A stretch of DNA of 64,000 bases from a virus: IMG/VR virus record IMGVR_UViG_3300046758_000611, positions 106,222 to 170,221 of that record, one strand, 5' to 3'. A program made the translations under genes and the position numbers. Of the stretch, positions 1-64,000 are shown piece after piece. Under the pieces are notes generated by a model, which saw only the letters and a list, made by a program, of their open reading frames with translations, made no database searches and was not told where the DNA came from. Within the stretch, counting starts at the first letter, position 1, and each line of letters opens with the position of its first letter.

Positions 1-2
1 GT

Positions 3-641
3 CAGTGGATAAGTTCAGACACAGATGACGGTGGACGAAAAAACTTTGCATCTCTTATTGACACATTTGTGAATGCATTCAGACAACATAAAAATAAACC
101 TGCACTCATATTAAAAACAAATGGATGTAATTATAGTATTACAGACAAAATCAAGGTTGAGAAAAAAATAAGAACCCATTTGGAGTTATATGAAGAACGA
201 GGTCGACCAAATGTATACCTTTTGCACGGTGACTTGAACGAACAACAGATGTATGACCTATATAACAACACCAAAGTAAAATGTTTCGTTTCACATACCA
301 AGGGTGAAGGGTTTGGTAGACCTATGTTAGAGGCCAGTTTATCGGAGTTGCCTATAATTTGCCCAAAGTTTAGTGGGTACCTGGACTTCTTAAACGATGA
401 TAACTCCACGTTAATAAACGGAAAACTGCTTGATGTCGGAGTTACGAACTCTTTATTTTGTGAAAACGCAAAGTGGATTCATGTAGATGAAGAAAAATCA
501 AAAAACGCAATGATTGATGTTTATGAAAATTACAAAGTGTATAAAGAAAAAATAAAAAACCACACACCGTCACTTTTAAATAACTATTCTATACAAACAT
601 CGCATAAAAAGTATAACGATATTTTTACAAAGTTGAAATAA
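3..641 (+). CDS. Glycosyltransferase, GT4/GT-B type, 5'-truncated by window edge
   Basis: The reading frame is open from base 3 with no stop, so the gene begins upstream of the window; the in-frame GTG at 69 is only an internal candidate start. The visible part is the C-terminal Rossmann half of a GT-B enzyme. It has the segment GEGFGRPMLEAS, the family's nucleotide-sugar-binding E-x7-E region, followed by a conserved PIICPKFSG stretch. Such enzymes transfer sugar from a nucleotide-sugar donor. The gene heads a run of further glycosyltransferases, which suggests a role in modifying host surface glycan or a virion glycoprotein. The acceptor is unknown. Confidence 0.8.
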   Translation, partial: QWISSDTDDGGRKNFASLIDTFVNAFRQHKNKPALILKTNGCNYSITDKIKVEKKIRTHLELYEERGRPNVYLLHGDLNEQQMYDLYNNTKVKCFVSHTKGEGFGRPMLEASLSELPIICPKFSGYLDFLNDDNSTLINGKLLDVGVTNSLFCENAKWIHVDEEKSKNAMIDVYENYKVYKEKIKNHTPSLLNNYSIQTSHKKYNDIFTKLK

Positions 642-677
642 ACTTTAAGACATAAACTTTTATATACTTATAGATGA

Positions 678-1388
678 ATGGACTACTATAAAGTATATTT
701 AAAAAAATTGGTAGGTGGATTTTTGTCAACTACACCGACACGATTAAAACCTGGACAGATAGTTACCTTCAAATATCGTGACGATATTCCATCGAGAAGA
801 AAATTAAGTCGCATGATATTGGTTCTATCTAGTCGTCCAGGTAAAAACGGAAAATTGATTCATGGAATATCATTACAATTTATACCGTGGCAATTGTTTC
901 GGTCATTTATGCAAAAGGTTATCACATTTGATACACTTTTACTAATTCAAAGAAGACTTGAAATACAAGCACCACTAAATGAGTTCCTAGAGAAACCTAT
1001 TAGTTTTTATAGTTCATATATTAAAAGATACTTAAAAAACTATGATTGTTACAGGACATATAGTTTATCCAAAATAACATCACCACGCATATCATGCCTT
1101 GATTACTCAACCATGTTTCCAACGGGAAAAAAAGAAGAACGTGCATTGTTAGTAAATCGTAGAGATTCACTTAGTGACATTTTAAAAGAACGTGAAGTTA
1201 TTGAAAAATTATTAAAGTCCGATGAAAAAATTTCAATTGATAACAGAAACGCAAGACGAATGATTATTAAAAGATTCGGAAGTGTAGAAAATTTCTATGA
1301 CGCAGTACGCAAACTAGATTCACTGGTTGATGACAATCAGGATGTAGATGATATATACAAAAGCATAAAATCAAATATGAAAAAATGA
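678..1388 (+). CDS. Hypothetical protein, basic, possible phage structural/assembly protein
   Basis: This is a 236-residue Lys/Arg-rich protein. Its N-terminal part (about residues 20-70) looks like a small beta-barrel beginning KPGQIVTFKYRDDIP. The C-terminal 70 residues are helical and charged. No enzyme motif is visible. I recall similarly organised proteins of unknown function in marine T4-like phages, but cannot name a family. It sits between glycosyltransferases and its stop overlaps the next start (ATG at 1385), so translation is probably coupled. Confidence 0.6.
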   Translation: MDYYKVYLKKLVGGFLSTTPTRLKPGQIVTFKYRDDIPSRRKLSRMILVLSSRPGKNGKLIHGISLQFIPWQLFRSFMQKVITFDTLLLIQRRLEIQAPLNEFLEKPISFYSSYIKRYLKNYDCYRTYSLSKITSPRISCLDYSTMFPTGKKEERALLVNRRDSLSDILKEREVIEKLLKSDEKISIDNRNARRMIIKRFGSVENFYDAVRKLDSLVDDNQDVDDIYKSIKSNMKK

Positions 1389-2020
1389 AACCCTCAATTA
1401 GTTTTGCCATAACCACACACAATGAATTCATTCAGTTAAAAAAATCTATTGATATTATAGAGAGATTTAAAGATGATTTGGATGAGTTATTATTTTTAGA
1501 TGATTTTTCTGACAACGACAAAACATTGAAACTTCTTGAAAGTAGAAACACATTTAAACGTAAATTTGAAAAAGATTACTCGGATCATAAGAATTATTTA
1601 AATTCATTATGCAATTGTGATTATATTTTACAACTAGACGGTGACGAAATATTAAGTCAAAAACTTATCGCAAATGTTAAAAATATAATAAAAGATAATT
1701 CAGATATAGATTTATTCTATATACCCAGAGCAAACTATGTTCAGGGTATAAATAAGAGTTATCTAAAACGATGGAATTGGAAAATGGATAATAAAAAAAG
1801 AATTAATTATCCTGATTTTCAAGGCAGACTTTTCAAGAATAATGAAAAACTATATTGGCATCGTTCCGTGCATGAAAGAATTACGGGAAATAAAAATTTT
1901 AGCAAGTTACCATTAGATAACGATCTTGATATTATTCACGAAAAGCATATTCAAAAGCAAATCGCAAACAACAACTTTTATTCGGAAAATTACAATCGTG
2001 ACTGCACAAGAAAACAATAA
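1385..2020 (+). CDS. Glycosyltransferase family 2 (WaaE/KdtX-like)
   Basis: This 211-residue protein has a GT-A fold. An N-terminal SFAITTHNE strand is followed by an acidic LLFLDDFSDND segment and the metal-binding LQLDGDE motif near residue 85. A later region has FQGRLFKN and WHRSVHERI, as in WaaE-like LPS-core glucosyltransferases. It is expected to transfer a sugar from a nucleotide sugar using a divalent metal. It overlaps the preceding gene by 4 bases and the following one by about 20 bases. The acceptor is not deducible. Confidence 0.82.
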   Translation: MKPSISFAITTHNEFIQLKKSIDIIERFKDDLDELLFLDDFSDNDKTLKLLESRNTFKRKFEKDYSDHKNYLNSLCNCDYILQLDGDEILSQKLIANVKNIIKDNSDIDLFYIPRANYVQGINKSYLKRWNWKMDNKKRINYPDFQGRLFKNNEKLYWHRSVHERITGNKNFSKLPLDNDLDIIHEKHIQKQIANNNFYSENYNRDCTRKQ

Positions 2021-3671
2021 AAAAAAATTAGGCATAGTAACTTGTTATTTTAATCCACGTAACTATCTAACAAAATTTATTAATTTTCTTGATTTCTATT
2101 ACAAGTTAAGAAAATCAAAAAATGTAGATATTATTGTTGTTGAGTCTTGTATGAGTGATTCTGTTTATACATTAAAAAACACTATACATAACAATCTTAT
2201 ATCATTGAATACAAATTCCGTATATTGGCAGAAAGAAGAATTGATAAATATAGGACTTAGAAAACATAAAGACACCGGTTACAAAAACTTGTGCTGGTTG
2301 GATAGTGATATTGAATTTTTAAACGATAATTGGGCAGATGTGATAATAGAAGATCTAAATGAGTATGATATAGTTCAGGTATTTGAGTATAGTCACGAAA
2401 TAATTGACACTAAAGCAAACACAATAAAACATAACTCCTATATAAAAAAAATAAAAGAGGGTAACAACCATCCATTTAAAAGAATCGGTGAACTTGGTTA
2501 TGGTTATGCTTACAAACGAACATCTCTTACCGATAAACTTTTATATGAAAATGCGGTAGTTGGTGGTGGTGATTTTTTAAATATATTACCATTTGTAAAT
2601 ATGAATACCACAATGAATATCACAGAAGATAGATATTTTAAAAACGCAAATATAGAAATGATAGATGATTACATGGATTGGTATGAAGATAAATCTAAAT
2701 TAAAAACAAGTTACTCAAAAAACGAAATAAAGGTTGCGTACCACGGAGATAGAAAATTCAGAAACTATTTAAAACGAGAGCAGATTTTAAAAAACTTGAA
2801 TTTTTGTCCAAAGACTGACCTTGAAAAAACAAATAATAACTCACTTAGACTTCTTAAAAATAAAAATGTAGAGAATTATTTGAAAAAATATTTCAAGGAA
2901 AGAAATGAGGATTACTTTAATGATAATTTACAATCAAAAAGATTCTTTAAAAAAATAATCAACAGAGTGGCGTACAATTTAGATGTAGAAAATATTGAAA
3001 CCGAACCTATGCTACGCACGGTTGAAAAAATAAAAAACCACGAAAATAAAGTACAAAAAAATAATAATATAGATATAAAACTAAATAGAGTATGTGTTTG
3101 GTCTAAAAATAATATTAAAGAGATAAATGTAAGTTCCTTTGATTTTATGCAAAACATAATATACGATAAATCAGATAGACATCAAATAAATTCTATAAAG
3201 TGCAATCGTAGTGATAGATTTCCACATACATATTTAAAATTCATTATTAGTAATTACGAAAATCTTCCAAGTGTGGTTATATTCTGTAATGATTATATTG
3301 AACAATCGTTTATATTAAGTACGATCAGCATACTTAGAAACATACCAAACGATGAAAACTTAAAGTTTACACAAATCATAGAGTGCAAACAACCAGTGCG
3401 ATTGGATACATCTGGTCATATTTTAGGACTTTACAAAAAAACCTCTGTAAAGAAAAGTAAACATACATTCCAAGAATGGAATCGTTATCATTGTAATAAA
3501 GAAAAGGAAGGTAGCGATTTTTATGTTTATCCAATTTTTTATTTAGGAAGAAACATTATACAAAACAAAAAAATAGAATACTACGAAAACCTGTTAAGTA
3601 GTATATCGTCAGACTCACTTACCGAAGACGAACTTTATCTAAACCGCAGTTGGGACAACATATTTCAATGA
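1998..3671 (+). CDS. Fusion: GT-A glycosyltransferase-like domain plus DUF3431-like domain
   Basis: The open frame reaches back to 1926, but the GTG at 1998 leaves only a 23-base overlap with the upstream gene and places the first beta-strand (LGIVTCYFNP) near the N-terminus, so I prefer it (557 aa). Residues ~10-300 look like a GT-A domain: a CWLDSDIEF metal-binding motif, then GYGYAYKR, a GGGDF segment, and a YHGDRKFRNYLKR helix typical of the C-terminal part of such enzymes. Residues ~370-557 resemble DUF3431, with the HTYLKFIISNYENLPSVVIF signature. The join of the two domains is unusual. The next gene starts in its stop codon (ATGA). Confidence 0.68.
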   Translation: MTAQENNKKKLGIVTCYFNPRNYLTKFINFLDFYYKLRKSKNVDIIVVESCMSDSVYTLKNTIHNNLISLNTNSVYWQKEELINIGLRKHKDTGYKNLCWLDSDIEFLNDNWADVIIEDLNEYDIVQVFEYSHEIIDTKANTIKHNSYIKKIKEGNNHPFKRIGELGYGYAYKRTSLTDKLLYENAVVGGGDFLNILPFVNMNTTMNITEDRYFKNANIEMIDDYMDWYEDKSKLKTSYSKNEIKVAYHGDRKFRNYLKREQILKNLNFCPKTDLEKTNNNSLRLLKNKNVENYLKKYFKERNEDYFNDNLQSKRFFKKIINRVAYNLDVENIETEPMLRTVEKIKNHENKVQKNNNIDIKLNRVCVWSKNNIKEINVSSFDFMQNIIYDKSDRHQINSIKCNRSDRFPHTYLKFIISNYENLPSVVIFCNDYIEQSFILSTISILRNIPNDENLKFTQIIECKQPVRLDTSGHILGLYKKTSVKKSKHTFQEWNRYHCNKEKEGSDFYVYPIFYLGRNIIQNKKIEYYENLLSSISSDSLTEDELYLNRSWDNIFQ

Positions 3672-4525
3672 TTATTTTATCAATACATTTATTTCCATTT
3701 GAAATGAAACGATTCCAACGAATCGTTAATTCAATAAATTTAAATTTAAAATATACGAGATGTGAAGAACTACTCGTTCATGCTACTCTAAATAAAAATT
3801 CTAATATTCTTGAACACGAGTATGATGTTGACGAAGTCTTCATCAATCTTATGAAAACTATAAATTGCGATGTATTTTATGAAATCAAAAACGAAGTAAA
3901 TTTTTTAGGAGTAAATGAACATAGACGAAAAACCATACAACTATCAGACAAAGATGATTACATCATTTATATAGATAGTGATCTTATATTCAACGACAGA
4001 ATACTAGCAAATCAAATTATTGCAATAGATTATTTAAAAAACAAAAATGACTACTTTATAGTAACCCCAAATACAATTAGATTGTGGGATAAAACATGGG
4101 ATATAATTACACATGAAAAGTACCTAACTGAATCATTTGAATTCCACAGAAACGCAAACTTTTACGATATAGTAAATCAAAACTATGGAAAAATATATCT
4201 AGAGAAAATAAACAAATTTAAATGGGGTGGGGGGTGGTTTAATTGTTTTTCAGCAAATCTGCTTAAATTGATAAAAATCCCAACTTCATTTAAAGGTTAT
4301 GGGCCAGATGACACATTTGTCATGGAGTGTTGTAATATATTAAAAAAAGAAGGAGAGAACGTATCACAATATATTATGAAAAACATGATTGTATGTGAGG
4401 ATATAAAAATTGATTCAAAAAAATATTTCAAGAAAAAAACAAAAAATTTCAGAGAATTGTGCAATAAAAACTTTAATAAAGAGTTATCAAATTTTTATAT
4501 TTCTTATAAAAAAGAAATAATTTAA
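3668..4525 (+). CDS. GT-A glycosyltransferase-like protein
   Basis: Translation most likely starts at ATG 3668, which overlaps the upstream TGA; the longer TTG frame from 3650 is less likely. The 285-residue product has a DxD-type motif (YIIYIDSDLIF) near residue 95. A later KWGGGWFNCFSANLL segment is followed by GYGPDDTFVMEC, which resembles the GT7/chondroitin-polymerase C-terminal domain that recognises acceptor and donor. It is the last gene of the leading glycosyltransferase run. Substrate unknown. Confidence 0.7.
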   Translation: MIILSIHLFPFEMKRFQRIVNSINLNLKYTRCEELLVHATLNKNSNILEHEYDVDEVFINLMKTINCDVFYEIKNEVNFLGVNEHRRKTIQLSDKDDYIIYIDSDLIFNDRILANQIIAIDYLKNKNDYFIVTPNTIRLWDKTWDIITHEKYLTESFEFHRNANFYDIVNQNYGKIYLEKINKFKWGGGWFNCFSANLLKLIKIPTSFKGYGPDDTFVMECCNILKKEGENVSQYIMKNMIVCEDIKIDSKKYFKKKTKNFRELCNKNFNKELSNFYISYKKEII

Positions 4526-4530
4526 TATAT

Positions 4531-5334
4531 ATGTGTATGAAGAAACGGCAAATTTTAACATTTGTGGTGGTGAGTTTAACTTTAACATTTACACAGGGTT
4601 GTGTAACAATTCCCTGGGGGTTGAAAGATGACAGAATTAAAATCAATTCTGACATAGAAAAAAAAGACACAGAACTTAGCCGTCATCTTAAATCTTATGT
4701 AACAGGAACTGTTGAAACACTGTCGTATGTAGATAATAAAAACAAAACACAACAAGTTGCATTAAATTTAGCACAAAAGGCACAAGAAATTGTAGGACTC
4801 CCAGACCCAGGGGACAAAATCAATGTAATTGATGTAATAAACAAAAACGGAGTTGCACTTGAGAACCTAGAAGACAGAAATGCAGATGTAATAAGTTTAT
4901 CTAGGCAAAAACAGGTCCTAGGACATGAACTAAGTGACACAGAAGATAAACTCATAGAACTGGGTGAGGCATCGAGAACAGAAGATAATTTTTTTGCAAA
5001 AGCATGGGGTTGGTTAAAAACTACATTTGGCATATTAGGTGCAATTGCTATATTAATAATTGGAGGTCCTGCAATTTTACCTATTTTGGGGCAAATAATT
5101 GCGTGGGTAGTTACAAAAATACCAGGACTTGTAGGTTGGATGGGTCTTACGAGTTTTTCGTTAACAAAGAATATTATCAAGGGAGTGCATGATGCAAAAG
5201 AAAAAATAAAAATGGCAGACGAAGAACGGAAGTTTTCAAAGAATGAAGTTCTTGACTTATTTAAATCAAATCTTGGCAACTCAACAAACCACTCCGACAA
5301 GAATATAATCAGCAGAATAAAAAGAAAGTTCTAA
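4531..5334 (+). CDS. Putative lipoprotein with internal transmembrane segment
   Basis: This 267-residue protein begins with a Lys-rich n-region, a hydrophobic stretch and a TQGC lipobox with Cys at residue 24, indicating a lipidated, exported protein. Residues ~45-150 are helical and may form a coiled coil. A strongly hydrophobic Gly/Ile-rich stretch (about 165-205) could be one or two membrane spans. The C-terminus is basic. A cell-envelope role such as lysis or superinfection exclusion is possible but unproven. The next gene starts on its last base. Confidence 0.6.
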   Translation: MCMKKRQILTFVVVSLTLTFTQGCVTIPWGLKDDRIKINSDIEKKDTELSRHLKSYVTGTVETLSYVDNKNKTQQVALNLAQKAQEIVGLPDPGDKINVIDVINKNGVALENLEDRNADVISLSRQKQVLGHELSDTEDKLIELGEASRTEDNFFAKAWGWLKTTFGILGAIAILIIGGPAILPILGQIIAWVVTKIPGLVGWMGLTSFSLTKNIIKGVHDAKEKIKMADEERKFSKNEVLDLFKSNLGNSTNHSDKNIISRIKRKF

Positions 5335-5960
5335 TGAAAGAAATACTTGTAGAGAATAAAAAATTTAAAGGTGATCCAGAAAAATTTAAAGGAAGTCGTG
5401 ACGATAACGCACTTGGGTTCGGCTGGAGGCCTGGTCAGGAAGAAACAACAATAACTATAAATAATTGCGAAATAGATGCTAACGGAGTAGCAGAGGGTCT
5501 TAAATTAAGTTATTGTAAAAATGTAAAAGTTACCAATTGTACAATAATAGGTGGGTACGAAGATTGCGTAGATATTGTGCGTGGTTCAAATATAGTATTT
5601 CATAAATGTAAGTTTATAGCAAATAACACAAAACATCATTTCACAATAAAGTGTAATGTAGATGGTGTTAAAATAATAGATTGTGAATTTATAAATGAAT
5701 TTAATAATATATTAGATGGTGCTTGCGTTGATTTAGGAAACTGGGGAGATTATGATGTGGACATACTTCCCAAAACAAAGAACATAGAAATTGTAAATTG
5801 CAAATTAACAAATTTTAGAAAATTTAAAAAAATCATAACAAGAAGATTATATGCAGAAACACCGTGTGTAAAAAGTGAAGGGTTTGCACTTAATATTCCA
5901 AAAATCTTTGTTTCTTTGTTTTTTTCATATAAAAGGTTTGAAAGTAAACAAAAAAAATAG
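5334..5960 (+). CDS. Right-handed beta-helix repeat protein (pectate-lyase-like)
   Basis: This 208-residue protein contains about five coils of the pattern [I/V]xIxNCxIxG, for example TITINNCEID, VKVTNCTIIGG, IVFHKCKFI and IEIVNCKLTNF. That is the signature of a right-handed parallel beta-helix as in pectate lyases and phage tailspikes. GYEDCVDIVRG is a typical turn segment. There is no signal peptide. In phage this fold usually belongs to carbohydrate-binding or -degrading spikes, but at this length it could be an accessory protein. ATG 5334 overlaps the upstream TAA. Confidence 0.65.
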   Translation: MKEILVENKKFKGDPEKFKGSRDDNALGFGWRPGQEETTITINNCEIDANGVAEGLKLSYCKNVKVTNCTIIGGYEDCVDIVRGSNIVFHKCKFIANNTKHHFTIKCNVDGVKIIDCEFINEFNNILDGACVDLGNWGDYDVDILPKTKNIEIVNCKLTNFRKFKKIITRRLYAETPCVKSEGFALNIPKIFVSLFFSYKRFESKQKK

Positions 5961-6022
5961 TTTTCTTTATTATACTTATAAAAAAGGTTATATCGCATTA
6001 TTAAACATGGAGATTGCGTTAT

Positions 6023-6898
6023 ATGAAAATAGGAGTTGTGGGAAATGGGTTTGTGGGTCATGCAATGACATTGCTGAGACCTTATGTGGATGTACTTGTG
6101 TGGGATATAGTTCCAGATAAAAGAGATCCACAAACATTAGATATTGAAACGTTTGTAGAAGAGTCGGAAATAATTTTTGTTGCCGTTCCCACACCAATGA
6201 ATTCAGACGGAAGTGCTAATTTAAATATAGTAAGAGCAGTTTGCGAAGAAATTCAAGCAATTGATGATGAAAAATATATTGTACTTCGTTCTACTGTACC
6301 ACCCGGAACAAGTGAAGAATTAGATGTAGCATTTATGCCAGAGTTTCTTACTGAAAAAAACTGGAAGGATGATTTTAAAAATTGCAATCAATGGATACTT
6401 GGTTCAACCGATCCATTCTTATATGAAAAAATGAAAAGAATGTTTGAACTTGCATATAATGATGGAAATGGTGCGATTGTAAACAAAGAATTAATTCAAT
6501 GCAAACCAAGTGAAGCAGAAATGATAAAATACTTGAAAAATGTATTTTTAAGTGTAAAGGTCGGTTTCTTTAATGAACTTGAATCAATTTGCTCAGAGAT
6601 GGACATTAATTATGAAAATGTTCGTTGTATTGCAACAGAAGACCCTAGAATTGGAAACGGACACACAAAAGTTCCCGGACACGATGGTCTTCGTGGATTT
6701 GGGGGAACGTGTTTTCCAAAAGATACGAATGCACTTGCAAACTTTGCAAATGAAAATTTCGTACCAACTCCTATACTTAATGCAGTTATTAAACGAAACG
6801 AAGAAGTAGACAGACCTGAAAAAGACTGGATGGCAGACAAAGGGAGAGCAGTTTCTGCTGAAGTAAATCCCAACGAAAAGAAGAAAAAGACAACATGA
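6023..6898 (+). CDS. UDP-glucose/GDP-mannose dehydrogenase family protein
   Basis: The start is ATG 6023, with GGAG about 11 bases upstream; an in-frame TTG at 6014 is less likely. The 291-residue enzyme begins with a Rossmann motif (KIGVVGNGFVGHA). It has VAVPTPMNSDGS, RSTVPPGT and the catalytic-cysteine motif GFGGTCFPKDTNAL of nucleotide-sugar 6-dehydrogenases, which oxidise UDP-glucose or GDP-mannose to the uronate with NAD+. It is much shorter than the usual 390-450 residues and lacks most of the C-terminal substrate-binding domain. It fits the sugar-nucleotide genes that follow. Confidence 0.85.
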   Translation: MKIGVVGNGFVGHAMTLLRPYVDVLVWDIVPDKRDPQTLDIETFVEESEIIFVAVPTPMNSDGSANLNIVRAVCEEIQAIDDEKYIVLRSTVPPGTSEELDVAFMPEFLTEKNWKDDFKNCNQWILGSTDPFLYEKMKRMFELAYNDGNGAIVNKELIQCKPSEAEMIKYLKNVFLSVKVGFFNELESICSEMDINYENVRCIATEDPRIGNGHTKVPGHDGLRGFGGTCFPKDTNALANFANENFVPTPILNAVIKRNEEVDRPEKDWMADKGRAVSAEVNPNEKKKKTT

Positions 6899-7851
6899 AA
6901 AACATTGACTTCTTCAATGGAGATGCAGACGGAATAATAAGTCTACATCAGTACCGATTATTCTCACCGACTGATAGTGAATTATTTACTGGTGTTAAAA
7001 GGGATGTTAAACTTTTAAGACATTGCGTTGGGGTTAAAAACTGCAACTTAACGGTATTTGATGTATCACTATTATCTAACATAGAATATGTAAAACAAAT
7101 ATTAAAAAAGAAAAATAAAATAAAATGGTTTGACCATCATGAACCGGGTGAAACAAAGTTAGGAAAAAACTTTTCAATAAAAGTAGACTCCGATCCCAAT
7201 TGTTGTACAAATATATTAGTTGATAAATACATAGACGGGTTACACAGACCCTGGACAATATGTGGTGCGTTTGGAGATAATTTACACGAACAGGCAGAAA
7301 AACTAAATCCTTGTTTTGACGAGCAGACAATGAATAAGTTAAAAGAAATTGGAGAAACACTAAATTACAATGGATACGGAAACAAAGAGTCTGATTTAAC
7401 TGTACACCCAAAAAACGTATACCTTGATTTAAAACAATATGAATCACCGTTTCGTTACAGAAGCAAATCAGAAATATACAATAAAATTTATACACAAATG
7501 AAGTCTGATGAAAAAGAACTAAATTCATCCGAAATTTTACATGAAACAAAAACAGGGAAAGTCATTTTGCTTCCAGACACAAAAGCATCCATTAGGTACT
7601 CTGGTATATACAGTAACCAACAAACAACCGATAATCCCGATAAAGCATTTGCAATTCTTACATTAACAAACAATGATAATTACCGAATAAGCATAAGGTC
7701 ACCAAAAAACAATCCATACGGAGCAAGCAAGTTGGCATTGAGTTTTCCAACAGGAGGTGGTCGTGAAAAAGCAGCCGGTATAAACGAATTACCAAAAACA
7801 GAACTTAAAAAATTTATTGAAACATTTGAAAATATTTATGGAAATGAATAA
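6895..7851 (+). CDS. DHH/DHHA1 family phosphoesterase
   Basis: This 318-residue protein carries the DHH motifs: FFNGDADGI at residues 5-13 (metal-binding DxD), a VFDVS strand and WFDHHEPG around residue 80. The C-terminal DHHA1 nucleic-acid-binding signature GGGREKAAG lies near residue 288. Family members cleave short RNAs (nanoRNase), pAp, cyclic dinucleotides or single-stranded DNA; which applies here is not clear. It could recycle oligonucleotides or degrade a nucleotide signal. The start overlaps the preceding stop (ATGA). Confidence 0.8.
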   Translation: MKNIDFFNGDADGIISLHQYRLFSPTDSELFTGVKRDVKLLRHCVGVKNCNLTVFDVSLLSNIEYVKQILKKKNKIKWFDHHEPGETKLGKNFSIKVDSDPNCCTNILVDKYIDGLHRPWTICGAFGDNLHEQAEKLNPCFDEQTMNKLKEIGETLNYNGYGNKESDLTVHPKNVYLDLKQYESPFRYRSKSEIYNKIYTQMKSDEKELNSSEILHETKTGKVILLPDTKASIRYSGIYSNQQTTDNPDKAFAILTLTNNDNYRISIRSPKNNPYGASKLALSFPTGGGREKAAGINELPKTELKKFIETFENIYGNE

Positions 7852-7975
7852 ACAAAAAAAAGTATTTATTAAAACAAAAAAACCTAGTATAATATTCCTT
7901 AATAAATCAATAAATTATAAACAACCAACACAAACTGAAATATCTAAACAAGATTTAGCGGATAGGTGGGGATAG
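7844..7975 (+). CDS. Small basic hypothetical protein (43 aa)
   Basis: ATG 7844 overlaps the end of the DHH gene, and the frame ends at TAG 7973-7975, just before the next gene at 7979. The Lys-rich product starts MNKQKKVFIKTKKP and ends in DLADRWG. Its tight packing between two co-directional genes supports it as real, though there is no recognisable domain. Confidence 0.45.
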   Translation: MNKQKKVFIKTKKPSIIFLNKSINYKQPTQTEISKQDLADRWG

Positions 7976-7978
7976 ATT

Positions 7979-8350
7979 ATGAGAAATCAAGATGAAAGTA
8001 TAAGACCTTGGGGAAATTATGAAATTCTATTAGACGCAGAATACTGCAAAGTCAAACGTATCTTTGTAAAACCAGGACAAAGATTAAGTTATCAATACCA
8101 CCACAAACGACAAGAAGCATGGACGGTTGTTAGTGGTGTTGCGAGAATAACTTTAGACGATGTCACAGAAGATTATAAACCAGGAGAAACGGTTTTAATT
8201 CCTATTGGAGCAAAACACCGCATGGCAAATCCAAGTGGTACAGAAGATATGATTTTAATTGAAGTTCAAACAGGAACTTATTTTGGTGAAGATGATATTG
8301 TCAGAGTCCAAGATGATTATGATCGTCCAGAAAAACACGAATCAAATTAA
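7979..8350 (+). CDS. Cupin, type II phosphomannose isomerase-like
   Basis: This 123-residue single-domain cupin matches the C-terminal isomerase domain of ManC/AlgA-type enzymes. Motifs in order are RPWGNYEIL, VKRIFVKPGQ, LSYQYHHKRQEAW (metal-binding His pair) and IPIGAKHRMANP (second cupin box). The family interconverts mannose-6-phosphate and fructose-6-phosphate, feeding GDP-mannose or fucose synthesis. It lies between the UDP-sugar dehydrogenase and a cytidylyltransferase, which supports nucleotide-sugar metabolism. Confidence 0.85.
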   Translation: MRNQDESIRPWGNYEILLDAEYCKVKRIFVKPGQRLSYQYHHKRQEAWTVVSGVARITLDDVTEDYKPGETVLIPIGAKHRMANPSGTEDMILIEVQTGTYFGEDDIVRVQDDYDRPEKHESN

Positions 8351-8354
8351 AATT

Positions 8355-8762
8355 ATGAAAACCGTAGCAGTTAGTGGATACTTTGACCCAATTCATGTGG
8401 GTCATTTAGAATATCTTGAGTTGGCAAAAAAACTTGGTGATCGTCTTGTTGTTATTGTAAACAACAATCATCAATGTGTTCTTAAAAAAGGCAAACCATT
8501 TATGGATGAAGCAGACCGAGTAAAAATCGTAGAAGCACTCGGAATAGTTGATGAAGTTTTTCTCAGTATCGATGGAGACAAAAGTGTATGTGCTTCTCTT
8601 GATGCAATTAAACCCGACATCTTTGCAAATGGTGGAGATAGAAGCACAGGTGAAGTACCCGAAAGTGTTATTTGCAAAAAGCATGGCATTGAAATGGTCG
8701 ATGGACTTGGTGATAAAATTAGAAGTTCAAGTGATTTGACTGGCTTAAAAGAAAAGAAGTAG
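8355..8762 (+). CDS. Cytidylyltransferase-like nucleotidyltransferase (HldE C-terminal/TagD type)
   Basis: ATG 8355 places the family's first strand at the N-terminus (KTVAVSGYFDPIHVGHLEYL); the longer frame from 8259 overlaps the cupin gene and is rejected. The 135-residue enzyme has the nucleotide-binding HVGH motif and a C-terminal KIRSSSDL segment corresponding to the ISTS-type motif. Such enzymes activate a phosphorylated substrate with CTP or ATP, for example heptose-1-phosphate or glycerol-3-phosphate. A second copy of this fold is at 38023-38475. Confidence 0.83.
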   Translation: MKTVAVSGYFDPIHVGHLEYLELAKKLGDRLVVIVNNNHQCVLKKGKPFMDEADRVKIVEALGIVDEVFLSIDGDKSVCASLDAIKPDIFANGGDRSTGEVPESVICKKHGIEMVDGLGDKIRSSSDLTGLKEKK

Positions 8763-8781
8763 TTCCTATCTATTTATTTGT

Positions 8782-9687
8782 ATGAATAAAGTCTTGATAA
8801 CGGGTGGTGCTGGTTTTGTTGGAACTGCACTTATACGCAAACTTATACGAAAGTACAAGAATATTCAGATCATCAGCATTGACAATTATAGTAGTGGATT
8901 TGAAAGCAATCATATAAAAAGTAAAAAAGTAACGTATCTTAATAAGGATACTCAAACTTTGATTCCGAAAAAATTTGATGCAAACAATACCAAGATGGAT
9001 ATTGCAGATGCCTTCGAACCAGATGTTGTCTTTCACTTCGGTGAGTTCTCACGAATCGTAACGAGTTTTGATGCGTTTGATAATTGTTGGGACTATAATA
9101 TGCAAGGAACTAAAATGGTTCTTGATTATTGCGTAGCAAAAAAGGCAAAGTTAATTTATAGTGCAAGTTCAAGTAAATTTGGAAACGATGGCAAAGACGA
9201 AAATCTTTCTCCATATGCTTGGATGAAAGCAAAAATGGTTGAACTTATTAAAAACTATTCAGACTGGTTTGATTTAAAATACGAAATAACATACTTTTAC
9301 AATGCGTACGGTCCTGGACAAGTAAGAACAGGAGATTACGCAACCGTGATAGGAATATTCGAAGAGCAATATTCCAAAGGAGAACCACTTACAGTTGTAG
9401 AACCAGGTGAACAATCAAGAGACTTTACCCATGTTGATGATATCGTAAATGGAGTTGTGTTAGCAGCCGTCAAAGGTCAACAATGTGAATATCCACTTGG
9501 AACAGGAATTCCACACAAAATAATTGATGTTGCTAAACTGTTCAATCATAAACATATTATGATACCAGAAAGACGTGGTGAGAGATTCTACGGAAAAGCA
9601 ATTCCATCTCTAACCTACCAACATCTTGGTTGGAACGCAAAAATTAAACTAGAAGATTATATCAAAAAAATAGTTGACGCCAAATAA
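8782..9687 (+). CDS. NAD-dependent sugar epimerase/dehydratase (extended SDR)
   Basis: This 301-residue protein begins with the NAD-binding glycine motif TGGAGFVG (residues 7-14). It has an IYSASSS segment, the catalytic YAWMK (YxxxK), and YNAYGPGQ, which is typical of GalE/RmlB-like nucleotide-sugar epimerases. A substrate-binding RDFTHVDDIV follows. It probably epimerises or dehydrates a nucleotide sugar made by the neighbouring genes. An AT-rich TATTTAT-type element lies just upstream of the ATG. Confidence 0.87.
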   Translation: MNKVLITGGAGFVGTALIRKLIRKYKNIQIISIDNYSSGFESNHIKSKKVTYLNKDTQTLIPKKFDANNTKMDIADAFEPDVVFHFGEFSRIVTSFDAFDNCWDYNMQGTKMVLDYCVAKKAKLIYSASSSKFGNDGKDENLSPYAWMKAKMVELIKNYSDWFDLKYEITYFYNAYGPGQVRTGDYATVIGIFEEQYSKGEPLTVVEPGEQSRDFTHVDDIVNGVVLAAVKGQQCEYPLGTGIPHKIIDVAKLFNHKHIMIPERRGERFYGKAIPSLTYQHLGWNAKIKLEDYIKKIVDAK

Positions 9688-9708
9688 ATTTGTTTATATA
9701 ATATATAG

Positions 9709-10995
9709 ATGAATTTTAGAAATGTTGAACTTGAATATCCTAAGCCGTTTCACAACGGAAAGAAGTGGGTCTATGCGGATAGTCCAATTTACGACAACTT
9801 ATTAAATTGCTTTTGGGAAACACAACATCCAGAAGACTCATATAAAGATTCACCTAGATTACGTGATCCGTTTAGAAAAATAAACAATATGACGAATCAG
9901 AAACTTCTTGGTCATAAAGAAGATACATACGAAAAAGTTGATTGGGTGGAAGATGAAAATGGAATTATTCGTGCTTGTATTTTATATTTTGATATTCCAA
10001 AAATGCACTCTAAGAAAAAGAAAATAGTAAGTTTTACAGGTCGTGAAATTACTTTAAGTGCAAATGATGCGTATATTCAAGAAGTTGCTTGCTATCCTGG
10101 TTACGAAGAATGGTTAGGTAAACTAATTAAAAAGCACGAAGCAAAAGGAAACTTCTTTGAAGAAGGAGTTACAGTCATTGAATGTGATATGCAACTCAAA
10201 AGAATTCGTGAACTTCTTGCATCTATTGGTTATACACGAAAAGATAATCTTATCAGCAGTTTCGCAGATATGTATGGATTTTGGTTTAAAGGTGGTGAAT
10301 ACCCACACATAGATCCTGCACAAGAAATTGCCTTACAAAGATTAGCAATGCCGGGTGTTCCAAATCCTAAGAAAATCATGGAACAATTAAATAAAGTAAG
10401 TTCCGAGTTTTCTAATCATTATTCAAATTACAATAAAAGTGATTCGTGGTCAGGAGTAACAGTATCTGGTTATGGAGGCGAATGGGATTTTATTATCAAA
10501 CCAAGTGAAATGAACAACAAGTGGAAAAAGAATAATTCAGAGAAATTAAAATGGAAAGTAGAAGATACTCCACTTCGTGCAAAACTACCTGCCGTAGAAG
10601 AATATTTAAAACTTCTTCCTTATGAATTTGAAAGAATTAGAATTCTTAAACTTGCTGGTGGTGAGGGAGAGTTACAACGACACACAGACCGTCAAGACAA
10701 AGAAGCAGGTATTTCGGACAACCAATGGGCAAGAGTTCATTTTCCAATTCAAACAAATCCAAAAGTACAATTCACACTTTGGAACACAGACGGAACAAAA
10801 ACGGTTGACAAAATGAAAGAAGGAGAATTGTGGTATCTTGATATGAGGAAACCACATACTGCATTTAATGGTGGATCACAGGATCGTTATCATCTGGTTG
10901 TTGATTTAAAAGCAAATCAAAACTTTAGAGATTGGTTGGTTGAAAGTAGCAAGTTGTATCCACCCACCAAAGATGCTGACAATTATATTGAATGA
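9709..10995 (+). CDS. Two-domain protein with C-terminal aspartyl/asparaginyl beta-hydroxylase-like domain
   Basis: This is a 428-residue protein. The C-terminal domain (about 290-420) is a cupin-like Fe(II)/2-oxoglutarate oxygenase with LQRHTDRQD (HxD iron ligands) and KPHTAFNGGSQDRYHLVVDL (distal His, and Arg for 2-oxoglutarate), as in aspartyl/asparaginyl hydroxylases. The N-terminal ~220 residues resemble a GNAT-like alpha/beta domain (EVACYPGYEEWLGKLI, then a vIECDMQLKRI strand), but that is tentative. It could hydroxylate a peptide, amino acid or nucleobase. It starts an overlapping four-gene run. Confidence 0.72.
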   Translation: MNFRNVELEYPKPFHNGKKWVYADSPIYDNLLNCFWETQHPEDSYKDSPRLRDPFRKINNMTNQKLLGHKEDTYEKVDWVEDENGIIRACILYFDIPKMHSKKKKIVSFTGREITLSANDAYIQEVACYPGYEEWLGKLIKKHEAKGNFFEEGVTVIECDMQLKRIRELLASIGYTRKDNLISSFADMYGFWFKGGEYPHIDPAQEIALQRLAMPGVPNPKKIMEQLNKVSSEFSNHYSNYNKSDSWSGVTVSGYGGEWDFIIKPSEMNNKWKKNNSEKLKWKVEDTPLRAKLPAVEEYLKLLPYEFERIRILKLAGGEGELQRHTDRQDKEAGISDNQWARVHFPIQTNPKVQFTLWNTDGTKTVDKMKEGELWYLDMRKPHTAFNGGSQDRYHLVVDLKANQNFRDWLVESSKLYPPTKDADNYIE

Positions 10996-11462
10996 AAATT
11001 TCAGAAGAACGACTGCAAACTATGTATGAGTTAGCAGGTTTAAATAAACAAACTCTACATGATGCTCTTCGTATCATGGGAAAAAAGCATCTTAAAACAA
11101 AGTTGATGAAAGAAGGATGGACACACGACAATCCAACTAAAAACTATTGTTATGTAATTGCAGAATTTGTTTATTATTATTTATCACCAAGAGGGTCTAA
11201 ACCATATAAGTTACCTGGCATACCAGGAGACGATGGATTGCATCGTTTTATTATGTGGCCAGATTATTCTGTTGTGGATTTGGCAGTTGACCAATTTCCT
11301 AATTTTGAAGATGTAGATTATACAAAAGCAAAAATATGCTATTTTATGGTAAATACATTCGGAGTACCTGGACCATCAAAACGAACAAGAATTTTAGCAG
11401 AACTCATGGGATATGAGTTATCAGAAGAACGAGCAATTAAAGTAAATACAAAATCATGGTAA
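10992..11462 (+). CDS. Hypothetical protein with Cys/His/Asp pattern (YunG/papain-like?)
   Basis: This 156-residue protein has a helical N-terminus, then NYCYVIAEFVYYYL with a conserved-looking Cys at the start of a helix. GDDGLHRFIMWPDYSVVDLA follows, suggesting a Cys...His...Asp arrangement as in small papain-like or YunG-type proteins. This is motif reading only; no family is certain. It overlaps both neighbours by 1-4 bases, so it is likely co-translated with the hydroxylase-like protein and the PLP enzyme. Confidence 0.55.
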   Translation: MKISEERLQTMYELAGLNKQTLHDALRIMGKKHLKTKLMKEGWTHDNPTKNYCYVIAEFVYYYLSPRGSKPYKLPGIPGDDGLHRFIMWPDYSVVDLAVDQFPNFEDVDYTKAKICYFMVNTFGVPGPSKRTRILAELMGYELSEERAIKVNTKSW

Positions 11463-12283
11463 TGTTATCAAAATTTATAGAATCAGTATACGAAGACAAC
11501 ACAGGTAATATGTGGAGTGAAGATCAATTGTTAAATTTGGTTAAAGATTGGGAAGACCCAAATCCAAAACCTATTATTATGAACTACGAAGGAATTGATG
11601 TGGTTAGAGATGATCTTCTAAATCACGGTAGTAAAATTCGTTTCGTAGATAAACTTATTCGTGAAACTTCTGCAAAAGAAATTGTATTTGGGTGTTGCCC
11701 TGCAACAGGTTATGCACAAATATCTTTACCAGCAGTTGCACAGAAATACAACAAAAAAGTTGTATTGTTTATGGCAAAACGCAATCCAGAAAACTATCAT
11801 GAATATCAAAAAAGAGGAATGGACTTGGGTGCTATATACGAGTGGGTAAATATGGGAATGTTATCAGTTACAAAATCAAGAGCAAAAAAATATGTAGCAG
11901 AGGACCCAGAAAATAGAATGGAATTTCCAATCGGATTAGAACACCCAACGGTTGTAGCAAGTATTATTAAAGTTGCAAGAAATGCTTTATCCGAAAATCC
12001 ACCAAGTGAAATTTGGAGTGTTGGATCAAGTGGAACAATTAGTCGTGGTTTACAACTTGCTTTTCCTGAGATACCTGTTAATGTAGTATCTGTTGGACAC
12101 AAAATGAACGAAAGAGAAATAGGACGAGCAAAATATTACAGATCAGAATATCAGTTTGATAAGGCAATAAAGGAAAATGAAATGCCACCATTTCCATCTG
12201 CCCCAACATATGATGCCAAAGCATGGAAGTTTGTAAAAGAACACGCAAAAGAAGGTGCTTTGTTTTGGAATGTAGGTGCATAA
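11462..12283 (+). CDS. Fold-type II PLP-dependent enzyme (ACC deaminase/D-cysteine desulfhydrase-like)
   Basis: ATG 11462 overlaps the upstream TAA; ATG 11456 is an in-frame alternative. The ~273-residue protein resembles the tryptophan-synthase-beta superfamily. NHGSKIRFVDKLIRE corresponds to the GNKxRKLE segment whose Lys forms the PLP Schiff base. GCCPATGYAQIS aligns with the GAxQSNH substrate loop, and SVGSSGTISRGLQ with the phosphate-binding GTGGTIxG loop. This suggests deamination, desulfhydration or beta-replacement on an amino acid. It is shorter than the usual ~330 residues and the substrate loop is altered, so the substrate is unknown. Confidence 0.62.
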   Translation: MLSKFIESVYEDNTGNMWSEDQLLNLVKDWEDPNPKPIIMNYEGIDVVRDDLLNHGSKIRFVDKLIRETSAKEIVFGCCPATGYAQISLPAVAQKYNKKVVLFMAKRNPENYHEYQKRGMDLGAIYEWVNMGMLSVTKSRAKKYVAEDPENRMEFPIGLEHPTVVASIIKVARNALSENPPSEIWSVGSSGTISRGLQLAFPEIPVNVVSVGHKMNEREIGRAKYYRSEYQFDKAIKENEMPPFPSAPTYDAKAWKFVKEHAKEGALFWNVGA

Positions 12284-12284
12284 T

Positions 12285-13874
12285 ATGAAAAAATACTTTT
12301 ATGAAAAAAACAATCTTGCGGAATGTAGAGTCAATATAACATTCCACGAACTTCTTCAAAAGAATGGAAAAGAATTAGAAGAGTGGATTGATGAACTTAG
12401 AAACTATATTGTTGAAACTTGGGATAACGAAGGTCTTCCTCCGAGAACTGGTAAAAACGAAAAAGACATCATAGCAAATTTAAATAAGTTATCAGGATAT
12501 AATGTATATAAGTTTCAACACACAGACGAAATGGACGGAACAAATACCATCATTAAAAACTTTAATAAGTTCGCAACTGTGGTTGATCAGTTTTTTCCAA
12601 CGATGCTTAAAACTAAAATAGGTTCTAGTAAGCATACATCTTGGAGTGTATATGATTGCTTTGCTAATCCAGAGAAACGAGAAAGTTTCCACACTTGTAT
12701 GAGAAGAACGGTCCGACGAGATTCATTTTATGCTCACGGAAGAACAATCAAGAAAAATGATTATGATGTTCCGTGTCCAACTGAAAACGCAGAAGAGTGG
12801 GTTCGTAATTTTGTCAAAGAGAAACATCTACATCCATATAACGACTTTTGGATTATTGAGTTGTTTACAGAAAAAAAGTTTGATTCATATGAAGCAAGCA
12901 GTTTAATGTTAACGGCAAAGCAAATCAAGAAATTATACAAAGAAGGTTTGCTTAAATTAAACAACATTAGAAATTTAGAAAGAACTGCAAACTTCGGTGA
13001 CGATATAGAAAATATAAATGATGTAATTATCGAAGACGAAAAAGAAGTACAATTCAAATTCAGTATTCGTTACTACAACAAGAACTCAAGAATCTTTCCG
13101 TCAGCAATGGAAGCATTTAAACTTGGTCTTAGTCAACCAGCAGTAAACTTTCCTCCGTTGACTGCAAAGTATATTTATCAGACGTACACAGATCACATTC
13201 AAGATAAAAGCAATCTTCATATATATGATCCAAGTGCAGGTTGGGGTGGACGTATTCTAGGTGCTATGTCAGTACACGATAGACAAATTCATTATATAGG
13301 AACTGATCCAAACACAGACAATTATATAGATGAACTAAATCAAAGTCGTTATGAATATCTTGCCGACTTCTTTAATGACAAAACAAACGGAGGTAATCCG
13401 TTCTTTGGTCATCGTAACACTTACGATGTTTATCAGAATGGAAGTGAAGAAATTCACAAGAATCCGAGTTTTCAAAAATACAAAGGTAAACTTGATTTGG
13501 TTTTTACAAGTCCACCATATTTTAATCGTGAACAATATTCAGCAGATGAATCTCAGAGTTTCAAAAAGTTTCCAGAGTATGAAGATTGGAGAGACAACTT
13601 TCTTCGTCCTACTTTGAAGACGGCTGCCGAGTATTTGAAGAACGATAGATATCTACTTTGGAATATCGCAGACATCGCAGACGGAGACGGATTTATGCCA
13701 TTAGAAAAAGATAGTCGTGATATTCTTGCGGAATATGGACTTGAGTATGTTGAAACTCTTAAAATGCTTATGACAACAATGCGTGGTGTTAAAGCAGAAA
13801 CGGTTAAGAATTGTTGCAAGATAAACGGAGAGTTGCAAAAGTATGAACCTATCTTTGTGTTTTACAAGAAGTAA
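12285..13874 (+). CDS. DNA amino-methyltransferase, SPPY type, large N-terminal extension
   Basis: ATG 12285 is preferred over GTG 12276 (529 aa). Motif I is DPSAGWGGR near residue 315 (SAM binding). Motif IV is FTSPPYFNREQYS near residue 408. The SPPY form is typical of N4-cytosine methylation, though N6-adenine cannot be excluded. The first ~300 residues presumably hold target recognition. The gene at 22416-23636 shares SAGWG, TSPPYFN and a downstream DxxQS...DW pattern, so the two are paralogues. No cognate restriction enzyme is adjacent. It ends directly against the convergent gene. Confidence 0.82.
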   Translation: MKKYFYEKNNLAECRVNITFHELLQKNGKELEEWIDELRNYIVETWDNEGLPPRTGKNEKDIIANLNKLSGYNVYKFQHTDEMDGTNTIIKNFNKFATVVDQFFPTMLKTKIGSSKHTSWSVYDCFANPEKRESFHTCMRRTVRRDSFYAHGRTIKKNDYDVPCPTENAEEWVRNFVKEKHLHPYNDFWIIELFTEKKFDSYEASSLMLTAKQIKKLYKEGLLKLNNIRNLERTANFGDDIENINDVIIEDEKEVQFKFSIRYYNKNSRIFPSAMEAFKLGLSQPAVNFPPLTAKYIYQTYTDHIQDKSNLHIYDPSAGWGGRILGAMSVHDRQIHYIGTDPNTDNYIDELNQSRYEYLADFFNDKTNGGNPFFGHRNTYDVYQNGSEEIHKNPSFQKYKGKLDLVFTSPPYFNREQYSADESQSFKKFPEYEDWRDNFLRPTLKTAAEYLKNDRYLLWNIADIADGDGFMPLEKDSRDILAEYGLEYVETLKMLMTTMRGVKAETVKNCCKINGELQKYEPIFVFYKK

Positions 13875-15620
13875 TTAAATAGAACTTGAAAAATCTACTC
13901 GGTCTACATCAACTCCGAAAAATTTCATAAGTAGTCTAATTGCTTTTTTACCTTGTGCTACTATAAAGTCAAATGCAGCGGATATAGCATCTGACACCCA
14001 TTTCCATGCTTTTTTCAAAACTTCCATAGTTGAATCTTTAAGTTTCTTGAATCCACCTTTTACGTTATCGACACCCTTTTTTAATAAATCAGTTGCATCA
14101 CTAAAAAAACCTTCACACATCAATAACCTAAGAGAGTTAAACAATTCCATTTCATTTAGATTTTGGAAATTTTCATTTAATACTTTATTTCCACCATCCA
14201 CTTTATTAAATGCTTCTTTCATGATTGTAGAAAACGTTGGTATATATTTTACTCCATCCTTTTCCTCGGCAAGTCGGTTCACGGCAGACTCAGCTGCTTT
14301 CTTTGCAGTATCAGCTGCTTTCATAATATTACCACGCAGAGCAATATATGGAGTTGATCCAGAACCTGTTTTAAACGAAGCATAAAAGTGACACTTTGAT
14401 GTCAAATCACTTAATCCTGCTTCGATATCAAAATACTTAGTAACTTTACCAGAGGGAGGATCAAATTCTACAATCGTATCAGCACGTGAATCAGATGCAG
14501 TACCGAACTTAACATCACCCGAAGCAGCCTCAAACACAAATGCTTCTTTTAATTTAGGATTACTACTAAACTCTTGATTCAGATTCAACGTAATTACATT
14601 TCCTGCCTGTGTTGCATCTTCAACATCTTTTATTTGGTTTTGCATATCTTCAAGTTCTTTTAAAGCTTGTGGTGATCCATCGTCTTTTAGTTTTTTTACT
14701 TTATCTTTGAATGCATCAATCGTTCCTTTATATCCTGATTTGCTTGTATCAAGCACCCCCGTTTTCAAAGTATTAAAAACTTTTTTTAGTTCTGAACTTT
14801 CGTTTTCCCCAAATTTTTGGAAAGCAACCTCAAGTGTAGCAAATGCTTCAATTCTTTTGGCACTCATAATTTGAGAACCACCTTTCTTTTTCAATGAAAT
14901 TCGTTGACCACGATCACCCTTAACATCAGTTTTGGGAGTTTTACTTGGTTTATCTTTTTTACCTGCATCTGTGAATATTTTTGACCACTCGGAACTAACA
15001 GGAGCACCCCCCTTTCCACCTCCAATTTGTTGTAAAGCTCCTATTCCCTCTTTAAGAAATGCGTCTGCGAGGTTATTTGCCTGATCTCTAAGACCAGCCG
15101 AACCCCAAAATCCTTTATCGTTAATGCGTTTCCATTCATCTGCATATTCACCACTTGATAAATCTGCATTTTTGTTTTTCTTAAACGCAAGAGCAACTGC
15201 AATCATTGCTTCCCAATCTTCACCAGAAGGTTTCTTTGCACCCTTTACGGTTGACAGATCATTGAATGCTTTTCCTATGTATGCAGGAACTACACCGAAC
15301 AGTTGATTTATCTTTCCTTTTTTATTACCCCAATCAACCAGATCATCTTTGTTGTTTGCTTTTAAAAGTTCTGCTTTCATTTGTTTCCACAACTTTTTAT
15401 CTTTAATCTTTAACTTTTTGTTTTTGTTATCTCTAAGATCATTTGAATCTACTTTTGAAATAAACATTTTCTTGTTATCTCTATGAGAATCAATAGTAAA
15501 CAGAGTTGCCAATCCACCAAGACCACCATTTTTATCAGATGCTTCGTTTAGTAACTCGGCAAAATCTGTCGGAATCTCAACCAAAGATGAATTCTTTATA
15601 TAATGCTCTATAATGTCCAC
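13875..15620 (-). CDS. Large hypothetical phage protein, possible virion-associated PD-(D/E)XK-like domain
   Basis: This 581-residue protein starts at GTG 15618-15620 on the minus strand. Residues ~1-200 are Lys-rich and helical. Around 365-430 a segment reads FVFEAASGDVKFG, then ADTIVEFDPP, then a strand and FYASFKTGSGSTP. This E...D...K spacing in alternating strands is reminiscent of PD-(D/E)XK nucleases. The C-terminal ~80 residues are amphipathic helices rich in Lys, Trp and Ala that could contact membrane. I do not recognise the family. A packaged or injected phage protein is a guess. Confidence 0.6.
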   Translation of the reverse strand: MDIIEHYIKNSSLVEIPTDFAELLNEASDKNGGLGGLATLFTIDSHRDNKKMFISKVDSNDLRDNKNKKLKIKDKKLWKQMKAELLKANNKDDLVDWGNKKGKINQLFGVVPAYIGKAFNDLSTVKGAKKPSGEDWEAMIAVALAFKKNKNADLSSGEYADEWKRINDKGFWGSAGLRDQANNLADAFLKEGIGALQQIGGGKGGAPVSSEWSKIFTDAGKKDKPSKTPKTDVKGDRGQRISLKKKGGSQIMSAKRIEAFATLEVAFQKFGENESSELKKVFNTLKTGVLDTSKSGYKGTIDAFKDKVKKLKDDGSPQALKELEDMQNQIKDVEDATQAGNVITLNLNQEFSSNPKLKEAFVFEAASGDVKFGTASDSRADTIVEFDPPSGKVTKYFDIEAGLSDLTSKCHFYASFKTGSGSTPYIALRGNIMKAADTAKKAAESAVNRLAEEKDGVKYIPTFSTIMKEAFNKVDGGNKVLNENFQNLNEMELFNSLRLLMCEGFFSDATDLLKKGVDNVKGGFKKLKDSTMEVLKKAWKWVSDAISAAFDFIVAQGKKAIRLLMKFFGVDVDRVDFSSSI

Positions 15621-15646
15621 GACAATAAATATATATCAAAGTAGAT

Positions 15647-17203
15647 TTATTGTATTCTTTCGGGATAATCTGTAAATACACCATTTACACCCAACTCACG
15701 CAAATATCTAATAGCACGAAGTTCATTCACGGTATATACATATATTTTCATGTTATTTTCATTACAATACTCAACGATGGGTGGTGTAATATCTTCTATA
15801 TACAAATTTACAGAATATATATTTTTTTCAAAGTAGTCTTTCTTAAAATTCTTTATGTCTCTCAGTATGACATTATCTTCGTGAAATAATTGGGACACAT
15901 TAATATCGGAATCACTTCGTCTTATCAAATTGACGGTTGCACAACTAAACGAACTTAATACAATATCAACATTCCTCCATTGTTTCTTTTTTTGATAATC
16001 TCTAACAATAGCAACAATATTAGTTGCAATGCTACTATCCTTAACTTCAATATTAACACCACACCTTCCATCTATGCAATCCAATGCTTGTTGCAAAGTG
16101 GGAATTCTTTCACAATTAGCATAAATTAATTTATCAAATTCATGTGATTCCAAATCACTCATTTTTTTATCTACACCAAACATTCTATTTGCATTGTAAT
16201 CGTGAAATACACACATTTTCCTATCAATATATTGAACATCAAATTCAATCATATCACAATTATATTCAATTGCTTTTTCAAACGCAGAAAGTGTATTTTC
16301 AGTGCAAGTGCCACTTGCCCCACGATGAGCAATATTAACAAACTTATACTCTTCTATTTCCGAAAAAAATTGTTTTATTTTACAAAACACACTACATTCT
16401 AACCCCTTGTCATAAATTGTAAGATGTGTATTTAATTTTGTTGTATATAATTTTTTGTATGTTGATGCAATCTTTTTGAAAGCACGAACACCACTACTAT
16501 AAAAGACAGTAGGATCATTATATTCTTGTATTTGAAACACAGGACACAGAATTCTATCTAATATAGTTTTAGAAACATTAGACATTTTACGAAGTTCATT
16601 TGTTGCGGACAAATTAATTAGTGGTTGATTTAGTTCAGGCATCTCACTATGATTCGTAATACACTCAAGCATTATTTTTTGTAGATTAAATTTCTTACAA
16701 ATTTTATTGTAAATCATGACACCTGGTAAAAGTTTATTGAATACATTTTTAACCCCAAACGGGCAATTAATTAAAACCATACCCGCAAATCTTACATCTT
16801 TTAAAGTAGACACATAAGCACCCACACAACCACCAAGTGAAAATCCTATAAAGTAAACTTTATCACACTCATTAGAAACTTTTTCATATTTACTTTTTAC
16901 GTCATCTACCCAATCATTCCAAGTCACTTTTGTAATATTATCAGAATCGTATCCGTGACCACGCAATTCAACAAGATGAGTATCCCATCCGAAATTTTCA
17001 AAAACAAAATCACTAAGAGGGACCATTTGTTCGTGCTTTGATAAAAAACCATGACACAAAATAACCCCAACTTTTTGAGTTGAGGTTTTTTTGACCTTCT
17101 TTGATGAAATGCTTTTTTGCATTTCATTTTCCATGCACATATTGTTGTGTTTGCAACTTATTGGATATTTACATTCTTTTTTTGTGCATTTTTGTGATTC
17201 CAT
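15647..17203 (-). CDS. Fusion of alpha/beta hydrolase and glycerophosphodiester phosphodiesterase
   Basis: This 518-residue two-domain enzyme has an N-terminal Cys cluster (four Cys within residues 6-23) that may bind metal. The alpha/beta-hydrolase domain (~45-285) has an ILCHGF oxyanion-hole strand and the nucleophile elbow GFSLGG. The GDPD domain (~290-518) shows NIAHRGASG, ENTLSAFEKA, MIEFDVQ, FHDYN, NIEVKD and a terminal FTDYPE, the full set of GDPD TIM-barrel motifs. Together they could deacylate a phospholipid and split the glycerophosphodiester, releasing glycerol-3-phosphate. No signal peptide is visible. Confidence 0.83.
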   Translation of the reverse strand: MESQKCTKKECKYPISCKHNNMCMENEMQKSISSKKVKKTSTQKVGVILCHGFLSKHEQMVPLSDFVFENFGWDTHLVELRGHGYDSDNITKVTWNDWVDDVKSKYEKVSNECDKVYFIGFSLGGCVGAYVSTLKDVRFAGMVLINCPFGVKNVFNKLLPGVMIYNKICKKFNLQKIMLECITNHSEMPELNQPLINLSATNELRKMSNVSKTILDRILCPVFQIQEYNDPTVFYSSGVRAFKKIASTYKKLYTTKLNTHLTIYDKGLECSVFCKIKQFFSEIEEYKFVNIAHRGASGTCTENTLSAFEKAIEYNCDMIEFDVQYIDRKMCVFHDYNANRMFGVDKKMSDLESHEFDKLIYANCERIPTLQQALDCIDGRCGVNIEVKDSSIATNIVAIVRDYQKKKQWRNVDIVLSSFSCATVNLIRRSDSDINVSQLFHEDNVILRDIKNFKKDYFEKNIYSVNLYIEDITPPIVEYCNENNMKIYVYTVNELRAIRYLRELGVNGVFTDYPERIQ

Positions 17204-17236
17204 CCTAATACAATATATATTGGACAGAATTCAAAA

Positions 17237-17563
17237 TCAATCCCAATTTCCTTGTGCAGGATACATATCGTAGTTGGAATTTAGATAACTATTTTTTTGA
17301 TCAAGATATTCTTCATACATTTCCTTTTGACGATACTCAGTAAGTTTATCATTCATACGTTTACCCATCCACAATGCCTCTAATGCCAATTCACGAATTG
17401 CTCCGAGATTATATGCTTCGTCTTGGGCATTTTCAAATATCAAACGAACTACATTACATACGGTTCTTTTCTCGTCCATATTAGACGGAACAATGTCTTT
17501 TAATGCTTGTTCTCTATCTTCCTTTGAAAAGGGTTTTCCTTTAAATTCTTTTTTATCTGCCAT
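17237..17563 (-). CDS. Hypothetical protein (108 aa)
   Basis: The best start is ATG 17563 (MADKKEFKGKPF), just downstream of a TATAATATTTAT element; the longer frame to 17626 would overlap the SET gene. The product is charged and helical, with an acidic Tyr/Asn-rich C-terminus. No domain recognised. Confidence 0.6.
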   Translation of the reverse strand: MADKKEFKGKPFSKEDREQALKDIVPSNMDEKRTVCNVVRLIFENAQDEAYNLGAIRELALEALWMGKRMNDKLTEYRQKEMYEEYLDQKNSYLNSNYDMYPAQGNWD

Positions 17564-17574
17564 GTCTATAAATA

Positions 17575-17904
17575 TTATAAAAACTGACTTTTCTTCCAAC
17601 TTTCTGAGCTTTCTATGTTGATACAAATATCTGCGTTTTCGTAAAAGTTAATTGTAAGTTCATCTCCACATTTAACATCATTGATAGTAAACATATGCAA
17701 ATCTTTGCCGACAATTTTATTTATACAATTATTAGTATTGCTATGATTCTGAAAATTACCAACATCGGTTGCTTCACCAACAACAACTTTGTGGTTAATC
17801 AATCCAATTCCTATATGACTTAAACCAATATCAGTATTTGCTTTTATATTCTCGGTAGCAATTAAACCGTGTCCGTGAATATAAGATTCACTCAGTTTAA
17901 ACAT
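17575..17904 (-). CDS. Minimal SET-domain protein lysine methyltransferase-like
   Basis: This 109-residue protein matches the core of SET domains. HGHGLIATENIKANTDI (residues 10-26) corresponds to the GxGlfAtrdIkkGe opening. FQNHSNTNNCI (51-61) matches the NHSCxPN SAM-binding pseudoknot, and GDELTINFY (80-88) matches GEELtidYg. SET proteins transfer methyl from SAM to protein lysines. There is no post-SET cysteine cluster. The substrate is unknown; a lysine-rich Hc1-like protein is encoded 3 kb away. Its start overlaps the stop of the gene at 17904-18827. Confidence 0.78.
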   Translation of the reverse strand: MFKLSESYIHGHGLIATENIKANTDIGLSHIGIGLINHKVVVGEATDVGNFQNHSNTNNCINKIVGKDLHMFTINDVKCGDELTINFYENADICINIESSESWKKSQFL

Positions 17905-18827
17905 TATCTTCCTGCGAAGTCATCCATCTTGAACTTCGTCTTAAACTTTTTGTTAATGTCATCGAGAAACTTCTGAGATTCAGGAGCAGTTACTTCACCC
18001 CAATCCAAATCACCATCAAATGTTTCAAGACTTCCGTCACGATTCATAGCAACCGACATAAGATGTCCGTTATCAACCATAAAGGCAGCCCCATACTTTT
18101 CCATAGGAATCATTTTGGCTTTCTTTGCTTCGTTCATATTCAATTTATTTTTTAAATAACCACGAACAAGTTCACGTAATTTTGTTTCTTGTTCGGCAAA
18201 TACCTTACCACTATATTTATCAGATTTCAATTTATATTTCCTTACTATACTAGATAGTGCAGGTGCATTACCTGCAAAGTGTTTATTTGTTTCTTTGAAA
18301 AATGCTAAAAGTGCTTCTTTACCTTTTAAATCCATTTTACTTTTAAGTGCAGATTTAATAGCATCTCCACCTTTGATTACTTGCAAACTAACTGGATTAG
18401 CATTTGAACCTGTATTCTTTTTAATTTTGTCCAACATTCCTGTAACGGTGCTTCCGATTGCGACAATCAAAGTTTTCATTTCAAGGTCTTCTAAATTAGC
18501 AGGAAGAATACGAGCATTAAATTTTGCTTCTTTCATTGTATCTTGAAATATCTGCTCTTCCATTGAATACATTTTATTTGCTTGCCAAGTTTCAAATCGT
18601 CCGGCCTCTTTTCCGTTAACCATCCCATGCATAACCCAAGTAAATCTTTTTGAATTTGATTCGGCATCAAGGTCTTTATATTTTTTCTGTGCATCTTTTA
18701 GGTTCTTAAACACCTCAACACCACTTCCGTTAGATGTAATTTTTCCATTTTTTACACCAACAACTTGAACAGGCATATTAGGACGATACCCTTTCCACTC
18801 CTCACAAACAATATTTTCGGACTTCAT
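17904..18827 (-). CDS. Hypothetical protein (307 aa)
   Basis: The start at ATG 18827 (MKSENIVCEEWKGYRP) follows an ATATATTTATT element; the extra upstream codons of the frame are hydrophobic and unlikely. A compact N-terminal region (~15-90) contains a VVGVKNGKITSNGSGVEVF hairpin and a FTWVMHGMVNG strand. Lys-rich helices follow, and the C-terminus is a small alpha/beta segment. No catalytic motif seen. Like the 13875-15620 product it could be a virion or assembly protein, but this is not supported further. Confidence 0.55.
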   Translation of the reverse strand: MKSENIVCEEWKGYRPNMPVQVVGVKNGKITSNGSGVEVFKNLKDAQKKYKDLDAESNSKRFTWVMHGMVNGKEAGRFETWQANKMYSMEEQIFQDTMKEAKFNARILPANLEDLEMKTLIVAIGSTVTGMLDKIKKNTGSNANPVSLQVIKGGDAIKSALKSKMDLKGKEALLAFFKETNKHFAGNAPALSSIVRKYKLKSDKYSGKVFAEQETKLRELVRGYLKNKLNMNEAKKAKMIPMEKYGAAFMVDNGHLMSVAMNRDGSLETFDGDLDWGEVTAPESQKFLDDINKKFKTKFKMDDFAGR

Positions 18828-18858
18828 AAATAATAAATATATATCTATAACAAAAAAG

Positions 18859-19044
18859 TTATGGTTTATAATAAACACTTGCAGTTACCATCAATTGCTT
18901 GCCTTCGTATGACTCAGTTGTAATGTTTCTTCCACTTGAACTTGCAATAATTTTTGTTTTCCCACTTGCAGAATCTTTTGGTTCTTTTTCTATCGGCAAA
19001 CGAATGACTACTTCATTTGTTTCTTTGTCTATTTCTACTTTCAT
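18859..19044 (-). CDS. Small hypothetical protein (61 aa)
   Basis: This 61-residue Lys/Ser-rich protein starts MKVEIDKETNEVVIRLPIE and looks like an all-beta fragment. A Shine-Dalgarno-like AAAGGAGC lies about 8 bases upstream of ATG 19044 on the minus strand. It sits directly downstream of the tRNA cluster. Function unknown. Confidence 0.55.
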   Translation of the reverse strand: MKVEIDKETNEVVIRLPIEKEPKDSASGKTKIIASSSGRNITTESYEGKQLMVTASVYYKP

Positions 19045-19062
19045 TTTGATGCTCCTTTGAAA

Positions 19063-19138
<76 letters not shown>

Positions 19139-19187
19139 AATTATTTATATATAATGTATATATACATATATGTGTATATAATAAAAG

Positions 19188-19277
19188 TGGCGGAGGATGC
19201 AGGATTCGAACCTGCGGAACCCGTAAGAGTTCAATGGTTTTCAAGACCACCGCCTTAAACCACTCAGCCAATCCTCC
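19188..19277 (-). tRNA. tRNA-Ser(TGA)
   Basis: This 90-base gene has a long variable arm, as expected for serine. The anticodon loop is CTTGAAA, the T-loop GGTTCGAATCC, and the acceptor GGAGGAT pairs with ATCCTCC. CCA is encoded. Confidence 0.95.
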
Positions 19278-19289
19278 AGTTTTTATTTG

Positions 19290-19380
19290 TGGCGGAGAGA
19301 ACAGGATTCGAACCTGCGGAAGGATTTATTCCTTCAACGGTTTAGCAAACCGTCGCCTTAAGCCACTCAGCCATCTCTCC
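19290..19380 (-). tRNA. tRNA-Ser(GCT)
   Basis: This second serine tRNA has a long variable arm. The anticodon loop is TTGCTAA and the acceptor GGAGAGA is closed by TTCTCTCC with one wobble. CCA is encoded. Its D- and T-arms are nearly the same as in the neighbouring tRNA-Ser(TGA), so the two may share a recent ancestor. Confidence 0.95.
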
Positions 19381-19390
19381 TTACTTAAAT

Positions 19391-19467
19391 TGGCCTCCTC
19401 ACGGAGATTCGAACTCCGGTTGCATGGATGAAAACCATGTGTCCTAACCTGACTAGACGATAAGGAG
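19391..19467 (-). tRNA. tRNA-Glu(TTC)
   Basis: The acceptor CTCCTTA pairs with TGAGGAG, the anticodon loop is TTTTCAT and the T-arm is CGGAGTTCGAATCTCCG. CCA is encoded. Confidence 0.94.
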
Positions 19468-19475
19468 AAAAAATA

Positions 19476-19550
19476 TGGCTGCTCGGGTTGGATTCGAACC
19501 AACGACCAAGTGATTAACAGTCACCTGCTCTGCCACTGAGCTACCGAGCA
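19476..19550 (-). tRNA. tRNA-Asn(GTT)
   Basis: The acceptor TGCTCGG pairs with CCGAGCA, the anticodon loop is CTGTTAA and the T-arm contains TTGGTTCGAATCCAA. CCA is encoded. Confidence 0.95.
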
Positions 19551-19575
19551 ACACTGAAGACTCTTATTAAAGTTG

Positions 19576-19652
19576 TGGTCGGGATAGCAGGATTTGAACC
19601 TGCGACCTCTTGCTCCCAAAGCAAGCGCGATACCAGGCTACGCTATATCCCG
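19576..19652 (-). tRNA. tRNA-Pro(TGG)
   Basis: The acceptor CGGGATA pairs with TATCCCG, the anticodon loop is TTTGGGA and the T-arm is GCAGGTTCAAATCCTGC. CCA is encoded. Confidence 0.95.
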
Positions 19653-19663
19653 ATATAAAAAAA

Positions 19664-19739
19664 TGGAGCCACCTGTCGGAATCGAACCGACGACATCCTC
19701 ATTACAAGTGAGGTGCTCTACCAGCTGAGCTAAGGTGGC
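19664..19739 (-). tRNA. tRNA-Thr(TGT)
   Basis: The acceptor GCCACCT pairs with AGGTGGC, the anticodon loop is CTTGTAA and the T-arm is GTCGGTTCGATTCCGAC. CCA is encoded. Confidence 0.95.
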
Positions 19740-19753
19740 AATAAAATTGATTA

Positions 19754-19828
19754 TGGAGCATCGGACAGGACTCGAACCTGCATGGTAGGGATTTGCAGTC
19801 CCTTGCGTCACCATTCCGCCACCGATGC
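19754..19828 (-). tRNA. tRNA-Cys(GCA)
   Basis: The acceptor GCATCGG pairs with CCGATGC, the anticodon loop is CTGCAAA and the T-arm contains CAGGTTCGAGTCCTG. CCA is encoded. It is the first tRNA of the cluster in transcription order. Confidence 0.95.
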
Positions 19829-19889
19829 ACAAAAAGAAACATTTGCCCCTCTCGTTTTACGGTTTGGACACCCCTTATTGGTCGTTATG

Positions 19890-19908
19890 CCTACATTCCC
19901 TATGTAGG
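19890..19908. other. Perfect 7-bp hairpin upstream of tRNA cluster
   Basis: CCTACAT and ATGTAGG flank a 5-base loop. The hairpin lies about 60 bases upstream of the first tRNA, in the 131-base gap between the HNH gene and the cluster. The gap shows no ninth cloverleaf. It may be part of the tRNA leader or a processing signal. Confidence 0.45.
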
Positions 19909-19959
19909 AAGATTTAAATATAATCTAATATATAATTGTATAAACAAAACGTCAATAAA

Positions 19960-20568
19960 TTAAAAAGAAGAATTTTTAAATAAATAAGGTTTCCATTCCT
20001 CTCTCATGACATTACCTACTTCATAAAATGGTTTTGGTGGACTTGCTTTTAAGATTTCCCCTTTGTAGTCATAATATGGAAATATACTACCTTTTCTTGA
20101 GTTGCACTTTACACAGGTCAATGTTAAATTAAAATAATCATTGTCACCACCCTTGCTTTTTGGTTTGATGTGTTCTATTGTCAATTTATTTTGAGGAAAG
20201 TGTTCACCACAAATTTGACAAATGCCTTCGTATTTTTTGTAGAGATATTTAATTGAAGGTTTTCTTTTTGAGTTATATGTAAAATTTGCAGTAGTGAGAA
20301 GAATTGTAGGCACTGGTATAACATGGTTAACCGACCGAACAAAAGGTTGCTGGTCGTAAAAACCATGCTTGTATTCAAGCCATTTATTCCAGTCACAGGT
20401 GGTGCCGTCACTTGCAACTGCCATTACTTTTGGTCGTGTTTTGTGGAATCTCTCGGTTGCACCCATAAGTTTCTTTAAACCTTCTTTTACCGAAGTTACA
20501 TTTAAAGGTGTCCAATAGTGAGTCAATAGCAACACTAAATTTTCCGATGTAGTAACGTATTGATACAT
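19960..20568 (-). CDS. HNH endonuclease
   Basis: In this 202-residue protein the C-terminal half carries the HNH site: CQICG, then LTIEHIKPKSKGGDNDYFNL, then CVKCNSRKG. The two CxxC pairs make a zinc-ribbon frame around the His-Asn-His-type catalytic core, which nicks or cuts DNA. The N-terminal half (1-100) has no known motif and may determine the target. It stands alone next to the tRNA cluster, typical of free-standing homing-type nucleases in T4-like phages. Confidence 0.85.
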   Translation of the reverse strand: MYQYVTTSENLVLLLTHYWTPLNVTSVKEGLKKLMGATERFHKTRPKVMAVASDGTTCDWNKWLEYKHGFYDQQPFVRSVNHVIPVPTILLTTANFTYNSKRKPSIKYLYKKYEGICQICGEHFPQNKLTIEHIKPKSKGGDNDYFNLTLTCVKCNSRKGSIFPYYDYKGEILKASPPKPFYEVGNVMREEWKPYLFKNSSF

Positions 20569-20620
20569 TTCTTAATAATATTATATAAATATATATGAAA
20601 ATTCAATCTTAAAATTAAAG

Positions 20621-20650
20621 TTGACTAATTTAAGTGTTTCTGTTTTTAAT
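20621..20650 (+). promoter_or_regulatory. Sigma70-like promoter for gene at 20657
   Basis: TTGACT at 20621-20626 is followed after 18 bases by TTTAAT at 20645-20650. The ATG at 20657 is 7 bases past the -10 box, so the mRNA would be leaderless or nearly so. This also argues against the TTG at 20621 being a start codon. Confidence 0.55.
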
Positions 20651-20656
20651 ATAAAC

Positions 20657-21067
20657 ATGGAAACAAACAAATACACAGAGTTTATTCTACTTGAACTTAT
20701 TGCTAAATCAAATAAATTCATTGAAGAATACTGCAAAACATTTCCTTCACAGGATATAAACGCAAGATTGTTTAAAGCAGATACATCGTGCTCATGTCGA
20801 AAGGAATTAATAGATTTTTACAACGAAACAAAAGAAAAAATTAATAAATTTTTATCTGACTTTATTTCTAACAATCCGAGTGAAATCAATCTTAAAGAGT
20901 TTATTACTAAAATGGAAAGTAAGTATATAGGTGGAACAACACATCGTGTAAATTGTTCTGATAAAGACTTTTATGACTTTGTAAATAAAATAAATTCAGA
21001 AGGATCGTTATACAGGTCGGTGTGTAGTTTCAAAGAAAAAGACTCTATCGTTTTTATGTTTTTTTAA
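20657..21067 (+). CDS. Hypothetical protein (136 aa)
   Basis: This 136-residue helical protein starts at ATG 20657 (METNKYTEFILLEL). It has a SCSCRKELIDFYNET segment with close cysteines and an aromatic C-terminus. No family recognised. It opens a rightward block of small genes and is divergent from the HNH gene. Confidence 0.6.
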   Translation: METNKYTEFILLELIAKSNKFIEEYCKTFPSQDINARLFKADTSCSCRKELIDFYNETKEKINKFLSDFISNNPSEINLKEFITKMESKYIGGTTHRVNCSDKDFYDFVNKINSEGSLYRSVCSFKEKDSIVFMFF

Positions 21068-21144
21068 TTTTTACTTGCCAAATAATTCAAATCAATATAA
21101 TATAATATCTATAAACTTTAATAAACACATTAACCCTAAAAATT

Positions 21145-21330
21145 ATGAATACAACAAAAGAACTATATGAACAAATTCGCAATTTATTTGAGGAATTTGA
21201 AGAAAATCATAACAAAAACGTAGAAACCGGTGTTAAGGCTGCAGGTACCCGTGCAAGAAAAGCAATAGGGGAAATTAAAAAACTTGCTACCGTATATCGT
21301 AAGCAATCTATCGAAGACTCAAAAAAGTAA
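21145..21330 (+). CDS. Histone H1-like DNA-binding protein (Hc1 family)
   Basis: This 61-residue protein has a helical acidic N-terminus and the sequence KAAGTRARKAIGEIKKLATV (about residues 31-50), the hallmark of Hc1-like proteins of Chlamydiae and Bacteroidetes. These bind and compact DNA through Lys/Arg-rich helices. It is followed by another small putative DNA-binding protein. It could shape phage or host nucleoid structure. A tRNA-proximal SET protein is encoded on the opposite strand 3 kb away. Confidence 0.75.
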   Translation: MNTTKELYEQIRNLFEEFEENHNKNVETGVKAAGTRARKAIGEIKKLATVYRKQSIEDSKK

Positions 21331-21348
21331 TCTCAATATTATAAAATT

Positions 21349-21597
21349 ATGACAGATAACAATAAATCAAATATCACAGTAGAAACAACTGTAAATAAAA
21401 CAAGAAAGAAACTGGTAGTTAACTGGCCAACCGGTAAATTTACAATTTCTGATCTAGAAAAAAATCATCCAAGTGCCGTTCCAATCACACTTAGGTTTCG
21501 TGTAAAAAAAGCACTTGAGTCTGGTATCATTAAACCGGCCGGGAAAATTGAAGGAGAACTCGGTCGTCCTGCAATGTTGTTTGAAACAACACAATAA
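21349..21597 (+). CDS. Small putative winged-helix protein (82 aa)
   Basis: This 82-residue basic protein contains WPTGKFTISDLEKNHPS and ITLRFRVKKALESGIIK, followed by GRPAMLFE. The helix-turn-helix-like layout with a terminal beta-wing suggests a small winged-helix DNA-binding protein. It is 18 bases after the Hc1-like gene, so the two are probably co-expressed. Confidence 0.55.
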   Translation: MTDNNKSNITVETTVNKTRKKLVVNWPTGKFTISDLEKNHPSAVPITLRFRVKKALESGIIKPAGKIEGELGRPAMLFETTQ

Positions 21598-21676
21598 AGT
21601 AATCTAGTACAAATTTCAAAAAAAAATATAATAAAATCAATTACATATATATTTATATAAATATTCAAATAAGATT

Positions 21677-22414
21677 ATGTTCGAAGACTTAGACAACAAC
21701 TTTAAAAAAAATGCAGCCAAACCAATTCAGACTGACGTCAAGAAGATGGATACTGCTGAAACCTCGTATAACGATGAACCAAAAGAATATTACGAAAAAA
21801 ATTTTGAGAATAGTCAAATGTCAGGATTATTATCTATATTTGATGAAAAACTTAAAAGTCGATTAAAAAAGTCAGAAGAAAAAAAAGAATCAAATGAAGA
21901 TTATGATACCATTAACTTTTCTGAAAAAAATGTAGTAATTAAAAGTAATACTGCACCGAAGGAGGTTACCGAAGATCAAATATCTTCGTTATTACAATCT
22001 AATTTATCAGAAAGTTCTGTAAAAATAGTATCTTCTTCTGAAAAAAATAAGGTTGAGGTAAAGTCAACCCCGCCGAGTGAATTTTCGTCTGCTCCAACTA
22101 CTACCCCTTACGAGGCAACAGTACAAAGTGTTGATCCAAATCATAATATTAAAATATTTAAGGATACTAATACCGCAACCCCTCGTTACGAAACAACTCA
22201 AACTTTGGTTGATCCATCTAGTAATTTGCAAAGTATGAATTACAGTGGAGCAACTGGACTTTCTCAAGCAATAGGGCAAGGCACTGACTCACATAGAATT
22301 TCCGATGATGAAATTGCTATGCACTTAGCAAAGCATAATCAGAAAAAAGAAGAAGAATCAGAAGAAGACAGATTAAATTCGGTTGTTGAGGTACCTGAAC
22401 ACTTAAAAACATAA
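21677..22414 (+). CDS. Hypothetical low-complexity protein (245 aa)
   Basis: This 245-residue protein is rich in Ser, Glu, Lys, Asn and Thr and is predicted mostly disordered. It contains two similar segments, YEATVQSVDPNHNIK and YETTQTLVDPSSNLQ, about 35 residues apart. An ATATATTTATATAA element lies upstream at 21644-21660. No catalytic motif; it might be a scaffold-like or internal protein, but nothing identifies it. Confidence 0.55.
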   Translation: MFEDLDNNFKKNAAKPIQTDVKKMDTAETSYNDEPKEYYEKNFENSQMSGLLSIFDEKLKSRLKKSEEKKESNEDYDTINFSEKNVVIKSNTAPKEVTEDQISSLLQSNLSESSVKIVSSSEKNKVEVKSTPPSEFSSAPTTTPYEATVQSVDPNHNIKIFKDTNTATPRYETTQTLVDPSSNLQSMNYSGATGLSQAIGQGTDSHRISDDEIAMHLAKHNQKKEEESEEDRLNSVVEVPEHLKT

Positions 22415-22415
22415 A

Positions 22416-23636
22416 GTGCAACTTTCCGACCACTTTAAAAAGTTCTACAACATGAAACCATATCTTCTTATTGAAGAGGAAGAGTGGAAGAGCATAATTC
22501 AAACGTATGAAAAAGAAGATGTTGTAGAAGAATTGGCAAAAGTTTTGCACACCTATCCTGTTCCGTTACCTGAGATTACCGAAAAGCAAACTCTTGATAG
22601 TTTAAATAAGTTAAAAGGAATAAAGCATAATGATGTGCTTGTAGAAAAAAGATGGTTTCCTCGTAACGAAAGAAAAAGTAATTATCATTTAAACTATAAA
22701 GGTTCTCAGTATCTATTAAAAAGAAACAATTCAGGTAATAATGCTTCTAATCCATTTCATGTAGAAACTCGTTGGAAAGTAGATTGGACAAGAACACCAA
22801 GTGGTTGGAAAACTTGGCAAACAGTCAATGGAATCAAAACAATCGTTCGTGCTTATTGGACATTAGATAAAGTTCTCAATCGTGTTGATGTAAATACTCT
22901 TCGGGTAGCTACAACTCTTCGTAAGTATGTCGCATCGCAATTCAAACCAGCAGTTGCAAAAGCATTTTACGATCACTTTCAAAGCAAGAACGTATTAGAC
23001 TTTAGTGCAGGTTGGGGAGATAGATTAGCAGGATTTTATACAGGTGAAACCACAGAGCATTATGTGGGAATTGATCCCAATACACTTAACCACCCCAATT
23101 ATCAAAAGCAAATTCAGTTCTATGAAAAGTATTCTACATTTTTTGAACAAGATAGAAAAGCAGACTTAATAGAAAGTCCTGCCGAAGATGTAGATTATTC
23201 CCAATATGACAATTACTTTGATACGGTGTTTACAAGTCCACCTTATTTTAATACAGAAAAGTATTCAGACGATGATACGCAATCTTGGGTGAGATATAAA
23301 AAGATAGATGACTGGAATGAGAGATTTCTTCACACTACACTTGGTAAAATAATTCCGACAATAAAAAAGAATGGTATTCTTGCGGTAAACATAGCAGATG
23401 TATTTAATGCTCCTATCAATGACTATGTTGAAATTACGAACCCGATGAACGACTTTATTAAATCAAAGGGTCTTGAATATATTGGTTGCATTGGAATGGA
23501 AATGACGAAACGATTTAATTCAGGTGGTGCGGGTAATGCCAAGAGTGAATATTTTTCGGAAGACCTAAAAGAAATAACCGAGGAGACTAAAGATATTGCG
23601 TTTGCAGAACCTATTTGGACTTGGAAAAAGGTTTGA
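22416..23636 (+). CDS. DNA amino-methyltransferase, SPPY type
   Basis: The start is GTG 22416 (406 aa) or ATG 22452 (394 aa). Motif I is LDFSAGWGDRL near residue 192, a GIDPNTLNH acidic strand follows, and motif IV is FTSPPYFNTEKYS near residue 270. It is paralogous to the gene at 12285-13874 but shorter at the N-terminus. SPPY is typical of N4-cytosine enzymes, with N6-adenine as the alternative. It could protect phage DNA from host restriction. Confidence 0.82.
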   Translation: MQLSDHFKKFYNMKPYLLIEEEEWKSIIQTYEKEDVVEELAKVLHTYPVPLPEITEKQTLDSLNKLKGIKHNDVLVEKRWFPRNERKSNYHLNYKGSQYLLKRNNSGNNASNPFHVETRWKVDWTRTPSGWKTWQTVNGIKTIVRAYWTLDKVLNRVDVNTLRVATTLRKYVASQFKPAVAKAFYDHFQSKNVLDFSAGWGDRLAGFYTGETTEHYVGIDPNTLNHPNYQKQIQFYEKYSTFFEQDRKADLIESPAEDVDYSQYDNYFDTVFTSPPYFNTEKYSDDDTQSWVRYKKIDDWNERFLHTTLGKIIPTIKKNGILAVNIADVFNAPINDYVEITNPMNDFIKSKGLEYIGCIGMEMTKRFNSGGAGNAKSEYFSEDLKEITEETKDIAFAEPIWTWKKV

Positions 23637-23695
23637 CATCCGTTAATTATAATATATATTTATATATATATACATAAACTTAAACTTACAAAAAA

Positions 23696-23986
23696 ATGGA
23701 TTCAGACGAAAATAGAATTGAACAAGAGTCTCTTGACTTTTTAACGAAGTGCTCGGTTGATGACTTTGTTGCGTTGTATGAACATATGACACTATCTAAA
23801 CTAGAAGAAGTTCAAACCGACAACACTAACCTTATTTACACAATAGTTAAATCGGAGGGTGACCCTGACGAGGTGGGAACGCAATTAACATTCAGTAAAA
23901 TGGTTGAAGGTGTTGAAGCAATTTTTGGAATGACTTATGACGATTTAAAACTATTACACGAAAAAATAATAAAAATTAAAAAATAA
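23696..23986 (+). CDS. Hypothetical acidic protein (96 aa)
   Basis: This 96-residue acidic helical protein has no recognised domain. Upstream, TTGACA at 23636-23641 and an ATATATATTTATATATA tract form a possible promoter, with an AT-rich leader before ATG 23696. It is followed one base later by a small membrane protein. Confidence 0.55.
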   Translation: MDSDENRIEQESLDFLTKCSVDDFVALYEHMTLSKLEEVQTDNTNLIYTIVKSEGDPDEVGTQLTFSKMVEGVEAIFGMTYDDLKLLHEKIIKIKK

Positions 23987-23987
23987 C

Positions 23988-24212
23988 ATGGAAGTGGAAA
24001 CAACAAAACTAACATCACTTTTTACAGGACTAATTGGAATCGTAATTTTGCCAATTGGATTTATTTGGGCAGTAAACACATCATTTAATCTTAATATTCA
24101 ATATACATTTTTGAATTGGTTAAGCATAGTTTTTCTTCAACTTTATTTCCAAGTTGTAGTAAGAGCAAGTGTAGGTTCAGTTAACTCAAACAAATCAAAA
24201 AAAAATAATTAA
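23988..24212 (+). CDS. Small two-span membrane protein (74 aa)
   Basis: Hydrophobic segments at about residues 9-30 and 40-58 are separated by a short polar loop, and a Ser/Lys/Asn-rich tail follows. No known family. It probably sits in the host inner membrane. Confidence 0.55.
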   Translation: MEVETTKLTSLFTGLIGIVILPIGFIWAVNTSFNLNIQYTFLNWLSIVFLQLYFQVVVRASVGSVNSNKSKKNN

Positions 24213-24254
24213 AGACTTTACGTATGATTATAAATCATATATATTTATGTATAT

Positions 24255-24596
24255 ATGAAATACGATAATATAGCAAAATTCACATTTGATTATACTTGGA
24301 GAGATTCTGATGACAATCTTGTTTCAAGAACAAGACACACAACAACAGAAGAAACTCTTGGAGAAGTATTGAATGCGTTTGAATTGTTTTTAAGAGGTGC
24401 TGGATTTCATTTCGATGGTCATCTTGAGTTTGTAGATGAAAACGACAATCCTACAAATACAAGTTACACAAATGTAAATCAACCTGAATTTCAGAATCAA
24501 CAATTAGAGTTTGATTTTGTAAAAGAATTATTCACCGACTTGGAAAATTTTGATAAAGATACTGATATAGATTTGGATGACGAAAAACGCAGTTAA
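24255..24596 (+). CDS. Hypothetical acidic protein (113 aa)
   Basis: This 113-residue protein has a beta-rich N-terminus (KYDNIAKFTFDYTWRD) and a very acidic Asn/Gln-rich C-terminus. Upstream, TTTACG-N17-TATATT ends just before ATG 24255, resembling a leaderless promoter. It overlaps the DUF4326 gene by 20 bases. Function unknown. Confidence 0.55.
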   Translation: MKYDNIAKFTFDYTWRDSDDNLVSRTRHTTTEETLGEVLNAFELFLRGAGFHFDGHLEFVDENDNPTNTSYTNVNQPEFQNQQLEFDFVKELFTDLENFDKDTDIDLDDEKRS

Positions 24597-24936
24597 TTTA
24601 TCATTTTATTCTGACTTAAAAACACAAACAAATACAACTCAAGTAGTACATTGCAAAAAGTCCAAATACGATGTTTATATCGGACGGCCTTCTTTGTGGG
24701 GCAACCCCTATTCTTCAAAAAAAGGAACTCTTGCCAAGTATTTCGTTGGAAGTAAATCAGAAGCAATACAAAGTTATGAAAAATATTTAGAATCGTCTCC
24801 TAAATTATTAGAAGCACTTAAGAATTTAAAAGGAAAACGATTAGGATGTTGGTGCAAACCAAAATCTTGTCACGGAGATGTTATCGTAAAATTAATAAAC
24901 AAATATTATTCAGATGAAGATATTATCAGCAGTTAG
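24577..24936 (+). CDS. DUF4326 family protein
   Basis: This 119-residue protein carries the DUF4326 signature: VVHCKKSKYDVYIGRPSLWG near residue 22, a GSKSEAIQSYEKYL helix, and LGCWCKPKSCHGDVIVKL at 90-107. The Cys/His cluster could bind metal or a nucleotide, but the family's biochemistry is not established to my knowledge. Members are common in phage genomes near nucleotide-metabolism genes, as here beside dUTPase. Confidence 0.78.
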   Translation: MTKNAVNLSFYSDLKTQTNTTQVVHCKKSKYDVYIGRPSLWGNPYSSKKGTLAKYFVGSKSEAIQSYEKYLESSPKLLEALKNLKGKRLGCWCKPKSCHGDVIVKLINKYYSDEDIISS

Positions 24937-25390
24937 ACATTCAGGAAAAACATATCATAGCAAATCACTTAACTTTGTAGATTGTGATAAAATAATTGGA
25001 GAAGCAATTGGATGGCCACCTCACTTTGATAAAAAAGAGTTCTCCGGCAAAATATATTCTTCATCTTTAATTGACGAACATGAGGTTGCCGTTCAGTTTT
25101 CACGTGATTCTTGGAAAGTTCTCGAAAACTATACAAATGAAAATGATGTAATTTTAAGTATACCTGAGGTTTGGAGTGCGAGAAGTTTTTGGGAATGGCC
25201 TATTAAACCAGATGTTCTTGTAACTATTGATGAAGAACGACATAAGCAAAATTTGTTGGAAATAAGTCAAAATCATATGTGGGGAACTATAAAGTTTTGG
25301 AGACAAATGCTTGAACATGAAGCAAACGAAAATAATATTAGGGTTGTCAACACCTTTGAAGATGCGATATATTATTTAAATGAAAATTAA
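24914..25390 (+). CDS. Putative nucleotide-binding protein with degenerate P-loop
   Basis: This 158-residue protein begins with a strand and loop (KILSAVRHSGKTYHSKS) that resembles a Walker A motif but lacks its first glycine. A later VILSIPEVWSARSFWEWP and DVLVTIDEE strand might correspond to kinase elements. It overlaps DUF4326 and dUTPase genes on either side, a nucleotide-metabolism context. A small nucleotide kinase is the best guess, not certain. Confidence 0.45.
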   Translation: MKILSAVRHSGKTYHSKSLNFVDCDKIIGEAIGWPPHFDKKEFSGKIYSSSLIDEHEVAVQFSRDSWKVLENYTNENDVILSIPEVWSARSFWEWPIKPDVLVTIDEERHKQNLLEISQNHMWGTIKFWRQMLEHEANENNIRVVNTFEDAIYYLNEN

Positions 25391-25907
25391 GATAAAAAAT
25401 ACTGGAACTATTGTACCAAAAAATTTAACGCAATACGATGTGGGTTATGATTTAGTTGCATCGTCTCATCCTGCTATCTCGGGAGAATATGACGAAGAAG
25501 CACAGGCCTGGTCACGAATAGATTATATTCAGTATCACACAGATTTATATATCGAACCATGTGTAGATGATAAAGTTTATCACACTAATATTTTTCCAAG
25601 AAGCAGTATCAGCAATAAAAATCTTATGCTTGCAAATTCAATCGGATTAATTGATGCTGGTTATCGTGGAGAGTTACTTATTCGTTTTAAATATATTACT
25701 CAACCAGAAGATATTTATGCAAAAATTAAAGGTCATTGTACCCAAGTTCCAATGCTAACCAATGTTAATATGGAAAAAATTTACAAAAAAGGTGAACGCA
25801 TCGCACAACTTGTAATTGCAGAAACGCATAAAGTTGAATTTGAAATCGTAGAAGAGTTGTCAGAAACGGACCGAGGAAAAGGTGGATTCGGAAGCACAGG
25901 TGCTTGA
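25380..25907 (+). CDS. dut: dUTP diphosphatase (trimeric dUTPase)
   Basis: All five motifs of trimeric dUTPases are visible in this 175-residue protein: YDVGYDLVA, PRSSISNKN, SIGLIDAGYRGEL (catalytic Asp), KGERIAQLVI, and the C-terminal arm RGKGGFGSTGA that closes over the uracil. The enzyme hydrolyses dUTP to dUMP, keeping uracil out of DNA and feeding dTMP synthesis. It has a longer loop between motifs 1 and 2 than the usual ~150-residue forms. It directly precedes the DNA polymerase. Confidence 0.95.
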   Translation: MKIKIKNTGTIVPKNLTQYDVGYDLVASSHPAISGEYDEEAQAWSRIDYIQYHTDLYIEPCVDDKVYHTNIFPRSSISNKNLMLANSIGLIDAGYRGELLIRFKYITQPEDIYAKIKGHCTQVPMLTNVNMEKIYKKGERIAQLVIAETHKVEFEIVEELSETDRGKGGFGSTGA

Positions 25908-25932
25908 CTTTTTATATAAAATAAGATACGAT
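25904..25932 (+). promoter_or_regulatory. Sigma70-like promoter for DNA polymerase
   Basis: TTGACT (25904-25909), a 17-base spacer and TACGAT (25927-25932) lie directly before ATG 25941. The predicted transcript would begin at or within a few bases of the start codon. Confidence 0.6.
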
Positions 25933-25940
25933 AGTATTCA

Positions 25941-28448
25941 ATGTACCAAAATATATTCGTAAGCAAAAAGGACAACACAATTTATTTGTGGGATGATAAA
26001 CAAGGTTTAGTAACCTACAAAAACAAACCATACGCATACAGAAAGTCTCCGAACGGAATGTATCGTAGTATGTATGGTGACAAGTTAGAAAAGGTAACTA
26101 AGTATCGGTATGAAGATGCAGGTTTGTTTGAATCAGATGTTCCTATTGAAACACGTAACTTAATTGACCTTTACGAAGATGACGATGAACCAAGTACAGG
26201 TCATTGTGTATTAAACTTCGATATTGAGGTTAGTATGGAAGGAGAGTTGCCTGACACAGAACGAGCAAACAATCCTATTACTTCCATTGCGTATCACGAT
26301 AGTTGTTCTAATAACTATGTGGTTCTTGTTTTAGACAAGGAAGATAAAATCACCGACTATTCTAATGATGAAGTTTCGGTTTATTCTTATGATACAGAAC
26401 GAGCAATGCTTGAACACTTTCTTGATTTTTATCAAGAGATTAGTCCGACAATATTGACCGGTTGGAACATTGATTACTTTGACGTTCCTTATTTGTATCG
26501 TAGACTCGCAAGAGTTTTAGGGCAAGGTGATGCAAATCGTTTGAGTCCTATTGGACACGCATATTATCATCAGTTCAAGAAACGTATTGTTATTGCAGGT
26601 GTTAGTTGCTTGGATTATCTTGCGTTATACAAGAACTTTACATTTAGTGTTGAACCAAGTTATCGTTTGGATGCAATTGGTCGTAAAGAAGTTGGTATTG
26701 GTAAAGTTGAATACGAAGGTAATCTTGATGATTTGTTTTCACAAGATATTGAGAAGTTCATTGAATACAATTTGAACGACGTAAAGATTGTTGTTGAGAT
26801 TGATAGAAAGATGGAACTCATTGAATTGACTCGTAGCATTTGTCACGTTGGACACGTTCCGTATGAAGACATTTTATTTTCGTCTCGTTATCTTGAAGGT
26901 GCATTGCTTACTTATCTTCGCAGACACAATCTTGTCGCACCAAATAAAGACCCAAATGGTCGTGAACGATTCAATGAAATTAAAGGTGACGAATCCAAGA
27001 AGTTTAGTGGAGCATATGTGGCTGCACCGACACCTGGCAAATACAAGTGGGTGTTTGACTTGGATTTAACTTCTCTGTATCCATCTATTATTATGTCCAC
27101 GAATATTTCACCAGAAACCAAAGTGGGTGTTGTTGATAATTGGAGTCCCGAGAAGTTTTGTGACGGAGAACAAACCGAAGTTGGATTTCGTGGAGAAACA
27201 TATTCAGCAGATGAGTTCAAGGCATTTCTAAAAGATAACAATCTTTCTATCAGTAGCAACGGAGTTATGTATACCAAGAATAAGGTCGGACTTATTCCTG
27301 CGATTCTTGATCAATGGTTCAACCAACGTGTTGAGTTCAAGAACAAAATGAAAGAGTATGGTAACTCAGGTGACGATGCAAAGTATGTGTTCTATAAAAG
27401 ACGTCAGCACGTGCAAAAGATTCTTCTTAATTCGTTGTATGGTGTTCTTGGTTTGCCTATCTTTCGGTTTTATGATGTGGACAATGCAGAAGCAGTTACG
27501 ACCACAGGTGTGTCCGTGATTAAGTTTAGTCGCAAGATTGCGAATCACTATTACAATAAAACACTTGGTGATACAGAAGATCATTGTATATACATTGATA
27601 CCGACTCGGTTTTCTTTTCAGCATTGCCTATCGTAGAAAAAACGATGCCTCACGTTGATGTAAAGAACGATGACGAAATGGCAACTGCAATTCTTGAAGT
27701 TGCGGGTGATGTACAAAACTTCATCAATAAAAGTTATGATGTTATGGCAAAACGTTTCTTCAACATTGAAGAGCATCGTTATGACATTAAACAAGAAGTG
27801 ATTGCCAAAGCAAGTATGTGGTTGGCAAAGAAACGATATGCACAATGGATTATCAACAACAACGGTGTTACTTGTGACGAATTGGAAGTTAAAGGTCTTG
27901 ATGTTGTGCGTAGTAGTTTTCCAACTCGGTTTCGTAAGTTTATGACGGAAATCCTCAAAGATATTTTGAAGGATGTGCCGAAAGAAGAAATTGATGAAAA
28001 GATTGTTACACTCAAAAAGCAAGTTAAGAACGAGTCGGTTGATGATATTGCAAAGACGAGTGCAGTTAAAAATATATCCAAGTATGTAAAGATGATGGAT
28101 AAAGGTGCAGTTATGGGTGAGTGTGCAAAAAGTACACCCGCACACGTTAAATCAAGTATCATTCACAATCAGTTTCTCAAAAAGTTTAAAATACAAAGTG
28201 AACCTATTCGTAATGGTGAAAAAATTAAGTGGATTTATTTGAAGAACAATGAACTTGGTTTAGATGCACTTGCGTTTCGTGGTTATGAAGACCCACCACA
28301 ACTTATGGAGTTTATTGAGAAGTATGCAGATAAAGATAAATTGTTTGAACGAGAACTTGAAGGAAAGTTGCGTGACTTTTACGATGCACTTAGTTGGGAC
28401 TTTGCAAGTGAGAATCTTGCAACTGCTCAAAAGTTTTTTGCTTTCTAA
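25941..28448 (+). CDS. Family B DNA polymerase (T4 gp43-like)
   Basis: This 835-residue polymerase has the 3'-5' exonuclease motifs LNFDIEVSM (Exo I, ~92-100), GWNIDYFDVPYL (Exo II) and YNLNDVKIVVE (Exo III). The polymerase motifs are DLTSLYPSII (A, ~375), KILLNSLYG (B, ~492) and YIDTDSVF (C, ~551). The N-terminus resembles marine T4-like gp43 proteins. It is the main replicative polymerase, acting with the clamp and loader at 33-35 kb. Its last residues, AQKFFAF, resemble the C-terminal clamp-docking peptide of T4/RB69 polymerases. The next start overlaps its stop. Confidence 0.96.
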   Translation: MYQNIFVSKKDNTIYLWDDKQGLVTYKNKPYAYRKSPNGMYRSMYGDKLEKVTKYRYEDAGLFESDVPIETRNLIDLYEDDDEPSTGHCVLNFDIEVSMEGELPDTERANNPITSIAYHDSCSNNYVVLVLDKEDKITDYSNDEVSVYSYDTERAMLEHFLDFYQEISPTILTGWNIDYFDVPYLYRRLARVLGQGDANRLSPIGHAYYHQFKKRIVIAGVSCLDYLALYKNFTFSVEPSYRLDAIGRKEVGIGKVEYEGNLDDLFSQDIEKFIEYNLNDVKIVVEIDRKMELIELTRSICHVGHVPYEDILFSSRYLEGALLTYLRRHNLVAPNKDPNGRERFNEIKGDESKKFSGAYVAAPTPGKYKWVFDLDLTSLYPSIIMSTNISPETKVGVVDNWSPEKFCDGEQTEVGFRGETYSADEFKAFLKDNNLSISSNGVMYTKNKVGLIPAILDQWFNQRVEFKNKMKEYGNSGDDAKYVFYKRRQHVQKILLNSLYGVLGLPIFRFYDVDNAEAVTTTGVSVIKFSRKIANHYYNKTLGDTEDHCIYIDTDSVFFSALPIVEKTMPHVDVKNDDEMATAILEVAGDVQNFINKSYDVMAKRFFNIEEHRYDIKQEVIAKASMWLAKKRYAQWIINNNGVTCDELEVKGLDVVRSSFPTRFRKFMTEILKDILKDVPKEEIDEKIVTLKKQVKNESVDDIAKTSAVKNISKYVKMMDKGAVMGECAKSTPAHVKSSIIHNQFLKKFKIQSEPIRNGEKIKWIYLKNNELGLDALAFRGYEDPPQLMEFIEKYADKDKLFERELEGKLRDFYDALSWDFASENLATAQKFFAF

Positions 28449-29344
28449 TGGCAAACTATAATCAAATACTTCCAATCAGAAAAGATTGTAGAATTGATGA
28501 ACAATTCGGTTGGTTGCCTTTGAGTGTATTAGAACCAAGTCGTGATCATCGTGAACAATGGCCGGAAGCATATCTTGATGATGGAATTCGTGAAACAAAA
28601 AGAAGTAAAGATGCAGAGAATCTTCCTGGTCTTAGATTCAGTGAGTTTCACGCAGGATTAGCAGAGCAAATTCTTCGTTATTGGAGTATGCGTGGAAGTG
28701 TAATCGTAGACCCATTTTCAGGTCGTGCTACACGTGCTATGGTTGCAAGTAAACTTGGTCGTAACTATCAAGGTTACGAAGTATCAAAGCAAACATATGA
28801 TCGTTGTATGAAGCATTTTAAAAAGTTCAAGGTATCACCCAAACTTTTTAATTGTGATGGAACAGAGATGTTATATACACGAAATGAAACTGCGGATTTG
28901 GTATTTACTTGTCCTCCGTATCACAATCTTGAAAAATACGAAACTGCAAAAAATCAATTAAGTGAATGTGAAACATACGAAGACTTTATGACTCAAATTC
29001 AAAAGTGTGGTAAAAATATAAATCGTGTTTTGAAACCAGGAGCATTTTGCGTATGGGTTGTTTCAGATTGGAGAGATATGACAGGTAGTGGTCTTCGTAG
29101 TTTTCATTCGGACTTGATTACTGCATTTGTAAACGAAGGAATGATTCACCACGATACAATTATTATGAAGAATCTTAGTCCGTTTGCTTATGTTCAATGT
29201 GCGAAAGTAGCAAGCAAAAGATACACAAGTAAAATACACGAATATATTATGGTTTTTCGCAAAAAAGGTGAATATGAAATACCCGATTATTGTGAGCAGG
29301 ACGAACTGCGTGTTAATTCAAATAAGTTTTTTAGTTATGAATAA
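28448..29344 (+). CDS. DNA methyltransferase, CPPY type
   Basis: In this 298-residue protein motif I reads VDPFSGRATRAMVASKLG near residue 87, and motif IV reads FTCPPYHNLEKYE near residue 153, followed by RVLKPGAFCVWVV. It belongs to the N4/N6 amino-methyltransferase group, and CPPY is a variant catalytic tetrad. It is co-translated with the polymerase (ATG overlaps its TAA) and overlaps the next methyltransferase. Its tail, NKFFSYE, resembles the FFAF end of both neighbours. Confidence 0.82.
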   Translation: MANYNQILPIRKDCRIDEQFGWLPLSVLEPSRDHREQWPEAYLDDGIRETKRSKDAENLPGLRFSEFHAGLAEQILRYWSMRGSVIVDPFSGRATRAMVASKLGRNYQGYEVSKQTYDRCMKHFKKFKVSPKLFNCDGTEMLYTRNETADLVFTCPPYHNLEKYETAKNQLSECETYEDFMTQIQKCGKNINRVLKPGAFCVWVVSDWRDMTGSGLRSFHSDLITAFVNEGMIHHDTIIMKNLSPFAYVQCAKVASKRYTSKIHEYIMVFRKKGEYEIPDYCEQDELRVNSNKFFSYE

Positions 29345-30767
29345 AATAATCAATGGAGATAGTTTGAAAGTCCTCAAGAAACTTGAGGACGAATCAGTAG
29401 ACTTGGTGTGTACAGACCCACCTTATGGATACTCGTTTATGAATCGTGATTGGGACAAAGCAGTTCCTGCATTAGAAATTTGGCAAGAGTGTTTACGAGT
29501 TTTGAAACCAGGAGGATTCTGCTTCGTTATGTCAGCACCACGTTCAGATGTACAAAGTCGTATGATGGTTCGTTTAGAAGATGCAGGATTCAATATCGGA
29601 TTCACTCCGATTTATTGGACATACGCAACAGGATTTCCAAAAGCACATAATGTGGCAAAGACGGTGGACAAACAACTTGGTAAAAAAAGAAAAGTTATTG
29701 GAAAATACAAAACTCCCGAAGGCAACCAAGAACTAACTACATATAACAATTGGAAGGATAGTGACACGCAAGAAAGAAGAACACCCGATATAACTGAACC
29801 TGCATCCGATGAAGCAAAAGCACTTGAAGGTTCTTATGTAGGTTATCAACCTAAACCTGCGGTAGAAGTTGTGCTTGTCGCAATGAAACCAATTATAGAA
29901 AAAACCACCACTGAACAAGCAATGAAAAATGGCAAAGGAATTACTTGGTTGGACGATTGTAGAATTCCAACAGATGAAAGTTTAGATGGTGGAGCATATG
30001 CAAAAAATCCAACACCACGTGAAGGAAAAGATATGTGGACTTCCGACAGAAAAAAAGAAACCAAGTGCTTTGAACGAGGTGGTGCAGGAGAATATAAACA
30101 ACCAGACGGAAGATTCGCAGCCAATCTAATTGTACAAGACGATGTACTTAATGATGGAGTAAAACGAAGCAAAGGAAAACACACAGATAGTGGAAGTGCA
30201 TCTGGTGGTATTTGGCAAGAAAGCACAGGCAAACCAGCAGGAAGAACTTACGGAGACGAAGGATCGTTTTCTCGTTTTTACGATTTGGATTCTTGGTGGA
30301 AATCACAAATACATAAATTGCCCGAAAGTGTTCAAAAGACTTTTCCTTTTATGATTGTCGCAAAAGCAAGTAAGGCAGAAAAAAACAAAGGTCTTGAACA
30401 TCTTCCTAAAAAGAAAAGTTCTTCAATGCCGGGAAGAAGAAATGCAGAAGATATGAGCAATAGCAAAATCGACCACGATGTTACTGGTAGATTTGTCACG
30501 GAAAAACAAAATGTTCATCCAACCGTTAAACCAATTGAACTAATGAGTTATTTGATAACACTTGGAAGTCGTGAAAATGATGTGGTCGTTGATCCGTTTG
30601 TTGGAAGTGGAACAACTTGCATAGCAGCCAAAATGCTTGATAGAAAATACATCGGAATAGAAAAAGAAAAGGATTATGCAATCATTGCCAAAACTCGTCT
30701 TAAAGATGCAGAATCTCCCAACCAAGCAAGTGAGAAAAACAAAAGCAACGAGTTCTTTGCTTTTTAA
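29337..30767 (+). CDS. Beta-class DNA methyltransferase, DPPY type
   Basis: The preferred start is ATG 29337, overlapping the previous gene by 8 bases (476 aa). Motif IV, CTDPPYGYSFMNRDW, comes first (~27), followed by RVLKPGGF. Motif I, VDPFVGSGTTCIAAKMLDR, is near the C-terminus (~420). This IV-then-I order defines the beta class, and DPPY suggests N6-adenine. The ~250-residue insert between them should hold target recognition. The terminal NEFFAF matches the polymerase end, suggesting docking to the sliding clamp. Confidence 0.88.
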   Translation: MNKIINGDSLKVLKKLEDESVDLVCTDPPYGYSFMNRDWDKAVPALEIWQECLRVLKPGGFCFVMSAPRSDVQSRMMVRLEDAGFNIGFTPIYWTYATGFPKAHNVAKTVDKQLGKKRKVIGKYKTPEGNQELTTYNNWKDSDTQERRTPDITEPASDEAKALEGSYVGYQPKPAVEVVLVAMKPIIEKTTTEQAMKNGKGITWLDDCRIPTDESLDGGAYAKNPTPREGKDMWTSDRKKETKCFERGGAGEYKQPDGRFAANLIVQDDVLNDGVKRSKGKHTDSGSASGGIWQESTGKPAGRTYGDEGSFSRFYDLDSWWKSQIHKLPESVQKTFPFMIVAKASKAEKNKGLEHLPKKKSSSMPGRRNAEDMSNSKIDHDVTGRFVTEKQNVHPTVKPIELMSYLITLGSRENDVVVDPFVGSGTTCIAAKMLDRKYIGIEKEKDYAIIAKTRLKDAESPNQASEKNKSNEFFAF

Positions 30768-30768
30768 A

Positions 30769-31365
30769 ATGAAACAAACTAAAGTATTTATAGAAATCGG
30801 AACTTCTAATTTTAATACACTCGAAGTATTAGCAGAACAGGGTTGGTCTGGTATATTTGTAGAACCAGATAAATGGTATTTATCTCAAATAAAAAGATTT
30901 AAACATTGTCTATATGATAATAGTGCAATATTAGACTTTAATGGTGAAACAGAGTTCGTTAATTACGATGCCGACTGGTTATCAAACAATGAAGCAGGTG
31001 ACTTTATGTGGAAACGTGGTGTCGGTAATACACATCCTACTATTAATAATATGAAATTAAATCCAGAATGGCCTACTATTAAATTCAATGTACAAGTTAA
31101 AACTTTGAATAAATTAGTAGAAGAATATGATGTAGAACAAATTGACTTTTTAAAAATTGATATTGAAGGACAAGACCCAAAAATATTGTACGCATATGAT
31201 TTTTGTGTAAGACCAAGTAAAATTAAAATGGAAATTATTCACGCAAATTCATATGGAATTAATACAACAGATTTTAAGAACTATATGTTAAAAAACAATT
31301 ATTCTGTTTATTGTGAAGATGATTACGATACCCAAGATATTTGGTTTTTTGACAATTTAAAATAA
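30769..31365 (+). CDS. FkbM-family SAM-dependent methyltransferase
   Basis: ATG 30769 is used (198 aa) because upstream codons overlap the previous gene. The SAM-binding strand is [14 protein letters not shown], an acidic [10 protein letters not shown] follows, and the FkbM signature [13 protein letters not shown] lies near residue 125. FkbM enzymes O-methylate sugars or small molecules. In phages they often accompany glycan genes, so modification of surface sugar is plausible. Confidence 0.82.
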
Positions 31366-31372
31366 TAAGAAT

Positions 31373-32491
31373 ATGGAACAAAATTATACAAAACTAGCAG
31401 ACCTTCTTGTAAGACATAGTGTGTCGTTACAGAAAGGAGAAAAGGTATTAATAGACAACACAGAAGTGCCGGAAAATATGACGATTGCACTTGTTCGTGC
31501 AGTTCGTGAATACGGAGGAATACCTTTTGTACAAACATCGCAAAGTCGCATAGGTCGTGAAGTTATGCTTCATGCAACCAAAGAACAAATGGAAACCTTT
31601 ATGAAGTTCAGTATGCCTAAGATTCAAGAAATGGATGCTTATATTGCTATTGCAGGTTCTCATAATATATACGAAACAAGTGATGTTGATCCTGATATCA
31701 AAACAATGATGTCCAAGATCACTAAACCATATCTTGATTATCGTGTAAACGAAACTAAATGGTGTATTTTAAGATGGCCACATCCTGCTATGGCACAACA
31801 AGCAAATATGAGTACCGAAGCATTTGAAAACTTTTACTTTGATGTTTGTACATTTGATTATGCTAAATTTAATCCTGGTATGAGCAATCTGCAAAAAAGA
31901 ATGCAGAACGCAGATAAAGTTCACATTAAAGGTGATGACACAGATTTGCGTTTCTCTATAAAAGGAATTAATGCAGTTGCGTGTGGTGGTACTCATAATA
32001 TACCAGACGGAGAAGTATTTAGTTGTCCAATTAAAGATAGTGTTGAAGGACACATTCAGTTTAATGCCCCAACAATTTATCGTGGAATTGACTTTGACGG
32101 AATTCGGTTGGAATTCAAAAAAGGAAAGATTATCGATGCTACTGCAAATAGTGATACAAGCACCGAGTCATTAAATGAAATTCTTGATAGTGATGACGGA
32201 GCAAGATACATTGGTGAGTTTGCTATTGGATTTAACCCATATGTTACACATCCAATGCGTGATATTCTGTTCGACGAAAAAATAGGTGGTAGTTTTCACT
32301 TTACCCCCGGTCAATGCTATGATGATGCAAGCAATGGAAATGATTCACAGGTTCACTGGGATATGGTAAAAATACAACGACCAGATTATGGTGGTGGTGA
32401 AATTTACTTTGACGATGAACTTATTCGAAAAGATGGAGAGTTTGTTGTTAATGATTTGATACCACTCAATCCAGATAAATTACTAAAATAG
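31373..32491 (+). CDS. M29 family aminopeptidase
   Basis: This 372-residue protein matches the M29 (AmpS/aminopeptidase T) fold. The two-metal site residues appear in order: Glu214 (IPDGEVF), Glu282 ([12 protein letters not shown]), His309 ([12 protein letters not shown]), and His328/Asp330 (QVHWDMV), with Tyr316 as the catalytic tyrosine. M29 enzymes remove N-terminal residues from short peptides in the cytoplasm. Length is slightly below the usual ~410. Such a gene is very unusual in a phage and may finish degradation of host protein. Confidence 0.88.
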
Positions 32492-32494
32492 TAG

Positions 32495-32523
32495 TTGACG
32501 AATGTATACGTATTTAATATAAT
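32495..32523 (+). promoter_or_regulatory. Sigma70-like promoter, leaderless
   Basis: TTGACG (32495-32500), a 17-base spacer and a perfect TATAAT (32518-32523). The ATG at 32530 is 7 bases after the -10 box, exactly where transcription should begin. It would drive the small genes leading into the clamp. Confidence 0.65.
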
Positions 32524-32529
32524 ATATTT

Positions 32530-32913
32530 ATGTTTTACGAAGATTTATTTGAATTAGAAGATGAGTATATAGAAAAGCATAATAAGTACACCTCCGGGTT
32601 TAGTTCTATATTTGAATTAAAACGAGAAAAAAAGTTTTATGCATTATACTCTGCACTTACAACGTGCCACGGAATCATGATTGGAAAAACGTTATGTAAT
32701 TATAATTTATGCGATATTAAAAAAATGAAACCAAGTGAACGTATTTTAGAAGTTTCTTATTCAGATATAATTCACTTTTTTGATATTGAAAGTTTGATGG
32801 ATGCAAAATTAAATGACCACTCATTTTCAATTAACAATACAAAAAATGAAAAAATTGATTTAATACCCGTACAGATTAGGAGTATGATAACAGATGGAAA
32901 AATATATACCTAA
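32530..32913 (+). CDS. Hypothetical protein (127 aa)
   Basis: This 127-residue mixed alpha/beta protein has no recognised motif. It is the first gene of the promoter-led unit running into the clamp and loader, and overlaps the next gene by 20 bases. Confidence 0.6.
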   Translation: MFYEDLFELEDEYIEKHNKYTSGFSSIFELKREKKFYALYSALTTCHGIMIGKTLCNYNLCDIKKMKPSERILEVSYSDIIHFFDIESLMDAKLNDHSFSINNTKNEKIDLIPVQIRSMITDGKIYT

Positions 32914-33151
32914 CGAAAAACCAAATATACACATACTCAGCATAGAGGACGATGAAAACGGAAACCCAAAGTTTTCGTATGAAGTTAATGATGCTTTCAT
33001 CGAAATGATTAAAAAAGAAAAAAAACTTAACAATATCGACGAACAATCAATAACAAATTACATAACGGAACTACTAGAAAATTGTTCTAATGAAAAAAAT
33101 GGTTATGGGTATAAAAAAGTAGATTTAACAGATAATAAAATTGACAATTAA
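32894..33151 (+). CDS. Hypothetical protein (85 aa)
   Basis: This 85-residue acidic/lysine-rich protein has an IHILSIEDDENGNPKFSYEV strand region and a helical C-terminus. No family recognised. It lies 25 bases before the sliding clamp gene. Confidence 0.55.
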   Translation: MEKYIPNEKPNIHILSIEDDENGNPKFSYEVNDAFIEMIKKEKKLNNIDEQSITNYITELLENCSNEKNGYGYKKVDLTDNKIDN

Positions 33152-33176
33152 CAATTAAAATAATAATATATAAACT

Positions 33177-33902
33177 ATGAAAAAAGATAAAGTACTACAA
33201 TTCATTTCTCGTTACAATCTTAATGGTAACGTAGAATCAGTTAAGTGGGAAACTAACGGAGACAACGTTTGCGAAACCACCTTCATTACCGATGACAAAA
33301 GTGTTCTCGGCAAAGTATCTGCAAAGGACTTTGAACTCACAGAAGGTGAAGTCGGTGTTTATGATACTGCAAAGTTGAAGCAGTTGTTGTCAGTCGTTGG
33401 TGACGAGATTAATGTTGAGGTTGTTGAAAAGAACGAAAAGAATGTCAGCATTAATGTTTCAGATGACACAACAAGTGTTAATTTCATGCTTGCTGATTTA
33501 GCAGTAATTCCTAACGTGCCTGCACTAAAAGACTTGCCAGATTTTGATCTGCAAATTCCTTTTAGCAATGACTTCGCAAAGAAGTTTGTTCGTTCTGCAA
33601 GTGCATTAAGTGATTGTGATACATTTACAATTGTTCCATCTAAGGACGGAATTCAATTGGTAATTGGTTATTCTACTATCAATAGCAATCGTGTTTCTTT
33701 GAATGCGATAACAGAGGGTAACGGCACAATCACAGACCCCATTAGTTTTTCCTCGAAGTATTTCAAGGAAATTCTTAATGCAAATAGTGACTCTGAAAAG
33801 AGTGTTCTCAATGTTAGTTCAAAAGGAATTGCAAGCATTGATTTTGAAGTCGGTGACTTCCGTAGTAGTTATTACTTGGTTGAAATTCAAACAACCGATT
33901 AA
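33177..33902 (+). CDS. Sliding clamp (T4 gp45-like)
   Basis: This 241-residue protein matches T4-type trimeric clamps in length (~228) and layout: two repeats of beta-rich DNA-clamp fold, with VSAKDFELTEGEVGVYD and LKQLLSVV in the first, and the FVRSASALSDCDTFTIV helix-strand in the second. It encircles DNA and tethers the polymerase and partner proteins. Its stop overlaps the loader's start, the same gp45-gp44 order as in T4. Confidence 0.93.
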   Translation: MKKDKVLQFISRYNLNGNVESVKWETNGDNVCETTFITDDKSVLGKVSAKDFELTEGEVGVYDTAKLKQLLSVVGDEINVEVVEKNEKNVSINVSDDTTSVNFMLADLAVIPNVPALKDLPDFDLQIPFSNDFAKKFVRSASALSDCDTFTIVPSKDGIQLVIGYSTINSNRVSLNAITEGNGTITDPISFSSKYFKEILNANSDSEKSVLNVSSKGIASIDFEVGDFRSSYYLVEIQTTD

Positions 33903-34858
33903 TGAATTTCTTAGAAGAAGCAACAAAGTCTCCAGTTGAATCGGAAAATAGTCTTTGGGTTGAGAAATATCGACCCAAAGACTTATCTGATTATATCGGA
34001 AACGAACCTTTAAAGAAACGAGCTGCTTCGTGGATTGAGTCGAAAGACATTCCACATTTGCTTTTGTATGGTAAAGCAGGTACAGGTAAAACTACACTTG
34101 GTAAGTTGATTACAAAGCAGATTCCGTGTGATCATTTGTATATCAATGCAAGTGACGAAAACAATGTTGATACCGTGCGTACCAAGATTAAGTCATTCGC
34201 AAGCAGTATGGGATTCAATGATCTTAAAGTTGTATTGCTTGACGAGTGTGACTTTCTTACAGGCAATGCTCAGGCTGCGTTAAGAAATCTAATGGAGCAG
34301 TTTAGTATGACTACTCGTTTCATTCTTACTTGTAATTACCACGAAAAAATCATTGAACCGATTGTCAGTCGTTGTCAAACATTCAACATCGTTCCTCCTA
34401 ATCGTAAAGATGTTGCAGTTCATCTTGCCAAGATTCTTGCTAAACAAGAAATCAAAGCACAACCAGATGATATTGCATTGATTGTAAACAAAGGTTATCC
34501 TGATATTCGTAAGGTGATTAACAATGCTCAACAGAATAGCATCAATGGCACTCTTGAGATTATCAAAGAAGACCTTATTGAAGGTGACTATAAGTTAAAG
34601 TTGTTGGACATTCTAAAGAATGCAAGTAAAGACAAAAAGAATGCTTGGCTAACTGCTCGTCAACTTATTGCAAATGAAAAGATAAATGACTTCACAGATG
34701 TTTACAAGTTTTTGTTTGATAATGTAGATGAGTATGCTCCTGGTAAAAGTGCAAACATTGTTATTATGCTTGATCAACAAACTTACCACGATAGTTTGGT
34801 GGTTGATAAAGAAATTACATTTGCATCAACCATCGCACAAATCGTTCAAACACTATGA
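33902..34858 (+). CDS. Clamp loader large subunit (T4 gp44-like AAA+ ATPase)
   Basis: This 318-residue AAA+ protein has Walker A GKAGTGKT (57-64), Walker B LLDECD (112-117), a sensor-1 ILTCNY and the SRC arginine-finger motif (156-158). It opens and loads the sliding clamp using ATP. In T4 the small subunit gp62 follows; here only a 38-residue membrane peptide and a terminator follow, so gp62 must be elsewhere or very divergent. Confidence 0.95.
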   Translation: MNFLEEATKSPVESENSLWVEKYRPKDLSDYIGNEPLKKRAASWIESKDIPHLLLYGKAGTGKTTLGKLITKQIPCDHLYINASDENNVDTVRTKIKSFASSMGFNDLKVVLLDECDFLTGNAQAALRNLMEQFSMTTRFILTCNYHEKIIEPIVSRCQTFNIVPPNRKDVAVHLAKILAKQEIKAQPDDIALIVNKGYPDIRKVINNAQQNSINGTLEIIKEDLIEGDYKLKLLDILKNASKDKKNAWLTARQLIANEKINDFTDVYKFLFDNVDEYAPGKSANIVIMLDQQTYHDSLVVDKEITFASTIAQIVQTL

Positions 34859-34971
34859 ATAAAAATCTAAAAGATAGGTTATATGCAGTTTATGAACTAC
34901 TTGGTGGAATGGTTGCATTTAGTTTTATTATTTGTTTACAAGTTTGGTATATTCTGACCGGTAACGAGTAA
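34855..34971 (+). CDS. Small single-span membrane protein (38 aa)
   Basis: ATG 34855 overlaps the stop of the clamp loader gene (ATGA). The product has a polar N-terminus and one hydrophobic span, GGMVAFSFIICLQVW, ending TGNE. It lies immediately before a strong terminator, so it is the last gene of the replication operon. Function unknown. Confidence 0.5.
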   Translation: MNKNLKDRLYAVYELLGGMVAFSFIICLQVWYILTGNE

Positions 34972-34995
34972 TACAAAAACAAAGGTTATGTATAA

Positions 34996-35026
34996 AAGAA
35001 CCAGTCTTAGGATTGGTTCTTTTTTT
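34996..35026 (+). terminator. Rho-independent terminator after clamp loader operon
   Basis: The stem AAGAACCAGTC/GATTGGTTCTT with loop TTAG is followed by a run of T residues. It closes the rightward operon containing the clamp and loader. Confidence 0.85.
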
Positions 35027-35075
35027 GTACTTATATAAAATGTATATATTTATGCGTGGTTAATATTTATACTTG

Positions 35076-37499
35076 ATGAATAGCACCCATATAAAAGAAG
35101 CAAATGTAGAGCAAGATATGTATTACACAGGTATTGCCGAAAAAGCATATGATAAAGTGGTGCGATTTTTAACTAAACATAAAGATAAATTAGAAGGTGA
35201 GGGTGAGAATAGTATAGTCAACAAACCATTTATACCACTTACACAATGGAAAGGTGTTGCTCTTAGAGGAACAGACATAGATAAAAACTTTCCGTCTTTA
35301 AGTGAGGTAGTATTATTTTTCATTCCAACAAAAAGTACATCACGTGGTGGAGTAACAATCGCAGGTGGTTTCACAAACAAAAGTTTGAAAGTCGGTGGAA
35401 TATCATTTAAAGGTGTAATTGTAAATGCTAATCTACTTGGTGATTACAATGGCAAGTATATGGATACTCGTCTTGATAAAGATACATTCATTCACGAATA
35501 TATACACTTTCTTGATCATTTGAGGTATCGTAGTCGTGGTTTAGGAAAAACAAGTGCCAAGTACTTAGATACACAAGATATAGAAGGATACTACAACACA
35601 CCAGAAGAATTTAATGCATATTATCAAGCAGGACAATCTCAGATAGTTCGTGTATGGAAAAATCTATCTGATCGGTTTGCACATCGTCCGGAATTTCTTG
35701 CCGACTTTAAAAAGAAGAAATTAGAAAGTTACAAATCATTTCAAGATTGGGCAATTGATGTAGAGTTTTTTGATAAAGACTTTCTTACATATATAAACAG
35801 TAAATATCTCAAAAAGTTTAAGAAACGATTAGCAGGTTTATATATGTATATACAAAAAGGTAATCTGTCGGAAATCATTTCAGAAAGCAAAGTAAAGGTT
35901 GATAGCAACTCAGTAAAGAAGTGGGCAAAGGATTTAAGAGTTCTTACCAAGGCATATAAGCAAATTGGTAGTGATAGTGAAGACCCACAGGCAATTAAAG
36001 ACTTTAAAAAAGTAAGAAGAGCATTTGGTACATTCCAAGAAAACTTTGAGAAATGGGTTTACAAATTCTTTTTACAATATAAATGGCAAGGTGCTAGTGA
36101 TAAAACAGAATCTTGGGAGGCAAAAGAAGTTCGTGAAAAGTGTTGGAGAGCAGTTACAAGTCTTGGTGGAAATTTTCCAGAGTTTTGGGACTTTCAAACT
36201 AAAAAGCATCGTGTAAGTCCACAAATACTTGCAAGAGAACGAGAAAAGAATATTCGAAGGTATCGTGCAGAATTTCGTGAAGGAATCAAAGCACTTCTTC
36301 AGTATGTTGCCATATATGGAGATCAAGAAAGAGAAAAACCAATTGAACAAGCACAAATAGGACCAGTTAAATTGGTTATTCACAACTTCAAAAGAAAAGG
36401 TGGAAGTGAACAAGGAGAAGCAAGTCGTGAAAAAAGTTTCAAGCAACTTGTAGATGGTATTAAAAGTTGGTCAAAGAAAATTCAAAAAGCAGGTTTTGGA
36501 AAGTGTATAGAAGGATTAACCGTTGATTTAGATTTTGGGTTAACAGCAGATACGGGAGAAATGGTCAATGGTGAGTATTATATGAATAAAGATATGCTCA
36601 AGTTGTACGGATGTGGAATGACGCAAGATACATTCACACATGAACTTGGTCATCGTTTTTGGTATCGTGAACTTCCCTCTAATGCAAAGAAGCATTGGCA
36701 AGATACAATTAAAAGCAAGAAAGTATCTATTGAACGTAAAGATGTAGAGGATTATGTAGAAAAGTATTTTGATAAGAATGGAAGCAAGATATACAAAAGA
36801 CGAGCAGGATTAAAAGTCATTGATAAAAACGAAGACAATGTCGAGACCAAAGCAAAGTTCAAGGCACTACAAATGACATCAGTTTACTCAACCGAGAACA
36901 GAAAAGAAGTTGTAACAAAATTAGCAGATAGGTGGGTTGGTCCTGGCAAAGAAATTCCGATTGAACACATTACTAACTACGGAAATACAAATCCAGAAGA
37001 AGCATTTGCAGAAGCATTTAAACTATATATAATAAGAGGTCCTGGTAAATTAGGAGAATGGACTCGTTGGTTCTTTCGTGAAATCGTTAGAACAGGAGGA
37101 GCAACTATCAAGGAAATTAAAATAATGAATAATAAAAAAGCATTAAACGAAGTCGCAATGAACAAAGACAATGTTCAAGAGTTTATCAAATTTGCAAAAA
37201 ACGCATTACAATTAAAAGAAAAAGTATCAGTAAAACTTTTAGAGAAACGACATGAGCATATGACGGCTGCTTGTTATGATCCGAATACCAATGAAATTTC
37301 TATATATACAAAAGGAAGAGCATTTGCTGATGTGTGTCGTAGTCTTGCCCATGAAATGGTTCATCAAAAACAAAATGAACTAGGTTTACTTGAAGCAAAT
37401 AGTGGTGAAACCGGTAGTGATATAGAAAACGAAGCAAATGCGTGTGCTGGTATTATTATGCGGAACTTCGGAGAAGTAGTTGGAAATCTTTACGATTAA
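35076..37499 (+). CDS. Large protein with three HExxH zinc-protease motifs
   Basis: Starts at ATG 35076 (807 aa). Three zincin sites are visible: HEYIHFLDH (~140), HELGHRFWYRE (~522) and HEMVHQKQNE (~759). Each is followed by a possible third zinc ligand in a Glu-rich helix: TPEEFNAYYQ, NPEEAFAEAF and DIENEANACAG. Between the first two lies a ~350-residue helical, Lys-rich region. No signal peptide. I know no family with three such domains. It may be an injected or head-maturation protease. It ends 4 bases into a convergent gene. Confidence 0.75.
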   Translation: MNSTHIKEANVEQDMYYTGIAEKAYDKVVRFLTKHKDKLEGEGENSIVNKPFIPLTQWKGVALRGTDIDKNFPSLSEVVLFFIPTKSTSRGGVTIAGGFTNKSLKVGGISFKGVIVNANLLGDYNGKYMDTRLDKDTFIHEYIHFLDHLRYRSRGLGKTSAKYLDTQDIEGYYNTPEEFNAYYQAGQSQIVRVWKNLSDRFAHRPEFLADFKKKKLESYKSFQDWAIDVEFFDKDFLTYINSKYLKKFKKRLAGLYMYIQKGNLSEIISESKVKVDSNSVKKWAKDLRVLTKAYKQIGSDSEDPQAIKDFKKVRRAFGTFQENFEKWVYKFFLQYKWQGASDKTESWEAKEVREKCWRAVTSLGGNFPEFWDFQTKKHRVSPQILAREREKNIRRYRAEFREGIKALLQYVAIYGDQEREKPIEQAQIGPVKLVIHNFKRKGGSEQGEASREKSFKQLVDGIKSWSKKIQKAGFGKCIEGLTVDLDFGLTADTGEMVNGEYYMNKDMLKLYGCGMTQDTFTHELGHRFWYRELPSNAKKHWQDTIKSKKVSIERKDVEDYVEKYFDKNGSKIYKRRAGLKVIDKNEDNVETKAKFKALQMTSVYSTENRKEVVTKLADRWVGPGKEIPIEHITNYGNTNPEEAFAEAFKLYIIRGPGKLGEWTRWFFREIVRTGGATIKEIKIMNNKKALNEVAMNKDNVQEFIKFAKNALQLKEKVSVKLLEKRHEHMTAACYDPNTNEISIYTKGRAFADVCRSLAHEMVHQKQNELGLLEANSGETGSDIENEANACAGIIMRNFGEVVGNLYD

Positions 37500-37963
37500 T
37501 TTTTAGGTGGGGCAAGTCTGCGAATAAGTGTTTCTAACAATGTGTATTTGTTTGAGGTAAGATCATCTACATTAGAAACTTTCCATATTACAACCGAGTT
37601 TTTTTGTGTATAAAGATATGATGGTGGACTCTTTGGATTCTTGTTTGAAGTAATAAAAATCATTAGTTTACTGTTACTTATATCTTCACCATCAATTCTA
37701 CGATACTGGTGTGTATAACAATCACTTGTAATGACTTTTTGGTAAATCCTTTCGAGTACAGGATCACCTGCTTTCATTTCTTCAATCAATGGTGCATTTT
37801 TTTGCATAAGTAATCTTGATTGTGCTTCTTTATCTTTGGGAATAGATGTTACATACCTGTCACGTGTCCATGTTTTGTAACCATACGTTAAATAATTGTA
37901 AAACCCTTCACAATACTTTGCAAGTTTTGGGTTTTCGGGACATATAAAAAAAATAAAGTTCAT
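37496..37963 (-). CDS. Hypothetical protein (155 aa)
   Basis: This 155-residue alpha/beta protein starts MNFIFFICPENPKLAKYC and contains LMIFITSNKNPKSPP. The layout suggests a small Rossmann-like or TIR-like fold, but there is no diagnostic motif. It is convergent with the triple-zincin gene. Confidence 0.55.
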   Translation of the reverse strand: MNFIFFICPENPKLAKYCEGFYNYLTYGYKTWTRDRYVTSIPKDKEAQSRLLMQKNAPLIEEMKAGDPVLERIYQKVITSDCYTHQYRRIDGEDISNSKLMIFITSNKNPKSPPSYLYTQKNSVVIWKVSNVDDLTSNKYTLLETLIRRLAPPKN

Positions 37964-38022
37964 ATCTACATCATCGTTAATGTTTATATAACCTTTATTT
38001 TAAATAAATATAATATATATTT

Positions 38023-38475
38023 TTATTTACCTTGAGATTTCTTTTTCTTTTCTGATTTCTCTCCGTCTGCAACCCTTCTTCTAAGAGCAGAACTACTATA
38101 ATCATGCTTTCTGGAATTATATATGACTTTATCTAAGTGTCCGGGGAGATCATGACCAGTGAATGGTTTATCTTTCCAATCATCTCCAACGAAACGAACA
38201 TCATAATCAATGCCTTTTAGAATTTCCAACAAATCAGATTCAGTTTCGTATGGAATAATTTCGTCCACAAATTTACTCCCACGAAGTTGTATATATCTTT
38301 CTACAACCGATTGAACTGGTTTGTTTTTATCTGCTCTGTCTAATTGTGGATTGGTATGTAACCCTACGATTAAATAATCGCAATGACGTTTACAATCCTC
38401 CATCATAAGTACATGACCTGCATGAAATACATCCATTGCTCCACACGTAAATCCTTTAATAATTTTGTTACTCAT
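38023..38475 (-). CDS. Cytidylyltransferase-like nucleotidyltransferase (TagD type)
   Basis: This 150-residue enzyme has the GFTCGAMDVFHAGHVLMMED opening (HxGH-type nucleotide-binding motif), a VERYIQLRGSKFVDEII segment and a C-terminal YSSSALRRR, matching glycerol-3-phosphate cytidylyltransferases (RTxxISTT region). It likely makes a CDP-activated polyol or phosphate compound. It is a second, distinct member of this fold besides 8355-8762. The Lys-rich C-terminus is unusual. Confidence 0.83.
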   Translation of the reverse strand: MSNKIIKGFTCGAMDVFHAGHVLMMEDCKRHCDYLIVGLHTNPQLDRADKNKPVQSVVERYIQLRGSKFVDEIIPYETESDLLEILKGIDYDVRFVGDDWKDKPFTGHDLPGHLDKVIYNSRKHDYSSSALRRRVADGEKSEKKKKSQGK

Positions 38476-38485
38476 TCTAATTTGT

Positions 38486-38677
38486 TTATTCGTCTAGCCA
38501 GTTTTTGTTTAATATTTCACTTTGAGTTTTTGCATCAAGTTTATTATATAAGTATTTAATCTTTTCAACTAATTTAACAGAACCAACGGATTTATCAGAG
38601 AATCCCTCAATCCTTCTATATCTTAATTTATACGAAAACCCTTTTATAAAGAATACGATTTGTTTATTATTGTCCAT
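38486..38677 (-). CDS. Small hypothetical protein (63 aa)
   Basis: This 63-residue Lys-rich protein has an N-terminal beta-hairpin (NKQIVFFIKGFSYKLRYRR) and a helical C-terminus. A TTATAATATTTATT element lies just upstream of ATG 38677. It precedes the cytidylyltransferase by 10 bases. Function unknown. Confidence 0.55.
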   Translation of the reverse strand: MDNNKQIVFFIKGFSYKLRYRRIEGFSDKSVGSVKLVEKIKYLYNKLDAKTQSEILNKNWLDE

Positions 38678-38730
38678 GTAAATAAATATTATAATAATTA
38701 GTTTTTATAATATTATTATAATAATAATTA

Positions 38731-38762
38731 AATAAAAAAAAGGAGGGATAAATCCCTCCTTT
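38731..38762 (-). terminator. Rho-independent terminator after dnaK
   Basis: The perfect stem AAAGGAGGGAT/ATCCCTCCTTT with a 2-base loop is followed on the minus strand by eight or so T residues. It lies about 20 bases downstream of the dnaK stop. Confidence 0.9.
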
Positions 38763-38783
38763 AATTATACATTGTAAACAATG

Positions 38784-40688
38784 TTATTTCTCGTCTACAA
38801 CTTCAAAATCAGCATCGACTACATCTTGTTCTTCTTTATTGTTCGTATCTTGTTGCTGAGATTCGGTTGACTGAGAAACTGACTGCGAAATTTTTTGAAT
38901 CATTTCACCCGAACTTGAGACGATACTCTGAAGTTCCTCGGTGGATAAATTACCATCTTCTAATTTGCTTTTAGATTCGGTTAAAAAGGAATTTATCTCA
39001 GTCGTTTCGTCTTCAGATAAGTTTTCTTTATTTTCATCTACAATTTTTTCAAGTTGATATAGTGAGTTATCTACTATATTACGTAACTCTATGCTTTCTT
39101 TTCTCTTTTTATCTTCATCGGCATATTTTTCGGCATCTGCTTTCATGCGTTCAACTTCTTCTTTATTAAGGCCACTTGAATCACTAATTGTGATCTTTTG
39201 GTCTTTGCCAGTACCCTTGTCTGTTGCAGATACATTTAGAATTCCATTTGCATCAATATCAAATGTAACTTCGATTTGTGGAGTGCCTCTTGGTGCAGGA
39301 GCAATACCATCAAGTTTAAAATTACCAATTTTTTTATTATCAGCAGATAATGCCCGTTCTCCTTGTAAAACAACAACATCTACTCCCGGTTGATTATCAG
39401 AAGCAGTAGAAAATATCTGCGACTTCTTTGTTGGAATTGTAGTGTTACGTTCAATCATTGGTGTAGACACCCCTCCCGCCGTTTCTATTCCAAGAGTAAG
39501 AGGAGTTACATCAAGCAACAAAACATCACTTACACCCTCGTCTCCTGCTAATATAGCACCTTGAATAGCTGCACCCAAAGCAACTACCTCATCTGGATTA
39601 ACTCCTTGGTGTGGATCATTACCACCTGCAAGTTCTTTTGCTGTCTCAACAACTTTAGGACTACGAGTCATCCCACCAACAAGAATTAGATTTTTAACAT
39701 CATCCATTGTGATACCCGCATCATCAAGACATTTTTCAAATGGTTCTTTTGTACGAGTATAAAGAGAATCACAGATTTGTTCAAACTTTGAACGAGTAAC
39801 TTCTACATTTAAATGCTTAGGACCACTTGCATCCGCAGTAATAAACGGAAGATTAATTGTGGTGGAAGCACTTGATGATAAAGCAACTTTTGTTTTTTCT
39901 GCTTCTTCTTTAAGACGTTGCATTGCTTGTCCGTCACTACTTAAATCAATACCGGACTCTTTTTTAAATTCATCCAACAAATATTGAATAAGAGTTTCGT
40001 CCCAATTGTCACCACCTAATTGAGTGTCACCGTTGGTAGACTTAACTTCAAATACTCCGTCACCGATTTCTAAAATAGAAACATCGTAAGTTCCACCACC
40101 AAGGTCATAAACTGCGATTGTTTCTTCGTTCTTTTTTTCTAATCCATAAGCAAGAGATGCAGCCGTTGGTTCGTTAACGATACGCAATACTTCAAGTCCT
40201 GCGATTTCCCCTGCATCTTTAGTTGCTTGTCTTTGTGAATCGTTAAAGTAAGCAGGTACGGTAATAACTGCTTGTTTCACTTCTTCACCAAGATATGCTT
40301 CTGCATCTGCTTTAAGTTTACTCAGAATGATACTTGAAATGAATTCAGGTGCATATTCTTTTTCTTCATCACCTTCTTTACACTTAATATAAGCATCTCC
40401 GTTTTTACCCGAGACAACTTCATAAGGAAGATTTTTAACTTCGTTTTTTACTTCCTTGTATTTTCTTCCGATTAAACGTTTCGCAGAAAAAATTGTATTC
40501 TCTGGATTAGTGACTGCTTGTCTTTTTGCGGACTGACCTACAAGTCTTTCTCCGTCTTTTGCAAATCCAACTATACTTGGGGTAGTTCTTGATCCCTCCG
40601 AGTTGGTAATCACTTTTGGTTCTCCTGCTTCTACCACCGCAACACAACTGTTCGATGTACCTAAATCAATGCCAATTACTTTAGCCAT
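38784..40688 (-). CDS. dnaK: Chaperone DnaK (Hsp70)
   Basis: This 634-residue, full-length Hsp70 has the ATPase motifs [16 protein letters not shown] (4-19), [44 protein letters not shown] and [11 protein letters not shown]. The substrate-binding domain starts [16 protein letters not shown], and a helical lid ends in an acidic FEVVDEK tail like cellular DnaK. It folds proteins with ATP together with DnaJ; no GrpE is seen here. AGAGGAAT forms a good ribosome-binding site. The cellular-like length suggests acquisition from a bacterial host. Confidence 0.97.
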
Positions 40689-40794
40689 TTTCTATTCCTC
40701 TTTTATTTTGTTAGTTTTGTTTGAATCTCATTTGAGCATTCTAGATAATCTCACTTGAGCATTATCTTTAAATAAATATAATCTAAAATACTTT

Positions 40795-41733
40795 TTATTC
40801 TCCTTCTTTTCCGTCACACGGACCTCCGGCTTTTTTTGCAAACTCGCAATAACGACAATTCTTTTTGTTTTTACCGGGTGTTTTTGGAAATGAACAATCC
40901 ATATTATATTCACCACCTTTGGTAAATGATTCATTCAAAAAATTATTGAAACTTGACCATGCTTCTTTGCTACTCATTGTACCATGTGGTGGAACAAATC
41001 GTTGAATACGATCACCACTCCAAGGATCATCTGGATCGTGTTTGCGTTTAAGAATAATAAACTCAACCTCTATTTTATCCAAAGGTACATTAAATTCTTT
41101 AGCATAAAATACTTTATACAAAAGCAATTGATGAGTTTTACTTTCATCTGCTTTTTGCCACTTGTTCCATCCACGTGTAGATGTTTTCAAGTCAATGATT
41201 TTATACTTTTGATTGATTTTATCAAATAGCACAACATCAAGAAATCCGATGTATCCGACATTGTTACGAACTTCCAAATCAATTGAAGTTTCAATGCCAG
41301 ATAATGAATAACGAGTTTTAGAAAAGAATTTACTACGAACTTCTTCTGACAACAAATAATCAAGTATTTCATTACCATCTTGAATAAATTCATCAAAGGT
41401 AGCATCGTCCATGCAACGTTTACCATCAATAAGATTCTCAGGTTTATCAGCAAGTTCAGTCATTATTTGCAATAACTTTGCTTTCCAATCAACACTCTCA
41501 GTATCAAGATGTGGTTGATTATACATCATTTCAAGGTAATCTTGAATAGTTTCGTGCATAGAAGTTCCAAACACTAAATGTATATTTGCTTCTTTCTTAC
41601 GAAGATTATCAATATATGCAAGTTTCCAACTACGAGGGCACTTGTAATACATTGAGTATTGTGAGAAACTCACATACTTATTAAACCGTCTTTCTTTTAC
41701 TTCTTTTTTTTCTCCAGTTGCTACTTGTGTCAT
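40795..41733 (-). CDS. PD-(D/E)XK nuclease, RecB/Cas4-like, with Fe-S-type cysteines
   Basis: This 312-residue protein has YVSFSQYSMYYKCPRSWKLAY (first Cys), the FGTSMHETI histidine, IGFLDVVLFD (catalytic Asp) and KIIDLKTSTRGW (E/D-x-K site). It ends with a CRYC...C cluster (NCRYCEFAKKAGGPCDG). This four-Cys arrangement around a PD-(D/E)XK core is typical of Cas4/AddB-like Fe-S nucleases that process DNA ends. It may serve recombination-dependent replication. A 94-residue gene precedes it by 6 bases. Confidence 0.87.
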   Translation of the reverse strand: MTQVATGEKKEVKERRFNKYVSFSQYSMYYKCPRSWKLAYIDNLRKKEANIHLVFGTSMHETIQDYLEMMYNQPHLDTESVDWKAKLLQIMTELADKPENLIDGKRCMDDATFDEFIQDGNEILDYLLSEEVRSKFFSKTRYSLSGIETSIDLEVRNNVGYIGFLDVVLFDKINQKYKIIDLKTSTRGWNKWQKADESKTHQLLLYKVFYAKEFNVPLDKIEVEFIILKRKHDPDDPWSGDRIQRFVPPHGTMSSKEAWSSFNNFLNESFTKGGEYNMDCSFPKTPGKNKKNCRYCEFAKKAGGPCDGKEGE

Positions 41734-41739
41734 AATAAA

Positions 41740-42024
41740 TTAATCACTCCCATCTGCTTTTTGGTTTGCATCGTATATATTGCACCTTAGTAGGTTATCA
41801 CCTCGTAAAACACCCATGTCAACAGAATCACGCATACTTTCATATAATTCACGGTCATCATAACCAAAATGTCCTAAATCTGCTAGGTGGGTTAAATATT
41901 GCTGGTGATTCATTCCTGTTTTTCTTTCAATAACTACTTTTAAATATGCAATTGCATGGTCAGCTGAGTTAAATAATTTAACAGGATTGCCTTTTATGGT
42001 TGGGTCTTTTATGTAGTATTTCAT
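41740..42024 (-). CDS. Hypothetical protein (94 aa)
   Basis: This 94-residue acidic helical protein (MKYYIKDPTIKGNPVKLFNS...) has no known domain. It is probably co-transcribed with the RecB/Cas4-like nuclease from the promoter at 42036-42064. Confidence 0.6.
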   Translation of the reverse strand: MKYYIKDPTIKGNPVKLFNSADHAIAYLKVVIERKTGMNHQQYLTHLADLGHFGYDDRELYESMRDSVDMGVLRGDNLLRCNIYDANQKADGSD

Positions 42025-42035
42025 TGTTACTTATT

Positions 42036-42064
42036 ATAATAGTAAATTCTATATGTAAAGTCAA
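42036..42064 (-). promoter_or_regulatory. Sigma70-like promoter for 42024 gene
   Basis: On the minus strand, TTGACT (42064-42059), a 17-base spacer and TATTAT (42041-42036). The ATG at 42024 lies about 12 bases past the -10 box. Confidence 0.6.
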
Positions 42065-42075
42065 GGTATATTTAA

Positions 42076-43458
<1,383 letters not shown>

Positions 43459-43476
43459 AAGTAAATATATATTATT

Positions 43477-44820
43477 ATGAGCAAGTATGTAGATGATGTA
43501 ATCAAGAAAGTAGAAGAAAGAAATCATTCAGAACCAGTATTTATACAGGCCGTTAAAGAGGTCTACTCAAGTTTACATACTGTAATGGGTAAACATAGTA
43601 TTTTCAAAAAAGTTAATTTATTAGAAAGACTTGCGGAACCAGAAAAGCAAATTATATTTAGTATTCCTTGGATTGACGAAATAGGAAATGTTCATGTTAA
43701 TCGTGGGTATCGTGTACAATTTAATAGTGTACTTGGACCATATAAAGGTGGATTAAGATTCCATCCAAGTGTTAACTTGGGTACGATGAAGTTTCTTGGA
43801 TTTGAACAAACCTTTAAGAATAGTTTAACAGGGTTGCAAATTGGTGGAGCAAAAGGAGGAAGTGATTTTGATCCAAATGGAAAAACGGATTTAGAGATAA
43901 TGAGATTTTGTCAGTCGTTTATGATAAAACTACATGATCACCTTGGACACAAAACCGATGTACCTGCAGGTGACATTGGTGTGGGGTATAAAGAAATAGG
44001 ATATTTGTTTGGTCAATATAAAGCACTTCATAGTAAATATGAACCAGGACTAATTACAGGTAAAGCACCACATTGGGGTGGAATACAAGGAAGAAAAGAA
44101 GCAACTGGATACGGAGCAATTTATTTTACAGAAGAGATGTTAAAAAATCACCATACCGACTTAAAAGGAAAGATTGTAACGGTAAGTGGATTTGGTCAAG
44201 TGTCTTTTGGTGTTGTTAAAAAAGCAGTAGAAATGGGTGCTAAAGTTGTAACTATATCAGGACCCGATGGATATGTTTATATGAAGAATGGTATTAAAAA
44301 AGATCAAATTTCTTTTATGGAAAAATTACGTGAAAGTAATCAAGATATAGTTAAACCATTTGCAGAAAAATATAATTACGATTTTCTTAAAGGTAAAAAA
44401 CCTTGGGAAGTTCGTTGTGATATTGCAATACCAAGTGCTATTCAAAATGAAATACATGAAAAAGATGCAGAGAATTTGGTAAATAACGATTGCAAATTTA
44501 TTGTAGAAGCAGCCAATATGCCGTGTACAGAAGAAGCATTAAAACAATTCCACAATAATCTTGTTGTAGTTGCACCCAGTAAAGCAGTAAATGCAGGTGG
44601 AGTTGCGGTATCGGCACTTGAAATGCGACAAAACGCAGGATGGGAAAAGTGGGGTTTAGCACAAGTTGACAACAAACTGCGTCAAATTATGAGAGAGATT
44701 CACGATAATTGCTTAAGAAATGCAAGAATATATGGAGATGAGGGTGATTATACACTTGGTGCTAATGTTGGTGGTTTTTTACGTGTTGCTCGGGCTGCTT
44801 TAGCACACGGAATCATTTAG
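43477..44820 (+). CDS. Glutamate dehydrogenase family protein, diverged copy 2
   Basis: This 447-residue paralogue is colinear with copy 1 but altered at functional sites. The catalytic loop reads [14 protein letters not shown] instead of [14 protein letters not shown]. The dinucleotide loop is SGFGQVS instead of SGSGNVA, and the substrate/cofactor region is HWGGIQGRKEATGYG instead of [13 protein letters not shown]. The catalytic Lys and [11 protein letters not shown] are kept, so it is probably active but with changed cofactor or substrate preference, or it forms mixed hexamers with copy 1. It ends 8 bases into a convergent gene. Confidence 0.93.
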   Translation: MSKYVDDVIKKVEERNHSEPVFIQAVKEVYSSLHTVMGKHSIFKKVNLLERLAEPEKQIIFSIPWIDEIGNVHVNRGYRVQFNSVLGPYKGGLRFHPSVNLGTMKFLGFEQTFKNSLTGLQIGGAKGGSDFDPNGKTDLEIMRFCQSFMIKLHDHLGHKTDVPAGDIGVGYKEIGYLFGQYKALHSKYEPGLITGKAPHWGGIQGRKEATGYGAIYFTEEMLKNHHTDLKGKIVTVSGFGQVSFGVVKKAVEMGAKVVTISGPDGYVYMKNGIKKDQISFMEKLRESNQDIVKPFAEKYNYDFLKGKKPWEVRCDIAIPSAIQNEIHEKDAENLVNNDCKFIVEAANMPCTEEALKQFHNNLVVVAPSKAVNAGGVAVSALEMRQNAGWEKWGLAQVDNKLRQIMREIHDNCLRNARIYGDEGDYTLGANVGGFLRVARAALAHGII

Positions 44821-45205
44821 ACATAAAATATTCAACGATTGCTTCGTTTTTAACTTTTTTTAATATATTTTCAGGTACATGAATCATATTATCCGTCATA
44901 AACACATGATCATCAGGCTTCGGTTTTTTATAGCCTAGTAAAGTTATACTTTTTTCAGAAAAACAAAGTAATTTATATGGCATTATCCTACCATACACAC
45001 CTTTTGTAGCACTAAACTTGCAATCGTAATCAGTATCTGCTTGTTGTGAAGTATATCTTGCTTCATAAATTCCATGAAGTACCCAATCAAGTGCAGATTT
45101 CAAAGAATCTGTTTCATATTCGGCAACAAAATCATCTTTCAGTAAAACTACTTCACATTTAAATAACTTTTTCTTAAAAAGTTTTGATATAATTTTTGTA
45201 AGCAT
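44813..45205 (-). CDS. Hypothetical protein (130 aa)
   Basis: This 130-residue protein has a Lys-rich N-terminus (LTKIISKLFKKKLFKC). A CEVVLLKDDFVAEYETDSL stretch is followed by further beta strands. No motif identified. It is the only leftward gene between GDH copy 2 and dnaJ. Confidence 0.55.
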   Translation of the reverse strand: MLTKIISKLFKKKLFKCEVVLLKDDFVAEYETDSLKSALDWVLHGIYEARYTSQQADTDYDCKFSATKGVYGRIMPYKLLCFSEKSITLLGYKKPKPDDHVFMTDNMIHVPENILKKVKNEAIVEYFMSK

Positions 45206-45302
45206 ATATAAATAAGTATATACTCAAAAGTTTTTATTGTAAATGAAAGAATTATCATAAACTATTATTTCATAAAATTTTATATGTATATATTTATATA
45301 TT

Positions 45303-46352
45303 ATGAACGAAGATTACTACACTTTGCTTGGTGTAACACGCAACACAACAGAATCGGAAATAAAAAAGGCATACAGAAAACTTGCTATAAAATTTCACCC
45401 AGATAAAAATAAGGACGACAAATCGGCTGAAGAAAAATTTAAAAAAATAAGTGAGGCATATGAAGTATTATCCAACTCAGATAAAAAACAAAAATACGAT
45501 ACACTGGGACACGATAACTTTGTAAATTCAAGAGGTGCAGGTGGGTTTCAACCAAACACAGACCCGTTTGATGCATTTAATTCGTTTTTTCAAAATGGAT
45601 TTCATAAAAATGATCCGTTTAATCAAACCACTTCACCAAAAGTTGGAAGCAATTTGAAAATAGATTTAGAAGTAAGACTTCAAGAAATCATAAACGACAC
45701 AACAAAGGTAACAAAATATAAAAGGCACGGAAAATGTAATAGATGCGATGGCCATGGGTTAAATGATAATTCAAAAATTCAAAATTGTAATACTTGTGGG
45801 GGCAACGGTGCAGTATACAGACGCATGGGACCTATGCAAGTACAACAGGTATGTCCCACTTGTCGTGGAGCAGGAACTTATATATTAAATCCATGTGGTG
45901 GTTGTAATGGGAGTGGTGTTACAGAAGAAACTCTAGATATAAATTTAAAAATACCAAGAGGAGTTCATAACGGAACTCGTTTAAGGGTGAGTGGGCATGG
46001 AAACTATGTAAAAGACGGAACTTTTGGTGATCTTTATGTCCATGTATATATAAAACCGGATACAAGGTATGAAAGAGATGGTGATGACATCTTATGCTCG
46101 GAAGAAATTGACTTTCAAAATTTAATTTTAGGAACTAAAAAAAATATAGAATCATTATACGGAAAAATTTCCATTACAATCCCACCTTTATCTAAACCAG
46201 ACCGTGTTTTAAAAGTAAAGGAACATGGATTACCTAACTCCCGCACAGGAAGAAAGTCATGTATGTATGTTGTTCTTAAAGCAAGATTTCCAGAGAAAAT
46301 ATCAACAGAGCAAAAATCAATTCTTGATCTTTATAGTAAAACTATAAAATAG
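45303..46352 (+). CDS. dnaJ: Co-chaperone DnaJ
   Basis: This 349-residue type I DnaJ has a J-domain (1-70) with the HPDK motif, then a Gly/Phe-rich linker. Four CxxCxGxG zinc repeats follow: [24 protein letters not shown] and CGGCNGSG. The C-terminal peptide-binding domain includes [17 protein letters not shown]. It stimulates DnaK ATPase and delivers clients. It is divergent from the dnaK operon, 4.6 kb away. An ATATATTTATATA element precedes the start. Confidence 0.97.
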
Positions 46353-46667
46353 TTACCTTTTACGTTTCTGAGAACCAACTCCTCCGGACTTTATTGGAAT
46401 TGATTTGGTTGATGACTCGTATGTTTTTTTGTTTTTAAGACGATATGTAATTCTACCTTTAGACATATCATATTTGCTTATCTCAACAAGAACTTTATCA
46501 CCTATTGTTAACTTAATAAAATGTTGTTTAAGTTTACCAGCAAGAGAGCAAAGTAAAATTACTTTAGAATCTCCTTGAGATAACTCAACATCAAACATAG
46601 TTCCTGGAAGGAGTTTTTTTACGACTCCTTCCATTTCTATTATATCAGGATTATTTTTGCGTGACAT
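46353..46667 (-). CDS. infA: Translation initiation factor IF-1-like protein
   Basis: This 104-residue OB-fold protein matches IF-1 from residue ~9: IEMEGVVKKLLPGTMFDVEL, a LAGKLKQHFIKLTIGDKVLVE segment, and DMSKGRITYRLK. A Ser/Lys-rich C-terminal tail of ~25 residues is extra compared with the ~72-residue host factor. IF-1 occupies the ribosomal A site during initiation, so the phage could bias translation to its own, probably short-leader, mRNAs. It abuts the dnaJ stop and is followed closely upstream by clpP. Confidence 0.9.
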   Translation of the reverse strand: MSRKNNPDIIEMEGVVKKLLPGTMFDVELSQGDSKVILLCSLAGKLKQHFIKLTIGDKVLVEISKYDMSKGRITYRLKNKKTYESSTKSIPIKSGGVGSQKRKR

Positions 46668-46673
46668 AATTAC

Positions 46674-47315
46674 TTAAGTAAGAATTTCATCAACCATTCC
46701 GTACTTCAAGCAAGTTTTGGCATCCCACCACAAATCATGTTTTAGAATTTCATCCATCTTTGTTTTTGGAATCTTAGTTTTTTCTTCGTATATTTCTTTT
46801 ATACGTTTCATAAGATTATCTGAATTTTTCATGTCATCCTGAAGTTCTTGATATTTTCCCCAATGCTGAGAACTAAGTTGGTGGACAAGCATATATGAAT
46901 TTTCACCAATGAATCGTTGTGTTCCACAGACACTCATAATTGTACCCGCACTAGCCGCACATCCATCAATGTATGTATATATGGGTGTTTTTGACTGATT
47001 CATGTAATCAATGCTACCAAATGCAGCGAATACACTACCACCATAACTATTAATTCTTAATCTAATCGGAATACCCACATCAAGACCAAGTTTCATAGAA
47101 ATCATTTGCATTTCTCTGTCTAACCTAGATATTTCTTTATTAAGATTAAAATTTTCCTTCATACCAACACTCGAATAGAAGTAGATAATATTATCATCAC
47201 CTTCTACAGTATCCATCGATCCTGCCTCGGCATTTTTTGACTTTGGACTAACCTTCTTTTTTGGAGAAACCTTTTTTTTAGGTTCTACATTTTCATTAAA
47301 TTCCCAATTATACAT
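46674..47315 (-). CDS. clpP: ClpP-like serine protease
   Basis: In this 213-residue protein the ClpP core starts near residue 40 after a Lys/Pro-rich N-terminal extension. It shows RLRINSYGGSVFAAFGSIDYM, the nucleophile in CAASAGTIMSV (Ser122), the active His in YMLVHQL (His145) and Asp near HDLWWD (Asp194). It should form a barrel that degrades unfolded proteins, with a host or phage ATPase; no ClpX/ClpA was found in this window. It could also act in head maturation. Confidence 0.9.
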   Translation of the reverse strand: MYNWEFNENVEPKKKVSPKKKVSPKSKNAEAGSMDTVEGDDNIIYFYSSVGMKENFNLNKEISRLDREMQMISMKLGLDVGIPIRLRINSYGGSVFAAFGSIDYMNQSKTPIYTYIDGCAASAGTIMSVCGTQRFIGENSYMLVHQLSSQHWGKYQELQDDMKNSDNLMKRIKEIYEEKTKIPKTKMDEILKHDLWWDAKTCLKYGMVDEILT

Positions 47316-47317
47316 AA

Positions 47318-47518
47318 CTATCTAATTTTTCTTGGTTTGTTTGTTTTGACAATGGATACCTTTGACGAAGGATCGTGGTTTTTGCAAATACCAATCCAGT
47401 ATTGTGCTTCACGTTTAGCATCATCTTCATTGATGAAGTTTCTATCGGAGGTTCTACGTCTATCACGAGTAACCACATAAACTTCGGTTTGAGGGTCGTA
47501 GTCTTGCTTCTTATTCAT
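47318..47518 (-). CDS. Small hypothetical protein (66 aa)
   Basis: This 66-residue basic protein (MNKKQDYDPQTEVYVVTRDRR...) has an Arg-rich centre and an alternating beta/alpha pattern. No family recognised. It is adjacent to clpP and likely in the same operon. Confidence 0.55.
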   Translation of the reverse strand: MNKKQDYDPQTEVYVVTRDRRRTSDRNFINEDDAKREAQYWIGICKNHDPSSKVSIVKTNKPRKIR

Positions 47519-47536
47519 ATATATTTATGTATATTT

Positions 47537-49186
47537 TTAGTTATTGTTTGGAAGAATAATATTATCAGGTTTTTCAATCTTTACAATACTTTCTTCGTTA
47601 GATTCTTTAGAGTCGTGTCCGACAACGTCGGAAGATTTTTTTTCAGTAGTGTTCTTTGCATAACAAGATGTGTCTTGAAACATTTCATCGAGGAAATTTT
47701 TTTGACCCTCTGATTCTTCAAGGGGATTGCCATGCATATCAAATCCAGCATCTTTTAAATCACCGATAATACTATTAATAGTAACACTATCGGCAACACT
47801 TGTGCCATACTTATTTTCGTAGTATTCAAATATCTCACGTGCTTTGGGGTGCATATTTTCACGTCTTTTATCATTATTGATAGTGTGAACAACATCCCAT
47901 TCGGTATTTGCTACTCCGTGCCAATCGTAAATAAAACAACTATCCGGTTCATTTGTCTTTTCGACGGAGTCGAAAGAATTTTTTTCGGAAGATACTTCAT
48001 GGAACTCATCAGTAAAACTTTCATTCGTTTTCGGTTTTTCACCGTATTGTTCAGCAGCCACTTGAATTGGATGTTTATTTCCATTTTGCCCATCAACGTC
48101 GAAAGAATTTTTTTCGGAAGGTTGTCCATTTGCATAATCGGTATTGTTGTACATCACATCAAACATATCCACATCTACATCACCAACAATATCGTAGGTT
48201 TCGAGAGAATTTTTTTTCAAAGGATTGTCGGTACTTTGACGAATACATCCAGCAATGATAGATTCTTTGCGATTAACGGCATCAAAATCAATAAGACCTT
48301 CACATGGATTACCAGGTTCACCTTCTACACCCCGTTCCGAGTAAAGATTATAGTCATCAGGACCATCCACAGGTGTCCATTCATCCTCATCCCAAGTTTC
48401 ATCATCGTATACATTACCTTCACTATCATAATATACAGGTGATTCGTATACAGGAATCAAATCAAATGGATTTTCAATTTCTTCGTGAACAACATAACGA
48501 TAAACACGAACTTTTTGACGATCACTATCTTCCGGTACACTAACTACATCCGATGGATTAACTTTAACGGAAACAAGACGATCACCAACCTGTTCACCGT
48601 TTTCATCAATTTTAAAACTTCCGTAACTACGAACATATTCAATGCTACCACAATGAAGACCACTTGAACAATGCTTTGTGGGATCAGCAGTTACTTCTTC
48701 ATAGGGCATTTTTACTTTATTACCAACTTTATTTGAAATCGTTCCAGTATACTTGTCGGTATAATCACGATTAATTGCTTTGTAAGCAAGGAAACATCCG
48801 TCTTCGGTGATAGGAAGGTTCTCGTGCTTCAAAAAGGTATAAAGTTGATCTATGCTACCTTCAGAGGGATTATCCATAAGATTAACAAGGAAGTTAATCA
48901 TGGGTTCTACCGCATCACCGTTTTGAATCATATCTACGATTCGTTGAGTAAGTACGTTGTGTACAATTGTTCCGTTGTAAATTAAGTTATCTCCATCAAC
49001 AACAATTTGCCCATTGGAAAATTCTTTGTATCCATTTTTGACATCAAGAAGATTGTCAATGTCGAGGAAATTTTTTTGAAGCAATGCTTTTTTAATTTTA
49101 TAGAAATTAGGATGAGTTTTACTAACAACCGCAGGTCCCGATTCGGATATTAGTGTAATTGTTGAGTCGGTGATTATACTTTGCAT
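47537..49186 (-). CDS. rIIB: rIIB-like protein with repeated KN[S/F][F/L][D/E] motifs
   Basis: This 549-residue protein has an N-terminal ~240 residues that match rIIB-like proteins of marine T4-like phages: LPITEDGCFLAYKAINRDY, HCSSGLHCGSIEYVRSYG, and VKVNPSDVVSVP. The C-terminal half is acidic and disordered. Across the protein a short motif recurs: QKNFLDI, KKNSLET, SEKNSFDV, SEKNSFDS and QKNFLDE. In T4, rIIA/rIIB affect lysis and exclusion of other phages. It lies downstream of rIIA as in T4, separated by two small basic genes. Confidence 0.85.
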   Translation of the reverse strand: MQSIITDSTITLISESGPAVVSKTHPNFYKIKKALLQKNFLDIDNLLDVKNGYKEFSNGQIVVDGDNLIYNGTIVHNVLTQRIVDMIQNGDAVEPMINFLVNLMDNPSEGSIDQLYTFLKHENLPITEDGCFLAYKAINRDYTDKYTGTISNKVGNKVKMPYEEVTADPTKHCSSGLHCGSIEYVRSYGSFKIDENGEQVGDRLVSVKVNPSDVVSVPEDSDRQKVRVYRYVVHEEIENPFDLIPVYESPVYYDSEGNVYDDETWDEDEWTPVDGPDDYNLYSERGVEGEPGNPCEGLIDFDAVNRKESIIAGCIRQSTDNPLKKNSLETYDIVGDVDVDMFDVMYNNTDYANGQPSEKNSFDVDGQNGNKHPIQVAAEQYGEKPKTNESFTDEFHEVSSEKNSFDSVEKTNEPDSCFIYDWHGVANTEWDVVHTINNDKRRENMHPKAREIFEYYENKYGTSVADSVTINSIIGDLKDAGFDMHGNPLEESEGQKNFLDEMFQDTSCYAKNTTEKKSSDVVGHDSKESNEESIVKIEKPDNIILPNNN

Positions 49187-49207
49187 AATTAATTCTTTTT
49201 AATTAGA

Positions 49208-49429
49208 TTAAGATTGTGGTTGACCGTCTTCTCCAAGAGGAGCAAGGCCTTGTTTCTTTCTTGCTTTGTTTTTGTTTGCAATTTGCGAACGATTCATTTT
49301 AGGTGTAACCATAGTTCCATAAATTCCTTTTACCAATACACCGGAACTTCGACCGGTTTTTTTTGAGACTTGGTATATTTTTGGATGCTTTTCTTTATTA
49401 GGTATGTTAATTCGTGCTTTCTTGCTCAT
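49208..49429 (-). CDS. Small basic protein (73 aa)
   Basis: This 73-residue Lys/Arg-rich protein (MSKKARINIPNKEKHPKIYQ...) lies between rIIA and rIIB. Its start overlaps the stop of the 49-residue gene upstream. It may bind nucleic acid, with no specific motif. Confidence 0.55.
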   Translation of the reverse strand: MSKKARINIPNKEKHPKIYQVSKKTGRSSGVLVKGIYGTMVTPKMNRSQIANKNKARKKQGLAPLGEDGQPQS

Positions 49430-49575
49430 GGTTGTAAATCCCGTTCTTGATTATTAAAATTACTTTTTTTAGTGGATTCTACGGAAGAATATTTATATTT
49501 CTTTGTAAGTTTAGATTGCTTTCCCATTCCAAACCTTTTCTTTAAACGATGTTTCCAATGTTGTGATGATTTCAT
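49426..49575 (-). CDS. Small basic protein (49 aa)
   Basis: ATG 49575 to TGA 49426 on the minus strand encodes a Lys/Arg/His-rich product starting MKSSQHWKHRLKKRFGMGKQ. It overlaps the next gene by ATGA and has its own promoter at 49617-49645, which supports it as real. Function unknown; RNA or DNA binding is possible. Confidence 0.6.
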   Translation of the reverse strand: MKSSQHWKHRLKKRFGMGKQSKLTKKYKYSSVESTKKSNFNNQERDLQP

Positions 49576-49616
49576 GATTTATATATATTTGTTTGTTATT
49601 AAATTTATTTATTATA

Positions 49617-49645
49617 ATAATACTTCATAAAACGTCTCTCGTCAA
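49617..49645 (-). promoter_or_regulatory. Sigma70-like promoter for 49575 gene/rIIB
   Basis: On the minus strand, TTGACG (49645-49640), a 17-base spacer and TATTAT (49622-49617). It would transcribe the two small basic genes and rIIB. Confidence 0.6.
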
Positions 49646-49710
49646 CTTTTTTTTAATTTCATGCGAAATCAAAAAAAAACTTTCCTTAGACTTGTTAGTA
49701 TCCATTGATA

Positions 49711-51969
49711 TTACTTTTTGGTGGAATTTACCAATTCCATGTATTCAATAAGATTTTCCATAGAGTTAGTGTAGGAACCAGAACCATCTAAAGCACTTCC
49801 CATGAACCTTACCATTGGATACTCTTGGGAAAGCATATGAGGTATGTTCTTGAGGGTATATGACACCTTAGAAGTAAAGTAGGAATACAAGTTTCTTTCA
49901 CAATGAATATTTGTATATCTCGTAAAGTTTTCAAAGTCGTGAGACGATTGAGATTCTTCGTCAGAAACATTTTTTTCAGAATGATTATTAATGTTTATGA
50001 TTCTACGAATCTTCATTAATTCTTTTATTGTATCAGTATTACCAGATTCTTTAAGAAGAACACATACTCTTTTAAATACACGATTGTTAAGTAGATTATT
50101 AACAACCTTGTAAGAACCATCATGCTTGAAGTGATAAAACTTTCTTGCAATAACAGATTGATAAAGAGAACCAGTTTTATTTTTGAACGAAGATTCAATG
50201 TAATCGGAAATTACATCAAATACATTCTTGAAGTTATCATACTTTGTGAGTTTCTTGGTTTGAGCATACTTGATTCCGTAAATCTTAACATCATCTTGTT
50301 CAATGACCTTGTTAAGTAAAGTATTAAGTTTGCAAGTATTAGAATATTCACTATCATGGAAATAAATTTTCCAATTACGAATAGGAACATAATAAATAGT
50401 GTCCTTGGTATTCAAAGCAATTTCTTCTTCAGAACTCCAATTGCCAGCACTATTCCAACCATAGTCATTTATTTTCTCGTAAGCAATCACACTATCTTTG
50501 GTTGTAGTGGAAGAACTACGATTGGTGGGAGGTTTTTCCAATTCGGAAGTAACACTAACTTTATTTGGATAACCGATGAGTTTTAAATAGTTGCGTTCTT
50601 TGTCGGTAAACTCGTCAAATACAAGAACAACTTTGTTTTTATTCTCACGAACATAATGATTTATACGACTAACACTACCAGTTGGTAGATCGTTTTGAAA
50701 GAACTCTACATCAGCATCAAATGGAATGATACCATTAACATCACTTCTACGATTTACTTTATCAGCACCGTGGTATCTATTTCTTTTAGGAGAACCCAAC
50801 CAAAACAAACGATAATCCATTTTTTCAAGATTAGGATTCTTGGAAACATCTCCGTATCGTTCAGATACATCTATTCCATTCCAAGATAGTTTTTCAGTCC
50901 ACTTGAAGTGTCCAATGCTTCCACTTCCGTTGCGATCAATGTCAGAGTAGTATTCTTCGTTGTAACCAACCATACTATTAAAAAGAATACGAGCATCCCA
51001 AAAGTTCTCACAATCATTTAATTGCTCGTTCATAATATCCTTAATTTCGTTGTAAACACGTTCAACGAAATTAACCATATACTCACGACCTTCACTTGTC
51101 CAACCGATTTCTTCACGACTTGCAGTAACATCTAGATTTCCGATAGGAACACGAAATACCAAGTTACTAACCAGTCTACGATATTCGTAAGTGTTGCTCC
51201 ATCCGTGCTTTTTTTCAAAGTCATCAGAAACATCAGAGAAATTGAATGGATAAGCAACATTACCCATAAGAATAATAGAATCAGAATAAGTAAGTTGTGA
51301 ATCTACATAATACCAATCTTTTCCTTCAAGTCTCTTGGTAGGAACTTTAACTTCTTCTTTCGTTGATCCGATAGTAAGATTAGGAGTTACATCAAAGTAA
51401 CCTAGAATGCGTTGTGCAGACTCACGAAGTTTATCGTAAGTATTTGCTTCAGTAGGAGTAAACTTGATTTCAGTACCAGATGCTTCATCAGTATTCTCTT
51501 CAGAGATGATAGAAAAGTTTGGGACATCCGCATCAAGATAATTGATAACCGTAGTCTTCTTACCATCCTTTACAGAAGTAACCGTAAACGCATCACTAAG
51601 AGTAAAAGGAGTTTTACTTCCTAATCCCATACAGCCCACAAAGTCGTTGCTATGAGTTTTGTTGCTATCAAAGTAAGTAGTATAAGTAGTTTCAAGTTCT
51701 TGTTTGCTCATACCAATGCCATAGTCCCTAATAGAGAACCAAGGCTCTGCCACACTAGGCAGGTGTACATCAAAAGGTGTATGGATATTACCTTTGGCTA
51801 CGTGAGCATCATATGCGTTAGTAGATAACTCACGAATAGGAGCAGCTATTTTGTCACTATATAAACCATCACTTAATATCTTAAATGCTTTTGCTGATGC
51901 CTTGATTGAATACTGAGTAGTATTAGGTAATGTATTACTTACTACGTTAGGAGCTGTTTTAAGTTGCAT
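49711..51969 (-). CDS. rIIA: rIIA-like GHKL ATPase protein
   Basis: This 752-residue protein is of the T4 rIIA type. The N-terminal GHKL ATP-binding fold has the N-box ELSTNAYDAH (47-56), G1 DYGIGM (82-87) and G2 GCMGLGSKTPF (112-122). In T4 rIIA is membrane-associated and, with rIIB, needed to grow on hosts carrying the lambda Rex exclusion system. The 250-base leader contains a promoter and a 15-base sequence that also occurs in the iteron array at 56.9 kb. Confidence 0.9.
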   Translation of the reverse strand: MQLKTAPNVVSNTLPNTTQYSIKASAKAFKILSDGLYSDKIAAPIRELSTNAYDAHVAKGNIHTPFDVHLPSVAEPWFSIRDYGIGMSKQELETTYTTYFDSNKTHSNDFVGCMGLGSKTPFTLSDAFTVTSVKDGKKTTVINYLDADVPNFSIISEENTDEASGTEIKFTPTEANTYDKLRESAQRILGYFDVTPNLTIGSTKEEVKVPTKRLEGKDWYYVDSQLTYSDSIILMGNVAYPFNFSDVSDDFEKKHGWSNTYEYRRLVSNLVFRVPIGNLDVTASREEIGWTSEGREYMVNFVERVYNEIKDIMNEQLNDCENFWDARILFNSMVGYNEEYYSDIDRNGSGSIGHFKWTEKLSWNGIDVSERYGDVSKNPNLEKMDYRLFWLGSPKRNRYHGADKVNRRSDVNGIIPFDADVEFFQNDLPTGSVSRINHYVRENKNKVVLVFDEFTDKERNYLKLIGYPNKVSVTSELEKPPTNRSSSTTTKDSVIAYEKINDYGWNSAGNWSSEEEIALNTKDTIYYVPIRNWKIYFHDSEYSNTCKLNTLLNKVIEQDDVKIYGIKYAQTKKLTKYDNFKNVFDVISDYIESSFKNKTGSLYQSVIARKFYHFKHDGSYKVVNNLLNNRVFKRVCVLLKESGNTDTIKELMKIRRIININNHSEKNVSDEESQSSHDFENFTRYTNIHCERNLYSYFTSKVSYTLKNIPHMLSQEYPMVRFMGSALDGSGSYTNSMENLIEYMELVNSTKK

Positions 51970-51973
51970 AATA

Positions 51974-52003
51974 GATGATAGTTGATGTAATATATGTTAG
52001 TTG
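51974..52003. promoter_or_regulatory. Iteron-like element in rIIA leader
   Basis: Minus strand ACATCAACTATCATC (51988-51974) is identical to part of the decamer array at 56921-56935. CAACTAAC (52003-51996) matches the hairpin arm at 56992-56999. Both lie within 35 bases of the rIIA start, suggesting a shared binding protein. Confidence 0.55.
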
Positions 52004-52104
52004 ATTATTAGAAACTGAATAAGGTCTACGATTTATTATAGTTATATTATAGTTCTTAGAAAAAAATGAATTCCTCTATCTCTCGTATTTCTCATTATGA
52101 TATC

Positions 52105-52133
52105 ATCTTACCATAATACCCCTTAGACGTCAA
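52105..52133 (-). promoter_or_regulatory. Sigma70-like promoter for rIIA
   Basis: On the minus strand, TTGACG (52133-52128), a 17-base spacer and TAAGAT (52110-52105), about 135 bases before the rIIA start. This gives an unusually long leader compared with the other promoters seen here. Confidence 0.55.
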
Positions 52134-52226
52134 CATCTATTTTTATAATTTTTTTATAATTTAGAATTATTATGTAGGTTGGGTAAATATTCCCCCAAAA
52201 AATTGATGTATGCTACTTAATACTAC

Positions 52227-52484
52227 TTAGTTAGGATACACAGGTTCTACAATGCAGTTTGCTTCTAAAGAGATTTCATATGCTTGATCCATGTTTACAC
52301 GATCTCCTACACTAACAACTCTTGGTTTTGATCCTGAGTTTTTGTTTATTTCAAAGCATACACCATTTTCAATTTTCATAATTTCAAAATGAGCATCACT
52401 AGCCAGCATAGCAGTAGGATGACTTTTTACATATCTTTTTAGATACACATATGTAGTGCCTTCTGATGATTTACTATTAAACAT
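52227..52484 (-). CDS. Small paralogous family member 4 (85 aa)
   Basis: This 85-residue beta-rich protein has VYLKRYVKSHPTAM, FEIMKIENGVCFEINK, VVSVGDRVNMDQAYEI and a final VEPVYPN. It shares this order of elements with the three upstream genes, so the four form a tandem family. Function unknown. Confidence 0.6.
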   Translation of the reverse strand: MFNSKSSEGTTYVYLKRYVKSHPTAMLASDAHFEIMKIENGVCFEINKNSGSKPRVVSVGDRVNMDQAYEISLEANCIVEPVYPN

Positions 52485-52513
52485 AATAGGGAATTATATA
52501 GTGTCCCCAAAAA

Positions 52514-52795
52514 TTAGTCAAGAAGCATTTCTATATTATCATCTTCCGAGTACACCGGTGTTACTACAACAGAATAAGTTCTTTCAATTTGAGTGGCTTG
52601 AGATAAAGTAATTCTTTCTCCTACTTCTAATTGTAGTTGTGGTCCATCTCCATCTGCTTCTTTAGCAAGTTTATTAACTTTAACTACAACCAGATTTTCC
52701 AACTTTCTTATTTCATAGCATTTCTCAGGATGCTCAATTGCAATAGGATGTTCTCCTACATAACGAATTAAATATATCTTTTGATTATTGTTCAT
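52514..52795 (-). CDS. Small paralogous family member 3 (93 aa)
   Basis: The start is set at ATG 52795 (MNNNQKIYLIRYVGEHPIAI); the longer frame overlaps its neighbour by over 100 bases. It shares with the 52227-52484 product IYLIRYVGEHP, YEIRKLENLVVVKVNK, EVGERITLSQAT and VTPVY, the clearest pair in the family. It overlaps the upstream gene by 11 bases. Confidence 0.6.
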   Translation of the reverse strand: MNNNQKIYLIRYVGEHPIAIEHPEKCYEIRKLENLVVVKVNKLAKEADGDGPQLQLEVGERITLSQATQIERTYSVVVTPVYSEDDNIEMLLD

Positions 52796-53048
52796 TTGAA
52801 GTATTCCATTTCCCAAGAAACGGTGAAACATAATCTGTGATTTTAAGTTTTGATTTTCTTCCGAGCAATTTTGATTGTTCTGGAGTAATTGTATCACCTA
52901 CACACATTTCTATTTGCGGTCCTTCTCCTTGTTTTAAATTGATTATTTTGTTTATTGCTACCGATGTAGCATTTTCAATGTCTTTAATTACAAAAAACTC
53001 ATTTTTAGTTTGAGTAACGTTTCTTTCTAAGTGTACTATTGGTTTCAT
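52785..53048 (-). CDS. Small paralogous family member 2 (87 aa)
   Basis: This 87-residue protein has IVHLERNVTQTKN, FFVIKDIENATSVAINKI, GPQIEMCVGDTITPEQSK. The IEN...INK...GPQ...VGD..T..Q order matches its downstream neighbours. It starts 3 bases after the previous gene's end. Confidence 0.58.
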   Translation of the reverse strand: MKPIVHLERNVTQTKNEFFVIKDIENATSVAINKIINLKQGEGPQIEMCVGDTITPEQSKLLGRKSKLKITDYVSPFLGKWNTSNEQ

Positions 53049-53051
53049 ATA

Positions 53052-53360
53052 TTAATCGTTAAGTAAATCTAAATCTTTAGAATCCCTTTCCACTATTTCA
53101 ACAGTTTCATAATTGTTTTGATAATTACGGGTTTGTTGTACCAAGTGCTTTACTTGGAGTTCGTTAAGAAATTCCCCCACTCTTACTTCTTTATCAGTAA
53201 ATCCGAAGGGATCGTCTAAACTTTTTTCAGGAATAACAATAGATGCTTCGTTGATAATTTTTTTTATCTTATACGGCAGAGTTACACTCTTAGGGCAATA
53301 TTCAATAGTAACTTTTACACCCTTCGGTCTGTTTTTTCCCAATCCAAGTAAATTAATCAT
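53052..53360 (-). CDS. Small paralogous family member 1, most diverged (102 aa)
   Basis: In this 102-residue protein VTLPYKIKKIINEASIVIPEK and VRVGEFLNELQVKHLVQQ match the core of the other three only loosely. An N-terminal LGLGKNRPKG segment is extra. It is the first gene of the tandem set, preceded by a TATATATATTTATATG element. Confidence 0.52.
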   Translation of the reverse strand: MINLLGLGKNRPKGVKVTIEYCPKSVTLPYKIKKIINEASIVIPEKSLDDPFGFTDKEVRVGEFLNELQVKHLVQQTRNYQNNYETVEIVERDSKDLDLLND

Positions 53361-53390
53361 ATAAATATATATATTATATCATCGATAATT

Positions 53391-53783
53391 TTACGATTTT
53401 TTGATTTCATTTAGAAATATTTTATGTCCAATTGAATTTAACCAATTTTCGTATTGTTTTAAAACTTTAGATGTAATTGCAGGTGGTGATAACAACTGGT
53501 ATGAATCAAAGTCCATTGTTTCTGATACAGGTACTTTCAATGTATCGTGTAATTGATTAATTTTAGTGTAATTGATAGCAGACTCTGACATAAATTCCCA
53601 CTTAAAAATGTTAAACAGAGAATCCATTCCAAATATAATACAATCACGTTCTTCAGTATCAAGAGTATGAATAAAATCTAATTCATTGTGGGAATAAGGA
53701 TTTTTAACAATTTCTTTGCTTAAAGTTAGAATTTCACTTAAATCTGGCAAAGTATAGTATTTTTTTCCGTTTAATATCTTCAT
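53391..53783 (-). CDS. Hypothetical protein (130 aa)
   Basis: This 130-residue largely helical protein (MKILNGKKYYTLPDLSEILT...) has no recognised domain. It may be transcribed with the four-member family downstream. An AATATTTATATATA element lies upstream. Confidence 0.55.
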   Translation of the reverse strand: MKILNGKKYYTLPDLSEILTLSKEIVKNPYSHNELDFIHTLDTEERDCIIFGMDSLFNIFKWEFMSESAINYTKINQLHDTLKVPVSETMDFDSYQLLSPPAITSKVLKQYENWLNSIGHKIFLNEIKKS

Positions 53784-54207
53784 TTATGCTAATTTTATAT
53801 ATAAATATTAAATAATTCGCACAAAAAGGTGATTACAGACGGTGTAGTACACGTATTCATAGGTTTTTTATAGTAAAATCTTGGGAAAAAAATTTATAAT
53901 CTGGATTTTTTGAGATTTTGTCCGAAAAAATAAAAAATCTGGTGTCTAAAATTCGATATGAGTAAAGATCTGACAAAAAAATGGTCATCCACACAAGAGT
54001 AGACTAGGCCGGCCCTTTTTTCGGCTTTAGTTGGCTGGGTTACAAAAAAAAATATTAGTATTTCTAATAGCACTATATGCACTATATGTTGTGTATATAA
54101 TACTATATGCTTATGAACATATACAATGACTTATTATATCAACTATATAAGATATTAGTATAATACCTACTACGTAAATAATAATATTAACAAGGATTTC
54201 CACGAAA
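53784..54207. other. AT-rich intergenic region
   Basis: I see no convincing gene in these 424 bases. A 62-codon leftward frame (53894-54082) lacks codon-like composition. An 8-base GGCCGGCC palindrome at about 54009-54016 is striking in such AT-rich DNA. ACTATATGC occurs three times around 54070-54110. Confidence 0.4.
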
Positions 54208-54327
54208 TTAACCAGTACAAAGCATTGTAATGGCTATTACACTTGCAAGAATAAGTGCTTTTTTCGTGATTTTTACTGTTTTTTCCGAAGAAATTATGTT
54301 TTTTGTTGATTTTATCACCTTCACCAT
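54208..54327 (-). CDS. Small single-span membrane or lipoprotein-like peptide (39 aa)
   Basis: ATG 54327 follows a TATAATATTTATTATC element seen before several other starts. The product has a Lys-rich N-terminus and one hydrophobic segment, ALILASVIAITMLCTG, ending with a possible lipobox Cys. Real but uncharacterised is my best reading. Confidence 0.42.
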   Translation of the reverse strand: MVKVIKSTKNIISSEKTVKITKKALILASVIAITMLCTG

Positions 54328-54447
54328 GATAATAAATATTATAAAAACTCATTTTTTTGCATTATTATATCATTAGAAGCACTAATAGCCGTTTATATGC
54401 AGTTTTTGGTTGGAATTTATATAAGTTTATGTAATAATAGTATATAA

Positions 54448-54609
54448 ATGAGCATACTCAGACATCATACTTGTAATATAATAAGATTATTTGCAATACT
54501 AAATATTTGTATTGCTTTAAGTGCGTTTATATTTGTTGTTAGTATACTATATGCTATATATGGTATATTATCAAGTATGTCCAGCCTTTTTGTTCGGATA
54601 GTAAATTAA
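54448..54609 (+). CDS. Small hydrophobic protein (53 aa)
   Basis: ATG 54448 follows AGTATATA. The product has a His/Cys-containing N-terminus and a long hydrophobic stretch LNICIALSAFIFVVSILYAI. It ends 4 bases into the convergent gene at 54606. No other rightward gene is nearby, so support is limited to start context and composition. Confidence 0.35.
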   Translation: MSILRHHTCNIIRLFAILNICIALSAFIFVVSILYAIYGILSSMSSLFVRIVN

Positions 54610-55094
54610 GTTTTACTTTGAAATTTGTAATAAACATGAACAATAATCAATAAAGTGATTATGCCCACGAAACCGGCCATGCTATCTAGCATCTCTTGAA
54701 TGTTATATACTACTATATTACCTAAAAAGAAATTGTCACCGAATAATATTACTCCTAATAATAACAAAGGTATAACACTAATCAATAACAATGTTATATG
54801 ACGAACATATTCATTAACGGTTTTAAAAATATTTTGTATATTGATTTTTTTCATTTTATTGGTATTTGGATTTTCCGCAATTTCTTCGTTATCACGGTCA
54901 ATTGCATAATTGCTCAACGGAGAATGAATTTCTATATAAGGTTGTTGTCGTTGTTCAGGATACTCAGCATAAAATAATTCTTGTGCTTCATCCGGTGAAT
55001 TTGCTTTATAGGTAACCGTTTTGTTGCTTAGTGGATTATCCGGGTGTTGTTTAAATGTGATATTATAGGTTTTTAATTTTTTTTGGGGATTCAC
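54606..55094 (-). CDS. Two-span membrane protein with soluble N-terminal domain (162 aa)
   Basis: Residues ~1-75 form a small soluble domain (TYNITFKQHPDNPLSNKTVTY, then a helix ANSPDEAQELFYAEYPEQ). Two hydrophobic segments follow at about 98-118 and 135-155. No known family. Membrane location with cytoplasmic N-terminus is likely. Confidence 0.58.
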   Translation of the reverse strand: MNPQKKLKTYNITFKQHPDNPLSNKTVTYKANSPDEAQELFYAEYPEQRQQPYIEIHSPLSNYAIDRDNEEIAENPNTNKMKKINIQNIFKTVNEYVRHITLLLISVIPLLLLGVILFGDNFFLGNIVVYNIQEMLDSMAGFVGIITLLIIVHVYYKFQSKT

Positions 55095-55152
55095 GTTTTT
55101 TTCGTAAGTTGCGTATTATCAACACTTTAAATTTTTTTTTTGCAATACTTTT

Positions 55153-55224
55153 TTATCGTGTAAGTTCAACGATAATACATACCACGAATAATACAATCAT
55201 TGTGTATGTAAAAATTTCAATCAT
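55153..55224 (-). CDS. Possible 23-residue membrane peptide
   Basis: ATG 55224 overlaps the stop of the 58-residue gene upstream (ATGA). The product, starting MIEIFTYTMIVLFVVCIIVE, is one hydrophobic span. Translational coupling is the only support. Confidence 0.28.
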   Translation of the reverse strand: MIEIFTYTMIVLFVVCIIVELTR

Positions 55225-55397
55225 ATTTTTCTATGCGTTGCTTCACCTAAATATCTTGATATAGCATTACCAATAACTTGTGCTAATTCTTGTTGTGTTG
55301 TATCATTCAATAAATTTGGACTTATAACATTATAGCCATTGTCCGCAAGATATTTTTGTATAGCATCATATACTACATTGTTTATTGTTTCACTCAT
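55221..55397 (-). CDS. Small hypothetical protein (58 aa)
   Basis: ATG 55397 overlaps the upstream gene by 8 bases. The helical product starts MSETINNVVYDAIQKYLADN and contains NDTTQQELAQVIGNAISRYL. It resembles the N-terminal part of the adjacent 110-residue protein in general layout only. Function unknown. Confidence 0.5.
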   Translation of the reverse strand: MSETINNVVYDAIQKYLADNGYNVISPNLLNDTTQQELAQVIGNAISRYLGEATHRKI

Positions 55398-55722
55398 AAT
55401 TTAATTGCCGAAATGTTACTTCATATTTTTTGTTGTTAGAATCAATAAATGTAATATCACGTTTACCACTACGAAAATTATACCCACTGTCTGATTTAGT
55501 GTAACCTTGTGCTTTCATAGCAGATACAATAACATCATCTACTTCCATTGTTGTATTACGATTTAATTCCGCATTATCTACAATAGTATTTTCAGATTGT
55601 TGTTGATGTTCAGTAATTGCTTTTTCTACTTTTTGTGCAATCCATGTTCTTGCTACATTACTTTCGAGATTCAATTGCATTCCAGATAAGTTCTTTAATG
55701 CATCTTCTATTATTTTAATCAT
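55390..55722 (-). CDS. Hypothetical protein (110 aa)
   Basis: This 110-residue protein has a helical N-terminal half (IKIIEDALKNLSGMQLNLES) and a beta-rich C-terminus (DITFIDSNNKKYEVTFRQL). A TTGACT (55757-55752) with TAATAT 17 bases on forms a likely promoter. It heads a leftward unit of small envelope genes. Confidence 0.55.
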   Translation of the reverse strand: MIKIIEDALKNLSGMQLNLESNVARTWIAQKVEKAITEHQQQSENTIVDNAELNRNTTMEVDDVIVSAMKAQGYTKSDSGYNFRSGKRDITFIDSNNKKYEVTFRQLNYE

Positions 55723-56085
55723 ATCTTAATATTATAATATAATTTGATATTAGTCAAATACTTTATGCAGAGCACACAGAGCACAACAGCATTTAAGCAG
55801 GGCTTGATATTTCAGTTGCTAATATTGGCTATAACCAGTATATGAACCAGAATATAATTTCTAATTTGAAAATTTAATTCACAATGTGTGTATACACCAG
55901 GTTGCGTAATATAGTACATGGATGTAATCTGCGATGATTTTAAACTGCTGTATTCATTGCAAAAACATTTGGTACTTTTTTTGACTTACGATAAACTTAT
56001 ATGTAACCCACCCTCCCACTCCTTAGAGTGTAATAAAGTTTTTATAATTTGTCAAGACTATTATTATAAAAAAGATATAAAAACT

Positions 56086-56166
56086 TTATTTTTTCATTAG
56101 TTCCGACCATACCCAAATACAGCCAGTTACTATCAGTATAATTGCTACTATAATCCATTCGTTCAT
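56086..56166 (-). CDS. Single-span membrane micropeptide (26 aa)
   Basis: ATG 56166 begins a 26-residue peptide, MNEWIIVAIILIVTGCIWVW then a short basic end. Promoter TTGACT-N17-TATATT lies 8 bases upstream, giving a nearly leaderless message. The longer frame to 56286 has no such support. Probably a small inner-membrane protein. Confidence 0.48.
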   Translation of the reverse strand: MNEWIIVAIILIVTGCIWVWSELMKK

Positions 56167-56173
56167 GTTATAT

Positions 56174-56202
56174 AATATAGTATGATAATGTGAATAAGTC
56201 AA
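56174..56202 (-). promoter_or_regulatory. Sigma70-like promoter for micropeptide
   Basis: On the minus strand, TTGACT (56202-56197), a 17-base spacer and TATATT (56179-56174). Confidence 0.58.
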
Positions 56203-56292
56203 ATTATTTTTGTCAAGTTTTTTATGATATATTTCCCCAAGAAAAATGAAGGCATTTTGGGTCTGGTTCTGTTCCCCTCCCACCATCCCTTG

Positions 56293-56321
56293 ATGGTATC
56301 AAAAATTTTGCGAAAAGTCAA
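56293..56321 (-). promoter_or_regulatory. Second sigma70-like promoter, leftward
   Basis: On the minus strand, TTGACT (56321-56316), a 17-base spacer and TACCAT (56298-56293). A hairpin ACCATC/GATGGT overlaps the -10 region, which could regulate it. Confidence 0.45.
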
Positions 56322-56393
56322 CTCATAATAATGATAATAGTAAAGCTATAAGTAATAGTAATATACGCATACATAGTAATAGTATAACGCAAT

Positions 56394-56525
56394 AGCAATC
56401 AGCACCTACTTTCAATAATATGCACCTAGCAAAAATATTTAACTGCCATATCGTAAGTTGCTATTATTCAGTATGTTGTGTAGGTAATGAATATAAGCAA
56501 TTATTTTTCGTAGGTGCTAATTGCT
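56394..56525. repeat. 16-bp inverted repeat
   Basis: AGCAATCAGCACCTAC (56394-56409) and GTAGGTGCTAATTGCT (56510-56525) are inverted copies with a single mismatch and a 100-base spacer. Confidence 0.7.
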
Positions 56526-56600
56526 TTTTATCGGCCGTTGCTAGTGGGGGCAATGCATATTATCATTAGTAATAGTAATAAGGAATGTGTATGAAATGGC

Positions 56601-56710
56601 TTGACAGCAATAGTGTTTTTTGCTATGAGTAGCTATGGCATAATTAGGATGCCTCTGCGAGAAACCCCTATATTAAATTATAGGTGTGGTAGGCTCTCAG
56701 CCTTTATCAA
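56601..56710 (+). ncRNA. Candidate small structured RNA with its own promoter
   Basis: TTGACA (56601-56606), a 17-base spacer and TATGAG (56624-56629) form a promoter with no open reading frame downstream. From about 56636 the sequence contains a CCTATA/TATAGG hairpin. GCCT...GAGA and AGGC...TCTC pairs at 56650-56700 interleave and could form a pseudoknot. No known RNA family was recognised. Confidence 0.4.
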
Positions 56711-56910
56711 TCAGTATTTTATTATATTATACATAAATAAATGTATATGACTATCAATATATCTACCTTGATACCTAGAACGCATTTGACACCTATAATA
56801 CAAGGTTTATCATGCACACAAGGTTAAAAGGTATTTTTGGGGACATATAGCCCTACCTAAACGTATACTATATTTGTCTATTATGCTATTAGGCTATTAC
56901 TATATGAATA

Positions 56911-56970
56911 TTATCAATTAACATCAACTATCATCAACTATCATCAATTATCATCAATTATCATCAATTA
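56911..56970. repeat. Six tandem 10-bp iterons
   Basis: The units read TTATCAATTA, ACATCAACTA, TCATCAACTA and three copies of TCATCAATTA, exactly 10 bases apart. This helical spacing is typical of initiator or regulator binding sites. One 15-base part recurs in the rIIA leader. Confidence 0.8.
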
Positions 56971-56972
56971 TC

Positions 56973-56999
56973 GTTAGTTGGTGGATGGGGACAACTAAC
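56973..56999. other. Perfect 8-bp inverted repeat next to iterons
   Basis: GTTAGTTG (56973-56980) and CAACTAAC (56992-56999) flank an 11-base G-rich loop. The same 8-mer is found in the rIIA leader at 51996-52003. Confidence 0.7.
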
Positions 57000-57318
57000 C
57001 TGATGTTATACGCATTTAGCATTTATAGACGGGTAAGACGACGTTCATGCTATTTCATTTAACCTATTACTATTACTATTACTTATACTATGTTTATTAC
57101 TATTATGCATTATGCGTATATTATCTACTTTACTATTACTATTACTATTATTACTTGTATAGCTATTATCATTATCATTATGCTATATTTCCGCAAAAAT
57201 TTATATAACTTTTTCAGGCCATATCTAGTTCCCTTTTACGGGTAATTCGGTGGGTGGAAAACGAGGCCTAATAATAGATGAAATGAAGAAGAAATCAAAT
57301 GGTTGCGAAAGCAAGCAT

Positions 57319-58215
57319 TTATTTCTTTTGAATGAAATCTGAGTGCATATAATACTCTAAATTTTGAGGAGGATTTTTGTCCTCAATAGTATACCGATAA
57401 TCATCAATTTTGGTAAGACCTTTTCCACCACTAGAAACAACAACACCATTTGAAAAATGAGAAGCAATAGTAGAAAAACAACTTGAAGATTTAATCAAAA
57501 CATCTGCACGAAACATATAATATAAGTCCTGAATAGCATCTTCATTTATACGCAATTCCACATCCTTTAAATTTCTAAATCTATACAAAGAATCAATATG
57601 TTTAATAAGAGAATTAGCAATATCATCATTACGTTTGCCATCAAAAATTTTTCTCGAATCCTCGGTTATTATAATGATTTTAAGAGGTTTATTCTGATAA
57701 TTGCACAATGTATTATTGCGAACAAATTGAATAGCATCAAGAAAAAATTCATCACTATTTGCTCGTTGTTTAAATCTATTATTAAAACGAAACAAATCAC
57801 CTCTGCGAATATGAACCACTATATTATAGTAATCATAATTCAATGAATCAAGGGATGAATGAACGACACTTTTATTAAACTTTTCAAGATATAATTCTTT
57901 AACCATATTAAAATGATAAGGATGTTTTTTGAATAATCTAGGCACACAATTTTCACCTTTTCTACACATACCCATAAAAGTAATTTTATTATACTCAATA
58001 TCATCAATGTACAATTCGTTGTATCCAAGATTAAAAAATTCCTCGACTTTTTTTCCGTATTCATAATCATCTTTATGATGAGAACTTTTTACAAATGGAA
58101 CATGAACATACTCAACATCATCTGTAATTTTACAATACCCCCAAAGAAAAAATCGCCGTATCATTTGAGCACCTATGCCATCTCGTTTTTTATCATCAAA
58201 TGCTAAATATTTCAT
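57319..58215 (-). CDS. Fucosyltransferase-like glycosyltransferase
   Basis: ATG 58215 is preferred; the upstream codons lie inside the sulfotransferase gene. The 298-residue product has the VVHIRRGDLFRF motif (HxRxGD), an IIIITEDSRKIFDG strand and a SSSCFSTIASHFSNG segment, as in alpha-1,2/1,6-fucosyltransferases (GT11/GT23/NodZ type). It should transfer fucose from GDP-fucose to a glycan. It overlaps the sulfotransferase gene, hinting at a fucosylated, sulfated glycan. Confidence 0.75.
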   Translation of the reverse strand: MKYLAFDDKKRDGIGAQMIRRFFLWGYCKITDDVEYVHVPFVKSSHHKDDYEYGKKVEEFFNLGYNELYIDDIEYNKITFMGMCRKGENCVPRLFKKHPYHFNMVKELYLEKFNKSVVHSSLDSLNYDYYNIVVHIRRGDLFRFNNRFKQRANSDEFFLDAIQFVRNNTLCNYQNKPLKIIIITEDSRKIFDGKRNDDIANSLIKHIDSLYRFRNLKDVELRINEDAIQDLYYMFRADVLIKSSSCFSTIASHFSNGVVVSSGGKGLTKIDDYRYTIEDKNPPQNLEYYMHSDFIQKK

Positions 58216-58216
58216 A

Positions 58217-58816
58217 TCAAAAGGTATAATCCAAATATTGAATATCATTAGCATATTTTGAAACAAGCAATTTTTTTGTTTGTTCTGAATAATACTCTGA
58301 ATAGTGATTATGATAAGTAGAGTTTTTAATCTTTAATTTACTTTTAGGTTTATTTATCATATCGCACAATGTATCATAATCATTTTGTAAGTTTTCGTAT
58401 CTTCCCACAAAATTCATTTTACATACATCATTCATATAAATAAAATCATAATTGGGTAATAAGTGCTGGTGAATAGATTGTTGTCTTTGTGTATATTCAA
58501 GATCTTGTGCAATGAAATGATCAAATGTTGGATGTTCGTTTTCATAGTTCTTATGAATTTTACAACGATAAAAGTATTCTGAAACCGCACGTTCAAATGG
58601 ATTTCTAATAAAACTGAATTTGAAATAATCATCAAATTGTTTCGTAGAAAGATAATCATATTCTAATAATTGTGATATACTATAATGTTGTCTATATAAC
58701 ATATGTGCCTTACTCCAACCAATAGGATTTCTTTGATCTGTAAATTCCTTGGTAATTGTTTGTGTGGCAGTTTTTGGTATTTCCACAAACACTATTTTTA
58801 AGTTATGATCAATCAC
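58217..58816 (-). CDS. Carbohydrate sulfotransferase-like protein
   Basis: This 199-residue protein carries the PAPS-binding 5'-phosphosulfate loop FVEIPKTATQTI (10-21) and the 3'-phosphate site FSFIRNPFERAVSEYFY (~68-84) of Sulfotransfer_2-type enzymes. GRYENLQNDYDTLC further matches the family. It likely sulfates a sugar on host or phage glycan. The downstream gene is a fucosyltransferase. Confidence 0.85.
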   Translation of the reverse strand: MIDHNLKIVFVEIPKTATQTITKEFTDQRNPIGWSKAHMLYRQHYSISQLLEYDYLSTKQFDDYFKFSFIRNPFERAVSEYFYRCKIHKNYENEHPTFDHFIAQDLEYTQRQQSIHQHLLPNYDFIYMNDVCKMNFVGRYENLQNDYDTLCDMINKPKSKLKIKNSTYHNHYSEYYSEQTKKLLVSKYANDIQYLDYTF

Positions 58817-58840
58817 ACATATAAATATGATTTTGATGAT

Positions 58841-59449
58841 TTATCGTTTCCACCAAAAATCGTGAGCATATAACCAATATCTACGGTCATACCAATATAG
58901 AATATAACGATCATAATACCACATGGAATAAAACCAACCATATTCTTCACTGTATAAAAAATTTTGCTCGATTCCGAAACTGAATACCCACCCTAAATCT
59001 TCACGATATATCCATGTATCGTATGTGGTACTTTGTATAGTAGTAGAATAAGTCCATCCGTGGTTATCTATATATCTCCATTCATAGTCATCGTAAGGAT
59101 CATCAATAATACTAAGTTTAGGTTCTTTTATAGTAGTATCTACTTTATGAACATTATTTGGTTCTTCCGAAAAATTTTTCCTCGATGGGTCTGGCAACAT
59201 ATCTCTTGCTGGAATGCCAAATGGATCGGGTTTGCTTTCATTCAAGATATTCATTGTTTTCTGAAATTGTTTGTTACGAGATAAACATCTTGAGAAATGA
59301 ATACCAATATCTAATGGTTCGTGAGCATTTACGGTTTTGCAATATTTACATCCGCAGAGAAAATCTGAGATTTGAGGATAATATCTACCAGCAAATAAAT
59401 TACATACAATCAATAAACCACTGTATATTAAAAAAATTTTGCTCGACAT
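58841..59449 (-). CDS. Exported protein with W/Y-rich repeats
   Basis: This 202-residue protein has an N-terminal signal-like segment SSKIFLIYSGLLIVCNLFAG, then a CGCKYC cysteine cluster (~32-37). The C-terminal 85 residues contain at least four aromatic repeats of the type GWxY/GWVF/GWFYS with acidic turns (NHGWTYS, DLGWVFS, EYGWFYS, RRYWLYA). Similar aromatic repeats occur in surface proteins of some Verrucomicrobia, as far as I recall. A surface-binding role is plausible. Confidence 0.58.
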   Translation of the reverse strand: MSSKIFLIYSGLLIVCNLFAGRYYPQISDFLCGCKYCKTVNAHEPLDIGIHFSRCLSRNKQFQKTMNILNESKPDPFGIPARDMLPDPSRKNFSEEPNNVHKVDTTIKEPKLSIIDDPYDDYEWRYIDNHGWTYSTTIQSTTYDTWIYREDLGWVFSFGIEQNFLYSEEYGWFYSMWYYDRYILYWYDRRYWLYAHDFWWKR

Positions 59450-59479
59450 ATGATAATATATATCATACTGATAGTATAA

Positions 59480-59701
59480 TCAAAAACAAACTAAATAGAT
59501 TATACACGGAATAGTAGAACCTATTATCGTATAAAACGCATCTAATATTTCAGGGTTTCCTTTTTTAGTCTTCGCATCATATATTTCTTTAGTTATTCCT
59601 GCTATAAATCCAAGAGAAAATAATAAAGGATGAATAAATCCGAATGAAGATAATACCAATCCTGCTATAAAATGCAATTGTTTGTCTAGTGGTATTTTCA
59701 T
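59480..59701 (-). CDS. Small membrane protein (73 aa)
   Basis: In this 73-residue protein KQLHFIAGLVLSSFG, FSLGFIAGITKEIYDAKT and DAFYTIIGSTIPCIIYL give two or three hydrophobic helices. The H-x-x-AG and KEIYD motifs resemble small DUF2279/VanZ-like membrane proteins, tentatively. It lies between the alpha/beta hydrolase and W/Y-repeat genes. Confidence 0.6.
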   Translation of the reverse strand: MKIPLDKQLHFIAGLVLSSFGFIHPLLFSLGFIAGITKEIYDAKTKKGNPEILDAFYTIIGSTIPCIIYLVCF

Positions 59702-59702
59702 A

Positions 59703-60359
59703 TTACAAATAAAGTTTCAGTAAATTTTCCAAAGAACCATCTTTGATTCCATCTTTAACTGTTGTACTAAAAAATGTAGTTGAACCACATTCTATATTTT
59801 CATAGTGATAGTAATTATGAAGTTCATCATCAACAGTAGCAGACTTGGTGTTTATGTGAAAATGAGTATATTTGTTTTCTGCTACGATGTTTTTTAAATT
59901 CTTGTACAATGAATAAGTTTTTAATTTTGATGTTCTTTTCAAATGACCACACATAAAATCACCCCAACTTCTTTCGCATATCTTTTGAGCATAATCAAGA
60001 TCAGTCTGTGGATTAAATGCAATTACCGCATCAGCATTAAGTTTGCTTCCGAATAAAATAGATGCGTAACCACCTGCACTAACACTCATCGTTACAACTT
60101 TGTCGTGTGATTGAAAATATTTTTTGAAAAATGCAAGTGAGTGTGTGATATTATTTCCAACTCCTTCAATTTTACTTAAATACCAATTTTTGAGATTATC
60201 TCTGACAAATAAATAATTTGCATAAATATTCATATTAGATAAACTTTTTCTAAATTCGAATACTGATTCATTATCAACGAACTTAGAAATATTACTTGCA
60301 AACGCAATAACAAGATTTTTACTTTTATTGTCGTAAAACTCGTATCCACATGAACTCAT
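59703..60359 (-). CDS. Alpha/beta hydrolase-like protein, copy A
   Basis: In this 218-residue protein the nucleophile elbow is VTMSVSAGGYASILFGSKLN near residue 95, followed by VIAFNPQTDL. A His near LHNYYHYEN may complete the site. It is related to 61576-62208, which has GISAGGFASILFGS and VDPQT at the same places. Similar proteins appear with capsule genes and may be esterases or deacetylases acting on glycans. Confidence 0.68.
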   Translation of the reverse strand: MSSCGYEFYDNKSKNLVIAFASNISKFVDNESVFEFRKSLSNMNIYANYLFVRDNLKNWYLSKIEGVGNNITHSLAFFKKYFQSHDKVVTMSVSAGGYASILFGSKLNADAVIAFNPQTDLDYAQKICERSWGDFMCGHLKRTSKLKTYSLYKNLKNIVAENKYTHFHINTKSATVDDELHNYYHYENIECGSTTFFSTTVKDGIKDGSLENLLKLYL

Positions 60360-60382
60360 TTATATAAATATAAACGGAATTA

Positions 60383-60829
60383 TTATTTGAATACTTTACA
60401 TTTATTGTCGTTATATGTGAATCCCTCAACAGTATGAGGAAAGTTTAAGAAAATAGTATCACCAAAATCTGTTGTATTATTGATAGACGGAGTATTTGTA
60501 AAGTAATGAAAATGTTCTCCGTTTGATCCTACTAGAATATCACATAACTCATTTTTATTTCTTATTTTAATAACTACACCTGTTTGAACATCATACATTT
60601 CTTTAAATTCATTATCATCTTCATGATCTAATACTTCCGCAGAAATTTCCAAAGTAGTTGGTTTAGTTATTCTAGTGTCTAGTCTTGGTTCATGGTCATT
60701 TTTAAAAAGCAATGATACTAAAATTCCTTCATTCATAGAATTTCCAATTGCTATTTCGTGTGGATTGCAATATTCGTTTCCATCAGGATCTTCGTGGGAA
60801 ATTTCACATATTACAATATCATCAAACAT
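60383..60829 (-). CDS. Hypothetical protein (148 aa)
   Basis: This 148-residue acidic beta-rich protein (MFDDIVICEISHEDPDGNEY...) has a GSNGEHFHYF segment. No signature recognised. It precedes the hydrolase copy A in the leftward unit. Confidence 0.55.
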   Translation of the reverse strand: MFDDIVICEISHEDPDGNEYCNPHEIAIGNSMNEGILVSLLFKNDHEPRLDTRITKPTTLEISAEVLDHEDDNEFKEMYDVQTGVVIKIRNKNELCDILVGSNGEHFHYFTNTPSINNTTDFGDTIFLNFPHTVEGFTYNDNKCKVFK

Positions 60830-60910
60830 ATTCTTACTTTAAAGCAAAGCATTCAATGGTGCAACGATAAAAATATTATAAAAACTAATATTTATATAAC
60901 AAGGAGATTG

Positions 60911-61579
60911 ATGATGAAATTAAATATAACAAATAAATTAAAAAATATTTGCTGGAGTTGTTTGGCATTTGTGGCAATTGGTATAACGATAGTTTTTATG
61001 GCAGGTTCAAGTTGTAAAACAAAAACAGATATGCGTGAGTTAATTGATATACCAGTTATGAGTGGAGAAGATATAGAAAATTCTTTCCAAAATAAGAATT
61101 ATATTGATCGTCATACGATTGGTAGACACTTTTCAATGCAAAAATCAGCAAACTGGGTTCAAACGAAAGTTCCTACTGACTTTAAAGTTGTAATGCTTGA
61201 TACTCGTTATCGTTATGTTGATTATTATCATTTTCGCAAATTTAATAATTGGTTTAAAAAACTTATGTTTGAAGCAGGAATTCAACCTGGTATTGAAAAC
61301 AATCATCAAGCACTTGATTGTGATAACTTCGCAATGTTATGCAAATCACTTATGGGTGTTAGTGCATATAAAAGTGGAGATAAACTTGAAATGGGAGTAG
61401 CAGTAATTGTTGTTCGTCAAGTCAATGAATTTGGTGGAATACCAGGAACCGGTGGACTTCATATGCTGAATTTGATATTTACACCAGGTAAGTGGCTCAT
61501 TTACGAACCACAAACCAATGAATATATTCGTCTTGAAGATTATCCAAATCAAGAATTCGTTCAATATATGATTTTATGA
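60911..61579 (+). CDS. Putative lipoprotein with Cys/His catalytic-like pattern
   Basis: AAGGAG lies 5 bases before ATG 60911, the strongest Shine-Dalgarno in this part. The 222-residue product has an N-terminal signal and a lipobox-like AGSSC. A cysteine-protease- or transglutaminase-like layout follows: QALDCDNFAMLCKSL, then GTGGLHMLNLIF and WLIYEPQTNE. This is similar in plan to the 10992-11462 product. An envelope-located thiol enzyme is plausible. Confidence 0.58.
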   Translation: MMKLNITNKLKNICWSCLAFVAIGITIVFMAGSSCKTKTDMRELIDIPVMSGEDIENSFQNKNYIDRHTIGRHFSMQKSANWVQTKVPTDFKVVMLDTRYRYVDYYHFRKFNNWFKKLMFEAGIQPGIENNHQALDCDNFAMLCKSLMGVSAYKSGDKLEMGVAVIVVRQVNEFGGIPGTGGLHMLNLIFTPGKWLIYEPQTNEYIRLEDYPNQEFVQYMIL

Positions 61580-62208
61580 AACCTCATAAATTTAAAAAAC
61601 TAGGAAGACAAAATTTATTGATTATTTTTCAATCAATGAATGCACATTTATATAAAGAAGAAAATGCAAATAAATTTGAACTTGAAGGTACATTTTCAAA
61701 ACCAGAAAATGATGTAAGTTCTTGTGATTATTTATTTATCAAAGATGAAATTAGGCCTGCTCTTGGTGGTGGATGGTATTTAAATCCAAGTGAATCTGTA
61801 TACGAACTTATAGATTTTTTAAGTAAGCAGAAAAAAGATTACAACAAAATTTGTGCAACAGGTATTAGTGCAGGAGGATTTGCTAGTATACTATTTGGTA
61901 GTTTGTGTATGTTTGATTTAGTTCTCGCAGTTGACCCTCAAACAATCTTATATGATTTTGAAACTAATAAACCTCTTCATAATGCAGATGATACCTATTT
62001 AGACTTAAAACCACACATTAACAATACCACAAAGTATTATATGTATAATAATGGTAAAGAAAAGTATAAAGAGTGTGACTTTGATGGTAAACTCCACCAT
62101 AAAATTAATTCATATAGACTTAGAAAATTTGATAATGTATTTGTTGAAAGATTTGGTAATGTAGCAAGTGGTAATTGGAAATCAATCTTAAAAAACAACG
62201 GGTTTTAA
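61576..62208 (+). CDS. Alpha/beta hydrolase-like protein, copy B
   Basis: In this 210-residue protein the active-site elbow is ATGISAGGFASILFGS near residue 97, followed by LVLAVDPQTIL; HHKINSYR may hold the catalytic His. It shares these motifs and the LFIKDE/LFVRDN strand with copy A at 59703-60359. It overlaps the upstream lipoprotein gene by 4 bases. Likely involved in glycan modification; substrate unknown. Confidence 0.68.
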   Translation: MKPHKFKKLGRQNLLIIFQSMNAHLYKEENANKFELEGTFSKPENDVSSCDYLFIKDEIRPALGGGWYLNPSESVYELIDFLSKQKKDYNKICATGISAGGFASILFGSLCMFDLVLAVDPQTILYDFETNKPLHNADDTYLDLKPHINNTTKYYMYNNGKEKYKECDFDGKLHHKINSYRLRKFDNVFVERFGNVASGNWKSILKNNGF

Positions 62209-62253
62209 GAAATTTAATCTAAATCACTTTTCTTTAATATTTTTTTATTTATC

Positions 62254-63093
62254 ATGACCAAAATTAAACTACTTAATTACGGAAATTGTCAACTTTGTGT
62301 TGTCAGTAACTACTTAGAAAAATACTTTTCAAACGAATTTGATATAATATCATGCGAAGATTTTAATTTAGAAACTTTTTGGAATAAATCAAAAACCTTT
62401 TGTGTTTGGAAACGAGGATATAATAAAGAAAATCAAAACAAATATTATAAACGTGTTCACGAAAAAATTGCAGAAGCAGATGTTTTTCTTTTTCAAGATC
62501 ATAGTGGAAATAATAACATTGATTATTTAAAAACCGAGTATCTTCAAAACGAAATAGCAAAAAAACATAACACTCGATGTATTGCAGTTCACAATTATTG
62601 CGAACAGGATATTTATCCGGATCGTAAATGGATGATAAAATACGCAGTTTCACAGGATATTACCGATGCAAATGAAATTGATGCGTTTCTTCGCAAAAGT
62701 AGTGATTCTTATTTTGCGGAATATATGAAAAAAAGTTTTAAAAAATCAAGAATTCAAAATAAAGAATGGGAAAATAAAGCAAATAATATTTACGATGATT
62801 ATATTTCCATGAATGATTTTATTATGGATAACTACGACAAAAAATTGCTAAGTCATTCATTATATCACCCAACTGAACATTATTTTGCGGAATTTACCAC
62901 TAGAATTTTAAACAAATTTAATTTAAAATTTGATGAAAGCACGATTTGTGAATTTGATCAACCAAATTTTATTGGGCATCCGTATGAGTATGAGTTTTTT
63001 AATAAAGCATTTCCTAATATCACTGACTCTTGTATAAGAAATGATGATCTTACTGCTAAAAAAATAAATTCTATTTTAAGAAATTTACTCTAA
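62254..63093 (+). CDS. WcbI-like polysaccharide biosynthesis protein
   Basis: This 279-residue protein begins with LLNYGNCQLCVVSNYLEKYF; the GNCQ motif is the hallmark of WcbI-domain proteins, which act in capsule assembly (acyl or acetyl transfer is proposed). ADVFLFQDHSG and a HPTEHYFAEFTTRIL segment near residue 210 match the rest of the domain. It follows two hydrolase/lipoprotein genes and supports a surface-glycan function for this cluster. Confidence 0.78.
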   Translation: MTKIKLLNYGNCQLCVVSNYLEKYFSNEFDIISCEDFNLETFWNKSKTFCVWKRGYNKENQNKYYKRVHEKIAEADVFLFQDHSGNNNIDYLKTEYLQNEIAKKHNTRCIAVHNYCEQDIYPDRKWMIKYAVSQDITDANEIDAFLRKSSDSYFAEYMKKSFKKSRIQNKEWENKANNIYDDYISMNDFIMDNYDKKLLSHSLYHPTEHYFAEFTTRILNKFNLKFDESTICEFDQPNFIGHPYEYEFFNKAFPNITDSCIRNDDLTAKKINSILRNLL

Positions 63094-63381
63094 ATCACCT
63101 TCTTTGTGTGTTTCTACAACACAATCTTCAAGAGGTTTTGCAACACAACTAAGAAAATAACCTTCTGAGATTTGCTCATCATCAAGAAACAATTGATCTT
63201 CTTGTTCTACACTTCCACTTATTAGTTTGCAGGTGCAACTTGAGCAACTTCCATTTCTGCACGAATATGGTAAGTTGTGACCAGCATCTTCTGCTGATTC
63301 AAGGATGCTAATATCCTCATCGCATTCAAACCCAGATTCATCTCCTTCAGGAGATTTAATTGTTATTTTGTATTCTGCCAT
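63085..63381 (-). CDS. Plant-type [2Fe-2S] ferredoxin
   Basis: This 98-residue protein carries the cluster ligands SCRNGSCSSCTC (Cys41, Cys46, Cys49) and a distant Cys near residue 79 (GYFLSCVAKP), with IKSPEG and ILESAEDAGHNLPYSC framing the fold. It transfers single electrons, in phages perhaps to ribonucleotide reductase or desaturases. It is convergent with the WcbI-like gene. Confidence 0.93.
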   Translation of the reverse strand: MAEYKITIKSPEGDESGFECDEDISILESAEDAGHNLPYSCRNGSCSSCTCKLISGSVEQEDQLFLDDEQISEGYFLSCVAKPLEDCVVETHKEGDLE

Positions 63382-63430
63382 AATCTATAAGTATTTAGTT
63401 ACCAACTACAATTATATTTTTATTGGTTTG

Positions 63431-64000
63431 TTATTTAAGTTTCTCGTATCCATTCCAAGTTTTAATACCATGTATAGCAAATGCTCCGTTGCTACGACTA
63501 TCAAGTGCGTGTTTTATATCTGTTTCATATATATGATGTTTACTAAATTGATTTCCTTCATTTTCTTTTATATTTGCCAATTCAACTGCAAGAGCAATAA
63601 ATCTATCAGGTGATGCACCATATGGATATGTCATTGTATTGTATTTGTTTAATATCTTACAAACTTTGAGTAAATTTATAGCATTGTTTTTTCCACAAAT
63701 AATTAATGGCCAATGCCACCACTTCAAATTCAATTCAGTATTTACTTTTTTGCAACCGGTGAAACCTTCATTTTGTGGTGGATAATCCCAAAACCAAACA
63801 TCAGGTTCTATTAGGATAATATGTGCATTTTCAGGATCATCTGACAATGAAATACATTTATCAAGAGTTCCAACTAAACGATTAATTAAGTTAAAGTTAA
63901 TATCTTGTTTAATTTCAAAATTAGGATAACTATCCGAACCGATAGATATTTTATATGAATCAGAATCACTCCAAAATTCTTTATCACCACCTGAAAATAG
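63431..64000 (-). CDS. Hypothetical protein, truncated by window edge
   Basis: The leftward frame stays open to base 64000, so its start lies outside the window; the TTG at 63847 is only internal. The visible 189 codons include GGDKEFWSDSDSYKIS, IILIEPDVWFWDYPP, a KWWHWPLIICG strand and an AFAIHGIKTW end. The EPDVW strand followed by aromatic residues recalls GT-A glycosyltransferases (DxD position), consistent with the neighbouring glycan genes, but this is tentative. Confidence 0.5.
   Translation of the reverse strand, partial: LFSGGDKEFWSDSDSYKISIGSDSYPNFEIKQDINFNLINRLVGTLDKCISLSDDPENAHIILIEPDVWFWDYPPQNEGFTGCKKVNTELNLKWWHWPLIICGKNNAINLLKVCKILNKYNTMTYPYGASPDRFIALAVELANIKENEGNQFSKHHIYETDIKHALDSRSNGAFAIHGIKTWNGYEKLK

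Follow-up and report, generated by a model that had tools for sequence, protein, structure and literature searches.

A conserved non-coding locus of a T4-like phage as a possible replication origin sharing a sequence motif with the rIIA leader

A non-coding locus of a T4-like phage genome, conserved in every relative found to hold the region, contains a cluster of short repeats whose motif is nearly confined to two places, this locus and the leader of rIIA. We tentatively read the locus (56225-57330) as a replication origin combined with early promoters, with a shared binding protein acting at rIIA (probability roughly 0.4). The origin reading builds on the longest ORF-free gap found in the genome, polar inverted TA(A/G) arms, an unstable arm, and core repeats spaced by 18 bp. 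The window, i.e., the whole stretch of 64,000 nucleotides analyzed here, represents bases 106222-170221 of the virus record IMGVR_UViG_3300046758_000611 (170,221 bp in total).

Genome setting and relatives

Judged by sequence, the virus is a T4-like phage, and the named phages closest to it infect cyanobacteria. The best named match of its DNA polymerase is Microcystis phage Mel-JY01 (47%), with Synechococcus phages next, making a cyanobacterial host likely. The genes needed for orientation are:

25941-28448, DNA polymerase, T4 type
47537-49186, minus strand, rIIB-like gene
49711-51969, minus strand, rIIA, 752 aa (PHROG 612, E = 2.1e-109)

Three IMG/VR contigs with both rIIA and the non-coding locus served as relatives (L012, L013, and L014), their RIIA proteins being 92%, 79%, and 83% identical to that of the window, respectively. 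A search for more relatives with the exact core and leader patterns returned the same three contigs only, and a paired-motif search of all viral contigs returned just two of them. Relatives found via the DNA polymerase were without the locus, one of them stopping within rIIA, and a large 92% relative from this search appears to end before the locus region. Named phages gave no DNA match, an rIIA search of genome contigs gave no match, and no array comparable to the decamer array described below was present in the stretches of Mel-JY01 that were read or in the distant rIIA loci L015-L019. As the only four holders of the locus are related genomes, its conservation is partly a matter of common ancestry. 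The ends of two contigs (L013:1-40 and L014:1-40) fall inside the right TA(A/G) tracts of the locus, probably an assembly break at repeats. Contigs of further relatives likewise terminate within the rII region or ahead of it.

The wider surroundings hold several further genes. A DnaK (HSP70)-like gene, here found in a T4-like phage (38784-40688, minus strand, 634 aa), encodes a product matching DnaK at 55-59% in phage-collection records, some of which are possibly host sequence. Adjoining rIIB is a protease-like gene (46674-47315, minus strand) with affinity to head maturation protease and ATP-dependent protease families. Four small adjacent ORFs (52227-53360, minus strand) have a common C-terminal pattern (VGDxI..EQ / VGERITLSQ) and look paralogous; they showed no family match. 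To the right of the locus (57319-62208), accessory genes vary between relatives, among them a galactose-3-O-sulfotransferase-like gene (58217-58816) and a gene with a GxSxG esterase-type motif (61576-62208), a relative of which is carried left of the locus in L014 instead.

A conserved non-coding locus with inverted TA(A/G) arms

The largest gap without an ORF of at least 90 aa in the 170-kb genome extends from 55723 to 57318, and within the locus only low-complexity frames below this length were found. All three relatives holding the region retain the locus with 70-81% identity over ~1 kb. It is composed of the following elements:

56225-57330, no strand assigned, conserved non-coding locus
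56335-56382, plus strand, left TA(A/G) tracts, outer block (TAATAGTAA, TAATAGTAA, TAGTAATAG)
56567-56581, plus strand, left TA(A/G) tract, inner block (TAGTAATAGTAATAA)
56762-56830, no strand assigned, conserved core
56894-56902, minus strand, TA(A/G) tract (TAGTAATAG) on the core side of the array, immediately to its left
56909-56968, plus strand, array of six decamers spaced exactly 10 bp apart, in which the motif ATCAAYTAWCATC appears in overlapping register
56973-56980 and 56992-56999, perfect 8-bp inverted repeat (GTTAGTTG/CAACTAAC) with an 11-nt loop
57064-57153, minus strand, right TA(A/G) tracts of up to 8 units, located where the DNA of the locus is least stable
56334-56387 versus 57094-57151, left and right arm of an imperfect inverted repeat (80%)

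The core contains a TTGAYACC direct repeat (56768 and 56786) and a ACAAGGTT direct repeat (56800 and 56818), both with 18-bp spacing and the latter missing in some relatives; each of these pairs occurs once in the genome. The TA(A/G) tracts are strongly concentrated at the locus, which hosts four of the six runs of at least 4 units in the genome and all three runs of at least 5 units. Eight runs of at least 3 units were counted here, compared with a mean of 0.7 and a maximum of 5 in dinucleotide shuffles of the locus (n = 500). Across the four genomes, 15-base runs were found at the locus only. In each of them, runs of at least 3 units lie on the plus strand to the left of the core and on the minus strand to the right (16 and 15 blocks, respectively, in the four genomes together); the window has an extra plus-strand run at 57269, outside the arms. 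From genome to genome the blocks vary in both length and position, and the polarity thus outlives sequence turnover, although the four genomes are related and not independent.

In 4/4 genomes, the right arm is among the least stable 0.1-0.8% of 100-bp windows in the respective background. At 57050-57150 the DNA belongs to the 0.3% least stable windows, as would suit an AT-rich unwinding element, for which the right tracts (57064-57153) are a candidate; DNA of still lower stability occurs elsewhere in the genome. Cumulative GC skew, proposed together with the original prediction as a marker of the origin, has no extreme at the locus, its minimum falling near window coordinate -2.6 kb.

The decamer array and the inverted repeat

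The decamers start at 56909 (TATTATCAAT), 56919 (TAACATCAAC), and 56929 (TATCATCAAC), followed by three identical copies at 56939, 56949, and 56959 (all TATCATCAAT). Tandem Repeats Finder (TRF) reports period 10, 6.4 copies, 90% matches, and a score of 100, which makes this the top array in the window; the other strong tandem arrays of the genome (periods 30, 18, 15, and 12) all lie outside it. The original prediction of six decamers at exact 10-base spacing was borne out, with a period-10 self-match of 47/50 positions exceeding the maximum of 33 found in 20 simulated genomes (170 kb, first-order Markov, 24 periods each). The array probably represents a cluster of protein-binding sites.

A perfect 8-bp hairpin had been proposed next to the array. 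The inverted repeat is indeed present, but as a fold it is unremarkable: single-strand DNA folding of the region gave z = 0.04 versus shuffles, and relatives retain only ~5 bp of the 8-bp stem. A hairpin acting as a functional DNA structure was therefore rejected. Since the arms are themselves copies of the motif (CACCAACTAAC and CAACTAAC), 56973-56999 is better read as two more motif copies in opposite orientation.

Recurrence of the motif ahead of rIIA

The second place of the motif lies directly in front of rIIA:

51970-52005, minus strand, rIIA leader, in which a 19-bp tandem repeat (ATCAACTAACATATATTAC ATCAACTATCATCTATT) immediately precedes the ATG

The 15-mer ACATCAACTATCATC of the array (56921-56935) recurs on the minus strand at 51988-51974, and GTTAGTTG recurs ahead of rIIA at 51996-52003. 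With the rIIA ATG at 51969, the leader copies occupy -36 to -1. Both echoes were thus located where the original prediction had placed them, the 15-mer being restricted to these two sites. Across the 170,221 bases, ATCAACTATCATC has three occurrences, two of them in the array and the third in the rIIA leader, while ~0.01 are expected per genome. We regard the link between array and rIIA as real and specific; that one protein controls both sites, as had been suggested, is what we infer from it. The downstream copy of the leader repeat is identical in 4/4 genomes, and the upstream copy is changed in L014 only. Motif pairs ~19 bp apart are found in the rIIA leader as well as in the L012 locus. 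An early-type promoter candidate for rIIA (TTGACG-N17-TAAGAT, ~52133-52105, read from the alignment) would, if used, place the repeats in the rIIA 5' leader. Much of this leader (51970-52133, minus strand) is near-invariant beyond the repeat, with RIIA proteins differing by up to 21%.

Turnover of the array in relatives

Conservation within the locus is lowest at the array, whose regular six-copy form is seen in this genome only. Over 56898-56967, aligned identity amounts to 0.33-0.57 in L012 and L014 and up to 0.72 in L013, compared with values reaching 0.9-1.0 elsewhere in the locus. At the array position the relatives hold two to three degenerate copies, which are reversed in two of the three (L012 and L014) and irregular, in the orientation of the window, in the third (L013). 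The flanks of the array keep their orientation across relatives while the motif cluster flips, and motif copy number, spacing, and orientation differ among the four genomes. At least two good motif copies are nevertheless present at this place in 4/4 genomes, and a one-mismatch pattern search of the four records found the motif nearly confined to the array locus and rIIA. The original prediction was to be refuted if the 15-mer were frequent genome-wide or the array absent from close relatives, and the outcome is mixed: the 15-mer stayed rare, but none of the three relatives retains the regular six-copy array, the degenerate or inverted copies described above taking its place.

As the cluster flips between fixed flanks, a transcript of the locus would read like the rIIA leader in two of the genomes and like the complement of that leader in the remaining two. 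This split argues against an RNA decoy or antisense RNA and favors sites in duplex DNA; the flipping could also mean that the array is neutral.

Transcription signals

The locus and its left border contain several candidate signals:

56293-56321, minus strand, candidate early promoter TTGACT-N17-TACCAT, reading toward rIIA
56027-56055, minus strand, second candidate early promoter TTGACA-N17-TACACT with the dyad CACTC..GAGTG and GGGAGG
~56602-56631, plus strand, candidate promoter TTGACA-N17-TATGAG with a poor -10 box, reading through core and array (read from the sequence)
57285-57330, no strand assigned, candidate two-way terminator AAGAAAT..TTGC-GAAA-GCAA..ATTTCTT (read from the sequence)

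Both leftward promoters have the form TTGAC(A/T)-N17-TAnnnT and overlap a short dyad with GGGAGG after it; they are conserved in 4/4 genomes. The promoter at 56293-56321 has the dyad ACCATC..GATGGT and GGGAGG, with TACAAT instead of TACCAT in L013 and L014. Its dyad arms co-vary between relatives (ACCATC/GATGGT to ACAATC/GATTGT), and this joint change suggests selection on pairing or symmetry. The terminator candidate was missed by the scanner. CATAAATAAATG near 56731 had been considered as a late promoter and was dropped, being absent in L012. An Rfam search of the window matched tRNAs only and gave no match to the locus, and a consensus RNA fold over the array was not found; RNA-fold z-scores were unusable for some windows owing to crude column shuffles.

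Comparison with known origins

T4 oriE contains evenly spaced 12-nt iterons, also found in syntenic regions of close relatives, with an unproven role; oriF and oriG consist of a promoter and an unwinding element, and both the choice of origin in T4-like phages and the function of the oriE iterons are still open (PMC3016281). The present locus resembles oriE as an origin candidate of a T4-like phage with evenly spaced short direct repeats near early-type promoters. It differs in its 10-bp units of other sequence, in the 1-kb non-coding setting with inverted TA(A/G) arms, in the motif common to the rIIA leader, and in the lack of conservation of the regular array; syntenic retention in relatives concerns the motif and not the array. 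Similar to oriF and oriG, a rightward promoter-like sequence (~56602) precedes an easily melted segment (57050-57250), but its -10 box is poor, the distance to the melting segment is ~450 bp, and no match to the MotA activation domain was found in the phage record.

In bacterial origins, DnaA-trios (3'-(G/A)AT-5') adjoin a DnaA box (PMC10797057) and form, in scaffolds, the 5' tail of the DnaA-box duplex, with 5'-TA(G/A) reading toward the box (PMC8287927). The locus shares with the oriC basal unwinding system repeated 5'-TA(G/A)-3' in easily melted DNA with a polarity toward a central conserved element, and it contains, as DnaA-trios do, at least three repeated trinucleotides 3'-(G/A)AT-5'. 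Unlike in bacterial oriC, the tracts flank the core on both sides, each reading toward it. No DnaA box was found within the required ~16 bp of the tracts, although divergent boxes are possible; the sole box (TTATTCACA, 56197, minus strand) is >130 bp from the nearest tract. A DnaA C-terminal domain was absent from the phage record, and host DnaA might act as initiator. Lacking an adjacent DnaA box and a phage DnaA, the locus was not filed as a DnaA-trio origin; it resembles an origin with DnaA-trio-like tracts and may, by analogy, work like such a system. A self-contained origin of a lytic T4-like phage that opens in an oriC-like manner, in which an initiator bound at the core and decamers would load onto the convergent tracts on both sides and also repress or activate rIIA, coupling replication to rII function, appears quite improbable. 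Iteron plasmid and lambda origins likewise have helix-phased direct repeats next to an AT-rich region, but here the number and orientation of the repeats vary between relatives, and a Rep/O-like initiator gene was not seen among the neighboring genes scanned.

Discussion

We propose that 56225-57330 is a cis-acting control locus, most likely one origin joined with the promoters of the early operon running toward rIIA. The easily melted right arm would serve as unwinding element, with the inverted TA(A/G) arms flanking the core. Copies of ATCAAYTAWCATC between core and right arm would bind a sequence-specific duplex-DNA protein, and the same protein would also occupy the 19-bp tandem repeat ahead of rIIA, tying rIIA expression to the state of the locus. 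In this proposal the elements, their conservation, and the two-place restriction of the motif are observations; from them we infer that the locus acts as an origin, that such a protein exists, and that rIIA is coupled to the locus. The earlier suggestion that array and hairpin form an origin thus remains plausible, but its support shifts mainly to other features of the locus, the array being poorly conserved.

A pure transcription-control region of the leftward early operon, in which array and rIIA leader provide operators or activator sites of one regulator without any role in replication, is possible but rather doubtful. It would account for the two leftward early-type promoters with their conserved dyads, for the motif common to array and leader, and for the ~19-bp motif pairs of the rIIA leader and L012; the array, however, is ~600 bp away from the nearest leftward promoter, on its upstream side, and such control would leave the rest of the conserved kilobase (tracts, inverted arms, and unstable arm) unexplained. 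Replication slippage offers another account of the array: one or two motif copies would be functional and the six-copy form a recent, inconsequential expansion. Its poor conservation, the varying copy number, spacing, and orientation, and the near-identity of the last copies fit this account, which we consider unlikely given that at least two good copies persist here in 4/4 genomes and almost none are found elsewhere except at rIIA. Concerning the array alone, it is compatible with the proposed origin and promoter locus.

Control at the RNA level, by a locus transcript acting on the rIIA leader as same-sense decoy or antisense RNA, is very unlikely. The position of the leader copies immediately before the ATG, the highly conserved 5' leader, and a readable rightward promoter and terminator would suit it; the change from sense to antisense between genomes as well as the missing Rfam match and consensus fold of the array do not. 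Direct repeats of 10 bp resemble the arrays at partition sites, and a centromere-like segregation site or, with two contigs ending within the right tracts, a preferred genome end for packaging might be envisaged. This is highly improbable, as assemblers yield ends inside repeats, the contig of the window continues 7 kb beyond the site and that of L012 1.3 kb, and a partition gene was not seen nearby.

For the proposed origin and promoter locus, trio-like tracts with a consistent polarity would be unusual in a phage. A motif that four related genomes confine to a single origin-like locus and the leader of a single gene offers a direct test of whether the repeats bind an initiator and whether this initiator also regulates the gene.
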